Shown piece after piece: positions 1 through 64,000 of a stretch of 64,000 bases of DNA. Source of the DNA: Vampirovibrionales bacterium. Lineage in GTDB: Bacteria; Cyanobacteriota; Vampirovibrionia; Vampirovibrionales; Vampirovibrionaceae. Position numbers and translations under genes: made by a program. Location of the stretch: NCBI GenBank assembly GCA_029262635.1, contig JAJCZA010000024.1, positions 62,001 to 126,000 of the forward strand, written 5' to 3'. Under the pieces are notes generated by a model that saw only the letters and a list, made by a program, of their open reading frames with translations, did not search any database and was not told the DNA's origin. Numbering within the stretch: the stretch's first letter is position 1; each line of letters begins with the position of its first letter.

Positions 1-157
1 CCATGTGCAGGTTTCCAGTAACGTTAGGTGGCGGAATAACAATACTAAAGCACTGTTTGCTGTCTCTGTTCACCTCGGGTTTAAATAGCTGATTGTCTTC
101 CCAGAACTGGTAGGTGCTGGCTTCAACGGATTGGGGTTCATAAGTCTTGGGTAGCAT
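1..157 (-). CDS. valS: Valyl-tRNA synthetase, N-terminal fragment (runs off the window)
   Basis: Translating the minus strand from the ATG at 157 gives 52 residues that end at the window edge. They contain the stretch [14 protein letters not shown], the class I signature of ValRS just before its HIGH motif. The spacing from the start (about residues 39-52) is normal for ValRS. The enzyme charges tRNA-Val in the cytoplasm. An AGGGA ribosome-binding site lies about 8 bases upstream of the ATG. Only the first part of a gene that is usually near 900 codons is present. Confidence 0.93.
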
Positions 158-379
158 TGAGAAATCCCTGTATATGGTTGACGATGATTATCACAAGTTT
201 GTTGAGAAATGTATTGTTTTTGAAGTTTAGAAGGTGTTGATTTATGGAATATAGTAAAATACCATTGCACGGTCGTCGCGCATCTTAAATGGAATATTTA
301 CAAATGAGTTAGAGCGTGCGAATGATTATAGCAGAAGCCACTTCGTGCGCGTACTGATATTAACAACCACGGGGCCGCC

Positions 380-1006
380 ATGTCTTTTGAGCCGGATTTT
401 AATGACGAAGAATTGAACGAAGATAAAGAGGATACTATGCCAGACCCGACAAATACCGTAGAAAAATCACCCGGCGTTTATGTTCGCGCCGGAGACTATC
501 AGCCTCATGAGCTGGATATGCTCTGGTCGGGCTCTCGTCATTTTGCCAAAGAGGACCGTTCGCCGGTGGTGTTTACAATAGTTGGATTGGCGATTGGCGC
601 TATTATCACCAGTGCTCTTTTCTTTCTGTTTAGTTCCAAGCCCGAAATTAAGGCTGGAGATGACAGCGAGCTAATTACTCCAATTGTGGACGAAACCAAG
701 CTGGTTCCTGCAGCGGGTGATCCTATTCTGGGACCCGAAACGGTTCAATTAAATACCACAAAAGCAACCACGCCTACCGCAAAAACAGCAAAACCTTCAG
801 TAAATCAAAGACCGACTTCTGGTGGTTCGACTTCGGCAGCCACTTATACGGTGCAAAATGGAGATACCTTAGAACAGATTGCTCGGCGCCATTACGGCTC
901 CGGCACACCGGCCTTGATCCAAAAAATTAGCCGAGCGAATAATATGACTAACCCAAATGCTCTGAAAGTAGGGCAAAAACTGGTGATTCCGCCTAAAAAC
1001 TATTAA
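380..1006 (+). CDS. Single-pass membrane protein with C-terminal LysM domain
   Basis: This 208-residue protein has an acidic N-terminus (about 1-60), one hydrophobic segment (about 63-87) and a Thr/Ala/Pro-rich linker. Its C-terminal LysM domain (about 155-205) includes YTVQNGDTLEQIA and ends KVGQKLVIPP. LysM domains bind N-acetylglucosamine chains, so the likely place is the inner membrane with the LysM domain facing peptidoglycan. No catalytic domain is present. The start is uncertain: the ATG at 380 has only a weak GGGG signal, while an in-frame ATG at 437 (residue 20) is preceded by AGAGGA at good spacing. It is divergent from valS. Confidence 0.8.
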   Translation: MSFEPDFNDEELNEDKEDTMPDPTNTVEKSPGVYVRAGDYQPHELDMLWSGSRHFAKEDRSPVVFTIVGLAIGAIITSALFFLFSSKPEIKAGDDSELITPIVDETKLVPAAGDPILGPETVQLNTTKATTPTAKTAKPSVNQRPTSGGSTSAATYTVQNGDTLEQIARRHYGSGTPALIQKISRANNMTNPNALKVGQKLVIPPKNY

Positions 1007-1194
1007 TTGGCTTTTCGTTTTTTAAGATTTTTTATAAGATCGGTGTCACAAGTTGAACTGGTTTGGGTTTTAAATTTTTGACGACCATGATTCATATCAA
1101 ATGGATCGATTTGTTTGTCGAGTTACCCGCTGGTGGCCTGACTCAAGGTCTTCATCTCTGTGTATGTAAAAACAAGTGAAAGGTTCTCAAAACA

Positions 1195-1497
1195 ATGATA
1201 ACGCCGATACATTCTCCACAGTTTGGTTCAAGCGCTTCAAGCCCGTCTAATATTTCAAGTGATCAGCTGTTGAACTTTTATCAGAGGCAGGGAATTGTTC
1301 CTCCTACTAATAAACGCAATGCACCAGTGGTTACTTTACATGATTCGAGGTTGGGAACGCCTGTTAAAATTCCCACTCATGAGAAACAAGTACCCAATAA
1401 ACTCTTGAAAGACCATGCCAGAGCGCTTGGTATGACGATCAATGATTTTAAGCGAATTCTTGCGAACAAGCATTCCCGCTTTTCATTAGAGGGCTAA
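1195..1497 (+). CDS. Small protein with N-terminal Phe-Gly motif
   Basis: I do not recognise this 100-residue protein. It begins MITPIHSPQFGSS, with Phe10-Gly11, the same N-terminal style seen in at least nine other loci of this window. The middle (about 20-65) is Ser/Pro/Lys-rich and probably disordered. The C-terminal 40 residues (LLKDHARALGMTINDFKRIL) look like a short helical domain. No signal peptide, membrane segment or cysteine is visible. It lies between the LysM gene and the MFS gene, on the same strand as both. Confidence 0.6.
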   Translation: MITPIHSPQFGSSASSPSNISSDQLLNFYQRQGIVPPTNKRNAPVVTLHDSRLGTPVKIPTHEKQVPNKLLKDHARALGMTINDFKRILANKHSRFSLEG

Positions 1498-1549
1498 GGT
1501 TTACTGTTATTTATTCTGTTAGAAGGCTGTGAAAAGGTAAACAAGCCGG

Positions 1550-2749
1550 GTGTTTAACCGCATAAGACGAAACTGGCAAAACCCTGAAATACGCCTTCTC
1601 TCCAGGCTCAGTGTCGGACATTTAATGACCGACGGCTTTGCCGGGTTTATGTTACCGCTGTTGCCTCTGTTCTCTCAAACCTTGGGGTTTGGGTTGGAGG
1701 CAACCGGATTTATTTTGATGGTCTCCAGTCTTACTTCTTCAGTGTTTCAACCGGTTTGGGGCGTGTTAACCGAGCGATACCAGCGTGTGAATTACATCTT
1801 AATCGGCCTGCTTGTGGCTATTAGCTGTATTAGCCTGATTGGCTGGAGCCCGAATTATTGGACCCTGATTATCCTTATCGGCTTGGGATATCTAGGGGTA
1901 GGCATTCTGCATCCCCGAGCCATGACATATGCCCATAGCCTGGGGAAATCAACGTCAGGGATTCGTCGCGAGAATCTGGTGATGAGTGTGTTTATTACGG
2001 CAGGAACCAGCGGATTTGCATTAGGGCCATTGGTCTCGGCGTTTTTAGTGACCCATTGGGGCCTGAAATCGACTCTCTTTATGATGCCGCTATTGTTCGT
2101 GGGATGGGCATTGTTTCACCAGATTGATCGTCCCTTTCTTAAAACCCTTGCCAAACCGCCGGTTTCTAAACCCAACCCTCGTTTAACCGGTTGGGAAATC
2201 CGGGTGTTGGCTCTTTTATCGTTTGTGGCGATTGTGCGGGCCCTTATCCTGGTCGGGATGGATTCGTTTATGCCTTTTATTTGGACGGAACAAGGGTTTT
2301 CATTAATGTGGATTGGGGTAGTCATGGCCGTGGCGTCAATTGTTAGTGCCCCTATTTCTCTTTATGCAGGTCATCTGAGCGATCGCTTCGGTGAACGGGT
2401 TATTATGAAGGTCTCTTACCTGCCGTGCTTAATTTTAATTCCTCTGACACTCTGGTTTAATGGAATCGGGTCGTTTGTCTTTTTTATTCTGCTTCATGCT
2501 TTGATTCAGCTTTCGATGACGGCCAACATGGTGGTGCCTCTTCGTGGGATTGGTCATCATAAAAACCTGATTTCTGGTTTGATGGCTGGGTTTAGTTTTG
2601 GGGTAGCCGGGGTTTTGATGCCTTTTTTAGGTCGATTGGGTGAAGCGCAAGGACTGACGAATGCCCTGATGGTTCTGCTTTTTCCAATGGCTTTGGGAAC
2701 TATGGCCCTGTTTTTTATTCCGAAGGCCATTTTCTCCCGAAATCGATAG
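1550..2749 (+). CDS. MFS transporter, Fsr (fosmidomycin-resistance)-like
   Basis: This 399-residue, strongly hydrophobic protein has the length and about 12 hydrophobic segments of a major facilitator. The N-terminal half (GHLMTDGFAGFMLPLLPLF, then SSVFQPVWGVLTERY and GILHPRAM) follows the pattern of the Fsr family of drug exporters, including the loop 2-3 motif and the conserved HP in TM4. The substrate is not known; Fsr proteins export fosmidomycin and other small molecules by proton antiport. The chosen start is GTG at 1550, with AAAGG about 14 bases upstream. It converges with the response-regulator gene after it. Confidence 0.8.
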   Translation: MFNRIRRNWQNPEIRLLSRLSVGHLMTDGFAGFMLPLLPLFSQTLGFGLEATGFILMVSSLTSSVFQPVWGVLTERYQRVNYILIGLLVAISCISLIGWSPNYWTLIILIGLGYLGVGILHPRAMTYAHSLGKSTSGIRRENLVMSVFITAGTSGFALGPLVSAFLVTHWGLKSTLFMMPLLFVGWALFHQIDRPFLKTLAKPPVSKPNPRLTGWEIRVLALLSFVAIVRALILVGMDSFMPFIWTEQGFSLMWIGVVMAVASIVSAPISLYAGHLSDRFGERVIMKVSYLPCLILIPLTLWFNGIGSFVFFILLHALIQLSMTANMVVPLRGIGHHKNLISGLMAGFSFGVAGVLMPFLGRLGEAQGLTNALMVLLFPMALGTMALFFIPKAIFSRNR

Positions 2750-2764
2750 AATATTTATTTGTTT

Positions 2765-3424
2765 TTAAACGTAGCCCTCTCGCATGGCGAGAACGGCGGC
2801 TTGAGTTCGATCATCGACGCAGAGTTTCTGTAAAATACTATGGACATGAGCTTTAGCCGTTGCCTTCGTAATAACCAGCGCATCGGCAATCCGGGGATTC
2901 GAGTGTCCATCCACAATCAACTTGAGAACTTCCATCTCTCGGGGAGTGAGTGGGCAATCCGGCGGAGGGCCAGCAGGGGTTGAAAAACCATTACCGACTG
3001 TTTCACCGGTAAAACGTCCTAATACCAGTTTGGCAATAGCAGGATCCAGCCAGGCGGTTCCTTCTTTTACGGCGTGAATTGCTGTCGAAAGCGATTCGGG
3101 TGTGATTCCCTTCATGCAATAGGCATCCGCACCGGCGCCAAGGGCCGCAAAAACATCCTGCTCGCTTTCTTTTGAAGTCAGCATAATGACACGAACAGCT
3201 GGGTGAGCTTCTTTTATTCTTTGGGTGGCCTCAATGCCATCGATTTCGGGAAGTCCAATATCCATCAGGATAACATCAGGGTTGGTCGTATTGGCCAAGC
3301 GAATGGCCTGGGTGCCATCAGCGGCTTCACCAACGACTTCGATTTTTTCTTCTCGCTCCAAAAGCATTTTTAATCCAACCCGTGTCATTTGATGGTCTTC
3401 TACAATTAGAACCCTTGTTGTCAT
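2765..3424 (-). CDS. Orphan NarL/FixJ-family response regulator
   Basis: This 219-residue protein has a receiver domain (about 4-120) and a LuxR-type helix-turn-helix (about 155-215). The acidic pocket E9/D10, phosphoacceptor D55 in ILMDIGLPEIDG, T83 and K105 are all present, so it should be phosphorylatable. The HTH begins PLTPREMEVLKLIVDGHSN, as in NarL proteins. It should bind DNA as a dimer after phosphorylation. No histidine kinase is adjacent, so the partner is unknown. A Gly/Pro linker of about 20 residues joins the domains. Confidence 0.9.
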   Translation of the reverse strand: MTTRVLIVEDHQMTRVGLKMLLEREEKIEVVGEAADGTQAIRLANTTNPDVILMDIGLPEIDGIEATQRIKEAHPAVRVIMLTSKESEQDVFAALGAGADAYCMKGITPESLSTAIHAVKEGTAWLDPAIAKLVLGRFTGETVGNGFSTPAGPPPDCPLTPREMEVLKLIVDGHSNPRIADALVITKATAKAHVHSILQKLCVDDRTQAAVLAMREGYV

Positions 3425-3836
3425 TGCTTGCCTCTTTACTCAACTTAAATATGACCGTATATAAAAGCCATTCGTATAATATTACCTCCTTATTATATAC
3501 CAAGCCTTACCTGTAAATGAGAGGAAAAAGACGGTTTTCGTTTAGTTTCCTTGATATTGAGAGCTGTACTGGATGTGAATAAGAATAGCCAATTGGAGGA
3601 TGTTATTTTTCCGGTTAAAGAGATAAAATAAAAGCAAGGGAGGAATAAAGGTTATCTGAACACTTTTTTACTTCCTGCTGTTTGTTGATCTGCTACTTTC
3701 TTTGTAGAATGGGTTATCATGTCTATTTATTTGAATGAACGATTGTCTATTGAGTTAAAATAGATCAGGTCAATTTTTATTTTGATGTGTTTTTAATCTA
3801 TCAATTCACCTACTTTCTCCTGAGAGGAGGTTCCTG
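3425..3836. other. AT-rich intergenic region between divergent genes
   Basis: About 410 bases with no convincing ORF or RNA gene. It must hold the promoters of the leftward response regulator and the rightward secreted-protein gene, but I cannot place -10/-35 boxes with confidence. The only clear signal is the strong GGAGG at 3826-3830, six bases before the ATG at 3837. Confidence 0.4.
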
Positions 3837-4142
3837 ATGAAAACCCTTAAAAATAACAATTCAGTTCTTGTCGTACTTGTCATCGTTGCGTTGCTTAGTT
3901 TGCCGGTGGCTAGTGCAGAGAACATCAAGCCCAAAAATCAGATTGATTTGGATGTCCAGACACAATTTCGGGAAATTTTGAGTCTGCTCCAGCCGGTTAA
4001 TGTCATTAAAGTGGATCAGGTTTCGAAAGAACTGTTTAAAGATTTTTTCGAACAGAAAGACAAAATTTACGGCTACACGGCAACCACACCTCAGGCGGAA
4101 GGACATGTGGCCCCGGCCAAGCTCCGCCGACAGACCTTTTAA
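3837..4142 (+). CDS. Small secreted protein of unknown function
   Basis: A 101-residue protein with a textbook signal peptide: MKTLKNN, a hydrophobic core (VLVVLVIVALLSLPV, residues 10-24) and a probable signal peptidase I site after ASA (about residue 27). The mature part is about 74 residues, polar, with no Cys and no known motif. It is probably periplasmic. The start is well supported by GGAGG six bases upstream. It is convergent with the zinc exporter gene, with only 12 bases between them. I do not recognise a family. Confidence 0.65.
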   Translation: MKTLKNNNSVLVVLVIVALLSLPVASAENIKPKNQIDLDVQTQFREILSLLQPVNVIKVDQVSKELFKDFFEQKDKIYGYTATTPQAEGHVAPAKLRRQTF

Positions 4143-4154
4143 TTGCGTGTCAAA

Positions 4155-5105
4155 CTAAAAGTGAATCTCGTCTTCCTCGAAGTGAGGCGGCTCTAGCTGA
4201 AGTGTCACATGACTAAGGCCGAAGTGGCTTTTTAGGCAATGCTGTAGACACGTCAGGGTTTCTGGCGTAAAGGCCGTTTCGACCACTGTTACATGCGCTG
4301 ACAGGGCATGTTTACCTGAGGCAATGGTCCAGATGTGGAGATCGTGGATGGATTGAACGCCCTTAAGTTCTTGTAGGGTAGATTTAACCTGATTCACGTC
4401 AATGTGTTTCGGTGAGTTTTCCAGCAAAATATCCGTGGCTTCCATAACCAGTCGAAAGGCACTATAGAGTACTAGGAGGGAAATCAGGACGCTGATTAGA
4501 GGGTCGGCCCAGAGCCAGTCGTAAAAATAAATGAGCCCGGCGGCGATGATGGCACCGATGGAGCCGAGTAAGTCGCCGAGTACGTGAAGGTAAGCGCCTT
4601 TGATGTTGAGATCGTGCTGATGATCGCCGTGTAAGATTTTGGCGACAATGATATTAATAATAAGCCCGCCCACGGCAACCCCCATCATCAGAGAGCCCTC
4701 TACCGCCTCTGGAGAGAGAAACCGATGATAAGCTTCGTAGATAATGAGAAAAGAGATGCCCGCCAGAGCCAGCCCGTTAATAAAGGCGGCGAGGATCTCA
4801 ATACGATGGTAACCGTAAGTTTTCTGCTCCCCGGCGTCTTGAGTACAAATCCAAGCCGCGAAAAGAGCGAGTCCAATAGCGCCTACGTCGGCTAGCATGT
4901 GTCCTGCATCAGCCAGTAGAGCTAAACTGCCGGATAGGTAGCCGCCAACCACTTCGGCGATAAGATAAACCGATGTTAGGGCCATAGACCATTTCAACGT
5001 CTTGATGCGTGAGCTGGAAACGGTTTGAATCAGCCCGTGGTCGCAGTGGTGGTGGTCATGGACGGGAGAATGAGTGGGGGGTTCGTGGGAGGCATGGTGG
5101 TTCAT
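4155..5105 (-). CDS. czcD: Cation diffusion facilitator, zinc-type (CzcD/ZnT-like)
   Basis: This 316-residue inner-membrane protein has about six membrane segments and a C-terminal cytoplasmic domain, the CDF layout. The transport site is visible as HxxxD in TM2 (H69, D73 in ADAGHMLAD) and again in TM5 (H174, D178 in YLHVLGD), the arrangement of zinc-specific CDF proteins. The N-terminus is His-rich (HDHHHCDHG, about residues 16-24), another metal-binding feature. It should export Zn(II), perhaps Cd or Co, by proton exchange. No metal-responsive regulator is adjacent. Confidence 0.9.
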   Translation of the reverse strand: MNHHASHEPPTHSPVHDHHHCDHGLIQTVSSSRIKTLKWSMALTSVYLIAEVVGGYLSGSLALLADAGHMLADVGAIGLALFAAWICTQDAGEQKTYGYHRIEILAAFINGLALAGISFLIIYEAYHRFLSPEAVEGSLMMGVAVGGLIINIIVAKILHGDHQHDLNIKGAYLHVLGDLLGSIGAIIAAGLIYFYDWLWADPLISVLISLLVLYSAFRLVMEATDILLENSPKHIDVNQVKSTLQELKGVQSIHDLHIWTIASGKHALSAHVTVVETAFTPETLTCLQHCLKSHFGLSHVTLQLEPPHFEEDEIHF

Positions 5106-5164
5106 GATGTCAACAGCGTAGCATCATTTATCATTTATAAAAATGGATTGAGTAAATAGTTTTG

Positions 5165-5192
5165 TTGACATTGCTTACTATTTGCGTAATAA
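5165..5192 (+). promoter_or_regulatory. Predicted sigma70-type promoter for the 5239 gene
   Basis: A perfect -35 box TTGACA (5165-5170), a 16-base spacer and TAATAA (5187-5192) lie about 46 bases before the ATG at 5239. Their position inside the 5' part of the longest reading frame (from 5182) argues that the real start is 5239. Confidence 0.55.
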
Positions 5193-5238
5193 GTTAGATT
5201 CATTGTTGCATGTTTTCAAAACAAGGAAAAAGGTGATC

Positions 5239-5658
5239 ATGAATTCAATGTTTCAACCCACTGCTCTTGGGCTTCCATCAGCTCCTATTCCGTATTTTAA
5301 AAAATCCTCAAACCAAATAAAACCGGAAGCCTTTGAACCTTCGTTTGGAATAATAGCTCCTTTTATAACTAAGGAAAATAAAGAAGTTTATGAAAAATTA
5401 AATCAGTTGTTACCCTATGTCCCACATATTGAACGTGTTCAAGTTAGAGGTAGTATAAATATTAGGGAGGGAGAAGGTTTAAAGACTGTAGAAAAGAAAA
5501 ATATTTTATTTCAGGGTGTTGGCCCTTTGGTAGGTTTAGCTATTTTGATTGGATTACGGAATCAAACCTTAAAACTTTCAAAAGCAGAGGGCTTTACCGT
5601 TATTTTAAACAATAAAAAATATAAGCTCAGGTTTACTTCGATGTTGTGGCGAAGCTAA
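5239..5658 (+). CDS. Small protein with Phe-Gly motif, unknown function
   Basis: From the ATG at 5239 this is 139 residues; AAGGTGA lies directly upstream, and a second ATG follows at 5248. A 35-residue Pro/Ser-rich leader ends at PSFG (F36-G37), like other Phe-Gly proteins of this window. The rest is a soluble-looking alpha/beta domain with no Cys. The stretch VGPLVGLAILIGL (about 113-125) is hydrophobic but short for a membrane helix. The frame is open further upstream to 5182, but that part overlaps a likely promoter. Function unknown. Confidence 0.6.
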   Translation: MNSMFQPTALGLPSAPIPYFKKSSNQIKPEAFEPSFGIIAPFITKENKEVYEKLNQLLPYVPHIERVQVRGSINIREGEGLKTVEKKNILFQGVGPLVGLAILIGLRNQTLKLSKAEGFTVILNNKKYKLRFTSMLWRS

Positions 5659-5969
5659 AAAGCGATTTATTTACAGAGCGAGAAGAAAGTAGCAAAAGTT
5701 TACAATCCTGAACGCATCGAAAATCCATAAAAATAGTCAGGGTATAAATACGGGTTAAATCCTGTGATAAAAAGCTTTTTAAGCTAAAAGAAGGCGCGAA
5801 AATTGTCTTGAAATTAACCCGGCTTACACCCATTGGATGATTGAAACGGAGATTTGGCTTTAGTACAGTGGGGCCACTTTCCTATTTTAGTTGTAGTAGA
5901 GCGCAATTGATCCGCTTGACCGGTGTTATTCCTAAAAAGATGGTCGCAACACAATAAAGCGAGAAACAA
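5659..5969. other. Intergenic region, nothing recognised
   Basis: About 310 bases upstream of the RlpA-like gene. Short minus-strand frames are present but have no supporting ribosome-binding site or recognisable content. I see no tRNA fold, clear terminator or repeat. Confidence 0.35.
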
Positions 5970-7325
5970 ATGGCCTATAAACAACAACCTGACAATGGAG
6001 GAATGGTTTTGACTTTTCATCAACTGCAAAAACACTGGATTCGATTTACGGCTCCTAAGAAGATTTTAATAAGTGCAAGCTTTTTGGGCCTGGGAACTCT
6101 GCTGGTTTTAGCCGCTAATGCGGAGAAACTGGCCAGCCAGGTGACCGAACAGGTGGCGGTCGCCTCCGAGACCTTTGAAATGGCTTATGTTAGTACACTA
6201 AGCAATGAATACCATGGTCAGCTTCAGAATGAGGCTGGCGCATCGGATTTTCACATTCGAGTACTCGAAGCCAAAAATCAGGCACAAGCCAGTGTCCTCA
6301 TTAACGATCAGGAAGTGATGAAGTTCCGCTCCGAATTTAACGGCCTTTCGCCCGCTTTACGGGCTAAACGATCCGCCAATCGGCTTTACGCTTTTCTTTC
6401 GGTTCAGGGTGACGCACGCCTAATTAAACCCGAAGCCCAAGAAAATGAAGTGGTCATTCGGGTGGGCGATGAGGTGTTGGCCCGTATTGATGAGCAAACG
6501 GCGAAAAAATCGAAAAACGATATGAAACACCTCGCACTCATTTGGACGAATCTAACTCGGAAAGCGTTGGGCGTCCATCCTATTATGCGAGGTGCCATGC
6601 CGAACTCTCGAAGCAAGTTGAATCGAGATAATTATATTGATCCGGCTACATTTAAGGCTACAGGTCATGCTCTAAAAGGAATTGCTTCCTGGTATGGCCC
6701 TGGATTCCATGGGCGACGAGCCGCTGATGGTAGCCGGTATAGTATGTACGAGCTAACCGCAGCTCATAAATCTCTGCCCTTTGGTACCATTGTTCGAGTT
6801 CGAAACGAGAAAAACGGACGAACCGTGGTGGTGCGTATTACGGATCGAGGTCCTTATATCAAGGGACGAGTGATTGACCTTTCAAAAGCGGCTGCCAACG
6901 CTATTGGCATGCCAGGCATTACACCGGTGACGGTTGAAATTATGGAACGCAATCCGCATTTTAAAATTCCAGAGCCTGTGTTGAATCCGCCAAGCTTAAG
7001 AGAAATGGCGCTGGAGCAAAACAAACCCGCTGAGGTTATCTCGGAAAAATCGGTAGACAACCAAAGCGTGTCTGAACCGATGGCTCCAGAAGAAATTCAG
7101 GCTGAGGAAATTCCAACAACAGAAGCGAAAGCAGGTGAACTGGCTTCTGAAGAATTTCCCGACATGAAAGAGCTGGAAACCATGGTTAATATGGCGATTG
7201 CACCGACTCAGCCTGCTGTTTCTGATACGGAAGTTATGGCGGATGAAGCCATTAACGCTCAGGCGGTTGTGGAAGAAAAGCAGACGATCGACACTCCGGT
7301 TTCAGCGGAACTAGCCTCTGACTAA
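5970..7325 (+). CDS. rlpA: RlpA-like double-psi beta-barrel cell-wall protein
   Basis: A 451-residue protein with an N-terminal hydrophobic anchor (about 31-50), an unassigned region (60-220), an RlpA-type double-psi beta-barrel (about 237-326) and an acidic Glu/Ala/Pro tail of about 115 residues. The barrel has [19 protein letters not shown]261, D292 in ITDRGPY and D303 in VIDLS, the conserved residues of RlpA lytic transglycosylases that cut glycan strands lacking stem peptides. It has no SPOR domain. Start choice is open: ATG 5970 has little ribosome-binding signal, ATG 6003 directly follows GGAGGA, and a TTG at 6009 sits at ideal spacing from it. Confidence 0.82.
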
Positions 7326-7476
7326 TATTGGTTTTCATCGAGACCCCATAATGTTCTGATGTATTGAATAACCATCGGCTTTGCCTTATGCTGAGCTTGG
7401 ATTGGCCACGGTTTTTTCACCGGTTCTTGTAGTCTGCTGGTTGTTTAAGCGCAACTTGAAAGGGTTATTACTACCA

Positions 7477-8967
7477 ATGAGTTTTGTTCCAAATTCAGTT
7501 CGGGTTCGTATCGCTCCGAGTCCCACAGGGAATCTCCACGTCGGGACTGCTCGAACCGCTTTGTTTAATTACTTATTTGCCAAAGGGCAGGGCGGTACGT
7601 TTATTTTACGGGTAGAAGACTCGGATCAGGAACGATCAAAAGAAGCGTATGTCCATAATATCTTTGATAGCCTTCGGGCCATTGGTATTGAGTGGGACGA
7701 AGGCCCGGATGTGGGTGGTCCTAAAGGACCTTACTCTCAAATGAAGCGCCTGCCCCTTTATCAGGAATACGCGAATAAATTAGTTGATGCCGGATTAGCC
7801 TATAAGGCTTACGAAACATCGGAAGAACTAACCGCCCAGCGAGAAGCTGCCGTTCAATCCGGTGAACAGGATTATAAGTATCAGCGTCCTACTCCGGAGG
7901 TCTTGGCGGAGCAACAAGCAAATCCTACCCGTCAGCCGTCTATTCGTTTTGCTGTGCCAGCGGATCGAGGGCATGTGGTGTATCAGGATTTAGTGCGAGG
8001 CGAGGTGTCCATTGATTCCAATTTGGCTGGGGATTTTGTGATTTTAAAATCCGATGGTACGCCTACATACAATTTTGCTGTGGTCATTGATGACATGCTA
8101 ATGGAAATCAGCCACGTGATTCGGGGCGAGGATCATATTTCCAATATGCCCCGACAGATCATGCTTTACGAAGCGCTGGACTCGTTGAATCTGCTGAAAA
8201 GCCCGATGCCGGCATTTGCCCATGTGGGCATGATTTTGGCGCCGGATCGATCCAAGCTGTCCAAGCGCCACGGCGCCACGGCGGTTTCTGATTTTGTCGC
8301 TCAAGGCTACTTGCCGGAAGCGTTCTGTAATTATATGGCGCTTTTGGGCTGGTCGCCGCCGGAGGGCAAAGAGATAGCAACCCTGGATGGGTTTGCCCGG
8401 CAGTTCAAACTGGAAAAAATTGCCCACAGTCCGGCCATTTTTGAGCGGGATAAGCTGAATTGGTTCAACGGTCAATATATTCGCCAAATGACCCCTGATA
8501 CATTTTTCGCCATCGCCAAACCGTTTTTATCCGCCGAATTTGATCTGGCCCAATACGATAAACCGACACTGGTGATGATGCTGGACGCAGTGCGTAATAA
8601 CCTGACGACCCTGTCGGATATTTCAGAAACCGTGGATTATTTTTTCAAGACAGACGTGGTTCAGAATTCTGAAATGGTTCAATCTGTTCTCATGACTGAA
8701 GAGGGGCAGAACGTGCTGGCTACTTTTGAGCGGGACTTTCTACCGAAAGCCGATTTTTCATCGCCGGAGGCTTTGGCTACCACCATGAAAGACTTTATTG
8801 AATCTCAAAAACCTCTGAAAACTAAAGCCGTCATGTGGCCTATCCGGGTAGCACTGTCGGGACGAACCCATGGGGCTGATCTCTCGAAAACCCTGTATAT
8901 TTTAGGTACTGATCGGGTGAAAGACCGTATAGCGTCCGCACGCCAGCGAGTCGTGTCATCCTCCTAG
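7477..8967 (+). CDS. gltX: Glutamyl-tRNA synthetase
   Basis: A 496-residue class I synthetase. From the ATG at 7477 it reads MSFVPNSVRVRIAPSPTG, then NLHVG (the HIGH motif, about residues 19-23). KLSKRHG at about 260-266 is the KMSKS loop, which binds ATP. Length and domain order fit discriminating or non-discriminating GluRS; I cannot tell which from the sequence. The frame is open upstream to a TTG at 7381, but the conserved protein begins near 7477, and the upstream residues resemble no GluRS. Confidence 0.95.
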   Translation: MSFVPNSVRVRIAPSPTGNLHVGTARTALFNYLFAKGQGGTFILRVEDSDQERSKEAYVHNIFDSLRAIGIEWDEGPDVGGPKGPYSQMKRLPLYQEYANKLVDAGLAYKAYETSEELTAQREAAVQSGEQDYKYQRPTPEVLAEQQANPTRQPSIRFAVPADRGHVVYQDLVRGEVSIDSNLAGDFVILKSDGTPTYNFAVVIDDMLMEISHVIRGEDHISNMPRQIMLYEALDSLNLLKSPMPAFAHVGMILAPDRSKLSKRHGATAVSDFVAQGYLPEAFCNYMALLGWSPPEGKEIATLDGFARQFKLEKIAHSPAIFERDKLNWFNGQYIRQMTPDTFFAIAKPFLSAEFDLAQYDKPTLVMMLDAVRNNLTTLSDISETVDYFFKTDVVQNSEMVQSVLMTEEGQNVLATFERDFLPKADFSSPEALATTMKDFIESQKPLKTKAVMWPIRVALSGRTHGADLSKTLYILGTDRVKDRIASARQRVVSSS

Positions 8968-9035
8968 AGATAGGGGAGGCACGTTTTCAGCCCTACCGGT
9001 ACAATGGTGGGATGATTGTTTTCTGGAGACCTTAA

Positions 9036-9803
9036 TTGGTGTTCAATTTAGGGCTGGCCCTGACTTATCCCTTTAAAAAAGAGAACTGGCAAAGCACGTT
9101 GCTCTGGCCCGGTCTGATTTTTATCGTGTATTTTGTTGGACAATACCTGATTAGCTTTGTTGTGGCCTTGCTGTTTCCGATGGGCTCGGATCCCATGCAG
9201 CCGAATACAACGGCGATGATGTTGAACATGGTTTCTAACGGGGCGTTGACGATTATTTTTATGCCGTTTTTCGCCGGGTTTTACTGGCATTGGGCGGAAA
9301 AACTGCTGATAGAAGGCATGGAAGCCCCGCCGCCGGATTGGGGCGATCATGTGGTGAAGTATTGGCTGGATGGGCTGAAAATAACGATTGTTGCCTTACT
9401 TATTTCAACACCTTATATGTTGATTATTTTCTCGATCCTCTTGCTTAAGCAGAATATTTTTCTGGTTTATGGAGCAATGGCGATTCATCTGCTGGTTTGC
9501 CTGTTTTTAACCCCTTTTGTTTTAGCGAACTTTATTCAAGCCTTGCCTGAAAAGCGGTTTACGGCGTTATTTAATCTATCCAGAATTTTTAAAACCGGTT
9601 GCAAATATTATGGACGAGTTCTTTTGGCCACGTTGATTACGCTGGTGTGTTCCATTGGGTTTGTGGTTGTGATGATTTTTTCCTGCTGTACCTGCATTGG
9701 CTTCCCGGTGGTCGTGGCGGCGTCGTATGCCTTTTATGTCCATATAATGGCTCAGGCATTTGCCGGGTATCGATGGATACCGGAAACAGCCGGGGAATCG
9801 TAA
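9036..9803 (+). CDS. DUF4013-type membrane protein (first of a tandem pair)
   Basis: A 255-residue polytopic membrane protein. It opens with LGLALTYPFKKENW and has five or six hydrophobic segments, ending near SCCTCIGFPVVVAASYAFY. This is the layout of DUF4013 proteins, whose function is not established. The start is TTG 9036 or GTG 9039; GGAG at 9025-9028 fits TTG best. The next gene is a paralogue sharing the YPFKKENW / WPYKKENW opening and the Cys-containing last segment, so the pair arose by duplication. Confidence 0.7.
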   Translation: MVFNLGLALTYPFKKENWQSTLLWPGLIFIVYFVGQYLISFVVALLFPMGSDPMQPNTTAMMLNMVSNGALTIIFMPFFAGFYWHWAEKLLIEGMEAPPPDWGDHVVKYWLDGLKITIVALLISTPYMLIIFSILLLKQNIFLVYGAMAIHLLVCLFLTPFVLANFIQALPEKRFTALFNLSRIFKTGCKYYGRVLLATLITLVCSIGFVVVMIFSCCTCIGFPVVVAASYAFYVHIMAQAFAGYRWIPETAGES

Positions 9804-9853
9804 ATTTCGAAGTTTGGATCAATTTAGAAATGAGACTGGAGTAAGTTGTTATT

Positions 9854-10648
9854 ATGCAAATGGATATGATGGAAGCCCTGAAGTGGCCGTATAAAAAAGA
9901 AAATTGGGTATCAGCTATTATCATGCCGGGGGCGGTTTGCACCGGATTGATTGTCGCTTTTGTGGTTGTTTATTTCGTTTTTGTTGCCGGAATGGTCGGT
10001 GCCGCGGCTATTGGGGCCGCTTCTGAAGAAATGGGCATTATGGCTATGGTGCTTCTCTTTTTAAGTTATCTGGGAGTCGTTATTCTGCTAACGGCACTTT
10101 GTGCACCTATATACGGTTATTTCTGGGAAATGGCTTATGTTTTAAGGAGTGAAGGGTATGAGGCGGACTCGCCCTTATGGTCGGGCCGTTTTAAGGAGTA
10201 TTCTATCAACGGCCTTAAAATTGTCTGTTTTTCAGTGGTTCTCAACATTATTCATGTTTTCATTTCGCTGGTGATTCCACTGTTGAGTATGCCTTTTGGT
10301 GAGGTAGGGGAAATAATTTCAGGGCTTCTTTCCTTTATTTATAGTCTCTGCACCCTCGCAGTAATGCCTTTTATCTACTCGGCATTTATTCATACGGCGG
10401 AAAGCAAAAGCCTGAAGGACATGTTTAACGTGTCAAGGGCGGTTGAGGTTGGCTTGCAATGTTATTGGGGCGTGGTTGTAGCGTTTTTGGCCTGTATACT
10501 CATTAGCTTAGGCTATATGATTCTCTACGTGGTTTCGGTCTGCACGGTTGTCGGTATCCCCTTTGTTGCGGCGGCTCACTGGACAACATCAGTTCACCTG
10601 CTTGTTCAGGGGTTTGATAATTATAAAGCGGATGCTTTACCCGCTTAG
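9854..10648 (+). CDS. DUF4013-type membrane protein (second of a tandem pair)
   Basis: A 264-residue polytopic membrane protein opening MQMDMMEALKWPYKKENW. Its end (VSVCTVVGIPFVAAAHW) parallels that of the preceding gene. About six hydrophobic segments with small residues (GAAAIGAA) are present. It lies 50 bases after its paralogue and is probably co-transcribed with it. Function is unknown; the family is common in Archaea and scattered bacteria. It is convergent with the nucleotidyltransferase gene, 26 bases away. Confidence 0.7.
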   Translation: MQMDMMEALKWPYKKENWVSAIIMPGAVCTGLIVAFVVVYFVFVAGMVGAAAIGAASEEMGIMAMVLLFLSYLGVVILLTALCAPIYGYFWEMAYVLRSEGYEADSPLWSGRFKEYSINGLKIVCFSVVLNIIHVFISLVIPLLSMPFGEVGEIISGLLSFIYSLCTLAVMPFIYSAFIHTAESKSLKDMFNVSRAVEVGLQCYWGVVVAFLACILISLGYMILYVVSVCTVVGIPFVAAAHWTTSVHLLVQGFDNYKADALPA

Positions 10649-10674
10649 CCCCGTTAGAGAGCTTAAAACAATCG

Positions 10675-11787
10675 CTAAACCACTTGGACTTCCGAATGAT
10701 CGGCTAAGAGGAATTTATGACTGTTTGTTTTTAGTTGAGACAAGTTTTTCGGCCGCTCAATACGGCAACCCTGTCCGATAAGGCTGTCTTCAATGCGGTC
10801 GTGGATATGTTTAATGACACAGTTTTCCAGAATCACACTGTTCTGAATTTCCGAGTGAATAATTTCGCACCCGTCACCAATGCTGGTGTAAGGCCCAACA
10901 ACCGTATTTTCCAAGATACAGTTTGCCCCAATTTTTACAGGCCCAAGAATTCGGCAGTTTTTAAGATGGCTTCCTACACCAATAGCGACCTGTCCCTTGA
11001 TGTCTGAATCGATAGAAACATCTTGGTCAGGACTCGGGGCAGATAGTTCGCTTAGAACCGTCTGATTGGCTGTGAGCATGTCGTCTTTTTTCCCGGTATC
11101 GAGCCACCAGCCAGGATGAATTTGGCTTTTGACCTGCTTGCCCTGCTCAATCAGTTTTTGAATGGCGTCGGTAATCTCTAATTCGCCTCGTGCACTCGGC
11201 TGGATTTGGTTAATGGCGTCGAAAATAGCTGAAGTAAACAGATACACGCCCACCAATGCCAAATTAGACGGCGGGTTTTTGGGTTTTTCAATCAGGCGGA
11301 TAATGTTCTGGTCAGCGTCCAGTTCGGCCACCCCAAACGAAGAGGGATTGGTTACGGGCTTGAGCAGGAGCGAGGTCTCACATTGATCGTTCTGGAATTT
11401 TTCGATTAACGCTCGTAGATCACTGTTGATGAGGTTGTCACCCAGATACATTATAAATGGACTGTTGCCCAGATAAGGCTGAGCTATTTTAACGGCGTGG
11501 GCGAGTCCAGCCGGTTCGTCCTGAACAATAAATTCAATGGAAATATCATGATCATTCTTTAGGTTTTGGGCTTGGGTTTCTTTCCAATGTTTCAGGGATT
11601 GCTTGATGCTTTCGCCAGTTTCTGGACTAATAATGATCCCAAACTGCCGGATGCCCCCTTGATACAATCCGTCCATGGCGTAATGGAGAATCGGCTTGTT
11701 AGCAATCGGAACCAACTGCTTGGCCATGGCGTAGGTTAGGGGACGAAGACGAGTGCCCTTGCCTCCGGCCAGAATAAGGGCTTTCAT
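10675..11787 (-). CDS. Nucleotidyltransferase of the long RmlA/StrD type
   Basis: A 370-residue sugar-1-phosphate nucleotidyltransferase. The N-terminal Rossmann domain starts MKALILAGGKGTRLRPLTYA and has QDEPAGLAHAV and MYLGDNLI, the pattern of long-form glucose-1-phosphate thymidylyltransferases. The C-terminal 130 residues form hexapeptide repeats (left-handed beta-helix), for example VKIGANCILENTVVG. It should make dTDP-glucose, feeding deoxysugar synthesis. The start is fixed by context: ATG at 11787 overlaps the TGA of the upstream glycosyltransferase as ATGA, which suggests translational coupling. The frame is open 11 codons further upstream. Confidence 0.85.
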   Translation of the reverse strand: MKALILAGGKGTRLRPLTYAMAKQLVPIANKPILHYAMDGLYQGGIRQFGIIISPETGESIKQSLKHWKETQAQNLKNDHDISIEFIVQDEPAGLAHAVKIAQPYLGNSPFIMYLGDNLINSDLRALIEKFQNDQCETSLLLKPVTNPSSFGVAELDADQNIIRLIEKPKNPPSNLALVGVYLFTSAIFDAINQIQPSARGELEITDAIQKLIEQGKQVKSQIHPGWWLDTGKKDDMLTANQTVLSELSAPSPDQDVSIDSDIKGQVAIGVGSHLKNCRILGPVKIGANCILENTVVGPYTSIGDGCEIIHSEIQNSVILENCVIKHIHDRIEDSLIGQGCRIERPKNLSQLKTNSHKFLLADHSEVQVV

Positions 11788-12722
11788 GTCGCTGAAAGGG
11801 GTGATAGATCGTGCGGGCATGGGCCATGGATTCCTTTAAGAAAGTCCGTAACAGCCAGCCAATGGATTTTGGCGCTAGCTTTTTTATCGGGAGAACCGAA
11901 CAAGGCTTTTATTATACTGCGAATTAGTCGGAAAAGCGTGTAGAGGATGATGGTTATCTGATCCAGCCCACTGGCATAGGCCATCAGCATTTTTAGCCGA
12001 TTTCGCTGGTAGTAATACTGAGAGGCGGGGCTTCGTTTGCCGGTGGATGCGCCTTCTTTATGAAAGACCCGACTTCGGATAGCCAGTGTGATGGGATACC
12101 CTTTGCGAGACGCCCGCAGGCAAAATTCGCCGTCCTCGAAATAAAGAAAATACGATTCATCCAATGGACCCATACGCTTGATAAGTGGAACAGGAATAAG
12201 CATGCTGGCACCACTCAGAGTGGGAAGTTCCATGCCATCTTTGATTTCTGTTTCCGGTATGCCTCGGGTTCTTCCGGTATTCCATTGGATGCGGGTGCCC
12301 ACTTGCTGGTAAGTTCGGTCCGGGTAGAGAAGCAATGAACCCACTAACCCACCGGTTTTTTGAGCTTCCTGAACGAGATGACCTAATGCCCCAGCCTCAA
12401 CAGTGGTGTCGTTGTTTAAAAGCCAGATATAATCAGATTTTTTGCTATTTGCAAATTCAATACCCTGGTTATTACCGGCGCTAAAGCCTCGGTTCTCCTC
12501 TGAGGCAATCAAGTGAAAATCATACTGACTTTGAACCTGCTGAAGACGTTCCAGCGAATCATCGCCGGAGCAGTTATCAACGACCACAATTTTAAAATTA
12601 GGATACTTCAGTTCTTGTAAGGATTCCAGACAAGCGAGTGTGTCGTTTGTGCCCTGATAATTGAGGAGCAAAATGTAAACCAAGGGGTGTTCTCGGGTTT
12701 TTGTTTCCAAAGCCATATTCAT
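11784..12722 (-). CDS. Family 2 glycosyltransferase (rhamnosyltransferase-like)
   Basis: A 312-residue GT-A fold enzyme. YILLLNYQGTNDTLACLESL and IVVVDNCSGDDS form the nucleotide-binding part, and WLLNNDTTVE carries the metal-site region in the NNDT form usual for this subgroup. EDGEFCLRA is the conserved acidic acceptor region. It should transfer a sugar, perhaps dTDP-rhamnose, onto a lipid- or polymer-bound acceptor at the inner membrane. It begins 5 bases after the stop of the DUF1858-like gene with no good Shine-Dalgarno of its own, so translation probably relies on coupling. Confidence 0.85.
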   Translation of the reverse strand: MNMALETKTREHPLVYILLLNYQGTNDTLACLESLQELKYPNFKIVVVDNCSGDDSLERLQQVQSQYDFHLIASEENRGFSAGNNQGIEFANSKKSDYIWLLNNDTTVEAGALGHLVQEAQKTGGLVGSLLLYPDRTYQQVGTRIQWNTGRTRGIPETEIKDGMELPTLSGASMLIPVPLIKRMGPLDESYFLYFEDGEFCLRASRKGYPITLAIRSRVFHKEGASTGKRSPASQYYYQRNRLKMLMAYASGLDQITIILYTLFRLIRSIIKALFGSPDKKASAKIHWLAVTDFLKGIHGPCPHDLSPLSAT

Positions 12723-12727
12723 TTGGG

Positions 12728-12928
12728 TCAGGAGACAACTTTGTTCAGATCGTTCAGAATGGCATTCAGTGAAATCTGGTTAACGAGAACGCTAGCGGAA
12801 AGGTTTTCATATTGAAGTGCTTTGTAGCTAGGATGAAGCCCATAACGCTTAAAAACGTCTAGCGTGGTGGGGTATTTCTCGACGATGTCGGGGACGGACA
12901 TATCCGCCGTGATTTTAGGGGTACTCAT
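12728..12928 (-). CDS. Small DUF1858-like protein lacking cysteines
   Basis: A 66-residue protein: ITADMSVPDIVEKYPTTLDV, then FKRYGLH. This matches the DUF1858 / ScdA N-terminal pattern (sxxvxexxxxyPxxxxvFxxyG). Family members usually follow with a Cys-containing stretch, but here it is PSYKALQYENLS with no Cys, so a redox or metal role is unlikely. Its ATG overlaps the stop of radA as ATGA (12925-12928), and the GT2 gene follows within 5 bases, so it is the middle of a tightly coupled run. Function unknown. Confidence 0.65.
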   Translation of the reverse strand: MSTPKITADMSVPDIVEKYPTTLDVFKRYGLHPSYKALQYENLSASVLVNQISLNAILNDLNKVVS

Positions 12929-14475
12929 AACTCGAAGACAGGCTCCTTTTCAGTTTGTTTGGGGGATTGTTGGGTTTCAGGTTTTTTGGCTTGAGATTGC
13001 TTTTGATCTTGCTCGTACAGGCTTTTTAAAGATTGGGGCGACAAGCAAGCCGTAATGGCTTCCATTAGCGAGGTCACTGGGGCGATTCCAATGGTATCCG
13101 CAGGGGCTTTGCTACCGGACCCTTTTTGAGGAAAGCTGTTGGAGCCGGGAACGATAATGCGTTTAAAGCCAATCTTACGGGTTTCCAAAATTCGGGCTTC
13201 CACGTTGGGAACCGGTCGTACTTCGCCCGTCAAACCAATTTCGCCGGTTACGACGGTTCCAGGCTGGATGGAAATATCCCGTTGGCTGGTAATAATGGCC
13301 ATGGCGATGCCTAGATCGGCGGCGGGTTCGTCCAGTTTGAGCCCCCCCACCACATTGATATAAACGTCTTGTTTGCCAAAATCAAGCCCCAGTCGACGTT
13401 CCAGAACGGCAATAATTTGATGGAGTCGGTTGGTATCCGCACCGTTAGCGACCCGACGAGGCGTGCTGTAGGCGGATTGCCCAACAAGCGCCTGAATCTC
13501 TACCAGCATCGGGCGAGTGCCTTCCAGTGTGGAGACAATCACACTGCCGGGGTTGTTCCGGTAGCTGGACTCCGACAGGAACAGTTCACTGGGGTTGCTA
13601 ACTTCCGACAGACCATCCGGGCCGATTTCAAACACGCCAATCTCATGGGTGCCGCCAAAGCGGTTTTTCACCGTGCGCAAAATACGCAGGTTTTTATATT
13701 TTTCGCCTTCAAAATAAAGTACCGTGTCCACCGTGTGTTCCAGCAGTTTTGGACCCGAAACCTGGCCGTCTTTGGTCACGTGGCCGATGATGAAAATGGT
13801 GATATTGAGGGCCTTGGCCACGCTCATGAGAATGCCCGCACACTCTTTAATCTGGCTGATACTGCCGGGAGTGCCGGAAAGTTCTGGGCTAAACATGGAT
13901 TGAATACTGTCGATAATGACGAGTTCTGGTTTTTGGGCTTTGATGGCTTCCACCACCTGATGAATATTATTTTCTGAATAGATCCAGATGTTATCCGTAG
14001 GTAATTTTAGGCGTTCGGCCCGCTGTTTAATTTGGTAAGGAGATTCCTCACCCGCAATGTAAAAGACTTTACTCGGCGGCTCCGATTTGAGGGGTATCTT
14101 TTGAGCAACCCGAGAAGCTACCTGGAGCATCAGGGTAGATTTTCCGATACCGGGATCGCCACCGAGTAAAACGTAGCTGCCGGGCATAATACCCCCGCCA
14201 AGGACGCGATCTAATTCTGGAAAACCAGAGGGTGTACGAGTCGCATTCTCAGAGGTAACTTGCGAGAGGGGAGTGGGCTGGTCTAGTCGTTCAGCAAGGC
14301 TGGTCTTAAGGCTTTCGGTTACGTTTTGACGTTTATTAATTGTAGTGGATGAGCTTTTCAGGATTTTTTTTTCCACTAATGTTCCCCAACACCCACACTC
14401 TGGACATTTTCCAAGGTAAGATGGGGTGATGCAAGCGCACTTGCTACATTCAAAAGTAATAGAAGGTTTAGCCAT
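12925..14475 (-). CDS. radA: DNA repair protein RadA/Sms
   Basis: A 516-residue RadA. It has an N-terminal zinc finger (C10, C13, C24, C27), Walker A GGDPGIGKST (105-114), the KNRFG motif (270-274) typical of RadA, and a C-terminal Lon-protease-like domain (about 340-470). RadA is a hexameric helicase that promotes branch migration during recombinational repair. The last 35 residues are a Lys/Gln/Pro-rich tail, probably disordered. The downstream gene overlaps by ATGA, so radA is translated with the DUF1858-like gene. Confidence 0.96.
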   Translation of the reverse strand: MAKPSITFECSKCACITPSYLGKCPECGCWGTLVEKKILKSSSTTINKRQNVTESLKTSLAERLDQPTPLSQVTSENATRTPSGFPELDRVLGGGIMPGSYVLLGGDPGIGKSTLMLQVASRVAQKIPLKSEPPSKVFYIAGEESPYQIKQRAERLKLPTDNIWIYSENNIHQVVEAIKAQKPELVIIDSIQSMFSPELSGTPGSISQIKECAGILMSVAKALNITIFIIGHVTKDGQVSGPKLLEHTVDTVLYFEGEKYKNLRILRTVKNRFGGTHEIGVFEIGPDGLSEVSNPSELFLSESSYRNNPGSVIVSTLEGTRPMLVEIQALVGQSAYSTPRRVANGADTNRLHQIIAVLERRLGLDFGKQDVYINVVGGLKLDEPAADLGIAMAIITSQRDISIQPGTVVTGEIGLTGEVRPVPNVEARILETRKIGFKRIIVPGSNSFPQKGSGSKAPADTIGIAPVTSLMEAITACLSPQSLKSLYEQDQKQSQAKKPETQQSPKQTEKEPVFEL

Positions 14476-14579
14476 AGGGGTTCATGCCAGTTTGATCTTC
14501 TCTCTCATTAAGATGTTTTAATAAGCTTATTTTAGCATCCTCTACTTTTTCTGGTTTCTCGCTTTCTCGCTTTAAACTT

Positions 14580-16979
14580 TTAAAACTCGTCGTCGTAATC
14601 TTTTAGAACGGTCACTTCCTCGGTTTGGTAAGGATGGGTTGGAACTTTAGGTTTCAGGGCTTTTGAAACAAATTGTTCGACTTCATTACGAATTTCGGCT
14701 TGTTTTTGCCGTGCTCGTTCGGCGTCTTCTGTCGGGAGTTGAAATTCAGCGGAAGCTTTAGCGGATTCTATAAGAGAAGGCGCTTCCGGTAATGTCACTC
14801 CAGAAGAAGGCGGTTTTGAAGAAGACTTAGGAATGGGATTGTTAGAGGGTGGAGTAGAAGATGAAACCGCCTGCATTACCGGGGTGTTGGCTAATTTTTT
14901 GAAGACGGGTTGATTCCACTGTTCTGGATCCGGAATAACGGTGGGCTGAGAAGCTGACGCTAGGGGCTGTCCGGTTAGAGAAGGAGTTTGTTGCTTTTGA
15001 CGGTTAATTTGGCTCTCAGGTGCTAGGGGCTGGGTCTCTTTTTCAGGAGGTGTGGTCATTTTCGAGTCTTTATCCTCTTCTTCTTTCTGAGGCAGATATT
15101 TTTGGTACAGGACGGTGCTGGCATTTGAAGAAGCTTCGAGGGGTTGCTGTTTTCTGGCAGGGGTTCTGGGTAAGGGCTTAAAGGGAATATCTTCAAAAAG
15201 CTCGGTTAAGGTATGTTCGCCCAGTAGATCGTGGAGGTATTTAGCGTTTTCTGGGCTCATGTCTTCAAAATAAAGGCTTTCACCTGATTCACCCAAGACT
15301 CCCAGGATGGAAATGTTTTTGGGCGTAGTGGCGACGACCATATGCCGTCCCCAAAGCTCTACGAGGTGTAAGGCGTGGTTTACTTTAACTTCGCGCGAAG
15401 CCATACAGTTAAACTCAGGATTGAGTTGCGCCAACTGTTCCATATAGTGTTTGTACCGGCGAGTCCGTCTCTGTTGTTGATAATCCTGATACTCCTCCGA
15501 CATTTTATGGGTCAGACCGATCATAGAAGGCAAAGGGTTCCAAACTTTAATCTTGGACAAAGACAGATTTTTTCTGGATAACGAAAGGCTGGGTAATCGT
15601 CTTTTTATTTTTTTCTTCCAGCGTGCTTTTTTCTTTTCCTTGTGAGGAGGGACCAAGGATGTAGGAATGACAGGCGATAAAGTTCTGTCATTATCTTTTA
15701 GTGATTTAGACGGAGGCAACGTTGGTGGAAGTGGCGGTGCAGAAGGTTGGGTTAGATCCTTTTGTTTTTCTACTGACTTTGGTTCTGATTTTTCCGGGAC
15801 TATAGGTATTGTTGGTTTTTTTGATAGTTTTTCTTCATACTTTTTTTGCTGATTTTTAAAAAAGTCGGGGTACTTTTGCAGCAATTTAGGTAAGACCAAT
15901 TTAAAGAAAAGACCAATCAGCAGAAGAACAAAAATTAGGCTGATGATGATTCGAGTGACGGTACCGTCAGTAAATAGAGAAGGGGTAGCAGGTTTCATCA
16001 ATGTTTCAAGTGGTAAACCAGTGTTGCTTTTATCAGGAGAGGATGTTGCTTGAAATTGCCTCAGGTCAATGTCCTCTTCCAGTGCCATTAAGGTAAGCGT
16101 TTCTAGTTCAGTTTCCGTATTAGCGGTGCTTTCTTCCGGAATATTATCCAGCGCAATTTCATCTTCATCTTCTGGAGTGGGAGAGGCTTCTTCTTTTTGC
16201 AGGGTTGTGTCTTCCTCAAGCCCTGGAGTAATAAGGGGTTGAACTCTAGCGGGAGAGGTTGAATTTTGAGGTATTTCTTTAAGAGGAGCTTTGCTATTGG
16301 GGCTTGCTCCGGTTTTCTCTATTGAAGAAGCTGGGGCCACACTAGGGGCTTTGGGTGTCTTTGGCGAAGGAACAGTGGCTGGCTGTTTTGTGGTTAATTG
16401 TGCTTTGGGTGGCTTCTTTACGACCGGAATATCAACCCATTTAGACTTTTTTTTAGCTGGCTTTTTAAGTGTTGTCGGGGTGGATTTGGCCATTCGTTCG
16501 TTCATGGCGTTAATTTTATCTTGAGCTGATTGAAGCGCTGGTTGCTGGGAGGTAACGGCCTTTTCTACGGTTTCTTTCACGGCTTTAGAAGGGTGTTTAG
16601 TAATCGTGGATAAAGTGGAAAGATCCTGAATGCTCATAAAAATTTTGGTTGAGCGAATGGTGACAGTTGTTGCTGTATCGGTTTTCCCAATCTTGACCAG
16701 AGGGCGGCTGGCCGAGTCGACTCGAAGGGTTCCGGGTTTAAATCCTTTTGGAAAAGCGGTATGAGGCAATTCAATGATCATTTTATCGGCGTAGCGTTTT
16801 ATTTTCGCATCAGAAACCATCGAGGGATCCACACTGACATTGATATTCAGTTGCGCATCCTGATTAATAATAATGCCCCGCGTATCAGCCAAGCTAGCAA
16901 GGGTCGAAAAAACGAGCACTAACAAGGTTAGCAGTATAGAAGAGATGATTGAATTTTGAGGCCTAGAAAACGCGTGCAT
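14580..16979 (-). CDS. Large FliO-like membrane protein with periplasmic N-terminal domain
   Basis: A 799-residue protein. In order: signal peptide or signal anchor (about 12-32); beta-rich domain (33-120) resembling an AMIN-type module; Lys/Pro/Ser-rich linker (130-335); membrane helix (about 342-365); basic linker (366-510); and a compact domain (about 529-590) reading REVKVNHALHLVELWGRH then MVVATTPKNISILGVL. That domain fits the cytoplasmic beta-domain of the flagellar export protein FliO. The tail is disordered. FliO is normally 100-250 residues, so this is greatly enlarged. No flagellar genes are nearby. The assignment rests on one short motif. Confidence 0.5.
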   Translation of the reverse strand: MHAFSRPQNSIISSILLTLLVLVFSTLASLADTRGIIINQDAQLNINVSVDPSMVSDAKIKRYADKMIIELPHTAFPKGFKPGTLRVDSASRPLVKIGKTDTATTVTIRSTKIFMSIQDLSTLSTITKHPSKAVKETVEKAVTSQQPALQSAQDKINAMNERMAKSTPTTLKKPAKKKSKWVDIPVVKKPPKAQLTTKQPATVPSPKTPKAPSVAPASSIEKTGASPNSKAPLKEIPQNSTSPARVQPLITPGLEEDTTLQKEEASPTPEDEDEIALDNIPEESTANTETELETLTLMALEEDIDLRQFQATSSPDKSNTGLPLETLMKPATPSLFTDGTVTRIIISLIFVLLLIGLFFKLVLPKLLQKYPDFFKNQQKKYEEKLSKKPTIPIVPEKSEPKSVEKQKDLTQPSAPPLPPTLPPSKSLKDNDRTLSPVIPTSLVPPHKEKKKARWKKKIKRRLPSLSLSRKNLSLSKIKVWNPLPSMIGLTHKMSEEYQDYQQQRRTRRYKHYMEQLAQLNPEFNCMASREVKVNHALHLVELWGRHMVVATTPKNISILGVLGESGESLYFEDMSPENAKYLHDLLGEHTLTELFEDIPFKPLPRTPARKQQPLEASSNASTVLYQKYLPQKEEEDKDSKMTTPPEKETQPLAPESQINRQKQQTPSLTGQPLASASQPTVIPDPEQWNQPVFKKLANTPVMQAVSSSTPPSNNPIPKSSSKPPSSGVTLPEAPSLIESAKASAEFQLPTEDAERARQKQAEIRNEVEQFVSKALKPKVPTHPYQTEEVTVLKDYDDEF

Positions 16980-17120
16980 TCAGCTATCCTGTCACTTCCA
17001 CCAACAGTTTATTATAACGTGAATTGATTTACCAGAATCATTTGGCGGGATTTGTTATTTAAAAGCTATTTTATTAAAAGCGCTTCTCTGTAGGAAATTG
17101 CTTGTGGTCTTTTTAAATGT

Positions 17121-17624
17121 TTAGATTTCGTAATCCGGTTGACCGGCTTGAGTAATCGTGAGAATGCCGCTGCCAACGTGGAACCGGATTTTTCGTCCCT
17201 TGTTTCCCCCAACATCCGCTTTTTTGATGGACAGCCCATGTTTTGAAATGATGGTTCGGATGGCAATCGCGTTTCGTGTTCCAATATTAAGGGAGTTGGT
17301 ACCGCCGCCGCCAAAGTTGAAGAGCTGTGCTCCCCCCACGATACGAACGAGTGTGTCCTGTTTCTGTGCGCCTTTGTCGAGATACTGTTGAACGAGTTCT
17401 GGGATTGCCAGATCCGCAAAGCGTCCGGGAGTCATTTCGTCGGTTGCTCCGGCTAAAGAGCTGTCCGGGAGAAGAACATGAGCCATTCCACCAATACATT
17501 GGAGTTTGTCATACATCACAACAGCAATCCCAGAACTTAGGTTGTTGATAACCATAGACACAGAGGGAAGATTAGTGATTTTAATCTCGCCAATCGGGAC
17601 TTCTTCTTGTAAATCGACTCCCAT
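17121..17624 (-). CDS. cheD: CheD homologue lacking the catalytic Cys and Thr
   Basis: A 167-residue CheD-fold protein: MVINNLSSGIAVVMYDKL then GGMAHVLLPDSS, and a C-terminal GGxxLF / GTRNAIAIRTIISKHG block. CheD deamidates receptor glutamines and stimulates the CheC phosphatase. In Thermotoga CheD the triad is T21, C27 (in LGSC) and H44. Here the aligned segment is LSSG, so Cys is Gly and Thr is Ile; only the His (GMAH) remains. Deamidase activity is therefore doubtful. It follows the HDOD gene by 7 bases and lies far from the main che operon. Confidence 0.85.
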   Translation of the reverse strand: MGVDLQEEVPIGEIKITNLPSVSMVINNLSSGIAVVMYDKLQCIGGMAHVLLPDSSLAGATDEMTPGRFADLAIPELVQQYLDKGAQKQDTLVRIVGGAQLFNFGGGGTNSLNIGTRNAIAIRTIISKHGLSIKKADVGGNKGRKIRFHVGSGILTITQAGQPDYEI

Positions 17625-17631
17625 TTATATT

Positions 17632-18552
17632 TTAGGCCCCGCCTTTTAAAGATTGAGTCATCTCGTTAACCACTTCTTCAAGATGAATGAGGCGCGCCAG
17701 CGTCGTATCCATGAACTCAACATCGACTTTGACGCCAAGTTGATCTAGAGCATCTTGATCTAGTGTGTACATCAGGCCATCATTGCCCATACCGGAGCCA
17801 ATCATTTTGGTGAAGGCATCAGCCAGATGGATGATGGTGACGAGCTTGTAGAGTCCGGGTTTTTCCTTAATCGGAAGTGAGCTTTCCGGGAGTTCTGAGG
17901 GCTTATTTTTGAATTCGATAACCGCAATGAGTTCCTCAGGCAAATTCCACTTTTTAGCCATGTGTTTGCCGACGGTATTGTGGTTAATGCCAAGCACGCG
18001 CATTTCTGCTTCACTAAAAGGAACTTGAGAACGAATAGCCACTTCTTCAATGTTTTTGTAGCTGGAACCGACGTACTCTCCAAGAACAATCTTTCCTAGG
18101 TCACGTAATAGTGCGGCGGTAAAGGCAAGTTCAGGGTCGATGCCCCCAATGGTTTGGGCTAAATATTTAGAATAAACTGCACAGGTAATGGCGTTATAAA
18201 AAAGCTCGCCTTTTCCCAATCCATAGCCCTCAACGGGTTTATCCAAAGCCATTTTTGAAATAATGACATAGACCAAGCTTTTCAGTGTTTTTAACCCAAG
18301 AATCGCAACGGCTTCCTTGACGGTTAGAATCTGGCGATTTAGCCCATAGGCCGCAGAATTGCAAAGACGCAGAACTTGTGTCGTCATATCTGGGTCTAAA
18401 CGGATGATATTGGCCATTTCTTCGGCATTCGCGTCCGGGTTATCAAGAAGGCGAATCAGTCGAATGGCGGCTTCAGGCATCTGAGGGAGTTTATCGACCT
18501 TAGACTCAATTTCTTCTAGTGTCACCTGATGTCCCGTATTCATAGTGATCAA
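17632..18552 (-). CDS. HDOD-domain protein
   Basis: A 306-residue protein dominated by an HDOD domain (about 20-225): LPQMPEAAIRLIRLLDNPDA, then RLDPDMTTQVLRLCNSAAYG, typical of the family. HDOD proteins are HD-fold relatives, usually lacking metal ligands, that act in two-component and cyclic-nucleotide signalling. The start is TTG at 18552 (AAGGA close by) or ATG at 18543 (AAGGA 12 bases upstream). It is the first gene of a pair with cheD, so it probably belongs to motility or taxis signalling. Confidence 0.85.
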   Translation of the reverse strand: MITMNTGHQVTLEEIESKVDKLPQMPEAAIRLIRLLDNPDANAEEMANIIRLDPDMTTQVLRLCNSAAYGLNRQILTVKEAVAILGLKTLKSLVYVIISKMALDKPVEGYGLGKGELFYNAITCAVYSKYLAQTIGGIDPELAFTAALLRDLGKIVLGEYVGSSYKNIEEVAIRSQVPFSEAEMRVLGINHNTVGKHMAKKWNLPEELIAVIEFKNKPSELPESSLPIKEKPGLYKLVTIIHLADAFTKMIGSGMGNDGLMYTLDQDALDQLGVKVDVEFMDTTLARLIHLEEVVNEMTQSLKGGA

Positions 18553-18991
18553 TGGTCCTTATTTTACCTACGCAAGTAGTAATTTGTAGTACACACTAAG
18601 CCTGATTATTAGCCTTAGTTATACCATTATTACCGCTTAAGATGAGAGAAAAGCGGTTTAAAGTCGTCCGAACAAATGACAAACAAATGATAAACGAGAA
18701 AAACTCGAAGAAGAAAATATAAAGAAATGAAAAAAATGAAAATATGTAAACAAAAATGACCCTCTCATTTCTTGCGATCCTAACGAGTAGTACAGCCTTT
18801 CAAAATCGATGGAAAACCCACTCTACTGCATTTGTCATTGTTGGCTCCCTCAAAAATAATCTGAAACGGACCTTCAATCTTGCTTACATTTCGCAAAAAA
18901 TCGTTTTAAAACCACTTTTTTAAGGCCATAATGTGTAGAATTAAGTAGTCAGAAGATAAAGCCGATTAAATTGGCAAGGGGATCTTTCACA
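18553..18991. other. Divergent intergenic region upstream of ftsZ
   Basis: About 440 AT-rich bases between the leftward HDOD gene and the rightward ftsZ. No ORF or RNA gene is convincing. Several AAATGA-like repeats occur at about 18677-18750. AAGGGG (18976-18981) is the ftsZ ribosome-binding site. I cannot place promoter boxes securely. Confidence 0.4.
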
Positions 18992-20275
18992 ATGGAGCAG
19001 GAAAAACACCCAAATCAAAGTTCAAATCCACTTTTTGACGCCAAAGTGCAGAATGAGCCAAGGTTAAGCGCAACCATCAAAGTTGTAGGTGTTGGCGGCG
19101 GCGGTGGAAACGGAATTAACCGTATGATAGCCAATGGACTGACGGGTGTTGAATTTTGGGCTATGAACACGGATGCTCAGGTGTTGGATATGTCGGCGAC
19201 TATGAATCGTCTCCAGATTGGACAAAAGATTACCCGAGGATTGGGTGCCGGTGGGAACCCTGCTATTGGTCAAAAAGCCGCTGAAGAAAGCCGGGATGAC
19301 ATCATGGCTTCTCTTGAAGGAGCGGACATGGTCTTTATCACCGCTGGAATGGGCGGTGGAACCGGTACGGGCGCAGCGGCTGTCGTGGCTGATATCGCCC
19401 GAGATTTAGGGGCTTTAACGGTTGGCATCGTCACCAAGCCTTTTATGTTTGAAGGCCGTCGCCGCCAACAACAAGCTTCTCAAGGTCTAGAAGCTATCTC
19501 TGAGAATGTGGACACCTTGATCGTGATTCCAAACGATAAGCTTTTGGACGTGGTTGAGCGTCGGACTTCTATGCAAGAGGCGTTTCGTATTGCGGATGAC
19601 GTATTGATGCGTGGGGTTCAGGGTATTTCCGATATTATAACGGTTCCTGGTTTGATTAATGTAGATTTTGCCGATGTAAAGGCCGTTATGTCTCAGGCTG
19701 GTTCTGCGATTATGGGTGTTGGAACTGGCTCTGGTGAGGGTCGTGCCATTGAAGCGGCCCGTATGGCTATTAATTCGCCTCTACTGGAAACGTCGATAGA
19801 AGGGGCCAACGGGGTCATCTTTAATGTGACCGGTGGGCCGGATATGACCCTGCATGAAGTAAACGAAGCGGCGGAAGTGGTTTACGAATGTGTGGATCCA
19901 GATGCTAATATTATTTTCGGCTCGGTCATTGACGAGCGGATTCAAGGTGAACTGCAAATTACCGTGATTGCGACCGGCTTTGATTTGAAAACACAAAACC
20001 TTCAACTGATGCGTTCGTCTCAAACAATTAGAACCCCATTTGAAGCGGGTGAAAATGCTGTTTCTCCTACGGTCCCCGCCCAACAAGCTCCTTCCTCTTA
20101 TCCGGGTTCAGCTTTGGGGTTAGGTGAGCGAACCGCACCATCGGCCTCTTTACCGCCAAAGCTGGAAGAGCCTCTGTTTAAGCGACCGGCGCCTCAGTCA
20201 ACTGCCTCATCATCCGTCTCGGATGTTGCGCGTCGATTGTTAGATCTACCGGATTTTCTAAAGCCCCGAAAATAA
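18992..20275 (+). CDS. ftsZ: Cell division GTPase FtsZ
   Basis: A 427-residue tubulin-fold GTPase. [14 protein letters not shown] and the tubulin signature GGGTGTGAA (about 121-129) bind GTP. NTDAQVL and the rest of the core are canonical. A variable linker (about 350-405) leads to a C-terminal peptide ([11 protein letters not shown]) like the FtsA/SepF-binding tail. It polymerises into the division ring. ATG 18992 is chosen because AAGGGG lies 10 bases upstream; a TTG at 18971 would add 7 residues. It is not in a dcw cluster: no ftsA or mur genes adjoin it. Confidence 0.97.
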
Positions 20276-20394
20276 ACAGGTTCATACATTTCAGCCTGAC
20301 TGACTAAAATCGACAAATGGGCACAAAATAGTGTTTGTGTGTCTTTATGCAAACAGATAGGGCATAACATTAATTAAGGGTTGAATGAATATCG

Positions 20395-21222
20395 ATGAAA
20401 TCTCTCTTTCCTAAAGGGCAATGGGCAACGCAGCCGAAAAAATCCCGATATAAAGATAGGCTAGGCGAGGTTGTTACCGGTTTAACACCGCCGGGTTTAG
20501 GTGATTATCCCCACTACCCCTTGGTGTTAGCGCTTATCGATGATTTTATCCCTTCGGAAGTTGACCTCAATGAAGTTGGAGAAGGCTTTAATCATGGAAA
20601 AACATTGCAACAGCTGATTGAAACTGGTGGTGTGGACGCCGCTTTGCAGGGTCATTGTCAAGTTATCCCCTATAATATTAATTTGCCCGGCTTTAAGCGA
20701 ACCGCTCTCATTGCCCGAGCACTGAGCGATGTTTATTTTCAGATTGCTCAAGGGACTGTTATTGACGCGGTTGTGCTACCTCAGGAAGATTTTATACCCA
20801 GCCCGTATTCACGATCTGTTCAAACTCAAATCGAGTTACTTCAGTATGAGGGAACTCCGGTGGTTATAGCCTCCGGAAATGGTGGGCCTGACTCTTCGAA
20901 CGCTTTAATCATTCCAGAGTCCTTTAATATTACTGCCGTTGACGTCTCTGGCCAGGTGCTATCCACTACAACTCCCGGAAATTATGCCGCTGTTGCCGGT
21001 TCTTCCTCCTTTGCGTGTGCCAGTGTGGCCCCCCATGTAGCGCGATTAAAACGAGAGAATCGTTCCATTTCGGAGATTCACCGTCAACTCAGTCAGAAAG
21101 CTCAGCGATACAACGGTGCTGCTTTTCCCAACATGCTACCCTTTCCCGTGGTTTGGGAGGTGCTTATTCCGGTGACCGAACTACGCAATTCCAGATTGGA
21201 AAAAACGGTTGTTTCTCTATGA
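20395..21222 (+). CDS. Compact subtilisin-like (S8-fold) protein, cytoplasmic
   Basis: A 275-residue protein without signal peptide or propeptide. All S8 landmarks occur in order. D49/D50 lie in LALIDDF, H67 in FNHGKTLQQL, oxyanion N162 in VIASGNGGP, and S205 in SSSFACASVAPHV. The usual GTSxAxP Ser motif is altered: Pro becomes Ala209 and the following Gly becomes Pro213. It may be an intracellular protease or a degenerate S8 relative. It lies between ftsZ and mtnA on the same strand, 14 bases before mtnA. The substrate is unknown. Confidence 0.6.
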   Translation: MKSLFPKGQWATQPKKSRYKDRLGEVVTGLTPPGLGDYPHYPLVLALIDDFIPSEVDLNEVGEGFNHGKTLQQLIETGGVDAALQGHCQVIPYNINLPGFKRTALIARALSDVYFQIAQGTVIDAVVLPQEDFIPSPYSRSVQTQIELLQYEGTPVVIASGNGGPDSSNALIIPESFNITAVDVSGQVLSTTTPGNYAAVAGSSSFACASVAPHVARLKRENRSISEIHRQLSQKAQRYNGAAFPNMLPFPVVWEVLIPVTELRNSRLEKTVVSL

Positions 21223-21235
21223 ATGAATGGATTGA

Positions 21236-22351
21236 ATGATGTCTACAGTATCCCAACCATCTGAACAAGTCGAATTGAATTCTTTGGATTCTATGATCAA
21301 GCCCTTGACGTTAACGTCTCAGGGAGTTTCTCTCCTTGACCAGACAATGCTGCCCACTGAAGAACGCTATGTGACGATTACCACGCCCGAAGCCATGGCT
21401 CATGCTATCCAAACTATGATGGTTCGTGGCGCACCGGCGATTGGTATTGCTGGCGCTTACGGGTTAGTATTGTCAGCGCGTCAGTTTTTAGAAACGGGTG
21501 GAACCGAAGTTTCTCTTTTAGCTAATCAACTGAAAGCTCATAGTAACCTGCTGAATCAAACCCGGCCAACAGCGGTTAATCTCTCATGGGCAATTGGCGA
21601 GATGTTGGCAACGTTAGTCGCTATAATGGCAACGGATTCATCGATTACAAACTGTGTCGAACTTCTTACTCAAAAGGCGAACCAAATTCACCAAGAGGAT
21701 ATTCAGGCGTGTAAAACCATTGGTGGTTACGGCGCCAAGTTGGTTCCTAAGGGGGGTGTTATCTTAACCCATTGCAATGCGGGTGCACTGGCAACCGGTG
21801 GATACGGGACAGCTTTAGGGGTGGTTCGTTCCGCTTATGCTCGGGACAACACCGTACAGGTGTTTGCCGATGAAACTCGCCCTCGACTTCAAGGCGCACG
21901 GCTTACGACATGGGAACTGACTCAGGACCACATTCCGGTGACTCTTGTGACGGATGGTATGTCTGCAACGCTGATGAAGCGAGGGATGGTTGATTTTGTT
22001 GTGGTGGGTGCGGATCGCATTGCCGCCAATGGTGATACGGCTAATAAAATTGGAACATACACCTTGGCATTGGCCGCTAAAGCGCATCAAATCCCTTTTT
22101 ATGTAGCGGCACCCTTGTCCACGATTGATCGTTCGTTGGTTTCTGGTGATACGATTCCCATTGAAGAACGAAATACGGATGAAATCGCGATGATTAATGG
22201 AGAGAAAATTTCTGCTGAGGGGATTCAGTATTTTAATCCAGGATTCGACGTGACTCCGGCGGACTATATCACTGGGATTATCACGGAAAAAGGGATTGCC
22301 CGGCCCGGTTATGAGGGAAGCGTTATGGCGCTTTTTGAAAAGGCTCTTTAA
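21236..22351 (+). CDS. mtnA: S-methyl-5-thioribose-1-phosphate isomerase
   Basis: A 371-residue enzyme of the eIF2B-like fold. RGAPAIGIAGAYG binds substrate. The catalytic pair is visible as C180 in THCNAGALATGGYGT and D260 in VVGADRIAANGD, and ETRPRLQGARLT and IPIEERN complete the MtnA pattern. It isomerises methylthioribose-1-phosphate to methylthioribulose-1-phosphate in methionine salvage. No other salvage genes adjoin. The second codon is also ATG, so the start may be 21239. Its 3' end overlaps the convergent dehydrogenase by 4 bases. Confidence 0.95.
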   Translation: MMSTVSQPSEQVELNSLDSMIKPLTLTSQGVSLLDQTMLPTEERYVTITTPEAMAHAIQTMMVRGAPAIGIAGAYGLVLSARQFLETGGTEVSLLANQLKAHSNLLNQTRPTAVNLSWAIGEMLATLVAIMATDSSITNCVELLTQKANQIHQEDIQACKTIGGYGAKLVPKGGVILTHCNAGALATGGYGTALGVVRSAYARDNTVQVFADETRPRLQGARLTTWELTQDHIPVTLVTDGMSATLMKRGMVDFVVVGADRIAANGDTANKIGTYTLALAAKAHQIPFYVAAPLSTIDRSLVSGDTIPIEERNTDEIAMINGEKISAEGIQYFNPGFDVTPADYITGIITEKGIARPGYEGSVMALFEKAL

Positions 22352-23619
22352 AATACTCGGATTTTTGGTGTTCGCATGAGTTTTTTAATTTTGGTTTTGT
22401 TTAGGGCAAGCTCGGCCTTGACCATAGAATGGTTTACTAAAACGCCCAAATAGTCAGCTCCGGTAATAGTGTCATACAGCGATTGTCCCTGATATTCCTC
22501 AAGTAAGGGGTCGTAAGTTGTAACCGAATACCCTCGTTCTTTTAATAGCTCGACAATCCGCATGGCCGGGCTCTCACGGGTGTCCGCTACGTCAGGCTTG
22601 TAAGTAAGGCCGACTAGACAGATGTTTAAGTCTTCCTGTGATTTTCCAGTGCCTTCAATGGCTTTCAGATCGCTGACAATTTTCTGAACGCAATAGGCAG
22701 GCATCCGGTCGTTGACTTCTCGGCTGGTTCGGATGAGTTCGGTTTTCCACGGGGAAACTTCCACGAAGAACCAAGGATCAACCGCAATACAGTGTCCTCC
22801 AACCCCAATACCTGGTGTCAAAACATTAACCCGCGGGTGTTTGTTAATCAGCGGTGTGATTGCTTTGAAGTCCACGCCATGCTCATCGGCTAAAATGGAG
22901 AGCTCATTGGCTAGCGCAATATTAACGTCTCGATACGTGTTTTCCGTTAATTTGCAGAATTCAGCGCTAATATCATCAGTGATATAAATTTCACCTTCCA
23001 CCACCTGCTCAAACAGCGCTTTGGCACGACGGGACGCTTCGGGGGTGTTGCCGCCCAACACCCGATGGTTGTGTACTAACTCGTGGATGGTGTTGCCGGG
23101 TAAAATGCGTTCCGGGCAAAAGCACAGATGAATATCCGTTCCCACCTTCAGACCGGATTTTTCCAAAATGGGCTTGACCACGTTTCGGGTGGTCCCCGGA
23201 GGGACCGTGGATTCTAGAATCACCAAATTGCCGGGTTGAAGCACGGGAACGAGTGCTTCCGTCGCAGACTTGACGGCTCGAAGATCACAGCTTTTGGTTT
23301 CCGGGTGAACGGGTGTGGGTACTGTAATTAAAAAAACGTCGGCGGGTTTAGGGGCTTTGGACGTTTTGAAATCCCGATCCAGCGCATCTGTCCATTCGCT
23401 TAACTCCGAGTAAACCTCGGTAACCCGACGTTCCTCAATGAGCGATAGAACGGCTTTATCAATATCCACACCGCAAACGGAAAATCCTTTTCTAGCAAAC
23501 AGCATGGCCGTTGGCAAGCCCACGTAACCAAGCCCCATAACACAGATGTTTTTGTACCCTGCGCTATTTGAAGATGGAGTTGTGGTTTGTTTTGTTTGAG
23601 GATCCGGCGGTTGGGGCAT
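22348..23619 (-). CDS. wecC: Nucleotide-sugar dehydrogenase (UDP-ManNAc/UDP-GlcNAc 6-dehydrogenase type)
   Basis: A 423-residue NAD-dependent dehydrogenase. The Rossmann motif is GLGYVGLP (29-36). The catalytic Cys is C277 in GVGGHCIAVDPWFF, and this wording is typical of the WecC/WbpA branch that oxidises UDP-HexNAc to the uronic acid, rather than UDP-glucose dehydrogenase. The N-terminal 20 residues are a Pro/Thr/Gln-rich extension. With the WbpD-like acetyltransferase and DegT aminotransferase near 27740-31000 it could supply an amino-uronic acid for surface polysaccharide. WecC versus WbpA specificity cannot be decided here. Confidence 0.85.
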   Translation of the reverse strand: MPQPPDPQTKQTTTPSSNSAGYKNICVMGLGYVGLPTAMLFARKGFSVCGVDIDKAVLSLIEERRVTEVYSELSEWTDALDRDFKTSKAPKPADVFLITVPTPVHPETKSCDLRAVKSATEALVPVLQPGNLVILESTVPPGTTRNVVKPILEKSGLKVGTDIHLCFCPERILPGNTIHELVHNHRVLGGNTPEASRRAKALFEQVVEGEIYITDDISAEFCKLTENTYRDVNIALANELSILADEHGVDFKAITPLINKHPRVNVLTPGIGVGGHCIAVDPWFFVEVSPWKTELIRTSREVNDRMPAYCVQKIVSDLKAIEGTGKSQEDLNICLVGLTYKPDVADTRESPAMRIVELLKERGYSVTTYDPLLEEYQGQSLYDTITGADYLGVLVNHSMVKAELALNKTKIKKLMRTPKIRVF

Positions 23620-23821
23620 TAATAAAAAATCCTGAAAATTACGAAGTTGGGAAAGCGTATTGTGTGATTATACGATAAGCGCAAGGCGAAGCCGATTATT
23701 TATTAGATGAAGCCGATTATTTTTTATACTAAAATAAAAAACCGGACAAAACTTTTTTGTTACCGACTTTATTCAACTATAAATTATTGATTGCATGCTC
23801 TTCAGTCTAAGGAACTTAAAA

Positions 23822-24118
23822 ATGCCTTCTCTTTCAACCCATTTTCCACCTCAGTTTGGCGCAGTGCTTGTCTCTTCTAAAAATGCAAAATCCTTAAAAG
23901 AGCCGTCACACGCTGCGTATATCTATCAAGGTCTACTCCATGGACATGTGTATCAGTTTGGTTTTCCTCAGGAAGAGGATACTTTCATGCAACTTTTAAA
24001 TGAGAAGGAAGTTCCCTTTGAAATAATTTCGGATGAAAAATTGAAGCTTTGTGCCTCGACGCTATTTCTTCATAAAGCAAAACTGTTTTTTAAAGCGTTA
24101 GAAAACTTAAAGGATTGA
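23822..24118 (+). CDS. Small Phe-Gly protein with one FGAV unit
   Basis: A 98-residue protein from ATG 23822, which has AAGGAA seven bases upstream; the frame is open back to 23795. It starts MPSLSTHFPPQFGAVLV (F12-G13). One unit of about 65 residues runs from QFGAV through a hydrophobic strand and EEDTFMQLLNEKEVPF to IISDEKL. The same unit occurs twice in the next gene, 3 bases downstream, so the two form an operon of related proteins. No known family, Cys pair or membrane segment is seen. Confidence 0.6.
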   Translation: MPSLSTHFPPQFGAVLVSSKNAKSLKEPSHAAYIYQGLLHGHVYQFGFPQEEDTFMQLLNEKEVPFEIISDEKLKLCASTLFLHKAKLFFKALENLKD

Positions 24119-24121
24119 CCC

Positions 24122-24619
24122 ATGTATTCTCTCTCTCATCAACCCCACTTCGGCGCGGTGCATATCCCCAACTCACAAGCGATACTCGAACTCCCGGCGA
24201 CAGGAAGTGCCGTAGAGGCCGTTGTTTACAAAAGTTTTGATAAAGGTCGCCTCGTTTTGGGGATGTCGCGAAACGATGAGGATGCTTTTGTCAGAACTCT
24301 AAGGAGCAAAAGAATCCAGCATGAAAGAATTCCGGATTCCGAGTTGCAATTCCGTCCTGCCCGGACTTCAGTAGAAAAATTTAGAGCCCAAAAACAACCC
24401 CAATTTGGTGCGGTGTTTGTCGCTAACGACCAAATTAAAAAACTTGAATCGGCTCCTTTTAGTGGCGAGGTAGCAAATGCTAACCGGTTTGAGAATTTGT
24501 CCCCAGGGACGGTTTTCCAGTTTACCAACGGTGCTGAAGACCGCTTTACGCAGACATTAAAGTCTCAAGGCATTCAACACACCGTGATTGCCGATACAGA
24601 TTTAAAGCCCCGTTCTTAA
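24122..24619 (+). CDS. Phe-Gly protein with two FGAV units
   Basis: A 165-residue protein: MYSLSHQPHFGAVHI opens unit 1 (about 9-80), and KQPQFGAVFVANDQ opens unit 2 (about 96-165). Both units have the order FGAV, a variable stretch, a hydrophobic strand, DEDAFVRTL / AEDRFTQTL, (R/G)IQH and IPDSEL / IADTDL. It therefore arose by internal duplication of the domain in the preceding gene. Predicted soluble; no catalytic residues stand out. It ends just before a shared terminator with the convergent glycosyltransferase. Confidence 0.6.
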   Translation: MYSLSHQPHFGAVHIPNSQAILELPATGSAVEAVVYKSFDKGRLVLGMSRNDEDAFVRTLRSKRIQHERIPDSELQFRPARTSVEKFRAQKQPQFGAVFVANDQIKKLESAPFSGEVANANRFENLSPGTVFQFTNGAEDRFTQTLKSQGIQHTVIADTDLKPRS

Positions 24620-24624
24620 AATAA

Positions 24625-24646
24625 AGCCAGCCGTGCTGACTTGGCT
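24625..24646. terminator. Hairpin terminator between convergent genes
   Basis: AGCCA (24625-24629) pairs with TGGCT (24642-24646), with further inner pairing around the AGCAC apex. Read on the minus strand it is followed by TTTATTTT, so it should end the GT4 transcript; the base of the stem overlaps that gene's stop codon. Its apex plus tail resembles the dispersed hairpin repeat seen at 34746 and 41116. Confidence 0.6.
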
Positions 24647-25982
24647 AAATGCCGGCGGGGACACGGGATCGGAAAGCGGCGGCAATAAGATCCGCGTACA
24701 TGTCGATCAGTTGGGCGGATGTGTGTTTCCAGCAATATCGGGCGACAACGGCTTTTCGTCCTCTTCGACCCAGGGTTTTCCGTAACTCGGTGTTATCGTG
24801 AAGTTCCTGAATTCGATGGGCCAAAGCTTGGGCGTTTTCCGATTCAAAACAAAGTCCGCCGCCGCTGTCATCGATATAACGTTCCAACGGTACGCAGGAG
24901 CTGGCTAAAACAGGCTTGGAGAAGAGGTTATAAAGATACACTTTGTTAGGAAATGTGGCATTGGTGTGATCTGTGGCCACATGAGGGCAAAGACAAATGG
25001 AAGCGGCTTCGATATAGGAGACAAACTCGATTTCATCCAGCCAGCCGGTAAAGTCGACTTGATCCGCTAAATCGTATTTTTTAATTAGTGCTTCTAGCTT
25101 CTCTCGATAGGGTTCCCGGTAGCCACCAGCGGCGATGAATCTCAGGTTTGGGATTTTATCTTTTAGTAGGTGCATGGCTTCTAGTACCGTATGGATTCCC
25201 CGATGATCGCTGTTGATAAATCCCACATAGGTCAGCACAAAATCATCCCGATAGCGCTGAATGATCTTGGGGTTTACCTGAGCGGCCCGGAATTTGGCCA
25301 TATCAACCGTGTTAGGGATAACGGTTATTTTTTCGGGTCGGATACCCTTGTTTACTAACCGGGTTTTGGCCTCGTCAATAACAGTAATCACTCGTTCGGC
25401 TTCAAAGGTACAATATTTTTCGATTTCTTCCCATCGTTGCCGGGCTTTTTCGCCCCGTTCCGGGTCACTTTTGCCTTTGAGCATTTCCATCAACGCCGGA
25501 TAGTTTTCGTGTAAGTCAGCCACTACTGGTAGATCATACTTCTCGGCGACGGCCAGCCCAGTGCTTACTAGTCGTAAGTCGTGGATGTGTAAAATATCAA
25601 TGTCATAATGATAGACAAAACGCCGAATCAGGGTATGCCAGGAGGTGTCAATATTCCAGAGAAATCGGTTGAGATTCTTGATCCAGCCTCGATAGGGCCA
25701 GCGGGTTTTTACTTTGAATACCGGCATTAAAAACGTTACGGCATTGGGGTTAACTCGATGGATATGGATGCCTTTATACATTTCTTCGGCTTCTTCCGGA
25801 GCATCATCGTCTTGAGGTTTAAAGGCGCAAAGCAGGTGGATCTCGTAACCGGCTTTCACCAGAGCCGTAGCTTCTCGCTCTACTCGGGCATCGGGCGGAA
25901 AAGGCTGATCCAGCACCATGCCAATTCTAATTTTGCGTTCGGATAATTCCGATGGGGGTGTTTTTCTGTTTGAAGACGGCAT
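24645..25982 (-). CDS. Family 4 glycosyltransferase
   Basis: A 445-residue GT-B fold enzyme. The N-terminal domain has IRIGMVLDQPFPPDARVEREA then LVKAGYEIHLL, a common opening of GT4 enzymes, and DILHIHDLRL. The C-terminal donor-binding domain has LTYVGFINSDHRG and the late E region (SENAQALAHRI). It should add a sugar from a nucleotide donor at the membrane. The start at 25982 lies 56 bases inside the upstream GT4 gene, and the next Met would remove part of the first strand, so the overlap is probably real. Confidence 0.85.
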   Translation of the reverse strand: MPSSNRKTPPSELSERKIRIGMVLDQPFPPDARVEREATALVKAGYEIHLLCAFKPQDDDAPEEAEEMYKGIHIHRVNPNAVTFLMPVFKVKTRWPYRGWIKNLNRFLWNIDTSWHTLIRRFVYHYDIDILHIHDLRLVSTGLAVAEKYDLPVVADLHENYPALMEMLKGKSDPERGEKARQRWEEIEKYCTFEAERVITVIDEAKTRLVNKGIRPEKITVIPNTVDMAKFRAAQVNPKIIQRYRDDFVLTYVGFINSDHRGIHTVLEAMHLLKDKIPNLRFIAAGGYREPYREKLEALIKKYDLADQVDFTGWLDEIEFVSYIEAASICLCPHVATDHTNATFPNKVYLYNLFSKPVLASSCVPLERYIDDSGGGLCFESENAQALAHRIQELHDNTELRKTLGRRGRKAVVARYCWKHTSAQLIDMYADLIAAAFRSRVPAGI

Positions 25983-27165
25983 TATAACACTCTACTAACG
26001 ATTTCATCTGAGCTTCTATAGTAAATCGTTCTCGTACCACTCGTCCAGCTTTGTTACGAAGGTTTTTCCGCAAGGTCGGTTCATTCATGATTCGTTCCAG
26101 TGCGGCGGCTAAGGCAGTCGGGTTTTTCGGCGGATAGAGCAAACCGTTTTCCTCGTGGGCGATAATTTCGGGGACTCCCCCAGAGTTCGCCGCCACACAA
26201 GGGACATCCTGTAGCATCGCTTCAATTAACACCCGACCAAAGGGCTCGTTGAGTGACGGCAAAGCCAGCACACCCAGCGATTGGTAAACCGATTCCAGCG
26301 CTGTAACGTAGCCTAAAAAAATCACCTGCTTTTGTAAACCCAGCCGTTGGATCTGTTCTGTAATTAATACCTCAAAAGCACTATCCACAAAACGTCCGGC
26401 GACATATAATTCGATGTTCAGTCCTTGGTTTTTCAGTATTCCTAGTGCTTCGATTAAATCCTGAAAACGCTTTCCAGCAGATAACCGTCCCACATAGCCG
26501 ACAATAAAAGGGGATTTCGCTGGCTTCGGTTTGGTGTTGAGCTTGGTATCCGTATTAGAGGATTCAGCTAAGGATACGGCGTTATAAATCACCTGATACC
26601 GGGATGAATCGGTTTTTGTTCTGTCGTCAAACTGTTGAGAAACCGCTCTAGAATTACAGATCACCCGATCGGATAGGTGATGAATAAGCCATCGAGTCAG
26701 TTGCCGACCTAAAACCATGTTCAGCTTGGGGTTCTCTTCCATAAACAGTTCTCGAACGTGCCAGACGTGAGGGACTCCGGCGAGCCTTGCGGCCACAGCA
26801 CCTTCCAGGGAAACCATGGAATTGGTATGCACCAGCTCGATCTTGTGTTCCTGAATCTGGCGAGCCAACTTCAAGCTTCGGGGAAAAAGGCTGGCGCCTA
26901 GTCCGATAATATCTCCTAGCTTTTGGAAGAATCCTCGGGTATCGTGTTTAACCCATTGCAACCGTTGATGGGACAGCACGGTGACTTCTGGTATGTCTGT
27001 TAGCCGATCATTCAGGGGGCCTGAGCGGGCGATGGAAACAAAGGGTTGGACGCCATAAGCGAATGCTCGTTGAACAATAAGTGCCAGACTTTGCTGGGAA
27101 CCGTACAGATCCCCATCATGACAAATGTAAAGTACCCGACGATTTGCTGTGTTTTCCATGTTCAA
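25927..27165 (-). CDS. Family 4 glycosyltransferase
   Basis: A 412-residue GT-B fold enzyme. RVLYICHDGDLYGSQQSL opens the acceptor domain and VGYVGRLSAGKRFQDLIEAL the donor domain. EPFGRVLIEAMLQDVPCVAA then GGVPEII is the classic GT4 E-x7-E block. The start is TTG at 27165 or ATG at 27159. It is the first gene of a two-gene unit with the following GT4. A strong palindrome lies within 20 bases upstream of the start, so transcription may be controlled. Confidence 0.87.
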   Translation of the reverse strand: MNMENTANRRVLYICHDGDLYGSQQSLALIVQRAFAYGVQPFVSIARSGPLNDRLTDIPEVTVLSHQRLQWVKHDTRGFFQKLGDIIGLGASLFPRSLKLARQIQEHKIELVHTNSMVSLEGAVAARLAGVPHVWHVRELFMEENPKLNMVLGRQLTRWLIHHLSDRVICNSRAVSQQFDDRTKTDSSRYQVIYNAVSLAESSNTDTKLNTKPKPAKSPFIVGYVGRLSAGKRFQDLIEALGILKNQGLNIELYVAGRFVDSAFEVLITEQIQRLGLQKQVIFLGYVTALESVYQSLGVLALPSLNEPFGRVLIEAMLQDVPCVAANSGGVPEIIAHEENGLLYPPKNPTALAAALERIMNEPTLRKNLRNKAGRVVRERFTIEAQMKSLVECYNAVFKQKNTPIGIIRTQN

Positions 27166-27167
27166 AT

Positions 27168-27194
27168 GCTATCACTGATAGCGATATCACGCTA
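27168..27194. promoter_or_regulatory. Overlapping palindromes, tetO-like operator candidate
   Basis: GCTATC-ACT-GATAGC (27168-27182) is a perfect 6-3-6 inverted repeat. Its reverse complement contains CTATCAGTGATAG, the core of the classic TetR operator tetO2. A second inverted repeat, TAGCG-N6-CGCTA (27179-27194), overlaps it. They sit 3-29 bases before the start of the leftward GT4 gene, a position that would block transcription or translation. No TetR-family gene is in this window. Confidence 0.4.
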
Positions 27195-27289
27195 GAGATT
27201 CCCGAAGAAAACACCTCTTGCTACATGTGTCTAGATTGCGTTATGCTTTGGCTATCTTAATGGAAACACTCAAGTGAAAGGTTTGACTT

Positions 27290-27739
27290 ATGTAAACGAT
27301 ATCCCCCCGGTTTTTAGCTTACCCTCATCCTCAAACCCAAAATCCGGCTATCCAATTTGGTTCACCAGCGATTGGTCGTTCTGTCGATGAAGCGTTAACC
27401 CCCTTTAAAAATGAAATTCCCAAAACCTTAACAGTTGAGAATACCCGGCTTCGTTACAACAAGGGCAACTATCGAATATACACAATTGAAAACAGTCATT
27501 CTCAAAAACCGCCGGTTGAATTCAGAATGCAAAAAATTGGTGATCAATGGGCCAAAGCCCTTATCTCAGGTAACGGTTTTGTATTATCCACAAGCAATGG
27601 CGACGAAAACGGTGATACAAGCAGCGCTTATTTATTTTCCGCTGGTTCTACCCATGCCTTTGGAGGTGGCCCTGCTGCTAAAGCGGAAAGCGCCTATCTG
27701 AATGAAGTCAGCCGAGCTGTTTTAAGTCTCAATCTTTAA
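27290..27739 (+). pseudogene. Phe-Gly protein gene with a stop at codon 2
   Basis: AAAGG then ATG at 27290 is followed at once by TAA, yet the same frame then stays open for 147 codons. Those codons encode a typical Phe-Gly leader (AYPHPQTQNPAIQFG, F23-G24) and a soluble domain ending SRAVLSLNL. No ATG, GTG or TTG occurs in frame until codon 80 (27527, weak ribosome-binding site). A single C-to-T change (CAA to TAA) would explain it. Alternatives are initiation at ACG/ATA (codons 3-4), a start at 27527, or a sequencing error. It ends exactly where the convergent aminotransferase ends. Confidence 0.55.
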
Positions 27740-28954
27740 TTAACTTGTTGCCACTGATTTTGGGACGAGCAGGTCTTGAAGGGTGTTAATCACGTGTTTC
27801 ACTTCGTCGTCGCTCATCTGCGGGAAGAGGGGGAGGAAAATCGTGTTTTTCGAAGCGGCATCCGTATGAGGCAAGTGGAGTTTCTGGTTATAAATGGGTT
27901 CCCGGTGGATCGGCGGGATGCCGCGTCGGCTGGCAATGCCTGCTTCTTTCAGTTGATCCATGAGTTGATCCCGGCTTTGCTCCACTCGTTCAGAAAGTTG
28001 AATGGGGTAGGACTGAACATTCCACCGAGTCACGTAATCGGGTAGTTGCAACAGATCCAGCGAGTGAATCCGCCGAAAAGCTTGATCATAAGCCTCTCGA
28101 ATTTTAATCCGTCGCCGAATCATGCTTTCCAGATCGTTGAGCTGCTCCAGCCCGAGAGCGGCCTGAATATCGGTTAGCTTGTAGTTATAGCCGAGCTCGT
28201 TATATTCCTCAAACACCGTACTTTTAGCGCTATGGCGTTCCAGATCAGAAATGGACATGCCATGGGTCCGAAGTTGCCGAGCCCGTTGAGCCTTCTCTTC
28301 GTCGGGCAGGACTAACATACCGCCCTCGCCGGTGGTCAAAACCTTTCGGGGGTGAAAACTGAAGCCACCAGGATGGCCGGAACCACCAATTTTCTGCCCT
28401 TTATATTCGGAGCCGATGGCGCAGGCTGAGTCCTCAAATAAGATCAGGTTATATTTTTTCGCCAAGCGAGAAAATTCGTCAATGTCCGCGGGGATGCCGA
28501 TCTGATGAACTATCTCAAGGGCTTTCAGCCGGTGGCCTGTTTGGATATTCATCCAATGACTGTCTACGTTTTCGTAGTAATTTTCTTCAATAAACTCTTC
28601 GGTGCGTTTGGGGTCGATATTTAGGGTACTGGGATCAATATCCACAAATTTTGGGGTTGCCCCAACATAGCGAATGACATTGGCGGTGGCGATAAAGGAA
28701 TAGGACGGGCAAATCACATCATGACCCGGTCCGACACCGTATGTAAGAAAAGCCAGGTGAAAGGCCGTCGTCCAGGAGGTGGCGGCTACAGCGTTCTGAG
28801 CACCAGTGTATCGGCAGATGGCTTTTTCAAACCGTTGAACCATAGGACCTTGAGACACCCAGCCAGAATCCAGCGCTTGCTGAATGGCTTCTGCTTCACC
28901 GCCAGAAAAACAGGGACGGGCTATGGGGATGTTGAAACCGCTTCCTTCTTCCAC
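27740..28954 (-). CDS. DegT/DnrJ/EryC1/StrS sugar aminotransferase
   Basis: A 404-residue PLP enzyme: NIPIARPCFSGGEAEAIQQA, then DSGWVSQGPMVQRFE, and the PLP-lysine region FSFHPRKVLTTGEGGML. It should transaminate a keto nucleotide sugar, using glutamate, in polysaccharide precursor synthesis. The segment EENYYENVDSHWMNIQ (about 120-137) is an insertion unlike most short family members. Its start overlaps the upstream acyltransferase gene by 34 bases, so the two are co-translated. WbpE-like or PseC-like specificity cannot be decided. Confidence 0.87.
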   Translation of the reverse strand: MEEGSGFNIPIARPCFSGGEAEAIQQALDSGWVSQGPMVQRFEKAICRYTGAQNAVAATSWTTAFHLAFLTYGVGPGHDVICPSYSFIATANVIRYVGATPKFVDIDPSTLNIDPKRTEEFIEENYYENVDSHWMNIQTGHRLKALEIVHQIGIPADIDEFSRLAKKYNLILFEDSACAIGSEYKGQKIGGSGHPGGFSFHPRKVLTTGEGGMLVLPDEEKAQRARQLRTHGMSISDLERHSAKSTVFEEYNELGYNYKLTDIQAALGLEQLNDLESMIRRRIKIREAYDQAFRRIHSLDLLQLPDYVTRWNVQSYPIQLSERVEQSRDQLMDQLKEAGIASRRGIPPIHREPIYNQKLHLPHTDAASKNTIFLPLFPQMSDDEVKHVINTLQDLLVPKSVATS

Positions 28955-29391
28955 GCTTCAATGTCCTCTTTAATGGATTTAATAATACGTCCTGGCACGC
29001 CGACCACCATAGAGTAGGGCGGAATTACCATGTTTTCGGGGATCAGGGCACCGGCACCAATGATGCTATGGTGACCAATGTCCGTGCCCATAAGCACTGT
29101 GGCATTTTCGCCAATAAACACATAATCACCGATCACGGTTGGGGTCTGATCTACTTTATTATACACCCGTTCTGTCACACAGCGCTTAACGGTGGAATGA
29201 GTTAAAATAGCGGCACCGGTGCTGATATTAACGCCCTTGCCGATGGTTAGTCCGCCTTGACCGTCAACAAGGGTAAAAGCTCCAATCCATGTTCCCTCCC
29301 CAATGTCCGGTTCGCCGGTAATCCAGCAATGAGGGTTATAGGGATTTTCAGGAATCCCGTTAACAATAGTCTGAGGAATCACCCGAGGCAT
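28921..29391 (-). CDS. Hexapeptide-repeat acyltransferase
   Basis: A 156-residue left-handed beta-helix protein with repeats such as IGEGTWIGAF, TIGKGVNIS, VIGDYVFIGENATVLMG and IIGAGALIPEN. ILTHSTVKR contains a His at the usual catalytic place for xenobiotic-type (XAT) acetyltransferases. It ends VVGVPGRIIKSI and a short helix. It probably acetylates an amino sugar made by the neighbouring aminotransferase. It lies between an SDR gene (3 bases upstream) and the aminotransferase (34-base overlap). Confidence 0.8.
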   Translation of the reverse strand: MPRVIPQTIVNGIPENPYNPHCWITGEPDIGEGTWIGAFTLVDGQGGLTIGKGVNISTGAAILTHSTVKRCVTERVYNKVDQTPTVIGDYVFIGENATVLMGTDIGHHSIIGAGALIPENMVIPPYSMVVGVPGRIIKSIKEDIEAWKKEAVSTSP

Positions 29392-29394
29392 TTG

Positions 29395-30456
29395 TTATCC
29401 CCCGGCCGGAACAGAGGGTGTCTGCTTCTGAGCGTCCGACAGTTTCCAATTTTCCAGTTGACACTCGTCCAGAAGTTTTTCTGGGTTGGGGTAATTAGCT
29501 TTAAACCAGTCAATATAAAGCTTTAACCCTTCTTCAATAGAAATTGACGGTTTGTAACCCGTGGTTTGCTGAAGTTTAGTCACATCAGCGTAATGACGGT
29601 AGACATCACCGGGCCGGTCGGCTTGATAACTTATACTTAAATCTTCTCGGCCCAAGGCTTTCAGAAGACGCTCGGCAATTTCTTTGATGGAAACTTCTTC
29701 GCCGTAAGCGATGTTTACGGCCTCGCCAATAAATTGCTCTTCACCAGCGGCCCGAATCAGTCCTTCCACCGTGTCGGTCACGAAGGTAAAATCGCGGGTC
29801 TGTTTTCCGTCTCCAAAAATGACCGGTGGCTTGTCGTTAAGGATATTTACGATAAACCGGGGAATCACTTCTCCGCTGGCACCTTCGTAGTGTTCTCGGT
29901 AGCCGTAGGTGTTAAACGGGCGCAAAATTGTCACGGGCAGATTATATGTGGTGTGGTAGGCCTTGGTGTAGAGTTCGCCCGCCAGTTTACTGGCACCGTA
30001 TGTTGTGGTGGGAAGGAGCAGATGGCTTTCCGACATGGGCGTTTGTTTGGCTGTGCCATAGATTTCCGAAGATGATACGTAGATAAAGCGTTCTAACTTC
30101 GGGTTTAGCACCCGGACTGACTCCAGCAGGTTTAGCGTTCCAGTGGCGTTCACCTCATGGACATGGTGCGGACGATCGAAGCAGACTCGCAAGCACTGGA
30201 CGGCGAGATGAAAAATAATATCCACATCCTGAACCAATCGTTTAACAAGCGTTGTATCCAGAATACTACCCTCGATTAGGGTGAGTTGACCAGTTGCTTC
30301 GGCTTTAGCCAGGTTGTCCGGCTTGCCGGTTGAAAAGTCATCCAGTACGGTGACTGTGTTTCCTTGTGAGATGAGGGCGTCTACCAAGTTACTGCCAATG
30401 AATCCAGCGCCACCGGTGACGAGAATGTGTTTTCCGGTAAAATCGATTGAGGCCAT
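29395..30456 (-). CDS. Extended SDR nucleotide-sugar epimerase/dehydratase
   Basis: A 353-residue NAD(P)-dependent enzyme with HILVTGGAGFIGSNLVDAL (G15, G18, G21 of GxxGxxG) and a YxxxK site in TTYGASKLAGELY. SSSEIYGTA upstream supplies the third catalytic residue. Motifs fit the UDP-glucose 4-epimerase / GDP-mannose 4,6-dehydratase group; the exact substrate is not clear. It is the second gene of the leftward unit 31000-27740 and is followed by the acyltransferase within 3 bases. Confidence 0.87.
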   Translation of the reverse strand: MASIDFTGKHILVTGGAGFIGSNLVDALISQGNTVTVLDDFSTGKPDNLAKAEATGQLTLIEGSILDTTLVKRLVQDVDIIFHLAVQCLRVCFDRPHHVHEVNATGTLNLLESVRVLNPKLERFIYVSSSEIYGTAKQTPMSESHLLLPTTTYGASKLAGELYTKAYHTTYNLPVTILRPFNTYGYREHYEGASGEVIPRFIVNILNDKPPVIFGDGKQTRDFTFVTDTVEGLIRAAGEEQFIGEAVNIAYGEEVSIKEIAERLLKALGREDLSISYQADRPGDVYRHYADVTKLQQTTGYKPSISIEEGLKLYIDWFKANYPNPEKLLDECQLENWKLSDAQKQTPSVPAGG

Positions 30457-30502
30457 AAGAGTTGGGATTCCTTTTTGAGGTTAAGTCATCTGAAAACAAA
30501 AG

Positions 30503-31000
30503 CTAAATAGGGCGAAGCATTCGAGCGGGACTACCGGCAACCACCGTACCGGGGGGAACATCTTTGGTGACTACGGCCCCTGCGCCAATCAGAGCGTTTT
30601 TTCCAATGGTTATACCACAGAGTATCACGGCTCCTGAGCCAATGGAAGCTCCTTGGCAGACTCGAGTGGGGACAACTTGCCAATGATCTTCCGTCTGTAG
30701 ATCACCAGATTCCGAGGTTGCTCTTGGTTCGGGATCGTTGATAAACATGACGCCGTGGCCGACAAATACGTTGTCTTCAAGGGTCACACCTTCGCAGATA
30801 AAGGTATGGCTTGAGATTTTACAACGATGGCCAATGCGGGCGTTCTTCTGGATTTCTACAAAGGTGCCAACCTTAGAGTCTCGACCGATTTCGCATCCAT
30901 AGAGATTGACGAAATCGTAGATTTTTGTGCCTTCGCCTATCACCACGTCCGGGCTTATTTTTTGGAGAGGGGTTTTTTCAAAAACAGGAGATTGAGCCAT
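30503..31000 (-). CDS. WbpD/WlbB-like nucleotide-sugar N-acetyltransferase
   Basis: A 165-residue left-handed beta-helix enzyme. The block VGTFVEIQKNARIG, CKISSHTFICEGV and FVGHGVMFINDPEPRA follows closely the pattern of WbpD/WlbB, which acetylates the 3-amino group of UDP-2-acetamido-3-amino-glucuronic acid. The conserved Asn and His of that family are visible in FINDP and GHGV. It is the first gene of the leftward sugar operon. Together with the WecC/WbpA-type dehydrogenase and the DegT aminotransferase it suggests a diacetamido-uronic acid. Confidence 0.82.
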   Translation of the reverse strand: MAQSPVFEKTPLQKISPDVVIGEGTKIYDFVNLYGCEIGRDSKVGTFVEIQKNARIGHRCKISSHTFICEGVTLEDNVFVGHGVMFINDPEPRATSESGDLQTEDHWQVVPTRVCQGASIGSGAVILCGITIGKNALIGAGAVVTKDVPPGTVVAGSPARMLRPI

Positions 31001-31139
31001 TGTGTTTCACCCTTGCTTTTCCGATACCTTGCCTATTTTAGCCGAAAAACGTGTGATGTGTGCATCATAAAAACAGAAAATCCGCCTAACATCGTTATAA
31101 TGTGGTTGGATAACAGGTTTGAATTAGGGCGTGTTGTTT

Positions 31140-31622
31140 TCAGGCTAGGTAATTCAGGGTGGGGCTTGCATTGTGATGAGCGTTAGCGATAATCACAGAG
31201 GCTAAAATAACCTTACCTCGTGGATCGTTGGCGCTATCGTTTGGATTGCCGTAACGGCTTAACGCCGATGACGCTTCGGGGCTTATATCAGAGCCCTCGG
31301 GTAAATCCATTAGAAAAAGAGTTTCTTGAGAGCCGTCAATGCCGCTGCCCTCTTCTTTGCCATCACTAATCTGCTGAGGAAAGGCGTTGGCCGCGTCAAT
31401 GCCGCTGAGCATCGATGACAAACTTCCTAGCTGAGGACCTGCTCCTGAGGATGTTGGGTCTAATTCGCGAAACATACCATTAACGTTAAACTGGTTATCC
31501 TGACGATCCCAACGTCGTTGTGCGGCTTTCTGTTCTGCTGGTTTTTCCGCAGAGAGGCTGGCGTCTGCAGAGTTACCTTGAGAAAGGGGGGACAAGCCAA
31601 ATTGTGGGGGAATGGATGACAT
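31140..31622 (-). CDS. Phe-Gly protein, unknown function
   Basis: A 160-residue protein that opens MSSIPPQFGLSPLSQGNS (F8-G9). The rest is Ser/Asn/Asp/Gly-rich with few hydrophobic clusters until a short C-terminal stretch GKVILASVIIANAHHNA (about 136-152), which may be an amphipathic helix. No Cys, no signal peptide. It lies between the polysaccharide operon and the lipoprotein gene and appears to be its own unit. I do not recognise a family. Confidence 0.55.
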   Translation of the reverse strand: MSSIPPQFGLSPLSQGNSADASLSAEKPAEQKAAQRRWDRQDNQFNVNGMFRELDPTSSGAGPQLGSLSSMLSGIDAANAFPQQISDGKEEGSGIDGSQETLFLMDLPEGSDISPEASSALSRYGNPNDSANDPRGKVILASVIIANAHHNASPTLNYLA

Positions 31623-31851
31623 GGAAGGCGTTTCTTCGGTTCGTGTAAAGTGGGCTTTCGACTATATTTGAAGAAAATATCCTTAACTTAAAATAATGCC
31701 CTCAACCAAAGACAATTAAGAACAAACCCCCACAAACATAGGAATTTTTACCCATAATTGATGAAGAAATATTACTGTTTTTTTGAGGTATGAGCCATGT
31801 GAGACGACATCGAATCAAAAGAAAATTGATACTGTAGGCTGATAGGGGGCT

Positions 31852-32595
31852 TTAGGGACTGTTAGGTTTTGGTGGAAGAGGCAAGTCGTCGTCTAGCGTA
31901 ATCGGCGCCAATTCCGTATCCGTATTTCGATGGGTTGTTGAGGGAGGTGGCGTTGGTTTTGAGGCAGAGGAACTTGAAGTGGATTGGCTGGCTTTTTGGC
32001 GAATCTGGTCCGATTTCTTGGGAGGGGGCGTCTCAGTCTCATGAGGCAAGGTCGGCTTTTCTGAATGTGTGGTTGAGGGTTTGATCGCTTTTGGTGCCGG
32101 TTGTTTTGTGGGTGTTAAAGGTTTATCCAGCGTTTTTTTAACGGGCAAAGACAGCTTAGGCGAAGGGGTGTTATTTCCAGGCGTTTTTATTGTTGAGTTT
32201 TTGGGTTTGGGTTTAACAAGGAGAGAAGGAGAAGGTTTTGGTGTTATGGGGTTGGAAGGGTTGGTTTCAGACGGAACGGTTAACGCTTTATTGTTCTCCT
32301 CTTCGGACTTTCGTTCCAGCTTTTTTTCTGATTTTTCTTCTAATAATAATTTTTTTTCGGCTTTTTCAGGAACCTCTTCCCAGGATTCTTGCTTGATGGG
32401 AGGTGGCAGGGTTTCAGAAGAACCCTTGTGTATAAACCCCGGTGGGTTTTGGGAAGGCGCTATAATGGGCTCTGGATTTTCATAAAAAGTGTACGAGCTA
32501 GTCGATGACTGACAAGCCGCAGACATGACGACGATGCTTAGGGCCAGAAGGCTACTAAGGGCGGTAGAGACAGGAGTCGTTTGTCGGTGGATCAC
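31852..32595 (-). CDS. Pro/Lys-rich lipoprotein
   Basis: A 247-residue protein with a signal peptide (about 10-27) ending MSAAC, so C28 is the likely lipidated Cys; the -3 residue is Ser, which is slightly atypical. The remainder is low complexity: Pro, Lys, Ser and Thr runs (PPPKKSDQIR, KPTPPPSTTH), almost certainly disordered, like a spacer that crosses the periplasm. It begins 12 bases after the stop of the cyclophilin gene and is probably co-transcribed with it. No functional domain can be named. Confidence 0.65.
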   Translation of the reverse strand: MIHRQTTPVSTALSSLLALSIVVMSAACQSSTSSYTFYENPEPIIAPSQNPPGFIHKGSSETLPPPIKQESWEEVPEKAEKKLLLEEKSEKKLERKSEEENNKALTVPSETNPSNPITPKPSPSLLVKPKPKNSTIKTPGNNTPSPKLSLPVKKTLDKPLTPTKQPAPKAIKPSTTHSEKPTLPHETETPPPKKSDQIRQKASQSTSSSSASKPTPPPSTTHRNTDTELAPITLDDDLPLPPKPNSP

Positions 32596-32607
32596 GGTGG
32601 TGTTACT

Positions 32608-33384
32608 TTAGAAGTTGCCAAAAATTTTGTTGAGCATGCTTTGATCTTCTGAGCGACGTTCGGCGATACGTTCGGAAACATCAATCAGTTTAATCCCGTA
32701 GAGTCGATCGTCTTTTTCAATTTTTTCCAGTATGTCCAGCCCTTGAATCACCTGGCCGAAAACGGCATATTTTCCGTCAAGCTGAGTGTGCTTTTTCAGG
32801 GTGATATAAAACTGGCTAGTGGCGCTATTGGGCAAAGGGCCCCGTGCCATAGCGATAACGCCCCTGCCATCGTGGCTGAGTTTATTTTTTACTTCGAGAG
32901 GGATTTTATGACCGGAACCACCATAGCCGGTTCCGGTGGGGTCGCCGGTCTGGATAACAAAGCCGGGGACAACCCGATGAAATTTCATGCCGGGTTTATC
33001 GTAAAACTTGCCTTCAACCAGTTCCTTGAAGTTATCAACCGTTGTTGGGGCGTCTTTCGGGTACAATCGAATAGTGATGTTTCCTTTTTCGGTTTCAATA
33101 ACAGCGCCAACTTCGGTTTTTCCATTTTTCTTTTTAGTTTTTTCTTTTTTCTTGTGATCCTTTGTTAATTTTTTACTGGATTTGCTCCATCGGCTTTGGC
33201 TTGGCTTGGCTTTCCGGACTTCGGTGGCTTTGGCTTTTTCTTTGGAGGGACGTCCGTTGTCATACATCCAGGTTAGAGGGTTGTACCATTTAAACGCCGT
33301 CTCAGCATAGGCAGGCGCCAACGACGACATCGAGAAAACGGCGAGAACCATTAAAATAAAAACTTTAAAGGGTAAACGTTTCAT
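32608..33384 (-). CDS. Secreted cyclophilin-type peptidyl-prolyl isomerase
   Basis: From ATG 33384 the protein is 258 residues: signal peptide MKRLPFKVFILMVLAVFSMS with cleavage after AYA, a basic linker (KKKEKTKKKNGK) and a cyclophilin domain (about 87-245). FHRVVPGFVIQTGDPTGTG and ITLKKHTQLDGKYAVFGQV are the family core. The active-site Arg (FHR) and Gln are present. It should speed prolyl isomerisation of exported proteins in the periplasm. The longer frame from 33438 is rejected: GGAGG (33396-33400) and the signal peptide fit 33384. Confidence 0.9.
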   Translation of the reverse strand: MKRLPFKVFILMVLAVFSMSSLAPAYAETAFKWYNPLTWMYDNGRPSKEKAKATEVRKAKPSQSRWSKSSKKLTKDHKKKEKTKKKNGKTEVGAVIETEKGNITIRLYPKDAPTTVDNFKELVEGKFYDKPGMKFHRVVPGFVIQTGDPTGTGYGGSGHKIPLEVKNKLSHDGRGVIAMARGPLPNSATSQFYITLKKHTQLDGKYAVFGQVIQGLDILEKIEKDDRLYGIKLIDVSERIAERRSEDQSMLNKIFGNF

Positions 33385-33640
33385 CGAACAAAGAACCTCC
33401 AGTGTGTTTGTGTTTTTGAATGCATCAATTTGTACCAAGGCTGATATTGTAGTCCAAAGAAAAAGGAAAGGATACGATATGGGATTTTCTCAGTCGGACT
33501 ACTTCGAAAATGAGTCAGAGGGAAAAACATTAATTCATCCTTAAAAGAAGTCGGTAAAATGCGTTGATGCCAGTATAATAAACAAGAAGCATGGGTTGGC
33601 GCCTGCTTTTTGTGAAAATGGTTTGTTGTTAGGAACACCC

Positions 33641-34648
33641 ATGAGCGTTCAGTACAAAGATTACTATAAGATTTTAGGGGTGGATCGAAACGCCACGGCT
33701 AAGGACGTTAAATCTGCCTTTCGAAAGCTGGCCCGGAAATATCATCCGGATGCCAGTACCGGGAACGAGGAAAAATTCAAGGAACTGAACGAAGCGTATG
33801 AGGTGTTAGGCGACGAAGGTAAGCGGAAACTCTATGATAACTTGGGTGCCGACTATCGTCATGGTGCTAATTTTGAACCCCCTCCTGGCTTCGATGGTTT
33901 TTCCGGGTTTGGCGGGATGGGTCAGGGCGGTTATTCCCAACATATTAATTTAAATGATCTGGGTGGTATGGGCGGAGACGGTTTTTCCGACTTTTTTGAT
34001 CTGCTTTTTGGGCAAATGGGTGGAATGGACCAAGGTGCTTATGCCGGTGGATTTTCTGGTAGGGGTAACGGCGGTTCCGGAGGAGGTGCGCATGCCTATG
34101 CTCATGCGGGCACCCGACGACAGGCATCGCCACAAAAGCCTAAAAACCTGAATATTGAGAAGCCGGTATCTTTAACCCTAAACGAAGTCGCCGCCGGTGT
34201 GGAGAAACAGATTCAATTGGGACGAGGTGGCCGAAAAGTCACGGTAAAAATTCCGAAAGGGGTTAAACCCGGTGCTAAAATTCGCCTTAGTGGTGAAGGA
34301 AAGCACTTGGCCAGCGGTCAAAGTGGCGACTTATTGCTTATTGTCCGTTACGAAAAACATCCTGACTTCACCCTTGATGGACAAAACCTATTATACGAAG
34401 CTTATGTTCCGGTGCCGGACCTAGTATTAGGCGGGGAAATAAGAATTCCGACACTGGAAAAATCCGTTAGCCTGACCCTGCCCAAAGGGACCCAAACTGG
34501 TATTCTAATGCGGCTTAAAGGATTAGGGCTTCCAGGTAAAGGGAAAGATCAGGGTGATATTCGAGTTCGAATCCGGGCAAAAATCCCGGAAAACCTAACG
34601 CCTGAAGAAACTAAACTGTATGAAGCATTGAAAAAACACCAAAGATAA
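33641..34648 (+). CDS. DnaJ-type co-chaperone without zinc finger (CbpA-like)
   Basis: From ATG 33641 (AGGAA five bases upstream) the protein is 335 residues. It has a J-domain (about 1-70: [19 protein letters not shown] then KYHPDAS with the HPD motif), a Gly/Phe-rich region (about 75-165) and two C-terminal beta-domains. There is no CxxCxGxG zinc finger, so it is class II, like CbpA. It should stimulate DnaK ATPase and hold unfolded clients. No dnaK or grpE is adjacent. Confidence 0.92.
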
Positions 34649-34717
34649 AACCCGTGTGATAGCGAGTGGCTGTGAATGTTGAGATTACACCATTCCTAAC
34701 ACAGGGTTATCGTAATG

Positions 34718-34745
34718 GCCGGCAGTCACTCGCCGGCTTTTCTTT
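34718..34745 (+). terminator. Terminator after the DnaJ-like gene
   Basis: GCCGGC (34718-34723) and GCCGGC (34732-34737) form a 6-bp GC stem with an 8-base loop, followed by TTTTCTTT. The position, 70 bases after the stop codon at 34648, fits a Rho-independent terminator. Confidence 0.65.
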
Positions 34746-34912
34746 GCCAGCACAGCTGGCTTTATTTAGGGCTGGATTCGTAAACACCACCATCCTTCAT
34801 GTCATTCCCGCGAGGGCGGGAATCCAGGCCCTACCAGCACAGTTGGCTTTACTTAGGGGCGGGTTGCGTGAATCATTTAGTTCCTGTCATTCCCGCGAAG
34901 GCGAGAATCTAG
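34746..34912. repeat. Two tandem ~80-bp units with REP-like palindrome
   Basis: Unit 1 (34746-34827) and unit 2 (34832-34912) share the same order. Each has a hairpin (GCCAGC-ACA-GCTGGC; ACCAGC-ACA-GTTGGC), then TTTAYTTAGGG, a variable stretch, and GTCATTCCCGCGA(G/A)GGCG ending GAATCYAG. The last part (34801-34827; 34886-34912) is a CATTCCCGC palindrome of the REP type known from many bacteria. Nothing here codes for protein. A further copy of the hairpin part lies at 41116. Confidence 0.75.
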
Positions 34913-34964
34913 ATCAGCAAAAAATTAGAGGGATCCACTGTTTTTACTTTAAAAACCGCTTCAC

Positions 34965-34993
34965 TTGTAGCAGTTCTGTTAGTATGGTAGTAT
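34965..34993 (+). promoter_or_regulatory. Promoter-like element of array gene 1
   Basis: TTGTAG (34965-34970), 17 bases, TAGTAT (34988-34993), 50 bases before the ATG at 35044. The -35 is weak, but spacing and the TAGTAT box match those of the next three paralogues. Confidence 0.5.
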
Positions 34994-35043
34994 AACTCGC
35001 TGTGAGGATTAACCCATTAGAATCTTAAGGAGTTTTCGTCATT

Positions 35044-35838
35044 ATGTCGTTTCCCGTTTCACCTTCGTTGAAGCCCCATTTACAATCCGTTTCAGTCCAG
35101 CCGTCTGTTTACTTTGGCCATAAAACGCCTCCGAAAGAAAATGATCAGGTCATTTTCGTCGAAGAGACGCATGATCCCGATATCAGGGATAAAATGGTAA
35201 AGGCTAAAGGCGATTTTATGAAAGGAGTGGGGGCTCTATCCCTGATAGCTCCGATCCCGGCGGTTATTCTGGGAGCGGCCTCTCTCTTTAATCCGCTCGT
35301 GGTTATCGGCCTAACGGTGGCAACGGTTGCTGGGGGTAGTTTCTTACTCTACCGGGCATTCACCAAAAAGTTTCGGGAAGCGAAGACGGAATCGACTGAA
35401 CGGATTGCGTTGCAGCCAAAAGCTCAACAGCTTCGTATGGAAAAAGCAACAGGGCAATCGTTGGATGGCTTGTTGGTTAACGCTCAAGGGCTGAATCAAG
35501 TGGTTGTTCTTTATCTATCTTTGGGAGAAACGACTGTCGGCGATGCAAAAATGTTTGATTTGAAAAAGAGGCTGAGCGATTTAGGAGAGAAGTACGGTAC
35601 AGGTGTTCGATTTATCCAATACCATTTAGACCAACCAGGTAAAGACCCTGCGTTTAAGCTTCCACCGGTCGACGGGCCGGCTTCGGATTATCCTTGTTTG
35701 GCTGTTCTGAATCATCAAGGAAATTGCGTCTTCAGCGAGACAGGCATGTTGAAGATGACTACAGATGAACTCGTCCAGCAAATCGCTCCAGTTTTATTGG
35801 ATACGCCTTTATTAATAGAGTCAGATGATCACGCTTAA
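35044..35838 (+). CDS. Array protein 1: Phe-Gly leader, two TM helices, CXXC-less thioredoxin-like domain
   Basis: A 264-residue protein, first of four tandem paralogues. The leader MSFPVSPSLKPHLQSV ends at VYFG (F24-G25). Two hydrophobic segments (about 61-80, 85-103) form a hairpin. A charged helix follows (105-135). The C-terminal domain (about 140-255) has a central strand VVVLYLS, then TTVGDA, VRFIQYHLDQPG and DYPCLAVLNHQGN. That order resembles a thioredoxin fold (YPCL at the cis-Pro place) but has no CXXC, so a redox role is unlikely. AAGGAGTTTTC precedes the start. Function unknown. Confidence 0.6.
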   Translation: MSFPVSPSLKPHLQSVSVQPSVYFGHKTPPKENDQVIFVEETHDPDIRDKMVKAKGDFMKGVGALSLIAPIPAVILGAASLFNPLVVIGLTVATVAGGSFLLYRAFTKKFREAKTESTERIALQPKAQQLRMEKATGQSLDGLLVNAQGLNQVVVLYLSLGETTVGDAKMFDLKKRLSDLGEKYGTGVRFIQYHLDQPGKDPAFKLPPVDGPASDYPCLAVLNHQGNCVFSETGMLKMTTDELVQQIAPVLLDTPLLIESDDHA

Positions 35839-35874
35839 TTCATAGCGTTAACTCTCTGAGTTTGCCAATCTGTC

Positions 35875-35903
35875 TTGATACTTAATTATTATTGTAATAG
35901 TAT
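35875..35903 (+). promoter_or_regulatory. Promoter-like element of array gene 2
   Basis: TTGATA (35875-35880), 17 bases, TAGTAT (35898-35903), 56 bases before the ATG at 35960. Confidence 0.6.
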
Positions 35904-35959
35904 TTTGTAGGTTCAATTCTCTCGTCAACTCAATCAGGATCACAAGGAGTTTTCATCTT

Positions 35960-36757
35960 ATGTCATTTTCCATTGCGCCTTTATCACCGTTTGGTTCACC
36001 ATCTAAAGTCCAAATGCCCATTCATTTTGGAAATAGAGAACCTAAAAAGGGGTTTTCTTTTCTTCCTGAAATAAAAAATATTGATGAAAAACATCTGAAA
36101 ACAGATTCGATGGCGTTTAAAGAGGCTCGCCTAGAAGGTGGATTGACTATTCTTCGTTTATTGACACTTTCTTGGGCAGGGGGTTCAGCGTTTTCCCTCT
36201 TGGAGGTTCCGATGGGCGGTCTAATGGCTCTTGTTGGCGCCGGGCTGGCAGGAATAAAGCTTTGGAACAGAGATGTAAAGACGATTGAGGAACGGGCGAT
36301 AGTTCGAGACAAGAAAGCCGAGGCGCTTCAGTCTCAGATAGAACGGGCGAAAGTCGGCACGCTTGATGACATGCTGGCGGACGCTAAAGCCAAAAAGCAG
36401 CCCGTGGTTCTTTACTTTCCGCACCAATCGGATAATGCGGGTGATGCGTTGCTCCATGATGTGAGATTGATGGTGAATGAACTGCTGACAGTAACGACGG
36501 GAAATTCAAACCCTTCAAAAGTTCGGTTCATCCGGTATGATTTGGCCCAAGCGGGTTCGCCTGATTTTGATATTCCGCCCATCAACCTAAAACCAACAAA
36601 CTACCCTTGTCTGATGGTTTTGGACGGAGATGGTAATACGGTACTTCAGGAAATAGGCATTCTAGGAAGAAACGGCATTTGGGAAGCGGAGCCCGAAGAT
36701 CTCGCCAAGGACATCGAACGTGCTTTGGAAAAGGCGAATGAAAACGAAAAAGCCTAA
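35960..36757 (+). CDS. Array protein 2: Phe-Gly leader, membrane hairpin, thioredoxin-like domain
   Basis: A 265-residue paralogue of the preceding gene and the closest relative of the next. The leader has two Phe-Gly pairs (F11-G12 and F23-G24, in PIHFGNRE). A hydrophobic hairpin spans about 60-101. A basic helix (DVKTIEERAIVRDKKAEALQ) follows. The C-terminal domain (about 133-260) carries PVVLYFP, DNAGDALLHDV, VRFIRYDLAQAGS and YPCLMVLDGDGN. No CXXC. The ribosome-binding site AAGGAGTTTTCATC is nearly the same as that of gene 1. It has its own promoter, so it appears monocistronic. Confidence 0.6.
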   Translation: MSFSIAPLSPFGSPSKVQMPIHFGNREPKKGFSFLPEIKNIDEKHLKTDSMAFKEARLEGGLTILRLLTLSWAGGSAFSLLEVPMGGLMALVGAGLAGIKLWNRDVKTIEERAIVRDKKAEALQSQIERAKVGTLDDMLADAKAKKQPVVLYFPHQSDNAGDALLHDVRLMVNELLTVTTGNSNPSKVRFIRYDLAQAGSPDFDIPPINLKPTNYPCLMVLDGDGNTVLQEIGILGRNGIWEAEPEDLAKDIERALEKANENEKA

Positions 36758-36763
36758 AATTTA

Positions 36764-36792
36764 TTGACATTGAATTGTTATGCGAATAGCAT
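36764..36792 (+). promoter_or_regulatory. Promoter of array gene 3
   Basis: Perfect -35 TTGACA (36764-36769), 17 bases, TAGCAT (36787-36792), 63 bases before the ATG at 36856. The -35 box begins 6 bases after the stop codon of array gene 2. Confidence 0.65.
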
Positions 36793-36855
36793 TAGTTGGA
36801 TCCATTTGATTGGTGTCATGTATTCGCTCATTAGTTTGGAGGGGTTTTTATCATC

Positions 36856-37653
36856 ATGTCGTTTCCAATCGTGCCTTTGCAACCGTTTGTTTCGTCAGGC
36901 CCAGCTCAATCGCCCATTCGTTTTGGAAACACCCCGCCTGAAAAAAAGGATCCACTCTCTTTTCTTACGGTTAAAACCGTTGAAAAAAAGCATCTAGACT
37001 CGGATTCTATGGTACAGAAAGAGACGAAATGGGCTGACGGGATATCTGGTATAAGTCTTATCACCCTTTTTTCAGGGGGAAGCATGCTTGCAATATTCTT
37101 GGAAAGTCACCTTATTCTATTAATGACTTTGGCTGCGAGTGTGTTGCTTGCGTTGAATATTAAGGGCAGAGATGTAAAAGCCATTGAGGAGCGGGCGGAA
37201 GTTCGAGAGCAGAAAGCTGATGCGCTCCGGCCTCAAATCGAATATGCGACATCCAGTACGTTAGATAACATGCTGGCGGAAGCCAAGGCTAAAAAACTGC
37301 CGGTGGTTCTTTACTTTCCTTTGCAGAGGAATAATGCCGGTGAAGCTTTGCTGCATGATGTCAGGGGAAAACTAATAACAACGGGTCCTATGAACATTCC
37401 AAACATTCGGTTTATCCGGTATAACCTTCTCCAACCCGGCTCGCCTGAATTCAGTATTCCGCCCACCAACCTAAAACCAGAAAGCTACCCTTGTCTGATG
37501 GTTTTGGACGGAGATGGCAATACGGTATTAAAAGAAGTGGGGATTCTAAACAGAAATTCCATTTTGAAGGGTTCTTTTGAGCCAAAACCCGAAGATCTGG
37601 CTAAAGACATCCATTCAGCTTTGAATCCAACCGTCTCAAACGACAAAACTTAG
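36856..37653 (+). CDS. Array protein 3: Phe-Gly leader, membrane hairpin, thioredoxin-like domain
   Basis: A 265-residue paralogue, very close to array protein 2: both have the DVK(T/A)IEERA helix, LD(D/N)MLA(D/E)AKAKK and YPCLMVLDGDGNTVL. The leader is MSFPIVPLQPFVSS then PIRFGNTP (F23-G24). Hydrophobic segments lie at about 64-80 and 84-96. In the domain the usual DNAGDA is NNAGEA. It has an extra KGSFEPKP loop near the C-terminus. GGAGGGG lies 11 bases before the ATG. No catalytic residues are evident; the fold assignment is by eye. Confidence 0.6.
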   Translation: MSFPIVPLQPFVSSGPAQSPIRFGNTPPEKKDPLSFLTVKTVEKKHLDSDSMVQKETKWADGISGISLITLFSGGSMLAIFLESHLILLMTLAASVLLALNIKGRDVKAIEERAEVREQKADALRPQIEYATSSTLDNMLAEAKAKKLPVVLYFPLQRNNAGEALLHDVRGKLITTGPMNIPNIRFIRYNLLQPGSPEFSIPPTNLKPESYPCLMVLDGDGNTVLKEVGILNRNSILKGSFEPKPEDLAKDIHSALNPTVSNDKT

Positions 37654-37666
37654 TTTAGGGAAAATC

Positions 37667-37695
37667 TTGCTATTTGCTTGTTATTTTTGTAGCAT
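37667..37695 (+). promoter_or_regulatory. Promoter of array gene 4
   Basis: TTGCTA (37667-37672), 17 bases, TAGCAT (37690-37695), 62 bases before the ATG at 37758. Confidence 0.6.
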
Positions 37696-37757
37696 GCTGC
37701 TTTATCTGGATACCCTAAAGTTCCACTACAAAATAAGAAGGGGTTTTTGTTTTTATT

Positions 37758-38534
37758 ATGTCGTTTTCTATTATACCTGCAGCATTTTCATCTTCACGGA
37801 TCCCTAAAAAGCCTTATTTCAAGGCTGCTTCTGTTCAGCGGTCGGTTTACTTTGGTGAAGAACCCAATCGAAAGCTTTCCAAAAAAGAAATCGGACGGAT
37901 CATAGGGGAAGCTTTTCAGCACGATTCTATCGTTAGAAAAGAAATGAAATTTCTGAGCATTGCTAATGTATGTATTCCTTTTGCTGGTTTGGTTGGGGCC
38001 TTTTATGCTTTAGGTTTGGCGGGACTATTGAATCAACTCACAATTCCCTTGTCGGGAGGTGGTGCCTATATGCTTTTTAAGATGCTTCAGCACGAAAGCA
38101 CGCAAAATGTGGCGGATAGAGCGCTTGTGCGAGAGTCGAAAGCCGAACAGCTTCAACCCCAAATGGACTATGTAACGCCTGAGTCGCTGGATGGCTTGCT
38201 AGCAAAAGCGGAAACCAACCAGGAAATGGTGTTTCTTTATTTGCCGAAGGGGCAGGATAACGCTGGCGATGCCCGGATGTATGACTTATTCAGCGATATA
38301 GAAACCCTAGCCACAAAGCAAAAGACCAAGGTTCGCTTTATTCGGTACGATCTTGGACAAAAAGGCCATCAACCGGCATTTAACCTTCCTCCAACTGATC
38401 TTCCTGCTTCGGAGTATCCCTGTCTTGCTGTTTTGGATAAAAAAGGGCGTGTGGCATTAGAAGCAGAGGGGTTGCTGAATTGGACACCTGAAAAGCTTTT
38501 AAACACAATTTATCCGGTTTTTGCTAGGAGTTAA
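37758..38534 (+). CDS. Array protein 4: Phe-Gly leader, membrane hairpin, thioredoxin-like domain
   Basis: A 258-residue paralogue, more like array protein 1 than 2 or 3. The leader is longer (MSFSIIPAAFSSSRIPKK), with SVYFGEE at F32-G33. A hydrophobic hairpin spans about 72-112. The C-terminal domain has MVFLYLPKG, DNAGDARMYDL, KVRFIRYDLGQKG and SEYPCLAVLDKKG, without CXXC. The ribosome-binding site is AGAAGGGG about 17 bases upstream. It is convergent with the next gene, 8 bases away, and ends the array. Confidence 0.6.
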   Translation: MSFSIIPAAFSSSRIPKKPYFKAASVQRSVYFGEEPNRKLSKKEIGRIIGEAFQHDSIVRKEMKFLSIANVCIPFAGLVGAFYALGLAGLLNQLTIPLSGGGAYMLFKMLQHESTQNVADRALVRESKAEQLQPQMDYVTPESLDGLLAKAETNQEMVFLYLPKGQDNAGDARMYDLFSDIETLATKQKTKVRFIRYDLGQKGHQPAFNLPPTDLPASEYPCLAVLDKKGRVALEAEGLLNWTPEKLLNTIYPVFARS

Positions 38535-38542
38535 CGGTCTAA

Positions 38543-39301
38543 TTAAGCCCTTAGGCCCATATCCGGCTTATTGGTACGCTGAAAATTGGCTTCTTTCACC
38601 AGCGAATCGACCGCGCCAAAGAGTTCTGGATTTTCTAATTCCGGTTTACGCAGTTTGGTCGTTTTTCCGCCATGGCGAATGGTCACATTGCTTTCGCCCG
38701 CAAATTGGGTGATTTCAACTTTTAGGTTCTGGGTTTTATCCGTAATCTGCATCACCGAACCGGATCCGAATGTGGGGTAGAGTAGTGAGGGTCTAATAAA
38801 GCTATAGGAGCTTTCCACGTGAGGATCGTGCAGGCTCAGTTTTTGGGTGAGCTGTTTGACTAACGGCGCAAAAGCACTAAAACTAGAGCTGACAGAGTCG
38901 TAGACTTTTCGGAAAAGCTTGGGGAGTGTTTGAACCGTCAACGGAGTCGAGTCGTTAACGGTTTCTGGTAGAACCATGCTGGTGCCATCCAGAATTCGAG
39001 GCGATTTTCCAGAGGTGGTGAGTTCCGCTTGCCAATTAATCAGTCGGTTGGGGATGCCTTGTCCATCTGCCGTCGGATGTTCGCCGGTTAATTTAAGCTG
39101 AATCCCGTTTTGCGAAGCCTGAAACTCATCCTGATATCGCCCGGCTTTCTTTTTAGAGTGGCGTTGCCAGTGGAGGTTTCCGTCAATGGTTTCATTCAAA
39201 AAGCTTTGGAGGGTCTGGCTAATGCTTATTTTGGGCTTGGAGATAACAGGAGGTGTTATATTCAGGCCAGCGGGATTGATTTGAAGGGGGGTTATGCTCA
39301 T
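38543..39301 (-). CDS. Hypothetical protein, 252 residues
   Basis: From ATG 39301 (GAGAGAG upstream) the protein begins MSITPLQINPAGLNITPP, the same kind of Pro/Ile-rich leader as the array proteins but without a clear Phe-Gly pair. The body is polar and beta-rich (GIQLKLTGEH, QNLKVEITQF, SNVTIRHGGKTT), with one Phe-Gly (YPTFGSG) in the middle. No signal peptide, membrane helix or Cys. The frame extends 27 codons upstream to 39382, but those residues look random. Function unknown. Confidence 0.55.
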   Translation of the reverse strand: MSITPLQINPAGLNITPPVISKPKISISQTLQSFLNETIDGNLHWQRHSKKKAGRYQDEFQASQNGIQLKLTGEHPTADGQGIPNRLINWQAELTTSGKSPRILDGTSMVLPETVNDSTPLTVQTLPKLFRKVYDSVSSSFSAFAPLVKQLTQKLSLHDPHVESSYSFIRPSLLYPTFGSGSVMQITDKTQNLKVEITQFAGESNVTIRHGGKTTKLRKPELENPELFGAVDSLVKEANFQRTNKPDMGLRA

Positions 39302-39636
39302 AGCATCCAACTCTCTCTCTGTATTAAACAGTTTTTTAAGTCGTCTTATTTTGTGACTAAATGTTAAGCAAAGCGATCTCACAAGTCAATCGGATTGGGG
39401 CGTTATGTCCTCCAAATGGGTGAGGCCTTTTTATTTAAAGCGCACTTTTTTCTTTATTATCTTCGTATAGTAATATTTTTTGTAAAAAATAGGCGGCCTG
39501 AGGGTTTGTTTGTTATATGCTTAGTAAGCGTAGAAAAATCAGGCTATGTCCCTGACTTTCGGGTGTACATACAAATTATTCGATATTTAAAAGAAAAATA
39601 AGAAGGAAACTAGGGTTTCCGGATTGGGCTAACATT

Positions 39637-40803
39637 TTGACGGTACCTACGTCGGGTATGGGTTTATTCACCCCTGCCTTGATTAAGCTGGAAAAAAATC
39701 CTTTGGCGCAAACCATTGTCAAGGATATTTTCGGCTTTAATGTGCCCAAAATATTAGCCACGCGCACGCCGGAAGAGCGGATGGATGTGGCGACCCTGGA
39801 ATTATCCAACACAGCGATCACCCTGGGTGCGTCGCTGACTTTACCTTTCCTCGTTCGGTATCCGGTTCACTGGTTATCGAAGGTTAAGCTCAGTGAGCTT
39901 TCAGGAGAGGTTGTCCAGCAAGCGGCCCCTCAAGTCAAGTTAGCCCGACTTGGGGCCGCTCTGGGCTTTTTATTTCCTTTTGCCTCGGCGTTTTGGTCAG
40001 CGGCGTTTTTTAGAAATTACATTACGGCCAAACGAACTAATACCGCTAATTTTGAAAAAATTATCGGCCTTGAAAACGGCGGGTATGAGAAGACCCCTGA
40101 AGACTCACTGCAGGAAGAGCTGGATTATCAATTGGGCATGACGAAAAAGGTCTTGTTGACTGGGATGGGGCTCGGTTTGGCTTCGCTTTTCGGTTTTTCG
40201 ATTGCTGCTCGAGAAATGGCCAAAAAGGTTGCTGAGAAAGGGGTAAAGTCTTTATCAAAGCGTATGGAATGGTTTTTTGAGCATTTTCAACTGGAAGGCA
40301 AAAATGCCAATCAGGTCAACCATGGATTGGCGACTTTTGTGTTTTGGCTGGCGCCGGCGTATCTGGGTTGGCTTCATGCGGCTCGGGGTGATAACGAATG
40401 GAAGGAGCAAGCTCTCAAAGCGGCAAACGCGACTCTTTGGTTTTCCCTATTCACGCCATTTGGTTTAAATCCCTTGCTTAAAAAATATTTTAGAAAATGG
40501 GTGGTTCCAACCCGTCAGAATGAAAGTAGAATTCCCCTTTATAAGGAGCTTTTAACGGACTCCCGATATAAGAGGGTTAGAGCTCAGCTTTTAAAACTGA
40601 AAGACAAGCAATTTGGGGCAGGGCTTTTGGTGACCATTCTTATGCTGGGTTTGACGCCTCAGTTGCTAAACATCTATTTGACGAAGCGCCGCCATGAGCG
40701 GGATATGGCGGCTCAAAAAGAAAACGCATTGCGATTTCGAGCTGAAGCTCCTCAGGGCGGTTTAGTAATTCGACCTGATTCGCCGTTTCAAGTGTTTATG
40801 TAA
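39637..40803 (+). CDS. Conserved-looking polytopic membrane protein of unknown function
   Basis: A 388-residue protein with about five or six hydrophobic segments (roughly 55-75, 105-128, 171-190, 228-247, 260-278, 326-348) separated by long charged loops. It opens SGMGLFTPALIKLEKNPLAQ, then IFGFNVPKILATRTPEERMD. The segment PEERMDVATLELSNTA looks like a conserved cytoplasmic motif. No transporter signature is evident. The start is TTG 39637 or ATG 39658; neither has a strong ribosome-binding site. A clear terminator follows 55 bases after the stop. Confidence 0.6.
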   Translation: MTVPTSGMGLFTPALIKLEKNPLAQTIVKDIFGFNVPKILATRTPEERMDVATLELSNTAITLGASLTLPFLVRYPVHWLSKVKLSELSGEVVQQAAPQVKLARLGAALGFLFPFASAFWSAAFFRNYITAKRTNTANFEKIIGLENGGYEKTPEDSLQEELDYQLGMTKKVLLTGMGLGLASLFGFSIAAREMAKKVAEKGVKSLSKRMEWFFEHFQLEGKNANQVNHGLATFVFWLAPAYLGWLHAARGDNEWKEQALKAANATLWFSLFTPFGLNPLLKKYFRKWVVPTRQNESRIPLYKELLTDSRYKRVRAQLLKLKDKQFGAGLLVTILMLGLTPQLLNIYLTKRRHERDMAAQKENALRFRAEAPQGGLVIRPDSPFQVFM

Positions 40804-40857
40804 AGCTGAGGTGAAAACCTTTAGTGGGGAGGGTATTAGGTTAATGGAGGGAATAAA

Positions 40858-40882
40858 AAGCCGGATCGCATTGATCCGGCTT
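40858..40882 (+). terminator. Terminator after the membrane protein
   Basis: AAGCCGGATC (40858-40867) pairs perfectly with GATCCGGCTT (40873-40882) around a 5-base loop. The T-tract is short (TTGTTC), and the palindrome could also serve the minus-strand small gene just beyond. Confidence 0.7.
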
Positions 40883-40923
40883 GTTCTGGTAAGGAGTGGA
40901 TTAGGATGTCTGAATAATAACGA

Positions 40924-41040
40924 TCAAATATGAATGGGAGAAGAGGATAAAGAGTAGGGAAATGTGTTTGATTTTTTTAACCACTGCCAGCCCATGAGCA
41001 ATCCAGCGATAATGAGGATTGGGAGTAATGCTTTTTTCAT
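40924..41040 (-). CDS. Possible 38-residue membrane peptide
   Basis: The minus strand from ATG 41040 encodes MKKALLPILIIAGLLMGWQW, then KKSNTFPYSLSSSPIHI and a stop at 40924. Two Lys followed by a 16-residue hydrophobic stretch make a good single-pass membrane peptide. AGGAA lies about 10 bases upstream. The terminator at 40858-40882 directly follows. It is too short for a firm call and has no recognised family. Confidence 0.4.
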   Translation of the reverse strand: MKKALLPILIIAGLLMGWQWLKKSNTFPYSLSSSPIHI

Positions 41041-41115
41041 GAGAAAAGAGTTCCTGCGCTAATGCTTACGTTATATAGGGACGCGGGCACAGGAAAAAGT
41101 TCCCTAAAAGGGACG

Positions 41116-41149
41116 GCCGACATAGTCGACTTTACTTAGGGTTGGATTC
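41116..41149. repeat. Dispersed hairpin repeat, third copy
   Basis: GCCGAC-ATA-GTCGAC followed by TTTACTTAGGG and TTGGATTC. It matches the first part of the units at 34746 and 34832. The stem bases differ on both sides but most pairs remain, with a 3-base loop of the form ANA. The CATTCCCGC half is absent here. Confidence 0.6.
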
Positions 41150-41317
41150 CAAAGTGCCCTGTTAGAGGCCCATCAGGAGGTTTAGAATCGGTAACCGTTG
41201 TATTTTTAAATTCAAACGGACTAAAGACCAGAATTTAATATCAGGGTTTCAACGTAAATACCGACCTTTTAATAAATTAAAAGATCGATATTCTGGTTTA
41301 TAGCCGGTTGCTTAACG

Positions 41318-42127
41318 TCAGGCGACGATCCCGAGCCGGCCTAAGGACTCCTCAATACCGTTGAAACGTCCCAGACCCTGATAAAGAGGTAGGGTGTTAT
41401 TATAAATCTGGTTAGGGTTGGCAGCTTGTCGGCCCAAGACCCGAGATGCGATCCGATCGCCGATGACGTTGGCCAGTCCTTCTTCATGCTGGGAGTCGCC
41501 GTCTTCACTGGTACTGGCGTGAACCAATTCATGAACGATGGTTTTCACGTTAGCGCCATCACCGACGATAATCTGTTTTTGATTGCCATTTTGCTGGAAG
41601 AGTCCAAGAATATTATTACCACCCGTATCACCGACGCTGATGGAAACGCCTTGACGTTGGGCTTCGGCTAATAGAGTCCTTCCTTCTGGATCTTGTGCAA
41701 TAGCGGCGAGACTTTGTTGTAGTTCTGGATCATTTTCGGCATTGGCGCCCGGATTGGCAATAGGGGTAGTATTAAATTGAGCTACTGGGCTGGTACTAAG
41801 GTTAGGGATGCCACCACCACCTACACCGGCAAGATTAGCTTGACCGGATGGAGCTTGAGATAGTTGAGCCTGAGAGCCTTGAGGGCCGCTTTGTCCCAGC
41901 ATAGACATGACCAGTTGCATCATCATCTGCATCATTTGCATCATCATCTGCATCATTTGCTGGCCACCATCCTGTGGAGGGGTAAGGCCCAAAGCTCCGT
42001 TAAGCGTAGTTGGTTGCCCTAAAGAACCACCTGTTCCGGCGATGCCTAAATTAGAAGCCGGGGCGATTGCATTGGAAGCTGGATAGGCCCCTAATGGGGA
42101 ATAAGCACCAAGACCGTTCATTGGCAT
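41318..42127 (-). CDS. Met/Gln-rich protein with C-terminal HExxH motif (putative metallopeptidase)
   Basis: A 269-residue protein. It has a Gly/Ala/Pro-rich N-terminus (MPMNGLGAYSPLGAY), a run of Met and Gln (about 55-78, MMQMMMQMMQMMMQ), a second low-complexity part and a C-terminal domain (about 130-269). That domain has TIVHELVHASTSEDGDSQHE: H199, E200 and H203 form HExxH, and E215 or E216 could be the third ligand. This suggests a zinc-dependent peptidase, but no family is recognised. No signal peptide. GAGGAG lies 12 bases upstream. It shares architecture with the upstream gene at 42417. Confidence 0.55.
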   Translation of the reverse strand: MPMNGLGAYSPLGAYPASNAIAPASNLGIAGTGGSLGQPTTLNGALGLTPPQDGGQQMMQMMMQMMQMMMQLVMSMLGQSGPQGSQAQLSQAPSGQANLAGVGGGGIPNLSTSPVAQFNTTPIANPGANAENDPELQQSLAAIAQDPEGRTLLAEAQRQGVSISVGDTGGNNILGLFQQNGNQKQIIVGDGANVKTIVHELVHASTSEDGDSQHEEGLANVIGDRIASRVLGRQAANPNQIYNNTLPLYQGLGRFNGIEESLGRLGIVA

Positions 42128-42313
42128 ATTGCGGGTTAACTCCTCTATATAAACTTCAACTCTCTTACTTCGAACTCTCTCAGGGGGAATGTCTAAAAAT
42201 AATAATCAGACTGTATAAAAATAAAAACAATATTAAGGAGCGAATTGCCCTTTTGAGGACTAAAACTGATCGGAAATTTACAAAAAAATACAGATAAATT
42301 GACGGCATAGCAA

Positions 42314-42344
42314 AAGCCGGACAAGGAATAAACCTGTCCGGCTT
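42314..42344 (-). terminator. Terminator after the Gly-rich protein gene
   Basis: AAGCCGGACA (42314-42323) and TGTCCGGCTT (42335-42344) form a perfect 10-bp stem with an 11-base loop. On the minus strand the tail reads TTGC. It resembles the stem at 40858 (AAGCCGGAT). Confidence 0.65.
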
Positions 42345-42416
42345 GACTACTTCTAATCCACTGTTACCTGTTTCTCAGACGATTACTGGGTATACACAAC
42401 GGTTTTAACCTGGATT

Positions 42417-42824
42417 TTAGTAGCCGCCGCCAGCTCCACCGGCTCCGCCGGCTCCACCAGCATTACCTGCGTTACCTGCTACGCCGCCAAGGGCGGGAAC
42501 TCCACCGGTTCCAGCAGTACCTGCTACGCCACCAAGGGCTGTACCTGCTGCGCCTTGTTGTAACGGATTCTGACCGCCGCCAATAAGGCTACCGATCATT
42601 TGAAGCATGGTACTCATCACCTCCATAAGGAGACTCGCAACACCGCCTTGTAGATCTTGAGGGCCTTGCCCTACAGCTCCAGGCGGAGTTAAAGCACCTT
42701 GGCCACCTAATGGTGCTGGACCTCCTAGCAAGCCAGCTGTGCCAGCTGTTCCTGCAGCACCTAAAGCACCTTGTGGGTATTGAAGGCCTACAGCAGGTTG
42801 TGCACCTACACCGGATATTGGCAT
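42417..42824 (-). CDS. Gly/Ala-rich low-complexity protein
   Basis: A 135-residue protein with no Cys. A Gly/Ala/Pro-rich start (MPISGVGAQPAVGLQYPQGA) and LTPPGA precede a single amphipathic hydrophobic stretch (SLLMEVMSTMLQMIGSLI, about 64-81). A tail of Gly/Ala repeats (AGTAGTGG, NAGGAGGAGG) follows. The order G-rich, LTPP, Met-rich helix matches the N-terminal half of the next gene (41318), so the two are related. AAAGGAG lies 10 bases upstream. Possibly exported or a structural peptide; function unknown. Confidence 0.55.
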   Translation of the reverse strand: MPISGVGAQPAVGLQYPQGALGAAGTAGTAGLLGGPAPLGGQGALTPPGAVGQGPQDLQGGVASLLMEVMSTMLQMIGSLIGGGQNPLQQGAAGTALGGVAGTAGTGGVPALGGVAGNAGNAGGAGGAGGAGGGY

Positions 42825-43212
42825 AGAATATGAACTCCTTTCTCTACTCTTATCTTCTCTTTTTCTCTTCTCTCTACGTTATAAATTATATTTTTTACAT
42901 GCGAACGCATGAAACTCGACAACTCAAAACAAACTTAATAAAATAAAAACACTTGATCCGGTAAAAGTGATCGCTCGCTCTAAAAGCAAAATAGATTTTC
43001 CCCTTAAAATGCTTTGGCAAAGGTGTTTTAGAAGATGTGAAGAAATCTTGCTTTATCAGATCAATCGATCGAAAAATCCCGAAACCTCAACCCACTTTTC
43101 TATTTCAGAGGCCCCCATTTACCAAACGTTAGGATAGCTTGTTTAGGTCGAAGATCTCCGATACCATCATGAAAAAATGTAGCTAAGCCGTTATCGATTG
43201 AGAGCAGAGTTA
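42825..43212. other. Divergent intergenic region upstream of mutL
   Basis: About 390 bases. The left half is pyrimidine- and AT-rich and must hold the promoter of the Gly-rich gene. GCGAACGCATG and similar short palindromes occur near 42901. I see no ORF, RNA gene or terminator I can support. Confidence 0.35.
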
Positions 43213-45099
43213 ATGACAGGTCCCCATCCTTCCTCTTCACGTACTTCGCGGGTGCATGTTCTTCCACCGCATATCGTCAACCGGATTGCGGCTGGAGAAG
43301 TGGTCGAGCGTCCGGCTTCGGTTGTGAAAGAGTTGGTGGAAAACTCCTTAGATGCTGGGGCTCGGCGTATCGATATTACTGCTTCCGCCGGTGGGAGAAC
43401 CATTCGCATTGCCGATGATGGCTCAGGAATGCCTCCGGATGACGCTCAACTGGCGTTTCATAATCACGCTACAAGCAAAATTACTGACGAGTCTGACCTG
43501 GCGTATATTGAAACCCTGGGTTTTCGAGGAGAAGCGCTGGCCAGTATCGCTGCGATTTCCCGTTTATCTTGTGAAACGAGAACGGCGGAAGCAGACGTTG
43601 GAAGTCGGATTACGGTTGATATGGAAGGAAATCCAACCATTACGGCCATCGGATGCGCACCGGGTACGATTATTGAGATGAAAGATTTATTTTATAACAC
43701 GCCAGCCCGACTCAAATTTATGAAAAAACCCGCGACGGAACTGAGCCATATTGAAGAAATGGTTCAGCACCTGGCCTTGTCCCACCCGGGTGTTCAATTT
43801 ACACTCACGCTTCAGGATAAAACCGTCTTGAAAACGTCTGGGGTGGGTGATTTTAAAATGACCATGGACGAGGTGTTTAAACTAAAAGACGATTTAAACC
43901 ACTTTATTCCGGTCTGTCTGGCTGATGATGAGTTTGGCTTTAAACTGACCGGGCTAGTTTCCACGCCGGACATGATTAAAAGTTCTCGCCGATGGATGAT
44001 CACGTTTGTTAATGGTCGGCGAATTAAATGTTCCACACTAAATAAGGCGGTTGAGTCCGCTTATGATTCGCTTGTACCCCATGGGCGTTATCCTTTTAGT
44101 GTGATTTTCCTAACTTTACCTTCTGAACAGGTGGATGTTAATGTTCACCCCACCAAGCGAGAAGTCCGTTATACTTCGGGAAATCAGGTGTTTAGCTTTG
44201 TTAAAAGTGCCGTTAAAAATGCTTTAGAAGCAAATGGTCACCGAGTTGCCTTTCGGCCGGAGTCTTTAAACGAGGCTCTCTTATCGTCTTCGCAACCATT
44301 TGACGGGCTCCCTTCTCTCGGATTTTCTCGTGGAATAGGCCGCTCACTTGATTCGCCGGGTCGTGATGGAGGTATTACACGTGTTCCCCCAGTATCTATA
44401 GGGCCAGTGGATACGCAGGAGGCGATGTCTTTTTATCAACCAGCGGATAATGTGACAGAAGTAACGAATGAGCGACTAGCCCAAACGGAACTGGCTTTGG
44501 ACGGGTCGTCTCGAAAAACACTGAAAGTTATTGGCCAGTTGTTCAACACGTATATCTTGCTGGAATCGCCACAAGGGTTAATGGTGGTGGATCAGCATAT
44601 TGCCAGTGAGCGCACGTTTTTTGAAGCTCTCATGCGCAATATACAGGTGGAAGACCCGGAAACACAAACCCGATTAACATCAACCCCCATTCCATTTTCA
44701 CCGGTTCAGGCCGAGCTATTAGAATCCAATCGGGATGCTTTCACTAAAATGGGCTTTACTTACCATATGAAGGATTCATCCGCTACCCTGACGGCGGTTC
44801 CACTAATTTACGCTGAAAAAGAACATCCCGATCGTTTGTTTGAAAACCTGGTTTGCCAATTGGAGGAAACCGGTGAAATGAAACTGGATTTGGATTTGAT
44901 GATTGCAACGATGGCCTGCCACAGTGCGGTAAGAGCGGGAGACATATTGAATCAACAGACCATGGAATCCATTATTGAGCAATGGCTGGCTTGTCAACTG
45001 CCTTGGACCTGTCCCCATGGCCGTCCCATTGCCCATACCATTAAAACGGATGATCTGAACAAATTTTTTCACCGTCCCAGCTTACCGGTTAATATCTAA
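43213..45099 (+). CDS. mutL: DNA mismatch repair protein MutL, endonuclease type
   Basis: A 628-residue GHKL ATPase. HIVNRIAAGEVVERPASVVK, ELVENSLDAG and the ATP-lid residues in GFRGEALASI are canonical. The C-terminal domain carries the nuclease motif DQH-IAS-ER-TFF-E (about 460-471; the usual Ala after DQH is Ile) plus ACHSAVRAGD and CPHGRP (about 600-605). So it should nick the daughter strand itself, as in bacteria without MutH. The start is ATG 43213; a TTG at 43198 would add 5 residues. No mutS is in the window. Confidence 0.95.
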   Translation: MTGPHPSSSRTSRVHVLPPHIVNRIAAGEVVERPASVVKELVENSLDAGARRIDITASAGGRTIRIADDGSGMPPDDAQLAFHNHATSKITDESDLAYIETLGFRGEALASIAAISRLSCETRTAEADVGSRITVDMEGNPTITAIGCAPGTIIEMKDLFYNTPARLKFMKKPATELSHIEEMVQHLALSHPGVQFTLTLQDKTVLKTSGVGDFKMTMDEVFKLKDDLNHFIPVCLADDEFGFKLTGLVSTPDMIKSSRRWMITFVNGRRIKCSTLNKAVESAYDSLVPHGRYPFSVIFLTLPSEQVDVNVHPTKREVRYTSGNQVFSFVKSAVKNALEANGHRVAFRPESLNEALLSSSQPFDGLPSLGFSRGIGRSLDSPGRDGGITRVPPVSIGPVDTQEAMSFYQPADNVTEVTNERLAQTELALDGSSRKTLKVIGQLFNTYILLESPQGLMVVDQHIASERTFFEALMRNIQVEDPETQTRLTSTPIPFSPVQAELLESNRDAFTKMGFTYHMKDSSATLTAVPLIYAEKEHPDRLFENLVCQLEETGEMKLDLDLMIATMACHSAVRAGDILNQQTMESIIEQWLACQLPWTCPHGRPIAHTIKTDDLNKFFHRPSLPVNI

Positions 45100-45142
45100 C
45101 CGTGAGTTATTCCTATTTAAGCGGCCTCTTTAATTCGTCGTT

Positions 45143-45457
45143 TTAAGCACTAACCTGCTCAATTTTGATTAATCGGTTCAAGCCGCAAAAATGTAAAACA
45201 CGGATGATTCCTTGAGAAGCGGCTTTCACATGAAAGTCTTTCTCCGATTTTTCACAAAACTGGTAAATACCTAAAACAAGTTTTAGGCCCGAAGAATCAA
45301 TGAGCTGGATTTTTGAGAGGTCTAATAAAATGGTGGTTGGCACCTCTCCATTTAACTTCTCTTTAACAAAGACCATGAGTTTTTCCACGTTATGAAGCGT
45401 AATGTCTTCTTCCGCCTGAAAAACGAGTTCATTATTTTCAAGTACAACGTTCATCAT
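45143..45457 (-). CDS. STAS-domain protein
   Basis: A 104-residue single STAS domain. ILLDLSKIQLIDSSGLKLV holds the phosphorylatable Ser (S55/S56) used by anti-anti-sigma factors such as SpoIIAA. Here it is the last gene of the che operon, 12 bases after cheY, so it more likely takes part in taxis or motility signalling than in sigma-factor control. No anti-sigma kinase gene is nearby. Confidence 0.85.
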   Translation of the reverse strand: MMNVVLENNELVFQAEEDITLHNVEKLMVFVKEKLNGEVPTTILLDLSKIQLIDSSGLKLVLGIYQFCEKSEKDFHVKAASQGIIRVLHFCGLNRLIKIEQVSA

Positions 45458-45469
45458 TTTATCTTTACC

Positions 45470-45856
45470 TTAACTTACGGAGGCTAACAACTGTTGTACC
45501 TTCTCTTCTAAATCGTTTGCGTCAAAAGGCTTGACCAAATAATTATTGGCACCGGCTTTGATGGCTTCAACTACCCGCATCCGTTCGCCTTCGGTGGTAA
45601 CCATCATAATGGGGGTGGTGACGCCTGAAGCCCTCATTTCCTGTAAAGCTGTGAAGCCGTCTTTTACAGGCATGTTCCAATCAAGTAGAATGAGGTCAAA
45701 TTTTTCCTTGGCAACGGTGTCAACCCCTTCCTGTCCATTTGCCGCACCCATAATATTCTGCTCGGAAAAGCCGATCCGTTTTAAAATATCCGTTAAAACT
45801 GAGCGCATGACAGTAGAGTCGTCAACAATAAGTACTTTCAAATTGGTGTTTTCCAT
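45470..45856 (-). CDS. cheY: CheY-type response regulator
   Basis: A 128-residue stand-alone receiver. D12 and D13 (LIVDDSTVMR), phosphoacceptor D59 (LLDWNMPVKDG), T87-region (MMVTTEGE) and the Lys in NNYLVKPFDA are all present. It should be phosphorylated by the adjacent CheA and act on the motor (flagellum or pilus). It lies 23 bases downstream of cheX, a probable CheY-P phosphatase. Confidence 0.93.
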   Translation of the reverse strand: MENTNLKVLIVDDSTVMRSVLTDILKRIGFSEQNIMGAANGQEGVDTVAKEKFDLILLDWNMPVKDGFTALQEMRASGVTTPIMMVTTEGERMRVVEAIKAGANNYLVKPFDANDLEEKVQQLLASVS

Positions 45857-45879
45857 TCGATATAATCCTCTTCTTAAAC

Positions 45880-46374
45880 TTAGTCTTCTTTCTTAAAAGA
45901 AATATAAATTTGGAATTCTGTTCCTTCGGTGGAGAAAATCATGATAAGAAAAGGAGCCCCTTTAACCCCAGAAAGTGAGTGGCTCTTCCCTGAAATAACC
46001 GATGGGACAGAGAGTTTATAAGTGGCGTCAAATTTTTCCGATAATATGGATTTAGCGGCGCCTGCCACCATGTTTAAAATTTCGGCAACACCATCTTGTC
46101 GGGTGGCTTGATCGATCATATGCGCTTCACGATACATTAGTTTGGCCACAAGTTGGTTAGCAAGCTCAAAGGGAAAAGAGATGCCAGCCATTCCTTCGCC
46201 GTCGGGTCCGGTAATTCCAATTAAAGCGGAAATATCTCCGGTTCCACTAAATTCTTTTTCAGCTTTAACCTCCTTTAACTGAATTTCGGTAGATAGCATT
46301 TTGCTGTAGACGCTCTGAGCCGACTCCATAAAGGCATTGACCAGTGTAGCGTCTAGAGTTTTACTTGCTGTCAT
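45880..46374 (-). CDS. cheX: CheX-like chemotaxis phosphatase
   Basis: A 164-residue protein of the CheC/CheX/FliY fold. The ExxN dephosphorylation motif is seen as E98 and N101 in VAEILNMVAGAAKS. The single motif fits CheX, which works as a dimer, rather than CheC with two. It should remove phosphate from CheY-P. SFPFELANQLVAKLM and SVPSVISGKSHSL also fit the family. It lies between cheR and cheY. Confidence 0.85.
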   Translation of the reverse strand: MTASKTLDATLVNAFMESAQSVYSKMLSTEIQLKEVKAEKEFSGTGDISALIGITGPDGEGMAGISFPFELANQLVAKLMYREAHMIDQATRQDGVAEILNMVAGAAKSILSEKFDATYKLSVPSVISGKSHSLSGVKGAPFLIMIFSTEGTEFQIYISFKKED

Positions 46375-46455
46375 TTACTGTATCCTCTTTCTATTGGGTG
46401 TTATTTTCGTTATTAATTTTTTCAATCTAAAAATTCAATTTTTAGCAAAAGAGCA

Positions 46456-47301
46456 TCATTTCCGTTTATAATAAAACCCTCTTTTGTATTGGTTTAATTC
46501 GAATCCTTCCTGCTTATCGGGAAGAAACTCAGAACTCCCCATCAGGAAGAAACCGCCTGGATTCAAAGCTTTATAGATTTTAGCGTAGATCTCTTGTTTA
46601 AACTCATCTGTAAAATAAATTAGCACATTACGCAGAAAAATAATATCAAACGTTCCTAAAGGCTCAAATGAATGACGTAGATTTTGGCTTTTGAAAGAGA
46701 CCATAGACTTAATCTTACTATGGACTTTAATGAAATCACTCTCAGGTTCCTCTTCAAAGTATTTTGCCTTCATCTCATCAGAGAGTCCTCGAGCAGAAAA
46801 AGACTTACTATAAACGGCCCCTTCTGCCTCTTTTAGAACCGTGTGTGACAGATCAGTTCCTAATATTTTTATTTTAGGAAGGAGCCAATTGCATTTTTTA
46901 TTATGGACGAATTCATGAGCTGTTATTCCGATGGAGTAAGGCTCCTGACCTGTTGAACAGGCGCAAGACCAAATACGAATACTATCGCTTTTAGAGACAA
47001 AGATGTTGGCCAGACACTCAGGGAGAATCTGGTCTTCTAAAATGTCAAAGGGAACCTTATCTCTAAACCAACTTGTTTCATTGGTTGTAATGGCGTCGAT
47101 CAAATTCTTTTTTAGTGAAATATCTTGAACGGCCTTATTATAAAACTCCATAAACGATCCGCAACCGGACTCGGCAAGCAAAGAAGAGAGCTTATTATTG
47201 ATCAAATATTTTTTATTTTCCGTAATAAAAATACCACTTTCTTTCTCAATTAATGTTTTTAAAAGAGAAAATTCGAGGTCACTAACGGTGGGTGAAGTCA
47301 T
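46456..47301 (-). CDS. cheR: Chemotaxis protein methyltransferase CheR
   Basis: A 281-residue SAM-dependent methyltransferase. The N-terminal helical domain (1-80) has EKESGIFITENKKYLI. TNETSWFRDKVPFD and IRIWSCACSTGQEPYSIG form the SAM site, and DIIFLRNVLIYF is the late motif. It methylates glutamates of chemoreceptors. The gene follows cheB closely (14 bases) in the che operon. Confidence 0.95.
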   Translation of the reverse strand: MTSPTVSDLEFSLLKTLIEKESGIFITENKKYLINNKLSSLLAESGCGSFMEFYNKAVQDISLKKNLIDAITTNETSWFRDKVPFDILEDQILPECLANIFVSKSDSIRIWSCACSTGQEPYSIGITAHEFVHNKKCNWLLPKIKILGTDLSHTVLKEAEGAVYSKSFSARGLSDEMKAKYFEEEPESDFIKVHSKIKSMVSFKSQNLRHSFEPLGTFDIIFLRNVLIYFTDEFKQEIYAKIYKALNPGGFFLMGSSEFLPDKQEGFELNQYKRGFYYKRK

Positions 47302-47315
47302 AAAATCTTCCTATC

Positions 47316-48401
47316 TTAGCTTCGATTGAGAACAATCGAAGTAATTCGGCTTGCTAAATTTTCCAGTGGAACTCTTTCGTCAGATAGCCCCATTTCATCT
47401 AGGGCTCGTGGCATACCGTAAACCGTGCAGCTTTTTTCTGTTTGACTCAAGGAATAACAGCCAGCAAGTTTTAATGTTTGTACTCCTTTTGCACCATCAT
47501 CGCCCATCCCGGTCATAATAACCGAAAGCACATGCTTGCCATAAGCGGAAGCGATGGAGCGAAAAAGAACATCAACCGCTGGACGACAACTATTTTCGGT
47601 TGGCCCGTCGTTTAAGCCAATTCGATAAACGCCGCCTGTGGATTTGTTGGCAACCATGTGTAGACCACCGGGCGCGATATAAACGGTGTCGGGTGACACG
47701 GTTTCTCGATCCATGCCGACTTTAATGGAAAGCTTGGAACGCTGGTTCAACCGGTCAGCCAGGGATTCAGTATAGTGTTTTGGCATGTGAATCACTAAAA
47801 AAATAGGGACCCCTAATTTAGGAAGTTTGGGTAGCAGTTGTTCTAATGCGCTGGGCCCCCCGGTTGAAACACCGATGGCAACCGCATGAATTTCATGGGG
47901 GTAAACCTTTTTTTTAGGGTGGGGTGGCGATGACGCACGTTCCTGGAAGGTGGTTTGATGAAGTGAGTTTTGATGTTGAAGTCGTTTTTGCCGGGATCGT
48001 AAATACTGGAAAATAGGGATAAGGCGGCTTTTTAGTTTTTCCCCACTTTCTTCGGGAGAAAGACTTTCTGGCTTTTTAATAAAATCCATGGCGCCCGCAC
48101 TTAATGCTTTTAGGGTGATATCGGCACTCTTCTGATTTGTACCACTAACCATAATAACCGGAGTTTTTGAAAACCGTTGTTGAATCACTTCCAATGTTTT
48201 AATCCCGTCCATAATGGGCATTTCAATATCGAGGAACACAGCGTCAAAAGAAGCCTTTGAAATTTTATCAATGGCATCCTGACCATTGGGCGCGGTGTCC
48301 ACGATAATATTTTCTGAAATAGACGTGATAACGCTCTTCAAAATGGTTCTAAATACGGCAGAATCATCGACAAGAAGTACTTTGAAAGGGGCTTCTTCCA
48401 T
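47316..48401 (-). CDS. cheB: Chemotaxis protein-glutamate methylesterase CheB
   Basis: A 361-residue protein. The receiver domain (about 6-125, phosphoacceptor D58 in AVFLDIEMPIMDG) is joined by a linker to the esterase domain (about 172-355). The catalytic triad is visible as Ser in AIGVSTGGPSAL, His in VIHMPKHY and Asp in MTGMGDDGAKG. It removes methyl groups from receptors after phosphorylation by CheA. It starts 6 bases after cheW. Confidence 0.96.
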   Translation of the reverse strand: MEEAPFKVLLVDDSAVFRTILKSVITSISENIIVDTAPNGQDAIDKISKASFDAVFLDIEMPIMDGIKTLEVIQQRFSKTPVIMVSGTNQKSADITLKALSAGAMDFIKKPESLSPEESGEKLKSRLIPIFQYLRSRQKRLQHQNSLHQTTFQERASSPPHPKKKVYPHEIHAVAIGVSTGGPSALEQLLPKLPKLGVPIFLVIHMPKHYTESLADRLNQRSKLSIKVGMDRETVSPDTVYIAPGGLHMVANKSTGGVYRIGLNDGPTENSCRPAVDVLFRSIASAYGKHVLSVIMTGMGDDGAKGVQTLKLAGCYSLSQTEKSCTVYGMPRALDEMGLSDERVPLENLASRITSIVLNRS

Positions 48402-48407
48402 CTTAAT

Positions 48408-48914
48408 TTACCCCTCTCCCCCTGGCGAGTTTGTCTGCTCGTCCATTAATACGCGAGGCACATTAATAATAGAAATGGTTGAACTGTCCTGTTTAATTAC
48501 GCCGGATAAATACTTTCGATCGATAAACCCTGTATCGGCAGGTAGTTCTATAATTTCGTCACTTGGCACTGTAATAACGCTACCGATTTGGTCGACCAGA
48601 AAGCCGACAGACTCGGATGTTGTTCTCAAGTCATTTTGCCCTTCTCGCTCTCGGATGGGGTTTAGTTCCTGATCGGTTTTTAAAATTAGGTTACATGAGT
48701 TCTGGTTAATTGAGTGTTTTTCGCCCCCCAGCCGTCGGTGGAGATCAAAGACGGTGACAATCTGTCCTCGTAGATTCACAATCCCACGAATGAAATCCGA
48801 GACATGTTGCATGGGAGTGATCTCTAGATGGCGGTTAATTTCTCGGACAAAAAGAATATCAATACCAAATTGTCGTTCACCCAGTTTAAATGTTGAAAAA
48901 CTTTGTGTAGCCAA
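48408..48914 (-). CDS. cheW: Chemotaxis coupling protein CheW
   Basis: A 168-residue CheW domain: FKLGERQFGIDILFVREINR, then VSDFIRGIVNLRGQIVTVFDL, the family core. It couples receptors to CheA. The start is a TTG at 48914, only 2 bases after the cheA stop, with GGGAG seven bases upstream, so translation is coupled to cheA. An extra loop of about 20 residues (INQNSCNLILKTDQELNPIR) lies in the middle. Confidence 0.92.
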   Translation of the reverse strand: MATQSFSTFKLGERQFGIDILFVREINRHLEITPMQHVSDFIRGIVNLRGQIVTVFDLHRRLGGEKHSINQNSCNLILKTDQELNPIREREGQNDLRTTSESVGFLVDQIGSVITVPSDEIIELPADTGFIDRKYLSGVIKQDSSTISIINVPRVLMDEQTNSPGGEG

Positions 48915-48916
48915 TG

Positions 48917-51670
48917 TTATACTCCCGCATCTGCAGTTAATTTTTTATCATTTTTGTGTAATTCCATAACGGCTTCAAAATTCAGGAAAACGGTTAATTG
49001 GTCACCCAGATCCGCAATGCCCTGTATTCCAGGATGTTCCTTAAAGGCTGGTCGTAATTCTGTGTTTACCGTGGTCGAATTAATAATATGGGATGACAAA
49101 ATGGCACCGGTTCCAAATTCGGCTTTTGGAATAATTAGATAACCGATATCCAAATCCTTCGGGAAGGGACGGATGGGTAAGTAGCTCTCAAGCCGGATTA
49201 ATGGAATGCTATCCCCACGGTAGTGGATGAACTCTTTTTCGCCAATCTGTTCAATGTTAGATAAACGAATCTTCTCCAAGCCAAAAACAGAACTCAAGGG
49301 AATTGCGAAGTTTTCTTCACGGGAGTTATTGAATAGGATCACATCCTGCTTGGTTCGTTTGGACTGTTTGGATTCTTCAATTTCGTCCTGAACATCTTTT
49401 CGGAGGGCTTCCTGTGTTTTAAAGTCAGAGAAGGAGAACGAGGTGTATTTAATAATACCGGCCGTGTCCAGAATCATGGTGGCTTGCCCATCACCTAAAA
49501 TGGTAACACCCGCAAAGCAGGTAGCTTTTTTCGCGTAAAGCGAGGTGGGCTTAACCACGATTTCTTCCAGGTTAGAGATCTGGTCAACAATGAGTCCATA
49601 TTCGTAGTTTCCTGCCTTTAGAACGACAATGTTATAGCCAACGCTGCTTTTTCGCCGTTCTTCTCCAGCTCTTTTCTCGGCCCACTCTGAAGGTTCTGCC
49701 GCTTCAACCGGGGGCAGGACATTAGGGTCATCGGTTGCTAGTTCCGCCCGTCGGTCAGAAATGCGTTCACGCTTCTCAAGCTGTTCGACTAAAGCCTCTT
49801 CGCCGTCTGTTTGGCCTTGATACACTCGTTCAAGTTTCAGTACATTGGATAAGCGAGCCAGAGGTAAAAGTTTTCCTCGAAGGTGAAGTGCGTCTGCCCC
49901 GCCGATTCTTTCAATTCGCTTTTTAACATCTTCAGGCTTGATGGAGATAATTTCGAGTATGTTTAATTGAGGAATTGCGTAACGGAGATCCTGAACGCTA
50001 ACGGTTAGGGCATTAATAATCGCCAAAGTCAACGGAAGGCGGAGGGTGATGGTTGTCCCTTCGCCCTCATCAGTTTTTATGTTGATGTGGCCTCCCAATT
50101 TTTCGATGTTTGTTCGAACCACATCCATGCCGACGCCACGACCTGAAACATCTGAAATTTCTTCAGTGGTTGAAAATCCAGGCATAAAAATAAAGTTGGC
50201 TATTTCTTCTTTGGGCAGTTTTTCCGCATCTTCCATTTGAATTAGTCCACGCTCAATAGCCTTCTTTAAAACTCTGGCCTGATTAATGCCTTGCCCATCA
50301 TCTGAAATAGAAATATTAATCTGTCCAGCTTCATGGAAAGCTTTCAGCAGAACTTTACCTTCAGGAGGCTTGCCTTTTTTCTGTCGTTCTTCCGGCGTTT
50401 CGAGCCCGTGGTCACAGGCGTTTCGAATTAGGTGGGTCATGGGGTCAGAGAGTGCTTCAAGAACGGATTTATCGATTTCAACGTCATTGCCCTCTGTTTC
50501 AAGAATGACCTGTTTACCCATTTTTTTTGAAAGATCCCGAGCAACACGCTGAAACTTGCTAAACAGGTTACCAATCGGTTGCATTCTTGTTTTGGTGATA
50601 TTTTCCTGTAAATCGGTTGTGGCCATGTCTAGCGTTCGCAAAACGGGTTCCAGTCCATTTATTTTGGTGACTTCGTTATTATGGAAAAGCCGAGACAGCT
50701 GGTTACGGACTAATACAATTTCGCCAGCCAGGTTCATAAGTTTATCAATTAAGTCAGTTCGAACCCGGATGGTTTCAACCATTTCGGATTTCGAACCCGT
50801 GTTGGCATTCGTAGTGGTCGCTACAGGTTCTGATTCTTTTGCCGTTATTTCAGCAAGGTTTTTAGACTCTTCTGATTTAGATAAAACCTCTTTGTCAGGG
50901 GAAACGACCTCTTCTTTCATTTCGGTTGCGGTTAGTTGATCCAGGCCAAGACTTCCACAAATTAGGTCATCCTCAAGTACCGAAGCATAAAGGCACCGAA
51001 CTTTTAAATCGGATGTTAGGCAGGTGTCTAAGTCAAAATCGTCATCAATCTCAATGGTAATATCGAGAACAGTTCCCATGGATTCGAGCATTTCAATAAA
51101 TCGAAGTGGATTCTCGTATTCTTCCTCAAAAGATGAATCCAGCGAAAAGTTTAAAATGAAAAGATATTTTCCCTGCTTTTTTTCAGCCTGAAGGGCCTGA
51201 GGGCTGACGGAGAATTGTTCGGTTAAAGAATCAGTCAGTGAGGAGCCCGATCCTGAAGATAGGCCGCTACCATCATCAGGTTTTTTCCCTAGAATCGCAT
51301 CCAGCAATTTACTTTCTTCATGGTATTCAATATCGTTGCTCGTATAAACGTCATCCATCATAACCTGGAGCTTGTCTAGGCTTTTGATCAAGACATCAAC
51401 GATTTCTGGCGTGGGCTCAAGCTCGCCGTCTCGAACCAGCATGAGAACACTTTCCAGACCATGACCCAGATTCTTTAGCGCTTCAAACCCTAAAAATCCA
51501 GCGGCCCCTTTAATACTATGAATGGCCCGGAAAACCCGGTTAATAATTTCGGGGTCCGCATTTTTGCCTTCTTTTTCGATTAAGAGCAAGTCGGGTTCAA
51601 TGTTCTCAAGATGCTCCTGACTTTCGGTCACAAACTCCTGAATAATGGATTCGTTATTAACAATGGCCAT
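48917..51670 (-). CDS. cheA: Chemotaxis histidine kinase CheA with two CheW-like domains
   Basis: A 917-residue kinase. P1 (1-110) has the phosphorylated H51 in RAIHSIKGAAGFLG. A P2-like domain lies at about 167-240. P3 dimerisation helices follow (about 295-355), then P4 with N box LIRNACDHGLE (414-424), DDGQGI (457-462) and GRGVGMD (510-516). P5 (548-745) is interrupted by a charged insertion (about 616-675). A second CheW-like domain fills 773-905. The usual CheA ends after one P5, so this has an added regulatory unit. It heads the leftward che operon. Confidence 0.94.
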   Translation of the reverse strand: MAIVNNESIIQEFVTESQEHLENIEPDLLLIEKEGKNADPEIINRVFRAIHSIKGAAGFLGFEALKNLGHGLESVLMLVRDGELEPTPEIVDVLIKSLDKLQVMMDDVYTSNDIEYHEESKLLDAILGKKPDDGSGLSSGSGSSLTDSLTEQFSVSPQALQAEKKQGKYLFILNFSLDSSFEEEYENPLRFIEMLESMGTVLDITIEIDDDFDLDTCLTSDLKVRCLYASVLEDDLICGSLGLDQLTATEMKEEVVSPDKEVLSKSEESKNLAEITAKESEPVATTTNANTGSKSEMVETIRVRTDLIDKLMNLAGEIVLVRNQLSRLFHNNEVTKINGLEPVLRTLDMATTDLQENITKTRMQPIGNLFSKFQRVARDLSKKMGKQVILETEGNDVEIDKSVLEALSDPMTHLIRNACDHGLETPEERQKKGKPPEGKVLLKAFHEAGQINISISDDGQGINQARVLKKAIERGLIQMEDAEKLPKEEIANFIFMPGFSTTEEISDVSGRGVGMDVVRTNIEKLGGHINIKTDEGEGTTITLRLPLTLAIINALTVSVQDLRYAIPQLNILEIISIKPEDVKKRIERIGGADALHLRGKLLPLARLSNVLKLERVYQGQTDGEEALVEQLEKRERISDRRAELATDDPNVLPPVEAAEPSEWAEKRAGEERRKSSVGYNIVVLKAGNYEYGLIVDQISNLEEIVVKPTSLYAKKATCFAGVTILGDGQATMILDTAGIIKYTSFSFSDFKTQEALRKDVQDEIEESKQSKRTKQDVILFNNSREENFAIPLSSVFGLEKIRLSNIEQIGEKEFIHYRGDSIPLIRLESYLPIRPFPKDLDIGYLIIPKAEFGTGAILSSHIINSTTVNTELRPAFKEHPGIQGIADLGDQLTVFLNFEAVMELHKNDKKLTADAGV

Positions 51671-51998
51671 TTATACCTATTCCTACTACCAAACATTTCT
51701 ATCTGTTTAGTTCAAATTAATTTGTACAATAATAATAGTAATATTATAACGGTTTAAATCCAATCGGCTGATCGGGTGAATTATGGAGTATAAAATGGTC
51801 AGCTAAGTTAAATACGTTAAATACAGGACTCTTTTTTTTAAAAAAAATGTGTATGATGAAATATTATAGAATGGTGTTCCAGTACGTAAGCTATAGTTTG
51901 TTGTTGCTTGCATGCGGTAGTTGAAAACAAAGTTTAAATTGCAGGAACGATCTAAAAATAGATATCAAGTTGTTTGAATTTAAGGAGTTTCCGGATAA
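51671..51998. other. Divergent promoter region between cheA and the chemoreceptor
   Basis: About 330 AT-rich bases. It must hold both promoters. TATTATAGAAT near 51861 is a possible -10 region for the chemoreceptor gene. I see no sigma28-type GCCGATAA box. AAGGAG lies 11 bases before the ATG at 51999. Confidence 0.35.
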
Positions 51999-53774
51999 AT
52001 GAATTTTTTGGATAATATTTTCAATAAACTGAACATTGGGAAGAAATTATTTTTGTTGATTTCTTTACCATTGCTTTTACTGGTTGTTTTCACCGTATCA
52101 GGTTTTTGGGAAGCTTGGTTACAGAATCAGGATGCGTCAAACCTTCAGAGCCTAGCCGCTTTATCTGAAAAGGTTAGTTCCTTTGTCCATGAGTCCCAAA
52201 AAGAGCGGGGAGCAACCGGTGTGTTTATGGGGAGTAAGGGAGCCCGTTTCCAAAATGAACTAAATAGCCAGCGGCGTTCAACGGATGAAAAATTAACCGC
52301 TTTGAAAGATATGATGAAAACATTTGATGCCAATCGTTTTAGTCCGGCTTTTCAACACGAGTATAATGGCATGGTGGAAGATATTGGGCGACTAAACGCT
52401 ATCCGAAAAGAAGTGACAGCCCTCTCAATCCCGACGAAAGACGGAATAGGTTATTATACGGCCTTAAACGAAAAAGGATTAAATACCATTGGGGTAATGG
52501 CCGAATTAACCAGTAATACCAAGGCCGCTAACTTGATCAACACATACGCCATGTTCATGCGAGGTAAAGAACTGGCGGGTATTGAGCGTGCTGTAATGAG
52601 TGGTGTTTTTGCGGCAGATAAGTTTACTGACATGAAACAGAGTGCTCGTTTCTCTGAACTAATTTCGACCCAAAAAGCCTATATTAAAGTATTTAAAGCT
52701 TTTTCCGATCAACCACAGATTGCTTTTTATGATGCAACCGTGACCGGTCATGCGGTGGAAGAAGTTGAACGTATGAGAAACATTGCATTAACCAAGACGT
52801 CTGATTTCGGCGTTGATGGAGGCTACTGGTTTAACACACAGACGGATCGGCTTAATTTAATGCGAGAAGTTGAAGTTGAACTGGCAAAGAATTTGTTGAA
52901 TCAGGTTGGTATTCTACAAGGGGATGCTCAGGGTTCTCTGTTTCTGCAATCGGGAGTTGCTCTTCTAACCTTGTTGATTGGTCTTTTTGCCCTTTACATC
53001 TCGGGCAACATTTCCACTCCGCTGAAAGAACTGTCAAGCCTGATTAGCAAGGTGGCTTTCTCGTCAAGCCAGACGGGAGATGCGGTATCCACCGTTGCAG
53101 AAGGCGCGCAAAACCAGTTGCAATCCATCTCAAAAGTGGCAACCGCCATGGAAGAGACCAGCGCGACCATCGCTGAGGTTAGTAAAAGCCTGGACGGTGC
53201 GACAGCTAGTGTGACTGAAGCGGTTAACATGGTGAATTCGGGTAAAGACAAGATGATGCGCATGATGCAAATTGTCGATACCATCTCGCAAAATAGTGAA
53301 CAAATTAGCCAAATCACAGAAGTCATTGGCGAAATTGCGAATCAGACCCACCTTCTGTCACTCAACGCGACCATTGAGGCCGCTAGTGCCGGAGAGCACG
53401 GCCGAGGGTTTGCCGTTGTTGCTGAAGAAGTCCGAAAACTGGCTGAAAATTCGGCGACTTCCGTTAAAGACATTAGCAGTCTGATTAATCAGGCGGTTAA
53501 AGAAGCGGACACGGCCGTGAAAAATGCCGGTGAAGTGAATGAGGAGATGGAAAAAATCTCCGAAACTGTTGGTAGCTACAACAGTATGATGCAGCAAATC
53601 AGTGTGGCGATGGAAGAACAAAACGCGACCGTTTCCGAGATTGTCGGAAACATTAGTCAGCTGAATCAGATTGGTGATGTTAACGCGGCGGCGGCGGAAG
53701 AAATTAGCGCCACCATGGTGGAACTCTCCAAACTCTCTGAGAAAACCCAAATGGAAGTCAGCACGTTGGTTTAA
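51999..53774 (+). CDS. Methyl-accepting chemotaxis protein with NIT sensor domain
   Basis: A 591-residue receptor. TM1 is about 17-37 and TM2 about 315-338. The periplasmic part carries a NIT-type helical sensor ([16 protein letters not shown], then [11 protein letters not shown]), a family linked to nitrate/nitrite sensing. The signalling hairpin (about 370-585) has [17 protein letters not shown] then [20 protein letters not shown]. The tip differs from the usual NQTNLLALNAAIEAARAGE: Asn becomes His451 and the conserved Arg becomes Ser463. There is no C-terminal CheR-tethering pentapeptide. Confidence 0.92.
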
Positions 53775-53820
53775 AGGGACTGCTAGCCTTTATCCTGACA
53801 ACCACTGACTAAAAGTCAAA

Positions 53821-53859
53821 AACCCAAAGCCCCGATAGATCCTGTCGGGGCTTTGGGTT
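53821..53859 (+). terminator. Terminator of the chemoreceptor gene
   Basis: AACCCAAAGCCCCGA (53821-53835) pairs perfectly with TCGGGGCTTTGGGTT (53845-53859), a 15-bp stem with a 9-base loop, followed by TTTCGTTTG. Confidence 0.92.
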
Positions 53860-54639
53860 TTCGTTTGTTCTTTAACGGCATCTGTACAAAACGTGTTGAT
53901 AAGGTGTTAATAGGCGGTTGGAAAGTAGTTGAAAACAGGCGAAATCGGCGAATAAAAATGAGAGCATGGGGTGAGAGGGTCACCATTTTAGCCTGTGTAA
54001 AACCCGTTAATAGAGGGGGCTGTAAAGGGAGACGGTATTAGAATAATTGTTGCTTTTTTTTACGATCGGGTGGAAGCAAAAGGGACTCGAAAAACGGGTA
54101 GAATGGTAATCTATTTGTAGATTAATCCGTTTGCACACTACTTAAAAATGTTGTATAACTGGAGAGTACCTTTTCAAACCATTTGTGCTTAGCAAAGTAT
54201 AAGGTCAGCGAAAGGTACATATTTCTCAAGGGTTTTAGACGTTAAAACAAAATGAAATAAGAGAAGAAATAATAAGAAAATTAGTACGAAAGCCAATAAT
54301 GAACTGTTGGTTACGGTAAATAGTAAGTAGATAGTAGAAAGTGATTAAAAACAAGCCACAAGTTTTTAAATTAAGAATATAGAAAAGGACTTTAGGCAAA
54401 GAGACCGTTTAAAAAAGAAAGAAAAACTAAAAGAAAAATGGTTACGCTTTAGGAGCCGTCCGTCGAACGGTATTTTCGCTCCTTGTCCAAAACACCTTTA
54501 CATCTTTTAAGTCGGTGTCACTTCTCTTCTGGTATTAAAACAGTTCTTGTTTTCCAGAAAAAGAGAAGGAGAAGTGTCCAAACCCATTTAATAAACCAAC
54601 CCAGTAAGGTAATTAATAAAGAAGAGGAGCTTTACGCCC
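53860..54639. other. Long non-coding region upstream of nrdBA
   Basis: About 780 bases with no supported gene. The left part has TGTTGATAA (53894-53902) and TGTTAATAG (53905-53913), weakly like DnaA boxes. GGGTGAGAGGGTCACC near 53970 holds a short inverted repeat. The middle (54220-54440) is purine-rich and AT-rich. The right end has two hairpins listed separately. I find no tRNA, B12 box or clear NrdR box by eye. Confidence 0.45.
54452..54576 (+). promoter_or_regulatory. Two hairpins in the probable nrdBA leader
   Basis: Hairpin 1: GGAGC (54452-54456) with GCTCC (54478-54482), and an inner CGT/ACG pair. Hairpin 2: CTTCTCTTCTGG (54521-54532) pairs with CCAGAA-AAA-GAGAAG (54554-54568). The next bases repeat GAGAAG and extend to GAGAAGTG (54569-54576), which pairs with CACTTCTC (54519-54526). 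Thus two alternative registers exist for the same 5' arm. The region lies 60-190 bases before the nrdB start. Confidence 0.45.
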
Positions 54640-55692
54640 GTGAACGAATCCGTTGCATATTCAGAAGAAGCCTATTCCCAACAGGTCAATGCCCGTCGTG
54701 TTATCAACGGGAAAGATGATGTGGTTCAGCTGTACCCTATTATTCACAAGTTTGCCTGGGAAGCCTATCAGGCGGCAAATGCTAACCACTGGTTACCCAC
54801 AGAGATTTCCATGCAAAAAGATATTGAGCAGTGGCGATCCACCGAGGTCTTGACCGAAGACGAGCGTCATGTCGTCAAAATGGCTCTTGGCTTTTTTACC
54901 ACCGCCGATAGTATTGTGGCTAATAATTTGGTGCTGGCCGTCTACAAACACATCAGCTCGCCAGAATGCCGAATGTATCTTTTGCGACAAGCTTACGAGG
55001 AAGCGATTCACACCCATTCTTACCAATATATTGTTGAAAGTCTGGCATTAAACGAAGCTGAGATTTTTACGATGTACCAACGGCTGGAATCCATTTATAA
55101 CAAGGATAACTTTGTCGCGGAACTGGTGCCCGATATTCTGGACGGTAACTTTAAGACCGGTACGTTTGCCTCGGATCAAACCTTTCTGGAAAACCTGATC
55201 GACTTTTACGTGATTATGGAAGGGATTTTCTTCTATTCGTCGTTTGCGGCCATGTTGTCGTTCCGGCGCCGAAATCTCTTACCGGGCACGGCAGAGCAGT
55301 TCCAGTACATTATGCGGGACGAATCCATGCATATGAATTTTGGCATCGACATGATTAACAAAATCAAGGAAGATCAGCCAGAACTATGGACAGAGACGTT
55401 CCAAAAGCGCATCAGTAATAAGCTTTGTCAGGCGGCTGAACTGGAAGAATCGTATGCTCATGAATTGATGCCTCGAGGGATTCTGGGGCTGAATGCCGAA
55501 AGTTTTGAGGACTATACTCGATATGTGGCGGATCGCCGACTGATTTCCATTGGGTTGGACGCACGTTTCAAAGTGAAAAACCCGTTCCCGTGGATGAGCG
55601 AGCAGGTGGATTTGACCAAGTCGAAAAACTTTTTTGAGACCCGGGTCACCGAGTATCAAACCGGTGGCGCATTGGAGTGGGATGACTTTTAA
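54640..55692 (+). CDS. nrdB: Ribonucleotide reductase class Ia, small subunit
   Basis: A 350-residue di-iron protein. Iron ligands and the radical Tyr follow the class I spacing: E, H and Y in YEEAIHTHSY (E-x2-H-x3-Y, as E115, H118, Y122 of E. coli NrdB). RDESMHMNFG gives the later E and H ligands. It supplies the tyrosyl radical to NrdA for deoxynucleotide synthesis. The start is GTG at 54640 with GAGGAG about 11 bases upstream. nrdB precedes nrdA, the reverse of the E. coli order. Confidence 0.95.
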   Translation: MNESVAYSEEAYSQQVNARRVINGKDDVVQLYPIIHKFAWEAYQAANANHWLPTEISMQKDIEQWRSTEVLTEDERHVVKMALGFFTTADSIVANNLVLAVYKHISSPECRMYLLRQAYEEAIHTHSYQYIVESLALNEAEIFTMYQRLESIYNKDNFVAELVPDILDGNFKTGTFASDQTFLENLIDFYVIMEGIFFYSSFAAMLSFRRRNLLPGTAEQFQYIMRDESMHMNFGIDMINKIKEDQPELWTETFQKRISNKLCQAAELEESYAHELMPRGILGLNAESFEDYTRYVADRRLISIGLDARFKVKNPFPWMSEQVDLTKSKNFFETRVTEYQTGGALEWDDF

Positions 55693-55793
55693 GTCATCCC
55701 AAAAGGCCCGAAGGTTAGCGAGTTGCAAGTTAGAGAAATCGGTATTTAGAATTATTCATTAAACTTAAATCAATAAAAGGGGACACAATCACA

Positions 55794-58202
55794 ATGTCTA
55801 TGATGGTACGTCGCCGGGATGGGTCGGTTGAACCCATTCAGGAAGACAAAATTAATATTGTTATTAAAAATGCTTGCGAAGGTCTACCCAACGTCAGTTG
55901 GTCGGATGTGGCCGTGGGCTGTTCGGTATCATGGTACAACGGTATTAGCACAGAAGAAATTGACGAGTCGGCTATTATGTCGGCGCGTGGGTTGATCGAG
56001 CAACATCCGGAATACAGTTATGTTGCCGCTCGACTACTTTTGAAGACGCTCTACCAAAGTGTATTTGGTCCGGCGGAAGCTCGAGAGCATGATCTGGAAA
56101 CCCTGTATAAAACCCACTTTGAAGACTACCTGCGCAAGGGCGTTGATGCCGAGATGCTCGATCCACGCTTGCTGGAGTTTGACCTGAGTCAACTATCCGA
56201 GGCCATTGATGCCAAGGCGGATCAATCGTTCCAGTATCAGGGCATTCAGGTGCTAAAAGATCGCTATCTTATTCGGGATCGTAAACAGCACATTATGGAA
56301 CTACCCCAATGGATGTGGATGCGAGTCGCTATGGGGCTGGCTTTACTGGAAAAAGAAAATCGGGAAGAGCGAGCCATTGAGTTCTATACCATGTACAAGG
56401 ACTTTCGCTATGTTTCCAGCACGCCGACCCTGTTTAGTTCTGGCACGCTTCATCCCCAGTTATCATCTTGCTACCTCAACACAGTGACTGATAGTCTGGA
56501 AGGTATTTTTAAAACCTTCACAGATAACGCCCGATTGTCTAAATGGGCTGGCGGTCTGGGATCCGATTGGACACCGGTCCGAGCCACGGGCGCGCATATT
56601 AAAGGCACCAATGGCGAAAGTCAGGGGCTGATTCCTTGGTTGAAGATTGACAACGATGTAGCCGTAGCCGTCAATCAGGGTGGAAAGCGAAAAGGTGCCC
56701 ATTGTGCTTACCTTGAGACATGGCACATGGATATTGAGGATTTCCTTGAACTGCGTAAAAACGTGGGGGACGAACGTCGACGAACCCATGATATTAATAC
56801 GGCTAACTGGGTTCCGGATCTCTTTATGAAACGGGTTCAGGAAGGCGCTCAATGGACCCTGTTTTCGCCTAGCGAGGTGCCCGAACTTCATGACCTGTAT
56901 GGTCAGGAGTTTGAGCTAGCCTATGAACTTCGAGAAAAGCAGTATAAGGCTGGCGAAATTATGGGGCGGCAAATTGAAGCCAAAGTCCTATGGCGGAAGA
57001 TGCTGACCATGTTGTTTGAAACCGGTCATCCGTGGATCACGTTCAAGGACGCATGTAACGTGCGGTCGCCTCAGGATCACATGGGCGTAGTGCATAGCTC
57101 CAACCTGTGTACGGAAATTACCCTGAACACGTCCAAGGATGAGACGGCAGTCTGTAATCTGGGTTCCGTGAATCTAGCTCGCCACGTGATTAACGGTGAG
57201 TTGGATGCCGTTATGTTGTCCGAAACCATTAGAACAGCTGTTCGCATGTTGGATAATGTTATCGACATTAACTTCTATCCGATTCCCGAAGCGGAAGCGG
57301 CGAACATGCGTCACCGGGCCATTGGCTTGGGTACCATGGGCTATCAGGATGCCTTGTACAAGCTGGATATCCCGTTTGCCTCTCAAGCGCATCTGGATTG
57401 GGCGGATGAAGTCTATGAACGTTTTAGCTACGAGGCCATCAGTGCGTCGGCGGATCTCGCCGAAGAACGGGGCGTTTACGAAACATTCAAAGGCTCGAAA
57501 TGGGATCGAGGTATTTTTCCGTTGGATACCATTGACCTGCTGGAAAAAGAACGGGGTCTGCCTATTGAGGTCTCTCGAACCAGTCGGCTGGATTGGAATG
57601 CCTTAAAAGCCCGGGTTCGTAAAAGCGGAATCCGAAATTCGAACATCATGGCCGTGGCGCCCACAGCGACTATTTCTAATATCGTGGGAACCAGTCCCTG
57701 TATTGAACCCACCTTTCGTAATCTGTTTGTGACCTCTAATTTATCAGGCGAGTTCACGCTGGTGAATGTGAATCTGGTTCGGGATCTTGAGAAACATAAC
57801 CTGTGGAATCCGGATATGGCTGAAACTTTGAAAGCCGTTGACGGTGATGTATCCCGGATTGATATTATTCCGAAGGAAATTAAAATCAAGTACCCGGATA
57901 TTTTCCAGTTGGATATGAAATGGCTTATCAAAGCGTCGGCGGTTCGGAGCAAATGGATTGATCAGGCCCAGTCCCTGAATTTGTTTGTGGCTAACACGAG
58001 TGGAAAGCAACTGAACGAACTCTATACGCTGGCGTGGAAAACGGGGCTGAAAACAACCTATTACTTGCGTAGCCTAGGTGCCAGCCAAGTGGAAAAATCC
58101 ACGGTGGACACGGCCAAATACGGTAATACTCACCGCCGGGAGAATGTAACGTCGATTCAGGCTTGTGCCATTGATGATCCCGAATGCGAGGCTTGTCAGT
58201 AA
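55794..58202 (+). CDS. nrdA: Ribonucleotide reductase class Ia, large subunit
   Basis: An 802-residue catalytic subunit. An N-terminal ATP-cone (about 1-90) binds ATP/dATP for overall activity control. SSCYLNTV has the first active-site Cys, and SSNLCTEITLNTS holds the N-x-C-x-E site (thiyl radical Cys). KTTYYLRS has the Tyr pair for radical transfer. The tail ends DDPECEACQ, the redox-active Cys pair that hands over electrons from thioredoxin or glutaredoxin. It follows nrdB by 101 bases and ends before a strong terminator. Confidence 0.96.
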   Translation: MSMMVRRRDGSVEPIQEDKINIVIKNACEGLPNVSWSDVAVGCSVSWYNGISTEEIDESAIMSARGLIEQHPEYSYVAARLLLKTLYQSVFGPAEAREHDLETLYKTHFEDYLRKGVDAEMLDPRLLEFDLSQLSEAIDAKADQSFQYQGIQVLKDRYLIRDRKQHIMELPQWMWMRVAMGLALLEKENREERAIEFYTMYKDFRYVSSTPTLFSSGTLHPQLSSCYLNTVTDSLEGIFKTFTDNARLSKWAGGLGSDWTPVRATGAHIKGTNGESQGLIPWLKIDNDVAVAVNQGGKRKGAHCAYLETWHMDIEDFLELRKNVGDERRRTHDINTANWVPDLFMKRVQEGAQWTLFSPSEVPELHDLYGQEFELAYELREKQYKAGEIMGRQIEAKVLWRKMLTMLFETGHPWITFKDACNVRSPQDHMGVVHSSNLCTEITLNTSKDETAVCNLGSVNLARHVINGELDAVMLSETIRTAVRMLDNVIDINFYPIPEAEAANMRHRAIGLGTMGYQDALYKLDIPFASQAHLDWADEVYERFSYEAISASADLAEERGVYETFKGSKWDRGIFPLDTIDLLEKERGLPIEVSRTSRLDWNALKARVRKSGIRNSNIMAVAPTATISNIVGTSPCIEPTFRNLFVTSNLSGEFTLVNVNLVRDLEKHNLWNPDMAETLKAVDGDVSRIDIIPKEIKIKYPDIFQLDMKWLIKASAVRSKWIDQAQSLNLFVANTSGKQLNELYTLAWKTGLKTTYYLRSLGASQVEKSTVDTAKYGNTHRRENVTSIQACAIDDPECEACQ

Positions 58203-58231
58203 TCAAAAGAATAATCCAATGCAACGGATTA

Positions 58232-58260
58232 GGGGAGAAAGCGGTCACCGCTTTCTCCCC
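58232..58260 (+). terminator. Terminator after nrdA
   Basis: GGGGAGAAAGCGG (58232-58244) pairs perfectly with CCGCTTTCTCCCC (58248-58260), loop TCA, followed by AACTTTTT. It ends the nrdBA transcript. Confidence 0.93.
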
Positions 58261-58300
58261 AACTTTTTGAAGTTGTCTGATCCTTTTAAATTAAATGTGT

Positions 58301-60181
58301 TTACTCGGCGGCATCAATCATCTCCTGAGTAATTGTCGGCATCGTACCCTTTGCGTCGGGAGCGTTTTCAACCATTTCTGGAGTAATTGTAGTGATATTG
58401 TCGTTGTCTGTTGGTGGTGTCTTTTTCATTTTTTTAGATTGATTGGATCCGCTGGTAGCCCGATCAAAATCCAGATTAGAGATGTTGCTTGTGTCTCCAT
58501 CTTTTCCGGCCAGTGCTTTGAGATCGTCCTGATCAAACACGCCGTTTCCATTGCTGTCGAGTCCTGGGCGGAGTCGTAAATTTCCTTGATGATCCGTGTT
58601 ATAGATATTGCCTAAGAATTCTCGAGCGGTATGGGCTTGGGTTTTATTAATCGGGTCCGGGTTGACGTTTGAGTCATTACTCGCAACTCCAGCTTCCTGA
58701 TGAGTATCCCAAGCAAGTTGGTTTCTGGCGAGTTCGGTTTCATCCTTGGAAAGCTGACCATCACTTGTGTTTTTATTGCCTGCAATGAAATTATAATTTG
58801 AGTTAAACCCCACACCCGGCTGGTTTTTGTTTCGCTGTGGAAAGTACTGCCATTCTTCAGGCTTGTCGGAGCCATAGGCTTGCATGCCGTCTACGGCCTT
58901 AAACAAGTTTTGCGCATGCGAGGTTGAGATGGAGAACGACGCATCAGGATTAATGCCTTGCTCTTCCACGAGTTGCTGTACATTGGGACTCTCTTCTGTG
59001 GCGACTGCAGCCTCTGTTTTTTTAGGCTGTTGAGCGGCATCGGCTTTTGCCGTAGCTGGAATGAACAGAGTGTTGAACAGTTCCCCGGCGCTTTTCTTCC
59101 CAATATCGGCCTGCTCAATATTAGCGTCATACCAGAGTCGATTGTCTAGTGTTGTTGCTTTTTGGAAGACTTTACCGAACTCTTTGTCGTTCAGTTTGAT
59201 TTTCGAATTGGGATTCTCCTGGTTATATTGCTTGATGAAGTCGTCGATGGCCATACGAAACTCTTCTTTGTTCATCGAGTTTTTAAGATCACCGGTTCTG
59301 GTTTGATAGTCTTCAAATCGACTTTTACCGTTCTCCCCTTTTTCCTGAAGAAACCCTGAGAAGGTATGCCCTTGAGGATTCTGAATGGCCTTTGACTCGA
59401 GTTTTGTTTTCGTTTCACCTGTTTCTTGGTTGTTTTCAGTGCTTTCGACGTTTTCAGTTTTTGCTTCCTCTTCAGGTTTAAAAGGCTTGAGATCAATGTT
59501 CGTGCCAACTTGTAAATTGTAAGCGTCTTGTCCGACCTGATTTTGAAGCGTATTGACCAACTCTTCTACCGGCTGAGGTAGATTGTATTTTGTTTTCAGT
59601 GCTTCAGCGATATCGTAGTAAGTATCCCCGGCTTTAACTGTGTAGCTGTTGCTGTTGTCATCTAGTTCAGAAGCAATGGCGGTGTCAACACTTCCCTTGT
59701 CTCCTCGACGAGCGCTTCGAGTCGCTTCCCAAGAGGACGAACCGGAATCAAGAGTTGAAGCCATATTGCTTGAATCTTCGTTTTCTTGAGCGATATTCGC
59801 AGTGTTTGTGTCTTCAGATGTTTTTGCCGTTTGAGCTTGTTGCTTTTTTGCGAGTTGGGAGAGTTTTTCCATGAAGCCTTGGCTTTCATCTGCGGTTATT
59901 TTCCCGTCTTTACTTTTATCCGCATCCGTTAGGATTTGAACCATTTCGTTTAAACTCAACTTACCTTCTGTACCCTTTTCAGTGTCATATTTTGCAAAGA
60001 GTGCAGCTTTGAGCTTTTCGTCAGGGTTTTTAATTCCCAGAAAATGAAGTGCGTTGGAAGCCGTACCGGTAAACTTTTCGGCTTGCTGCTGCTGAGCGAA
60101 ATAGTTTTTAGCGTCATTTTTAAGGTTGGAAGCAGCGCTACCGTAGCTTAATGCTGAGTTATTCTGATTTTGAATGTCCAT
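58301..60181 (-). CDS. Large protein with EF-hand loops and a LysM domain
   Basis: A 626-residue polar protein without signal peptide. An EF-hand pair sits near the N-terminus: a degenerate loop (about 68-79) and a canonical one, D88 S90 D92 G93 I95 E99 (DKSKDGKITADE). A LysM domain follows (about 178-232: YTVKAGDTYYDIAEAL). The middle is Glu/Thr/Asn-rich. A further calcium-loop-like stretch, LDSNGNGVFDQDDLKAL, lies near the C-terminus (about 545-561). Calcium and peptidoglycan binding are likely. How it would leave the cell is unclear. It is convergent with nrdA. Confidence 0.7.
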   Translation of the reverse strand: MDIQNQNNSALSYGSAASNLKNDAKNYFAQQQQAEKFTGTASNALHFLGIKNPDEKLKAALFAKYDTEKGTEGKLSLNEMVQILTDADKSKDGKITADESQGFMEKLSQLAKKQQAQTAKTSEDTNTANIAQENEDSSNMASTLDSGSSSWEATRSARRGDKGSVDTAIASELDDNSNSYTVKAGDTYYDIAEALKTKYNLPQPVEELVNTLQNQVGQDAYNLQVGTNIDLKPFKPEEEAKTENVESTENNQETGETKTKLESKAIQNPQGHTFSGFLQEKGENGKSRFEDYQTRTGDLKNSMNKEEFRMAIDDFIKQYNQENPNSKIKLNDKEFGKVFQKATTLDNRLWYDANIEQADIGKKSAGELFNTLFIPATAKADAAQQPKKTEAAVATEESPNVQQLVEEQGINPDASFSISTSHAQNLFKAVDGMQAYGSDKPEEWQYFPQRNKNQPGVGFNSNYNFIAGNKNTSDGQLSKDETELARNQLAWDTHQEAGVASNDSNVNPDPINKTQAHTAREFLGNIYNTDHQGNLRLRPGLDSNGNGVFDQDDLKALAGKDGDTSNISNLDFDRATSGSNQSKKMKKTPPTDNDNITTITPEMVENAPDAKGTMPTITQEMIDAAE

Positions 60182-60275
60182 GATAAATATCCCTATCGAG
60201 CACGACGACCGATCTTGCTTTATTAACGCGTCGTCTGTGTGACTAACCTACCTGTACCCTGTGTTGTTTTACCTG

Positions 60276-61037
60276 TTATCCGCCAAAGAAACCTTTAATC
60301 GATTCTCCAATTGAACCTAAGGTCAATTTTCCGTCTGTTTTAGCTGATTTATCTGAGTCTGATTTTTTTTCGGATGTCTTAACCGTTGGAGAATTTGTCT
60401 TATCTGAGTCCGAATTTTCTTTAGATGTTTTAACCGGCTCAGTGTCTTCTTCTTTATCAGTACTGGTACTATTCTGAGTAGTGGTACCGCCGCCTTCCGC
60501 TCTTTGATCTAAATCTGCGAAAAACTGAGGACCGAGCCGTTCCTTATAGTTATTATTAGAGTTAGAAATCCCCTGCCGTGCCAATGCCGCATCCGTGCTT
60601 GCTGAAGTTGATGCGAAGAGGCTCTGACCCCTATCATTCGTATAGAATGGGTTGGTTTTTAAAGAGTTTAAAAAGCCACCCGTACCAACGCCACCAAGCT
60701 CAGGCAAGTATTGTTCTAGGTCGGGCGGAAAGTTATAGCTTCTGCCTGCGAGTTGATTATTAGGACTGCTACCAAAGCCTGAATTGCTAGGATAGCCGGT
60801 CGGGTTTAAAAAATTATTTGGTCCAACGCCTTGAGGCGATCCACCCCCCGTATTTACGGAAGGGCCACCAAAAAGCTGGCCTAAAACATGACCTCCATTG
60901 CCAGGAGAACCGGAAAAGCCACCAAGCAAGTTGAGAATCATCGCGTCCGTATTGATAAAGTCACCCTGCCTTTGACCATAGCCGAAGTTTCCGGTGTTTG
61001 AAAAACTGAACGGATTAAAACTAGGATTGATACCCAT
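60276..61037 (-). CDS. Gly/Asn/Ser-rich low-complexity protein
   Basis: From ATG 61037 (GGGGGG upstream) the protein is 253 residues; the frame is open to a TTG at 61049. It starts MGINPSFNPFSFSNTGNFGYG, with two Phe-Gly-like pairs, then Gly/Asn/Pro-rich sequence and a C-terminal Asp/Lys/Ser/Thr repeat (KTSEKKSDSDKSAKTDG). It ends in GESIKGFFGG. No Cys or membrane segment. An inverted repeat TCGACC-N8-GGTCGA (61066-61085) lies just upstream. Function unknown; possibly an exported or structural protein. Confidence 0.5.
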   Translation of the reverse strand: MGINPSFNPFSFSNTGNFGYGQRQGDFINTDAMILNLLGGFSGSPGNGGHVLGQLFGGPSVNTGGGSPQGVGPNNFLNPTGYPSNSGFGSSPNNQLAGRSYNFPPDLEQYLPELGGVGTGGFLNSLKTNPFYTNDRGQSLFASTSASTDAALARQGISNSNNNYKERLGPQFFADLDQRAEGGGTTTQNSTSTDKEEDTEPVKTSKENSDSDKTNSPTVKTSEKKSDSDKSAKTDGKLTLGSIGESIKGFFGG

Positions 61038-61189
61038 ATTACCCCCCAAATATACCCTGTTAAAATCGACCTGAATAATGGTCGACTAAATTACCCCATA
61101 TCAATATAAAAAACAATCATTCTGCTTTGTGAACGTTTTGTAACGTTTTATGATGCTTTCGGTTTGAAGGTTAACGGCTTAAATGACAA

Positions 61190-61224
61190 AAAACCGGCAC
61201 TATATCTTACGAAAGGCCGGTTTT
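61190..61224 (-). terminator. Terminator after rpmG
   Basis: AAAACCGGC and GCCGGTTTT form a 9-bp stem (61190-61198 with 61216-61224). On the minus strand it ends in TTTTTTG, 40 bases beyond the rpmG stop. Confidence 0.75.
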
Positions 61225-61264
61225 GTAGAAACGTGAGAACTTGGGGTTAGAGTAAAGAAAAGGC

Positions 61265-61432
61265 TTATTTCTTTTCCTCTCGGTATAAAACATGCTTACC
61301 GAGCAGTGGATCATATTTTTTAATTTCCAGTCGCCCGGGGTGTTTTTGTTTGTTCTTGCGTGTGTGGTATTCGTGACCGCTTTCCGTGCTTTTGAGCCGG
61401 GTATGCTGAACACCTTTTCCTTTTTTTGCCAT
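61265..61432 (-). CDS. rpmG: 50S ribosomal protein L33, cysteine-free form
   Basis: From ATG 61432 the protein is 55 residues: MAKKGKGVQHTRLKSTESGH, then YHTRKNKQKHPGRLEIKKYD. It matches L33, including KNK..P.RLE(I/L)KKYDP. The zinc-binding Cys pairs of the C+ form are absent, so this is a C- type that does not need zinc. GGAG lies 7 bases upstream. A longer frame to 61477 exists but adds unrelated residues. It lies downstream of the acyl-CoA dehydrogenase on the same strand. Confidence 0.92.
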   Translation of the reverse strand: MAKKGKGVQHTRLKSTESGHEYHTRKNKQKHPGRLEIKKYDPLLGKHVLYREEKK

Positions 61433-61519
61433 GGGTTTGCTCCGTTTATTACAGGGTGAAGGATAACATTGTACCAAAAATCAGAAAAATTCAAGTCTGA
61501 ACTTTGAAGAGTAGAATGA

Positions 61520-62734
61520 TTAGACGGAGAGCAGTTCCTGTGAAGACAGTCGATCAACCGGGTTACTGGGTGCGTTTTTTCCGTTGGCTGGCCGGATACC
61601 TAGCTCGTCTTGTGCCAGAATCAGGTTATGAATTTGGCTAGTCCCTTCGTAAAGGGTTAATACTCGGGCATCCCGGTAATAACGCGCTGCCGGGTACTCT
61701 TCGGAGAATCCATAGCCGCCGAAAATTTGAACCGCATTGTAAGCCGCTTTTTGGGCCATGTCGCCACAAAACAGTTTAGCCATAGAGGTTTCTCGTGTAT
61801 TACGGACGCCTTTGTCTTTTTTATCCGCCGCACGAAGCACCAATAATCGCCCCGCTTCAGCGTTCATAGACATTTCTGCGATCATTTGCTGAACCATCTG
61901 GAATTCGCCGATTTTTTGATCAAACGCTTCCCGCTCCATGGCGTATTGGGTCGATATATCCAAACAACCCTGAATAACACCGACGGCACCGGCAGCCACA
62001 CTGAATCGGCCTTGATCCAGGCTGTACATGGCGACTTTAAACCCTTCACCGTAACCGCCGAGCATCTGGTCTTTATGAACTCGAACATTATCCAGAAACA
62101 ATTCAGAGGTATCTGATGAATGGAGGCCCAGTTTGGGCTTGATGTAGCGTGCGGAGAAACCTTCTGTTTTTGTGTCCACTAAAAAGGCGCAGATGCCCCG
62201 ACTTCCTTTAGAGGAATCGGCTTGCGCCATAACGATGGCCACATCGGCGATACTGCCATTGGAAATCCAGGTTTTCTGACCGTTTAAGATCCAGTAATCC
62301 CCGTCCTGCTTACATGTAGTGGCCTGATTAACCGCATCACTACCCGCACCAGGTTCGGTCAGACCAAAACAGCCAATCATTTCCCCTGTTGCCATTTTGG
62401 GTAGATATTTTTCCTTTTGAGCTTCCGTACCGTAATGTAAAATGGGTTTTTCAACGAGTGAAATTTGAACCGAAAATAAGGTTCGGGTTGATGAACAGAC
62501 TCGGGCAATTTCTTCAGTCATTAAAGCGTAGGCGATATGATCGATTCCTTGACCCCCGTATTTTTCCGGGAGAATAGCGCCGAAAAAGCCTTGTCCACCA
62601 ATTTTTTTCAGCAGGTCGAAATCAAATTCGGCTTTGTGATCATTTTCTTCCACCCGAGGGGCAATTTCCTTATCTGCGAATTCTTTTGCCCAAAGCCAAA
62701 TTTCTCGTTGTTCCGGTGTTAAATCAAAATTCAT
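61520..62734 (-). CDS. Acyl-CoA dehydrogenase
   Basis: A 404-residue FAD enzyme. FGLTEPGAGSDAVNQATTCK and ILNGQKTWISNG are the flavin and substrate signatures; the C-terminal QIFGGYGFSEEYPAARYYRD and LTLYEGTSQIHN hold the catalytic Glu (YEGTSQI). It oxidises acyl-CoA to enoyl-CoA, passing electrons to an electron-transfer flavoprotein. The chain-length range is not clear; motifs resemble short-chain (butyryl) enzymes. No etfAB or other beta-oxidation genes are in the window. Confidence 0.93.
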   Translation of the reverse strand: MNFDLTPEQREIWLWAKEFADKEIAPRVEENDHKAEFDFDLLKKIGGQGFFGAILPEKYGGQGIDHIAYALMTEEIARVCSSTRTLFSVQISLVEKPILHYGTEAQKEKYLPKMATGEMIGCFGLTEPGAGSDAVNQATTCKQDGDYWILNGQKTWISNGSIADVAIVMAQADSSKGSRGICAFLVDTKTEGFSARYIKPKLGLHSSDTSELFLDNVRVHKDQMLGGYGEGFKVAMYSLDQGRFSVAAGAVGVIQGCLDISTQYAMEREAFDQKIGEFQMVQQMIAEMSMNAEAGRLLVLRAADKKDKGVRNTRETSMAKLFCGDMAQKAAYNAVQIFGGYGFSEEYPAARYYRDARVLTLYEGTSQIHNLILAQDELGIRPANGKNAPSNPVDRLSSQELLSV

Positions 62735-62816
62735 GCGCCCGCACCTCTCCTATTCATCGACTGTGAACTGCTATTATAAGGCAAAGTGCCATGGACAACA
62801 ATGTAATAAGACAAAG

Positions 62817-62842
62817 AAAAGAGACTCGAAGGAGTCTCTTTT
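62817..62842. terminator. Bidirectional terminator
   Basis: AAAA-GAGACTC (62817-62827) and GAGTCTC-TTTT (62832-62842) form an 11-bp stem with loop GAAG. It lies downstream of the repeat-protein gene on the minus strand. Confidence 0.7.
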
Positions 62843-62974
62843 CCTGTATTTAGGCGATTGTTAATTTAATTCTAATTTCTGGGTTTTTATCGACCTGTTC
62901 TATTATGGTGACGTTGCCACCTGTATTCTATTGAACACTTGGGCCTTCTTTGTGGATTACGATGCTAATAAATT

Positions 62975-64000
62975 TTAGTAAACGCTTGCTTGGGCTTGAG
63001 TGTCGGTTTCCTCTGGAACAACAGCTGGGTCTGAAGGTGTTGTTCCCACATTAACCGACTGATCCGCGTTTAAGGTCACATCCATGCCCGGAGGCGGTGC
63101 GCCATTTGCGGCGAGGTAAGCCTGTGCGTCTATTTGAGAGTAGACGCCGGGTTTAACTTCTGGGGGTGTTGAATCAGTGTTATTACTTGTACCCACGCTA
63201 ACCGACTGGTCTGCGTTTAGAGTTACGTCCATGCCTTCTGGCGGTGCGCCATGTTCATCAAGATAAGCTTGTGCGTCCGCTTGAGAATAGACACCTGGAT
63301 TCACGTCTGGCGGAGCGGTATCAGCATCATCTACGCTACTGACAATCACCGACCCGTCGTCATTCAGGAGTACGTCCATGCCTTCTGGTGGTGCGCTATT
63401 TGCGGCAAGATAAGCTTGTGCATCCGCTTGGGAGTAAACACCTGGATTCACGTCTGGCGGAGCGGTATCAGCATCATCTACGCTACTGACAATTACGGAT
63501 CCGTCGTCATTTAGGAGTACATCCATGCCTGGAGGCGGTGCGCCATGTTCATCGAGGTAAGCTTGTGCGTCCGCTTGAGAATAGACACCCGGATTCACGT
63601 CTGGCGGAGCGGTATCAGCATCATCTACGCTACTGACAATCACGGATCCGTCGTCATTTAGGAGTACATCCATGCCTTCTGGTGGTGTACCATTCGCGGC
63701 GAGGTAAGCCTGTGCGTCCGCTTGGGAGTAAACGCCAGGAGTCACTTCAGTTGATTCTGTATCGGCAGTATCCGTTTCGCTGACCGTAACAGAGCCGTCC
63801 TCATTGATGATAACTTTATTGCCTTCGGGAATTTGGTTGTCAGCTAAAAATGCGTTGGCCTCTTCTCGGGTGTAAGTGCCAGCCGGGATTAATTCTTCGG
63901 CAGTTGACCCATCGTCGCTCACACCGTATACACTGTCTGTTGCTTCTATGCCACTATTATCAGCTTGATCCGTGGCCTTTGTTCCTACGTTATTGTCAGC
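62975..64000 (-). CDS. Protein of 49-residue repeats, 5' end beyond the window
   Basis: The frame is open from 64000 to a stop at 62975 (at least 341 residues). A GTG at 63922 is not the likely start, since the 26 codons before it are also open and similar in style. Six repeats of about 49 residues follow: PGVYSQADAQAYLAANG, then PPEGMDVLLNDDGSVIVSS and an acidic linker DADTAPPDVN. The first repeat is divergent (GTYTREEANAFLADNQ). No Cys. The composition (Asp-rich, Pro linkers) suggests a calcium-binding surface or secreted protein, but no signal can be seen in this fragment. Confidence 0.65.
   Translation of the reverse strand, partial: ADNNVGTKATDQADNSGIEATDSVYGVSDDGSTAEELIPAGTYTREEANAFLADNQIPEGNKVIINEDGSVTVSETDTADTESTEVTPGVYSQADAQAYLAANGTPPEGMDVLLNDDGSVIVSSVDDADTAPPDVNPGVYSQADAQAYLDEHGAPPPGMDVLLNDDGSVIVSSVDDADTAPPDVNPGVYSQADAQAYLAANSAPPEGMDVLLNDDGSVIVSSVDDADTAPPDVNPGVYSQADAQAYLDEHGAPPEGMDVTLNADQSVSVGTSNNTDSTPPEVKPGVYSQIDAQAYLAANGAPPPGMDVTLNADQSVNVGTTPSDPAVVPEETDTQAQASVY
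63060..63760. repeat. 147-bp coding repeats inside the repeat-protein gene
   Basis: Nearly identical blocks recur every 147 bases; the text ATTCACGTCTGGCGGAGCGG, for example, starts near 63299, 63446 and 63593. Three inner units are almost the same at the DNA level, while outer units have drifted, which points to recent unequal crossing-over or gene conversion. Confidence 0.85.

Follow-up and report, generated by a model that had tools for sequence, protein, structure and literature searches.

A Vampirovibrionaceae genome of 2.99 Mb (~3.0 Mb) carries four adjacent paralogous genes, whose products appear to combine a membrane anchor with a thioredoxin-like domain devoid of the CXXC motif, raising the question of what such a multiplied protein could do. 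We addressed this question in a window of 64,000 nucleotides, corresponding to positions 62001–126000 of contig JAJCZA010000024.1, and in comparisons with the remainder of the genome, related genomes and structural databases.

A lineage-specific tandem array

Positions 35044–38534 of the forward strand contain four intact, uninterrupted ATG open reading frames (ORFs) arranged head to tail (Table 1), as the earlier note had described in claiming a tandem of four paralogues of 258–265 codons. The encoded proteins are 32–57% identical overall and 35–67% identical in their C-terminal domains (C-domains), with 46 invariant columns in the full-length alignment, and divergence was faster in the leader and hydrophobic region than in the C-domain. 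The shared blocks listed earlier were all found, namely YFG, HFG, RFG and YFG in genes 1–4, followed by AGDA, RFIRY and YPCL, with exceptions in gene 1 (VGDA and RFIQY) and gene 3 (AGEA). Genes 2 and 3 are indeed the closest pair (57% identical overall, 67% in the C-domain); genes 1 and 4, previously called more distant, still form the next-closest pair (42% and 46%, respectively). Comparison of genes 2 and 3 gave a dN/dS of ~0.38 at a dS of ~0.93, indicating that they are constrained coding genes, and synonymous sites in all other pairs were near saturation. No fifth copy was found across the 2.99-Mb genome.

Alignment of the upstream regions revealed a sigma70-like arrangement of TTGnnn, 17 bases and TAG[CT]AT at all four genes, followed 3′ by a Shine-Dalgarno region of the AAGG(A/G)GTTTT- or GGAGGGGTTTT-type and then by ATGTC(G/A)TTT. 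The pattern TTG-N20-TAGYAT occurred exactly four times in the 64 kb, each time at an array gene (0.78 expected; four reached by 0 of 100 shuffles), and the refined pattern TTG-N9-TRTTA-N6-TAGYAT occurred exactly four times genome-wide, again only at array genes; the motif was derived from these four sites, and the informative part is its exclusivity rather than its presence. When the region was scanned for generic promoters, nine sites were returned versus 7.3 expected, which is no excess. A wider regulon was rejected, as matches elsewhere with one mismatch were no commoner than those of a reversed control. The presence of a promoter-like site at every copy indicates that the duplicated unit was promoter plus gene. 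The four sites are putative promoters, and each copy can probably be transcribed on its own.

The array is flanked by genes encoding a CbpA/DnaJ-type co-chaperone and MutL. In relatives (the g5 genomes), CbpA is followed by MutL directly or with one small gene between them, and in a relative of the same family (G002) the interval holds one convergent homologue of the orphan gene at 38543–39382 and no array. The source genome has the array and three or four more orphan genes in this interval. Because CbpA and MutL are adjacent or nearly so in relatives, the array represents a lineage-specific insertion; gain in the source lineage is the simplest reading of a comparison that includes one genome of the genus and leaves room for loss elsewhere. 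Lineage specificity, as proposed earlier, agrees with the homology searches: no array homologue was found in profile searches of 97 relatives, in a scan of GTDB contigs, or in viral contigs, plasmids and phages. One profile match in another genome (G004), with an E-value of 0.3, was taken as chance. An origin in a defence system or a phage was unsupported, with no meaningful match in PADLOC or PHROGs, respectively. The position next to CbpA was rejected as evidence of a functional link, as relatives keep the CbpA–MutL adjacency without the array; insertion explains the proximity, which is therefore no evidence of a common pathway.

Table 1 Features of the array and its surroundings, in window positions.
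Feature	Position	Strand	Detail
Paralogue 1	35044..35838	+	264 aa
Paralogue 2	35960..36757	+	265 aa
Paralogue 3	36856..37653	+	265 aa
Paralogue 4	37758..38534	+	258 aa
Gene 1 promoter-like site	34965..34993	+	TTGTAG-17-TAGTAT
Gene 2 promoter-like site	35875..35903	+	TTGATA-17-TAGTAT
Gene 3 promoter-like site	36764..36792	+	TTGACA-17-TAGCAT
Gene 4 promoter-like site	37667..37695	+	TTGCTA-17-TAGCAT
Gene 1 leader	35044..35118	+	Pro-rich, ends PSVYFG
Gene 2 leader	35960..36031	+	ends PIHFG
Gene 3 leader	36856..36927	+	ends PIRFG
Gene 4 leader	37758..37856	+	ends RSVYFG, without the Pro of the strict pattern
Gene 1 thioredoxin-like C-domain	35434..35838	+	VGDA (CXXC position) 35536-35547; YPC 35689-35697
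Gene 2 thioredoxin-like C-domain	36341..36757	+	AGDA 36437-36448; YPC 36602-36610
Gene 3 thioredoxin-like C-domain	37237..37653	+	AGEA 37336-37347; YPC 37486-37494
Gene 4 thioredoxin-like C-domain	38166..38534	+	AGDA 38262-38273; YPC 38415-38423
CbpA/DnaJ-type co-chaperone	33596..34648	+	conserved left neighbour
Orphan protein	38543..39382	-	homologue between CbpA and MutL in G002, which has no array there
MutL	43198..45099	+	conserved right neighbour

The thioredoxin-like C-domain and the membrane region

Searches of Pfam and NCBIfam with the array proteins returned no family match, and no thioredoxin match even at an E-value of 10, so that the alternative named earlier, a known Pfam family covering the C-domain, was not borne out; a sequence search of the PDB gave no match. 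The Pfam search detected no TPR either, and the thioredoxin domain forms the C-terminal end of the proteins. Two AlphaFold2 models were obtained. The first, run on the four-sequence alignment and read out for gene 4, contained the elements E137–139, H141–153, E157–162, H168–187, E192–197, E222–226, E232–236 and H244–257, with a pLDDT of ~65–88 (about 80) in the C-domain block; the second covered the gene 2 C-domain alone. Mean pLDDT values of 64 and 67 correspond to moderate confidence. Foldseek searches of the PDB with the first model placed mostly thioredoxins at the top (probability 1.00, target-normalised TM ~0.6, E-value at least 3.5 × 10⁻³), and the gene 2 model matched AGR3, AGR2, thioredoxins, ERp44 and TMX2 (probability 0.8–0.98); TMX2 was among the matches of both models, and all E-values exceeded 0.001.

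Profile comparison pointed in the same direction. Against 16 relatives of the thioredoxin and thioredoxin_7 type drawn from the same class, hhalign gave the four-protein family a score of 37.3 (Prob 87.4), versus a maximum of 17.6 for 40 column shuffles and 13.8 for the reversed alignment, and a narrower five-sequence target scored 24.4, also exceeding these controls. Together, the models and the profile alignment support a thioredoxin fold with the order b-a-b-a-b-b-b-a for the C-domain, and the fold test thus left the thioredoxin-like fold proposed in the earlier note standing. In all four proteins, hhalign mapped the CXXC cysteines to the first and last residues of [AV]G[DE]A and aligned the thioredoxin cis-Pro with the Pro of YPC, before strand 4 (a position assigned by alignment), in accord with the suggestion that CXXC had been lost and the cis-Pro region kept. 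Since both CXXC cysteines are lost, ordinary dithiol exchange is ruled out; without CXXC and below the Pfam gathering score, the array proteins are set apart from the catalytic thioredoxins of PF00085 and PF13899.

The Cys of YPC (cis-Pro+1) is invariant in all four array proteins, no other Cys is conserved, and none of the 16 aligned thioredoxin relatives has a Cys after cis-Pro. The previous description of the proteins as non-redox thus holds for the absent CXXC, but the invariant cis-Pro+1 Cys leaves room for thiol chemistry of another kind. A thiol-dependent family, redox-active by another route, would use this Cys as a monothiol, in mixed-disulfide protection or in glutathione or persulfide chemistry; we regard this as unlikely. 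Invariance of the residue among C-domains that are just 35–67% identical speaks for it, as does the precedent of EcCnoX, in which the thioredoxin domain carries SXXC and has no oxidoreductase activity, and a Cys away from SXXC forms mixed disulfides (PMC6282202). However, the cis-Pro+1 position opens a core strand, where a Cys may be structural, and a second conserved Cys is lacking.

By hydropathy, genes 1 and 3 each have two strongly hydrophobic windows, and genes 2 and 4 have one such window and a second segment that is weaker; the two-helix membrane hairpin reported earlier is therefore clear in the former pair but less so in the latter. The membrane region was modelled by AlphaFold2 with low confidence, and a K/R-rich stretch follows the hydrophobic region in genes 1–3. 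Judged from sequence, a hydrophobic hairpin with the C-domain facing the cytosol is likely. A single membrane span in place of the hairpin would put the C-domain on the opposite side.

The Phe-Gly leader beyond the array

The Phe-Gly leader ascribed to the array is present in all four proteins but is not specific to them, belonging to a class of N-termini on many unrelated proteins. In 1.06 Mb of the source genome, the pattern P-x(0-3)-[QRHYKT]-F-G, which was partly shaped with the data in view, occurred within the 45 N-terminal residues of 37 of 1055 ORFs (~3.5%), versus 6.5 expected by shuffling N-termini, and in the next 45 residues of 10 of 906 ORFs; ORF starts were picked mechanically in these counts, and some N-termini are wrong. 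A hold-out of 400 kb of the source genome, unseen beforehand, yielded nine leaders versus 2.65 expected (p = 0.0017). In an enumeration of all short motifs, P.FG and V.FG ranked with those most enriched at N-termini in the source genome, and P.FG did so in a second genome (G001) too. A class-wide leader was unsupported, as 100-kb samples from three other families of the class displayed no enrichment. The leader is borne by HD_4, PhzF, FtsH-like AAA/M41, adenosine deaminase, M17 aminopeptidase and trypsin-like protease proteins, among others, and by several tandem pairs of small paralogues. For the M17 aminopeptidase, the two best-matching homologues from relatives carry FAG or FTG in place of FG within a short N-terminal extension, a difference that is no more than suggestive. 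Searching the literature for a Phe-Gly leader motif in Melainabacteria turned up nothing.

One may speculate that the leader docks the array proteins to a common partner. It is doubtful, in our estimate, that a Vampirovibrionaceae N-terminal tag, approximating the above pattern within the first 45 residues, brings ~100 unrelated proteins (enzymes, orphan tandem paralogues and membrane proteins) together at one receptor or in one compartment, with the array as its membrane-bound thioredoxin-fold members. If the leader is a tag, it would point to an undescribed means of sorting or docking proteins among the non-photosynthetic relatives of Cyanobacteria, with the four array products as ready test cases. 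Vampirovibrio, a relative of the source organism, is an alga-eating bacterium. In a further account, quite unlikely in our view, one shared receptor reads the leader as a tag for sorting or docking, and the array proteins serve this pathway in the membrane; an example would be the delivery of tagged enzymes to algal prey by the type IV secretion system (T4SS) proposed for Vampirovibrio. The leader excess in both the main and hold-out counts, the presence of the above enzymes in the tagged set, and the T4SS-mediated hydrolase delivery proposed for V. chlorellavorus (PMC4451040) are consistent with this account; nonetheless, its receptor is hypothetical, the pattern was partly post hoc, and membrane-anchored tagged proteins (FtsH-like and array) would be improbable cargo.

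Proposed role and known counterparts

To grip polypeptides, thioredoxins use the loop with the cis-Pro together with the surface that surrounds the active site. In the array proteins this loop ranks with the best conserved parts, and we therefore infer binding of a client or partner on the cytosolic side of the membrane as the role with most support. Our tentative reading is that the array proteins are cytosol-facing, membrane-tethered thioredoxin-fold modules without oxidoreductase function, acting in binding, as holdases, or as scaffolds, with a cis-Pro+1 Cys that is maybe reactive. The earlier note had suggested a binding or scaffold role from the multiplication of a non-redox thioredoxin-like membrane protein; the fold and the loss of CXXC are supported, and the role itself remains conjectural. 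Moderate model confidence, the weak second helix in genes 2 and 4, and the lack of a TPR or other known chaperone domain weaken this reading.

In the proposed mechanism, an N-terminal tail rich in Pro, with P-x-x-FG at its end, would precede the hydrophobic hairpin, both ends of which are probably cytosolic, and a charged helix would connect to the thioredoxin-like domain. The cis-proline face would bind partner or client polypeptides on the cytosolic side of the inner membrane, and the invariant Cys may make mixed disulfides with clients, in the way that E. coli CnoX does with a Cys outside the CXXC site. The four copies would have arisen by repeated duplication of the promoter-plus-gene unit and been maintained by purifying selection, with diverged specificity. 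That the array is instead a lineage-specific family of orphans that has drifted since its duplication, and in which hardly any function except membrane localisation is under selection, is very unlikely: the absence of homologues in any search and the faster divergence of the leader and hydrophobic region fit such drift, but the four intact ORFs, a dN/dS well below 1, and the conserved -35, -10 and Shine-Dalgarno sequences argue against it.

The membrane-tethered binding module that we favor has partial counterparts among known proteins. The PF13899 (Thioredoxin_7) and PF00085 (Thioredoxin) proteins of the same genome share its topology, cis-Pro and a lead-in helix-strand resembling ALxxQKxxxxPxxLYF, and several are membrane-anchored; the array proteins differ in having [AV]G[DE]A in place of CXXC, a Cys after cis-Pro, a hairpin rather than a single anchor, and no Pfam match. 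The E. coli chaperedoxin CnoX (YbbN) likewise combines a thioredoxin domain that has no oxidoreductase function with a single Cys outside the CXXC site, but it has a TPR domain, which the array proteins lack, having a predicted membrane anchor instead. Human TMX2, with an altered active site, has a membrane-tethered thioredoxin domain, an arrangement that is probable for the array proteins, although its membrane topology and compartment differ and sequence homology was undetected. AGR2 and AGR3 are atypical thioredoxin-fold proteins and the top Foldseek matches of the gene 2 C-domain; they differ in belonging to the secretory pathway, in their single active-site Cys and in having no membrane anchor. 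Redox-dead thioredoxin folds are known singly, as in CnoX of E. coli and the b′ domains of PDI. A four-gene array of membrane-tethered folds of this kind, with their own promoter-like sites and no homologue in the searched data, is unusual, and it presents a catalytic fold that a single bacterial lineage has probably turned into a binding module.

P-x-FG leaders in the window and the family

Because a tandem pair in another genus of the family (G001) carries it, the P-x-FG leader on small tandem genes recurs in a second genus. By its sequence, the PRFSA leader of a triplet in family member G002 looks as if FS stood in place of FG. Four small window ORFs share no relation with the array beyond this N-terminus; those at 23795 and 24122 are tandem paralogues of each other.

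Leader-bearing genes and the orphan membrane protein
Feature	Location	Strand	Remarks
Small orphan ORF, P-x-FG	window 1195-1497	+	N-terminus like array's
Small orphan ORF, P-x-FG	window 23795-24118	+	N-terminus like array's
Small orphan ORF, P-x-FG	window 24122-24619	+	N-terminus like array's
Small orphan ORF, P-x-FG	window 31140-31622	-	N-terminus like array's
Orphan membrane protein	window 39658-40803	+	start NPLxQxIVxDIxGxxxP
Paralogue-like, TPYFGKVAPVA N-terminus	G001 L293 11906-12607	-	tandem with 12658-13284
Paralogue-like, TPYFGKVAPVA N-terminus	G001 L293 12658-13284	-	tandem with 11906-12607
Three paralogue-like genes, PRFSA leader	G002 L033 8767-12263	+	tandem; ~375-383 aa; MutL upstream

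Palindromic repeat beside the array

Between CbpA and array gene 1 lie two copies (window 34803 and 34888) of the palindrome CATTCCCGCGA[AG]GGCG[AG]GAATC, which has two further copies in 1 Mb of the source genome and none in 0.88 Mb of relatives' DNA.

Orphan membrane protein and tagged aminopeptidase

The orphan membrane protein had no Pfam match; by eye, its start resembles those encoded at L247 10092-11507, whose protein is P-x-FG tagged, and L279 3506-5026. An M17 aminopeptidase of the source genome (C5:437290-439329) also bears the tag, an untagged paralogue lies at C2:288748, and the nearest homologues of the tagged enzyme in relatives G008 and G005 contain SFAGK and QFTGK in their N-termini.
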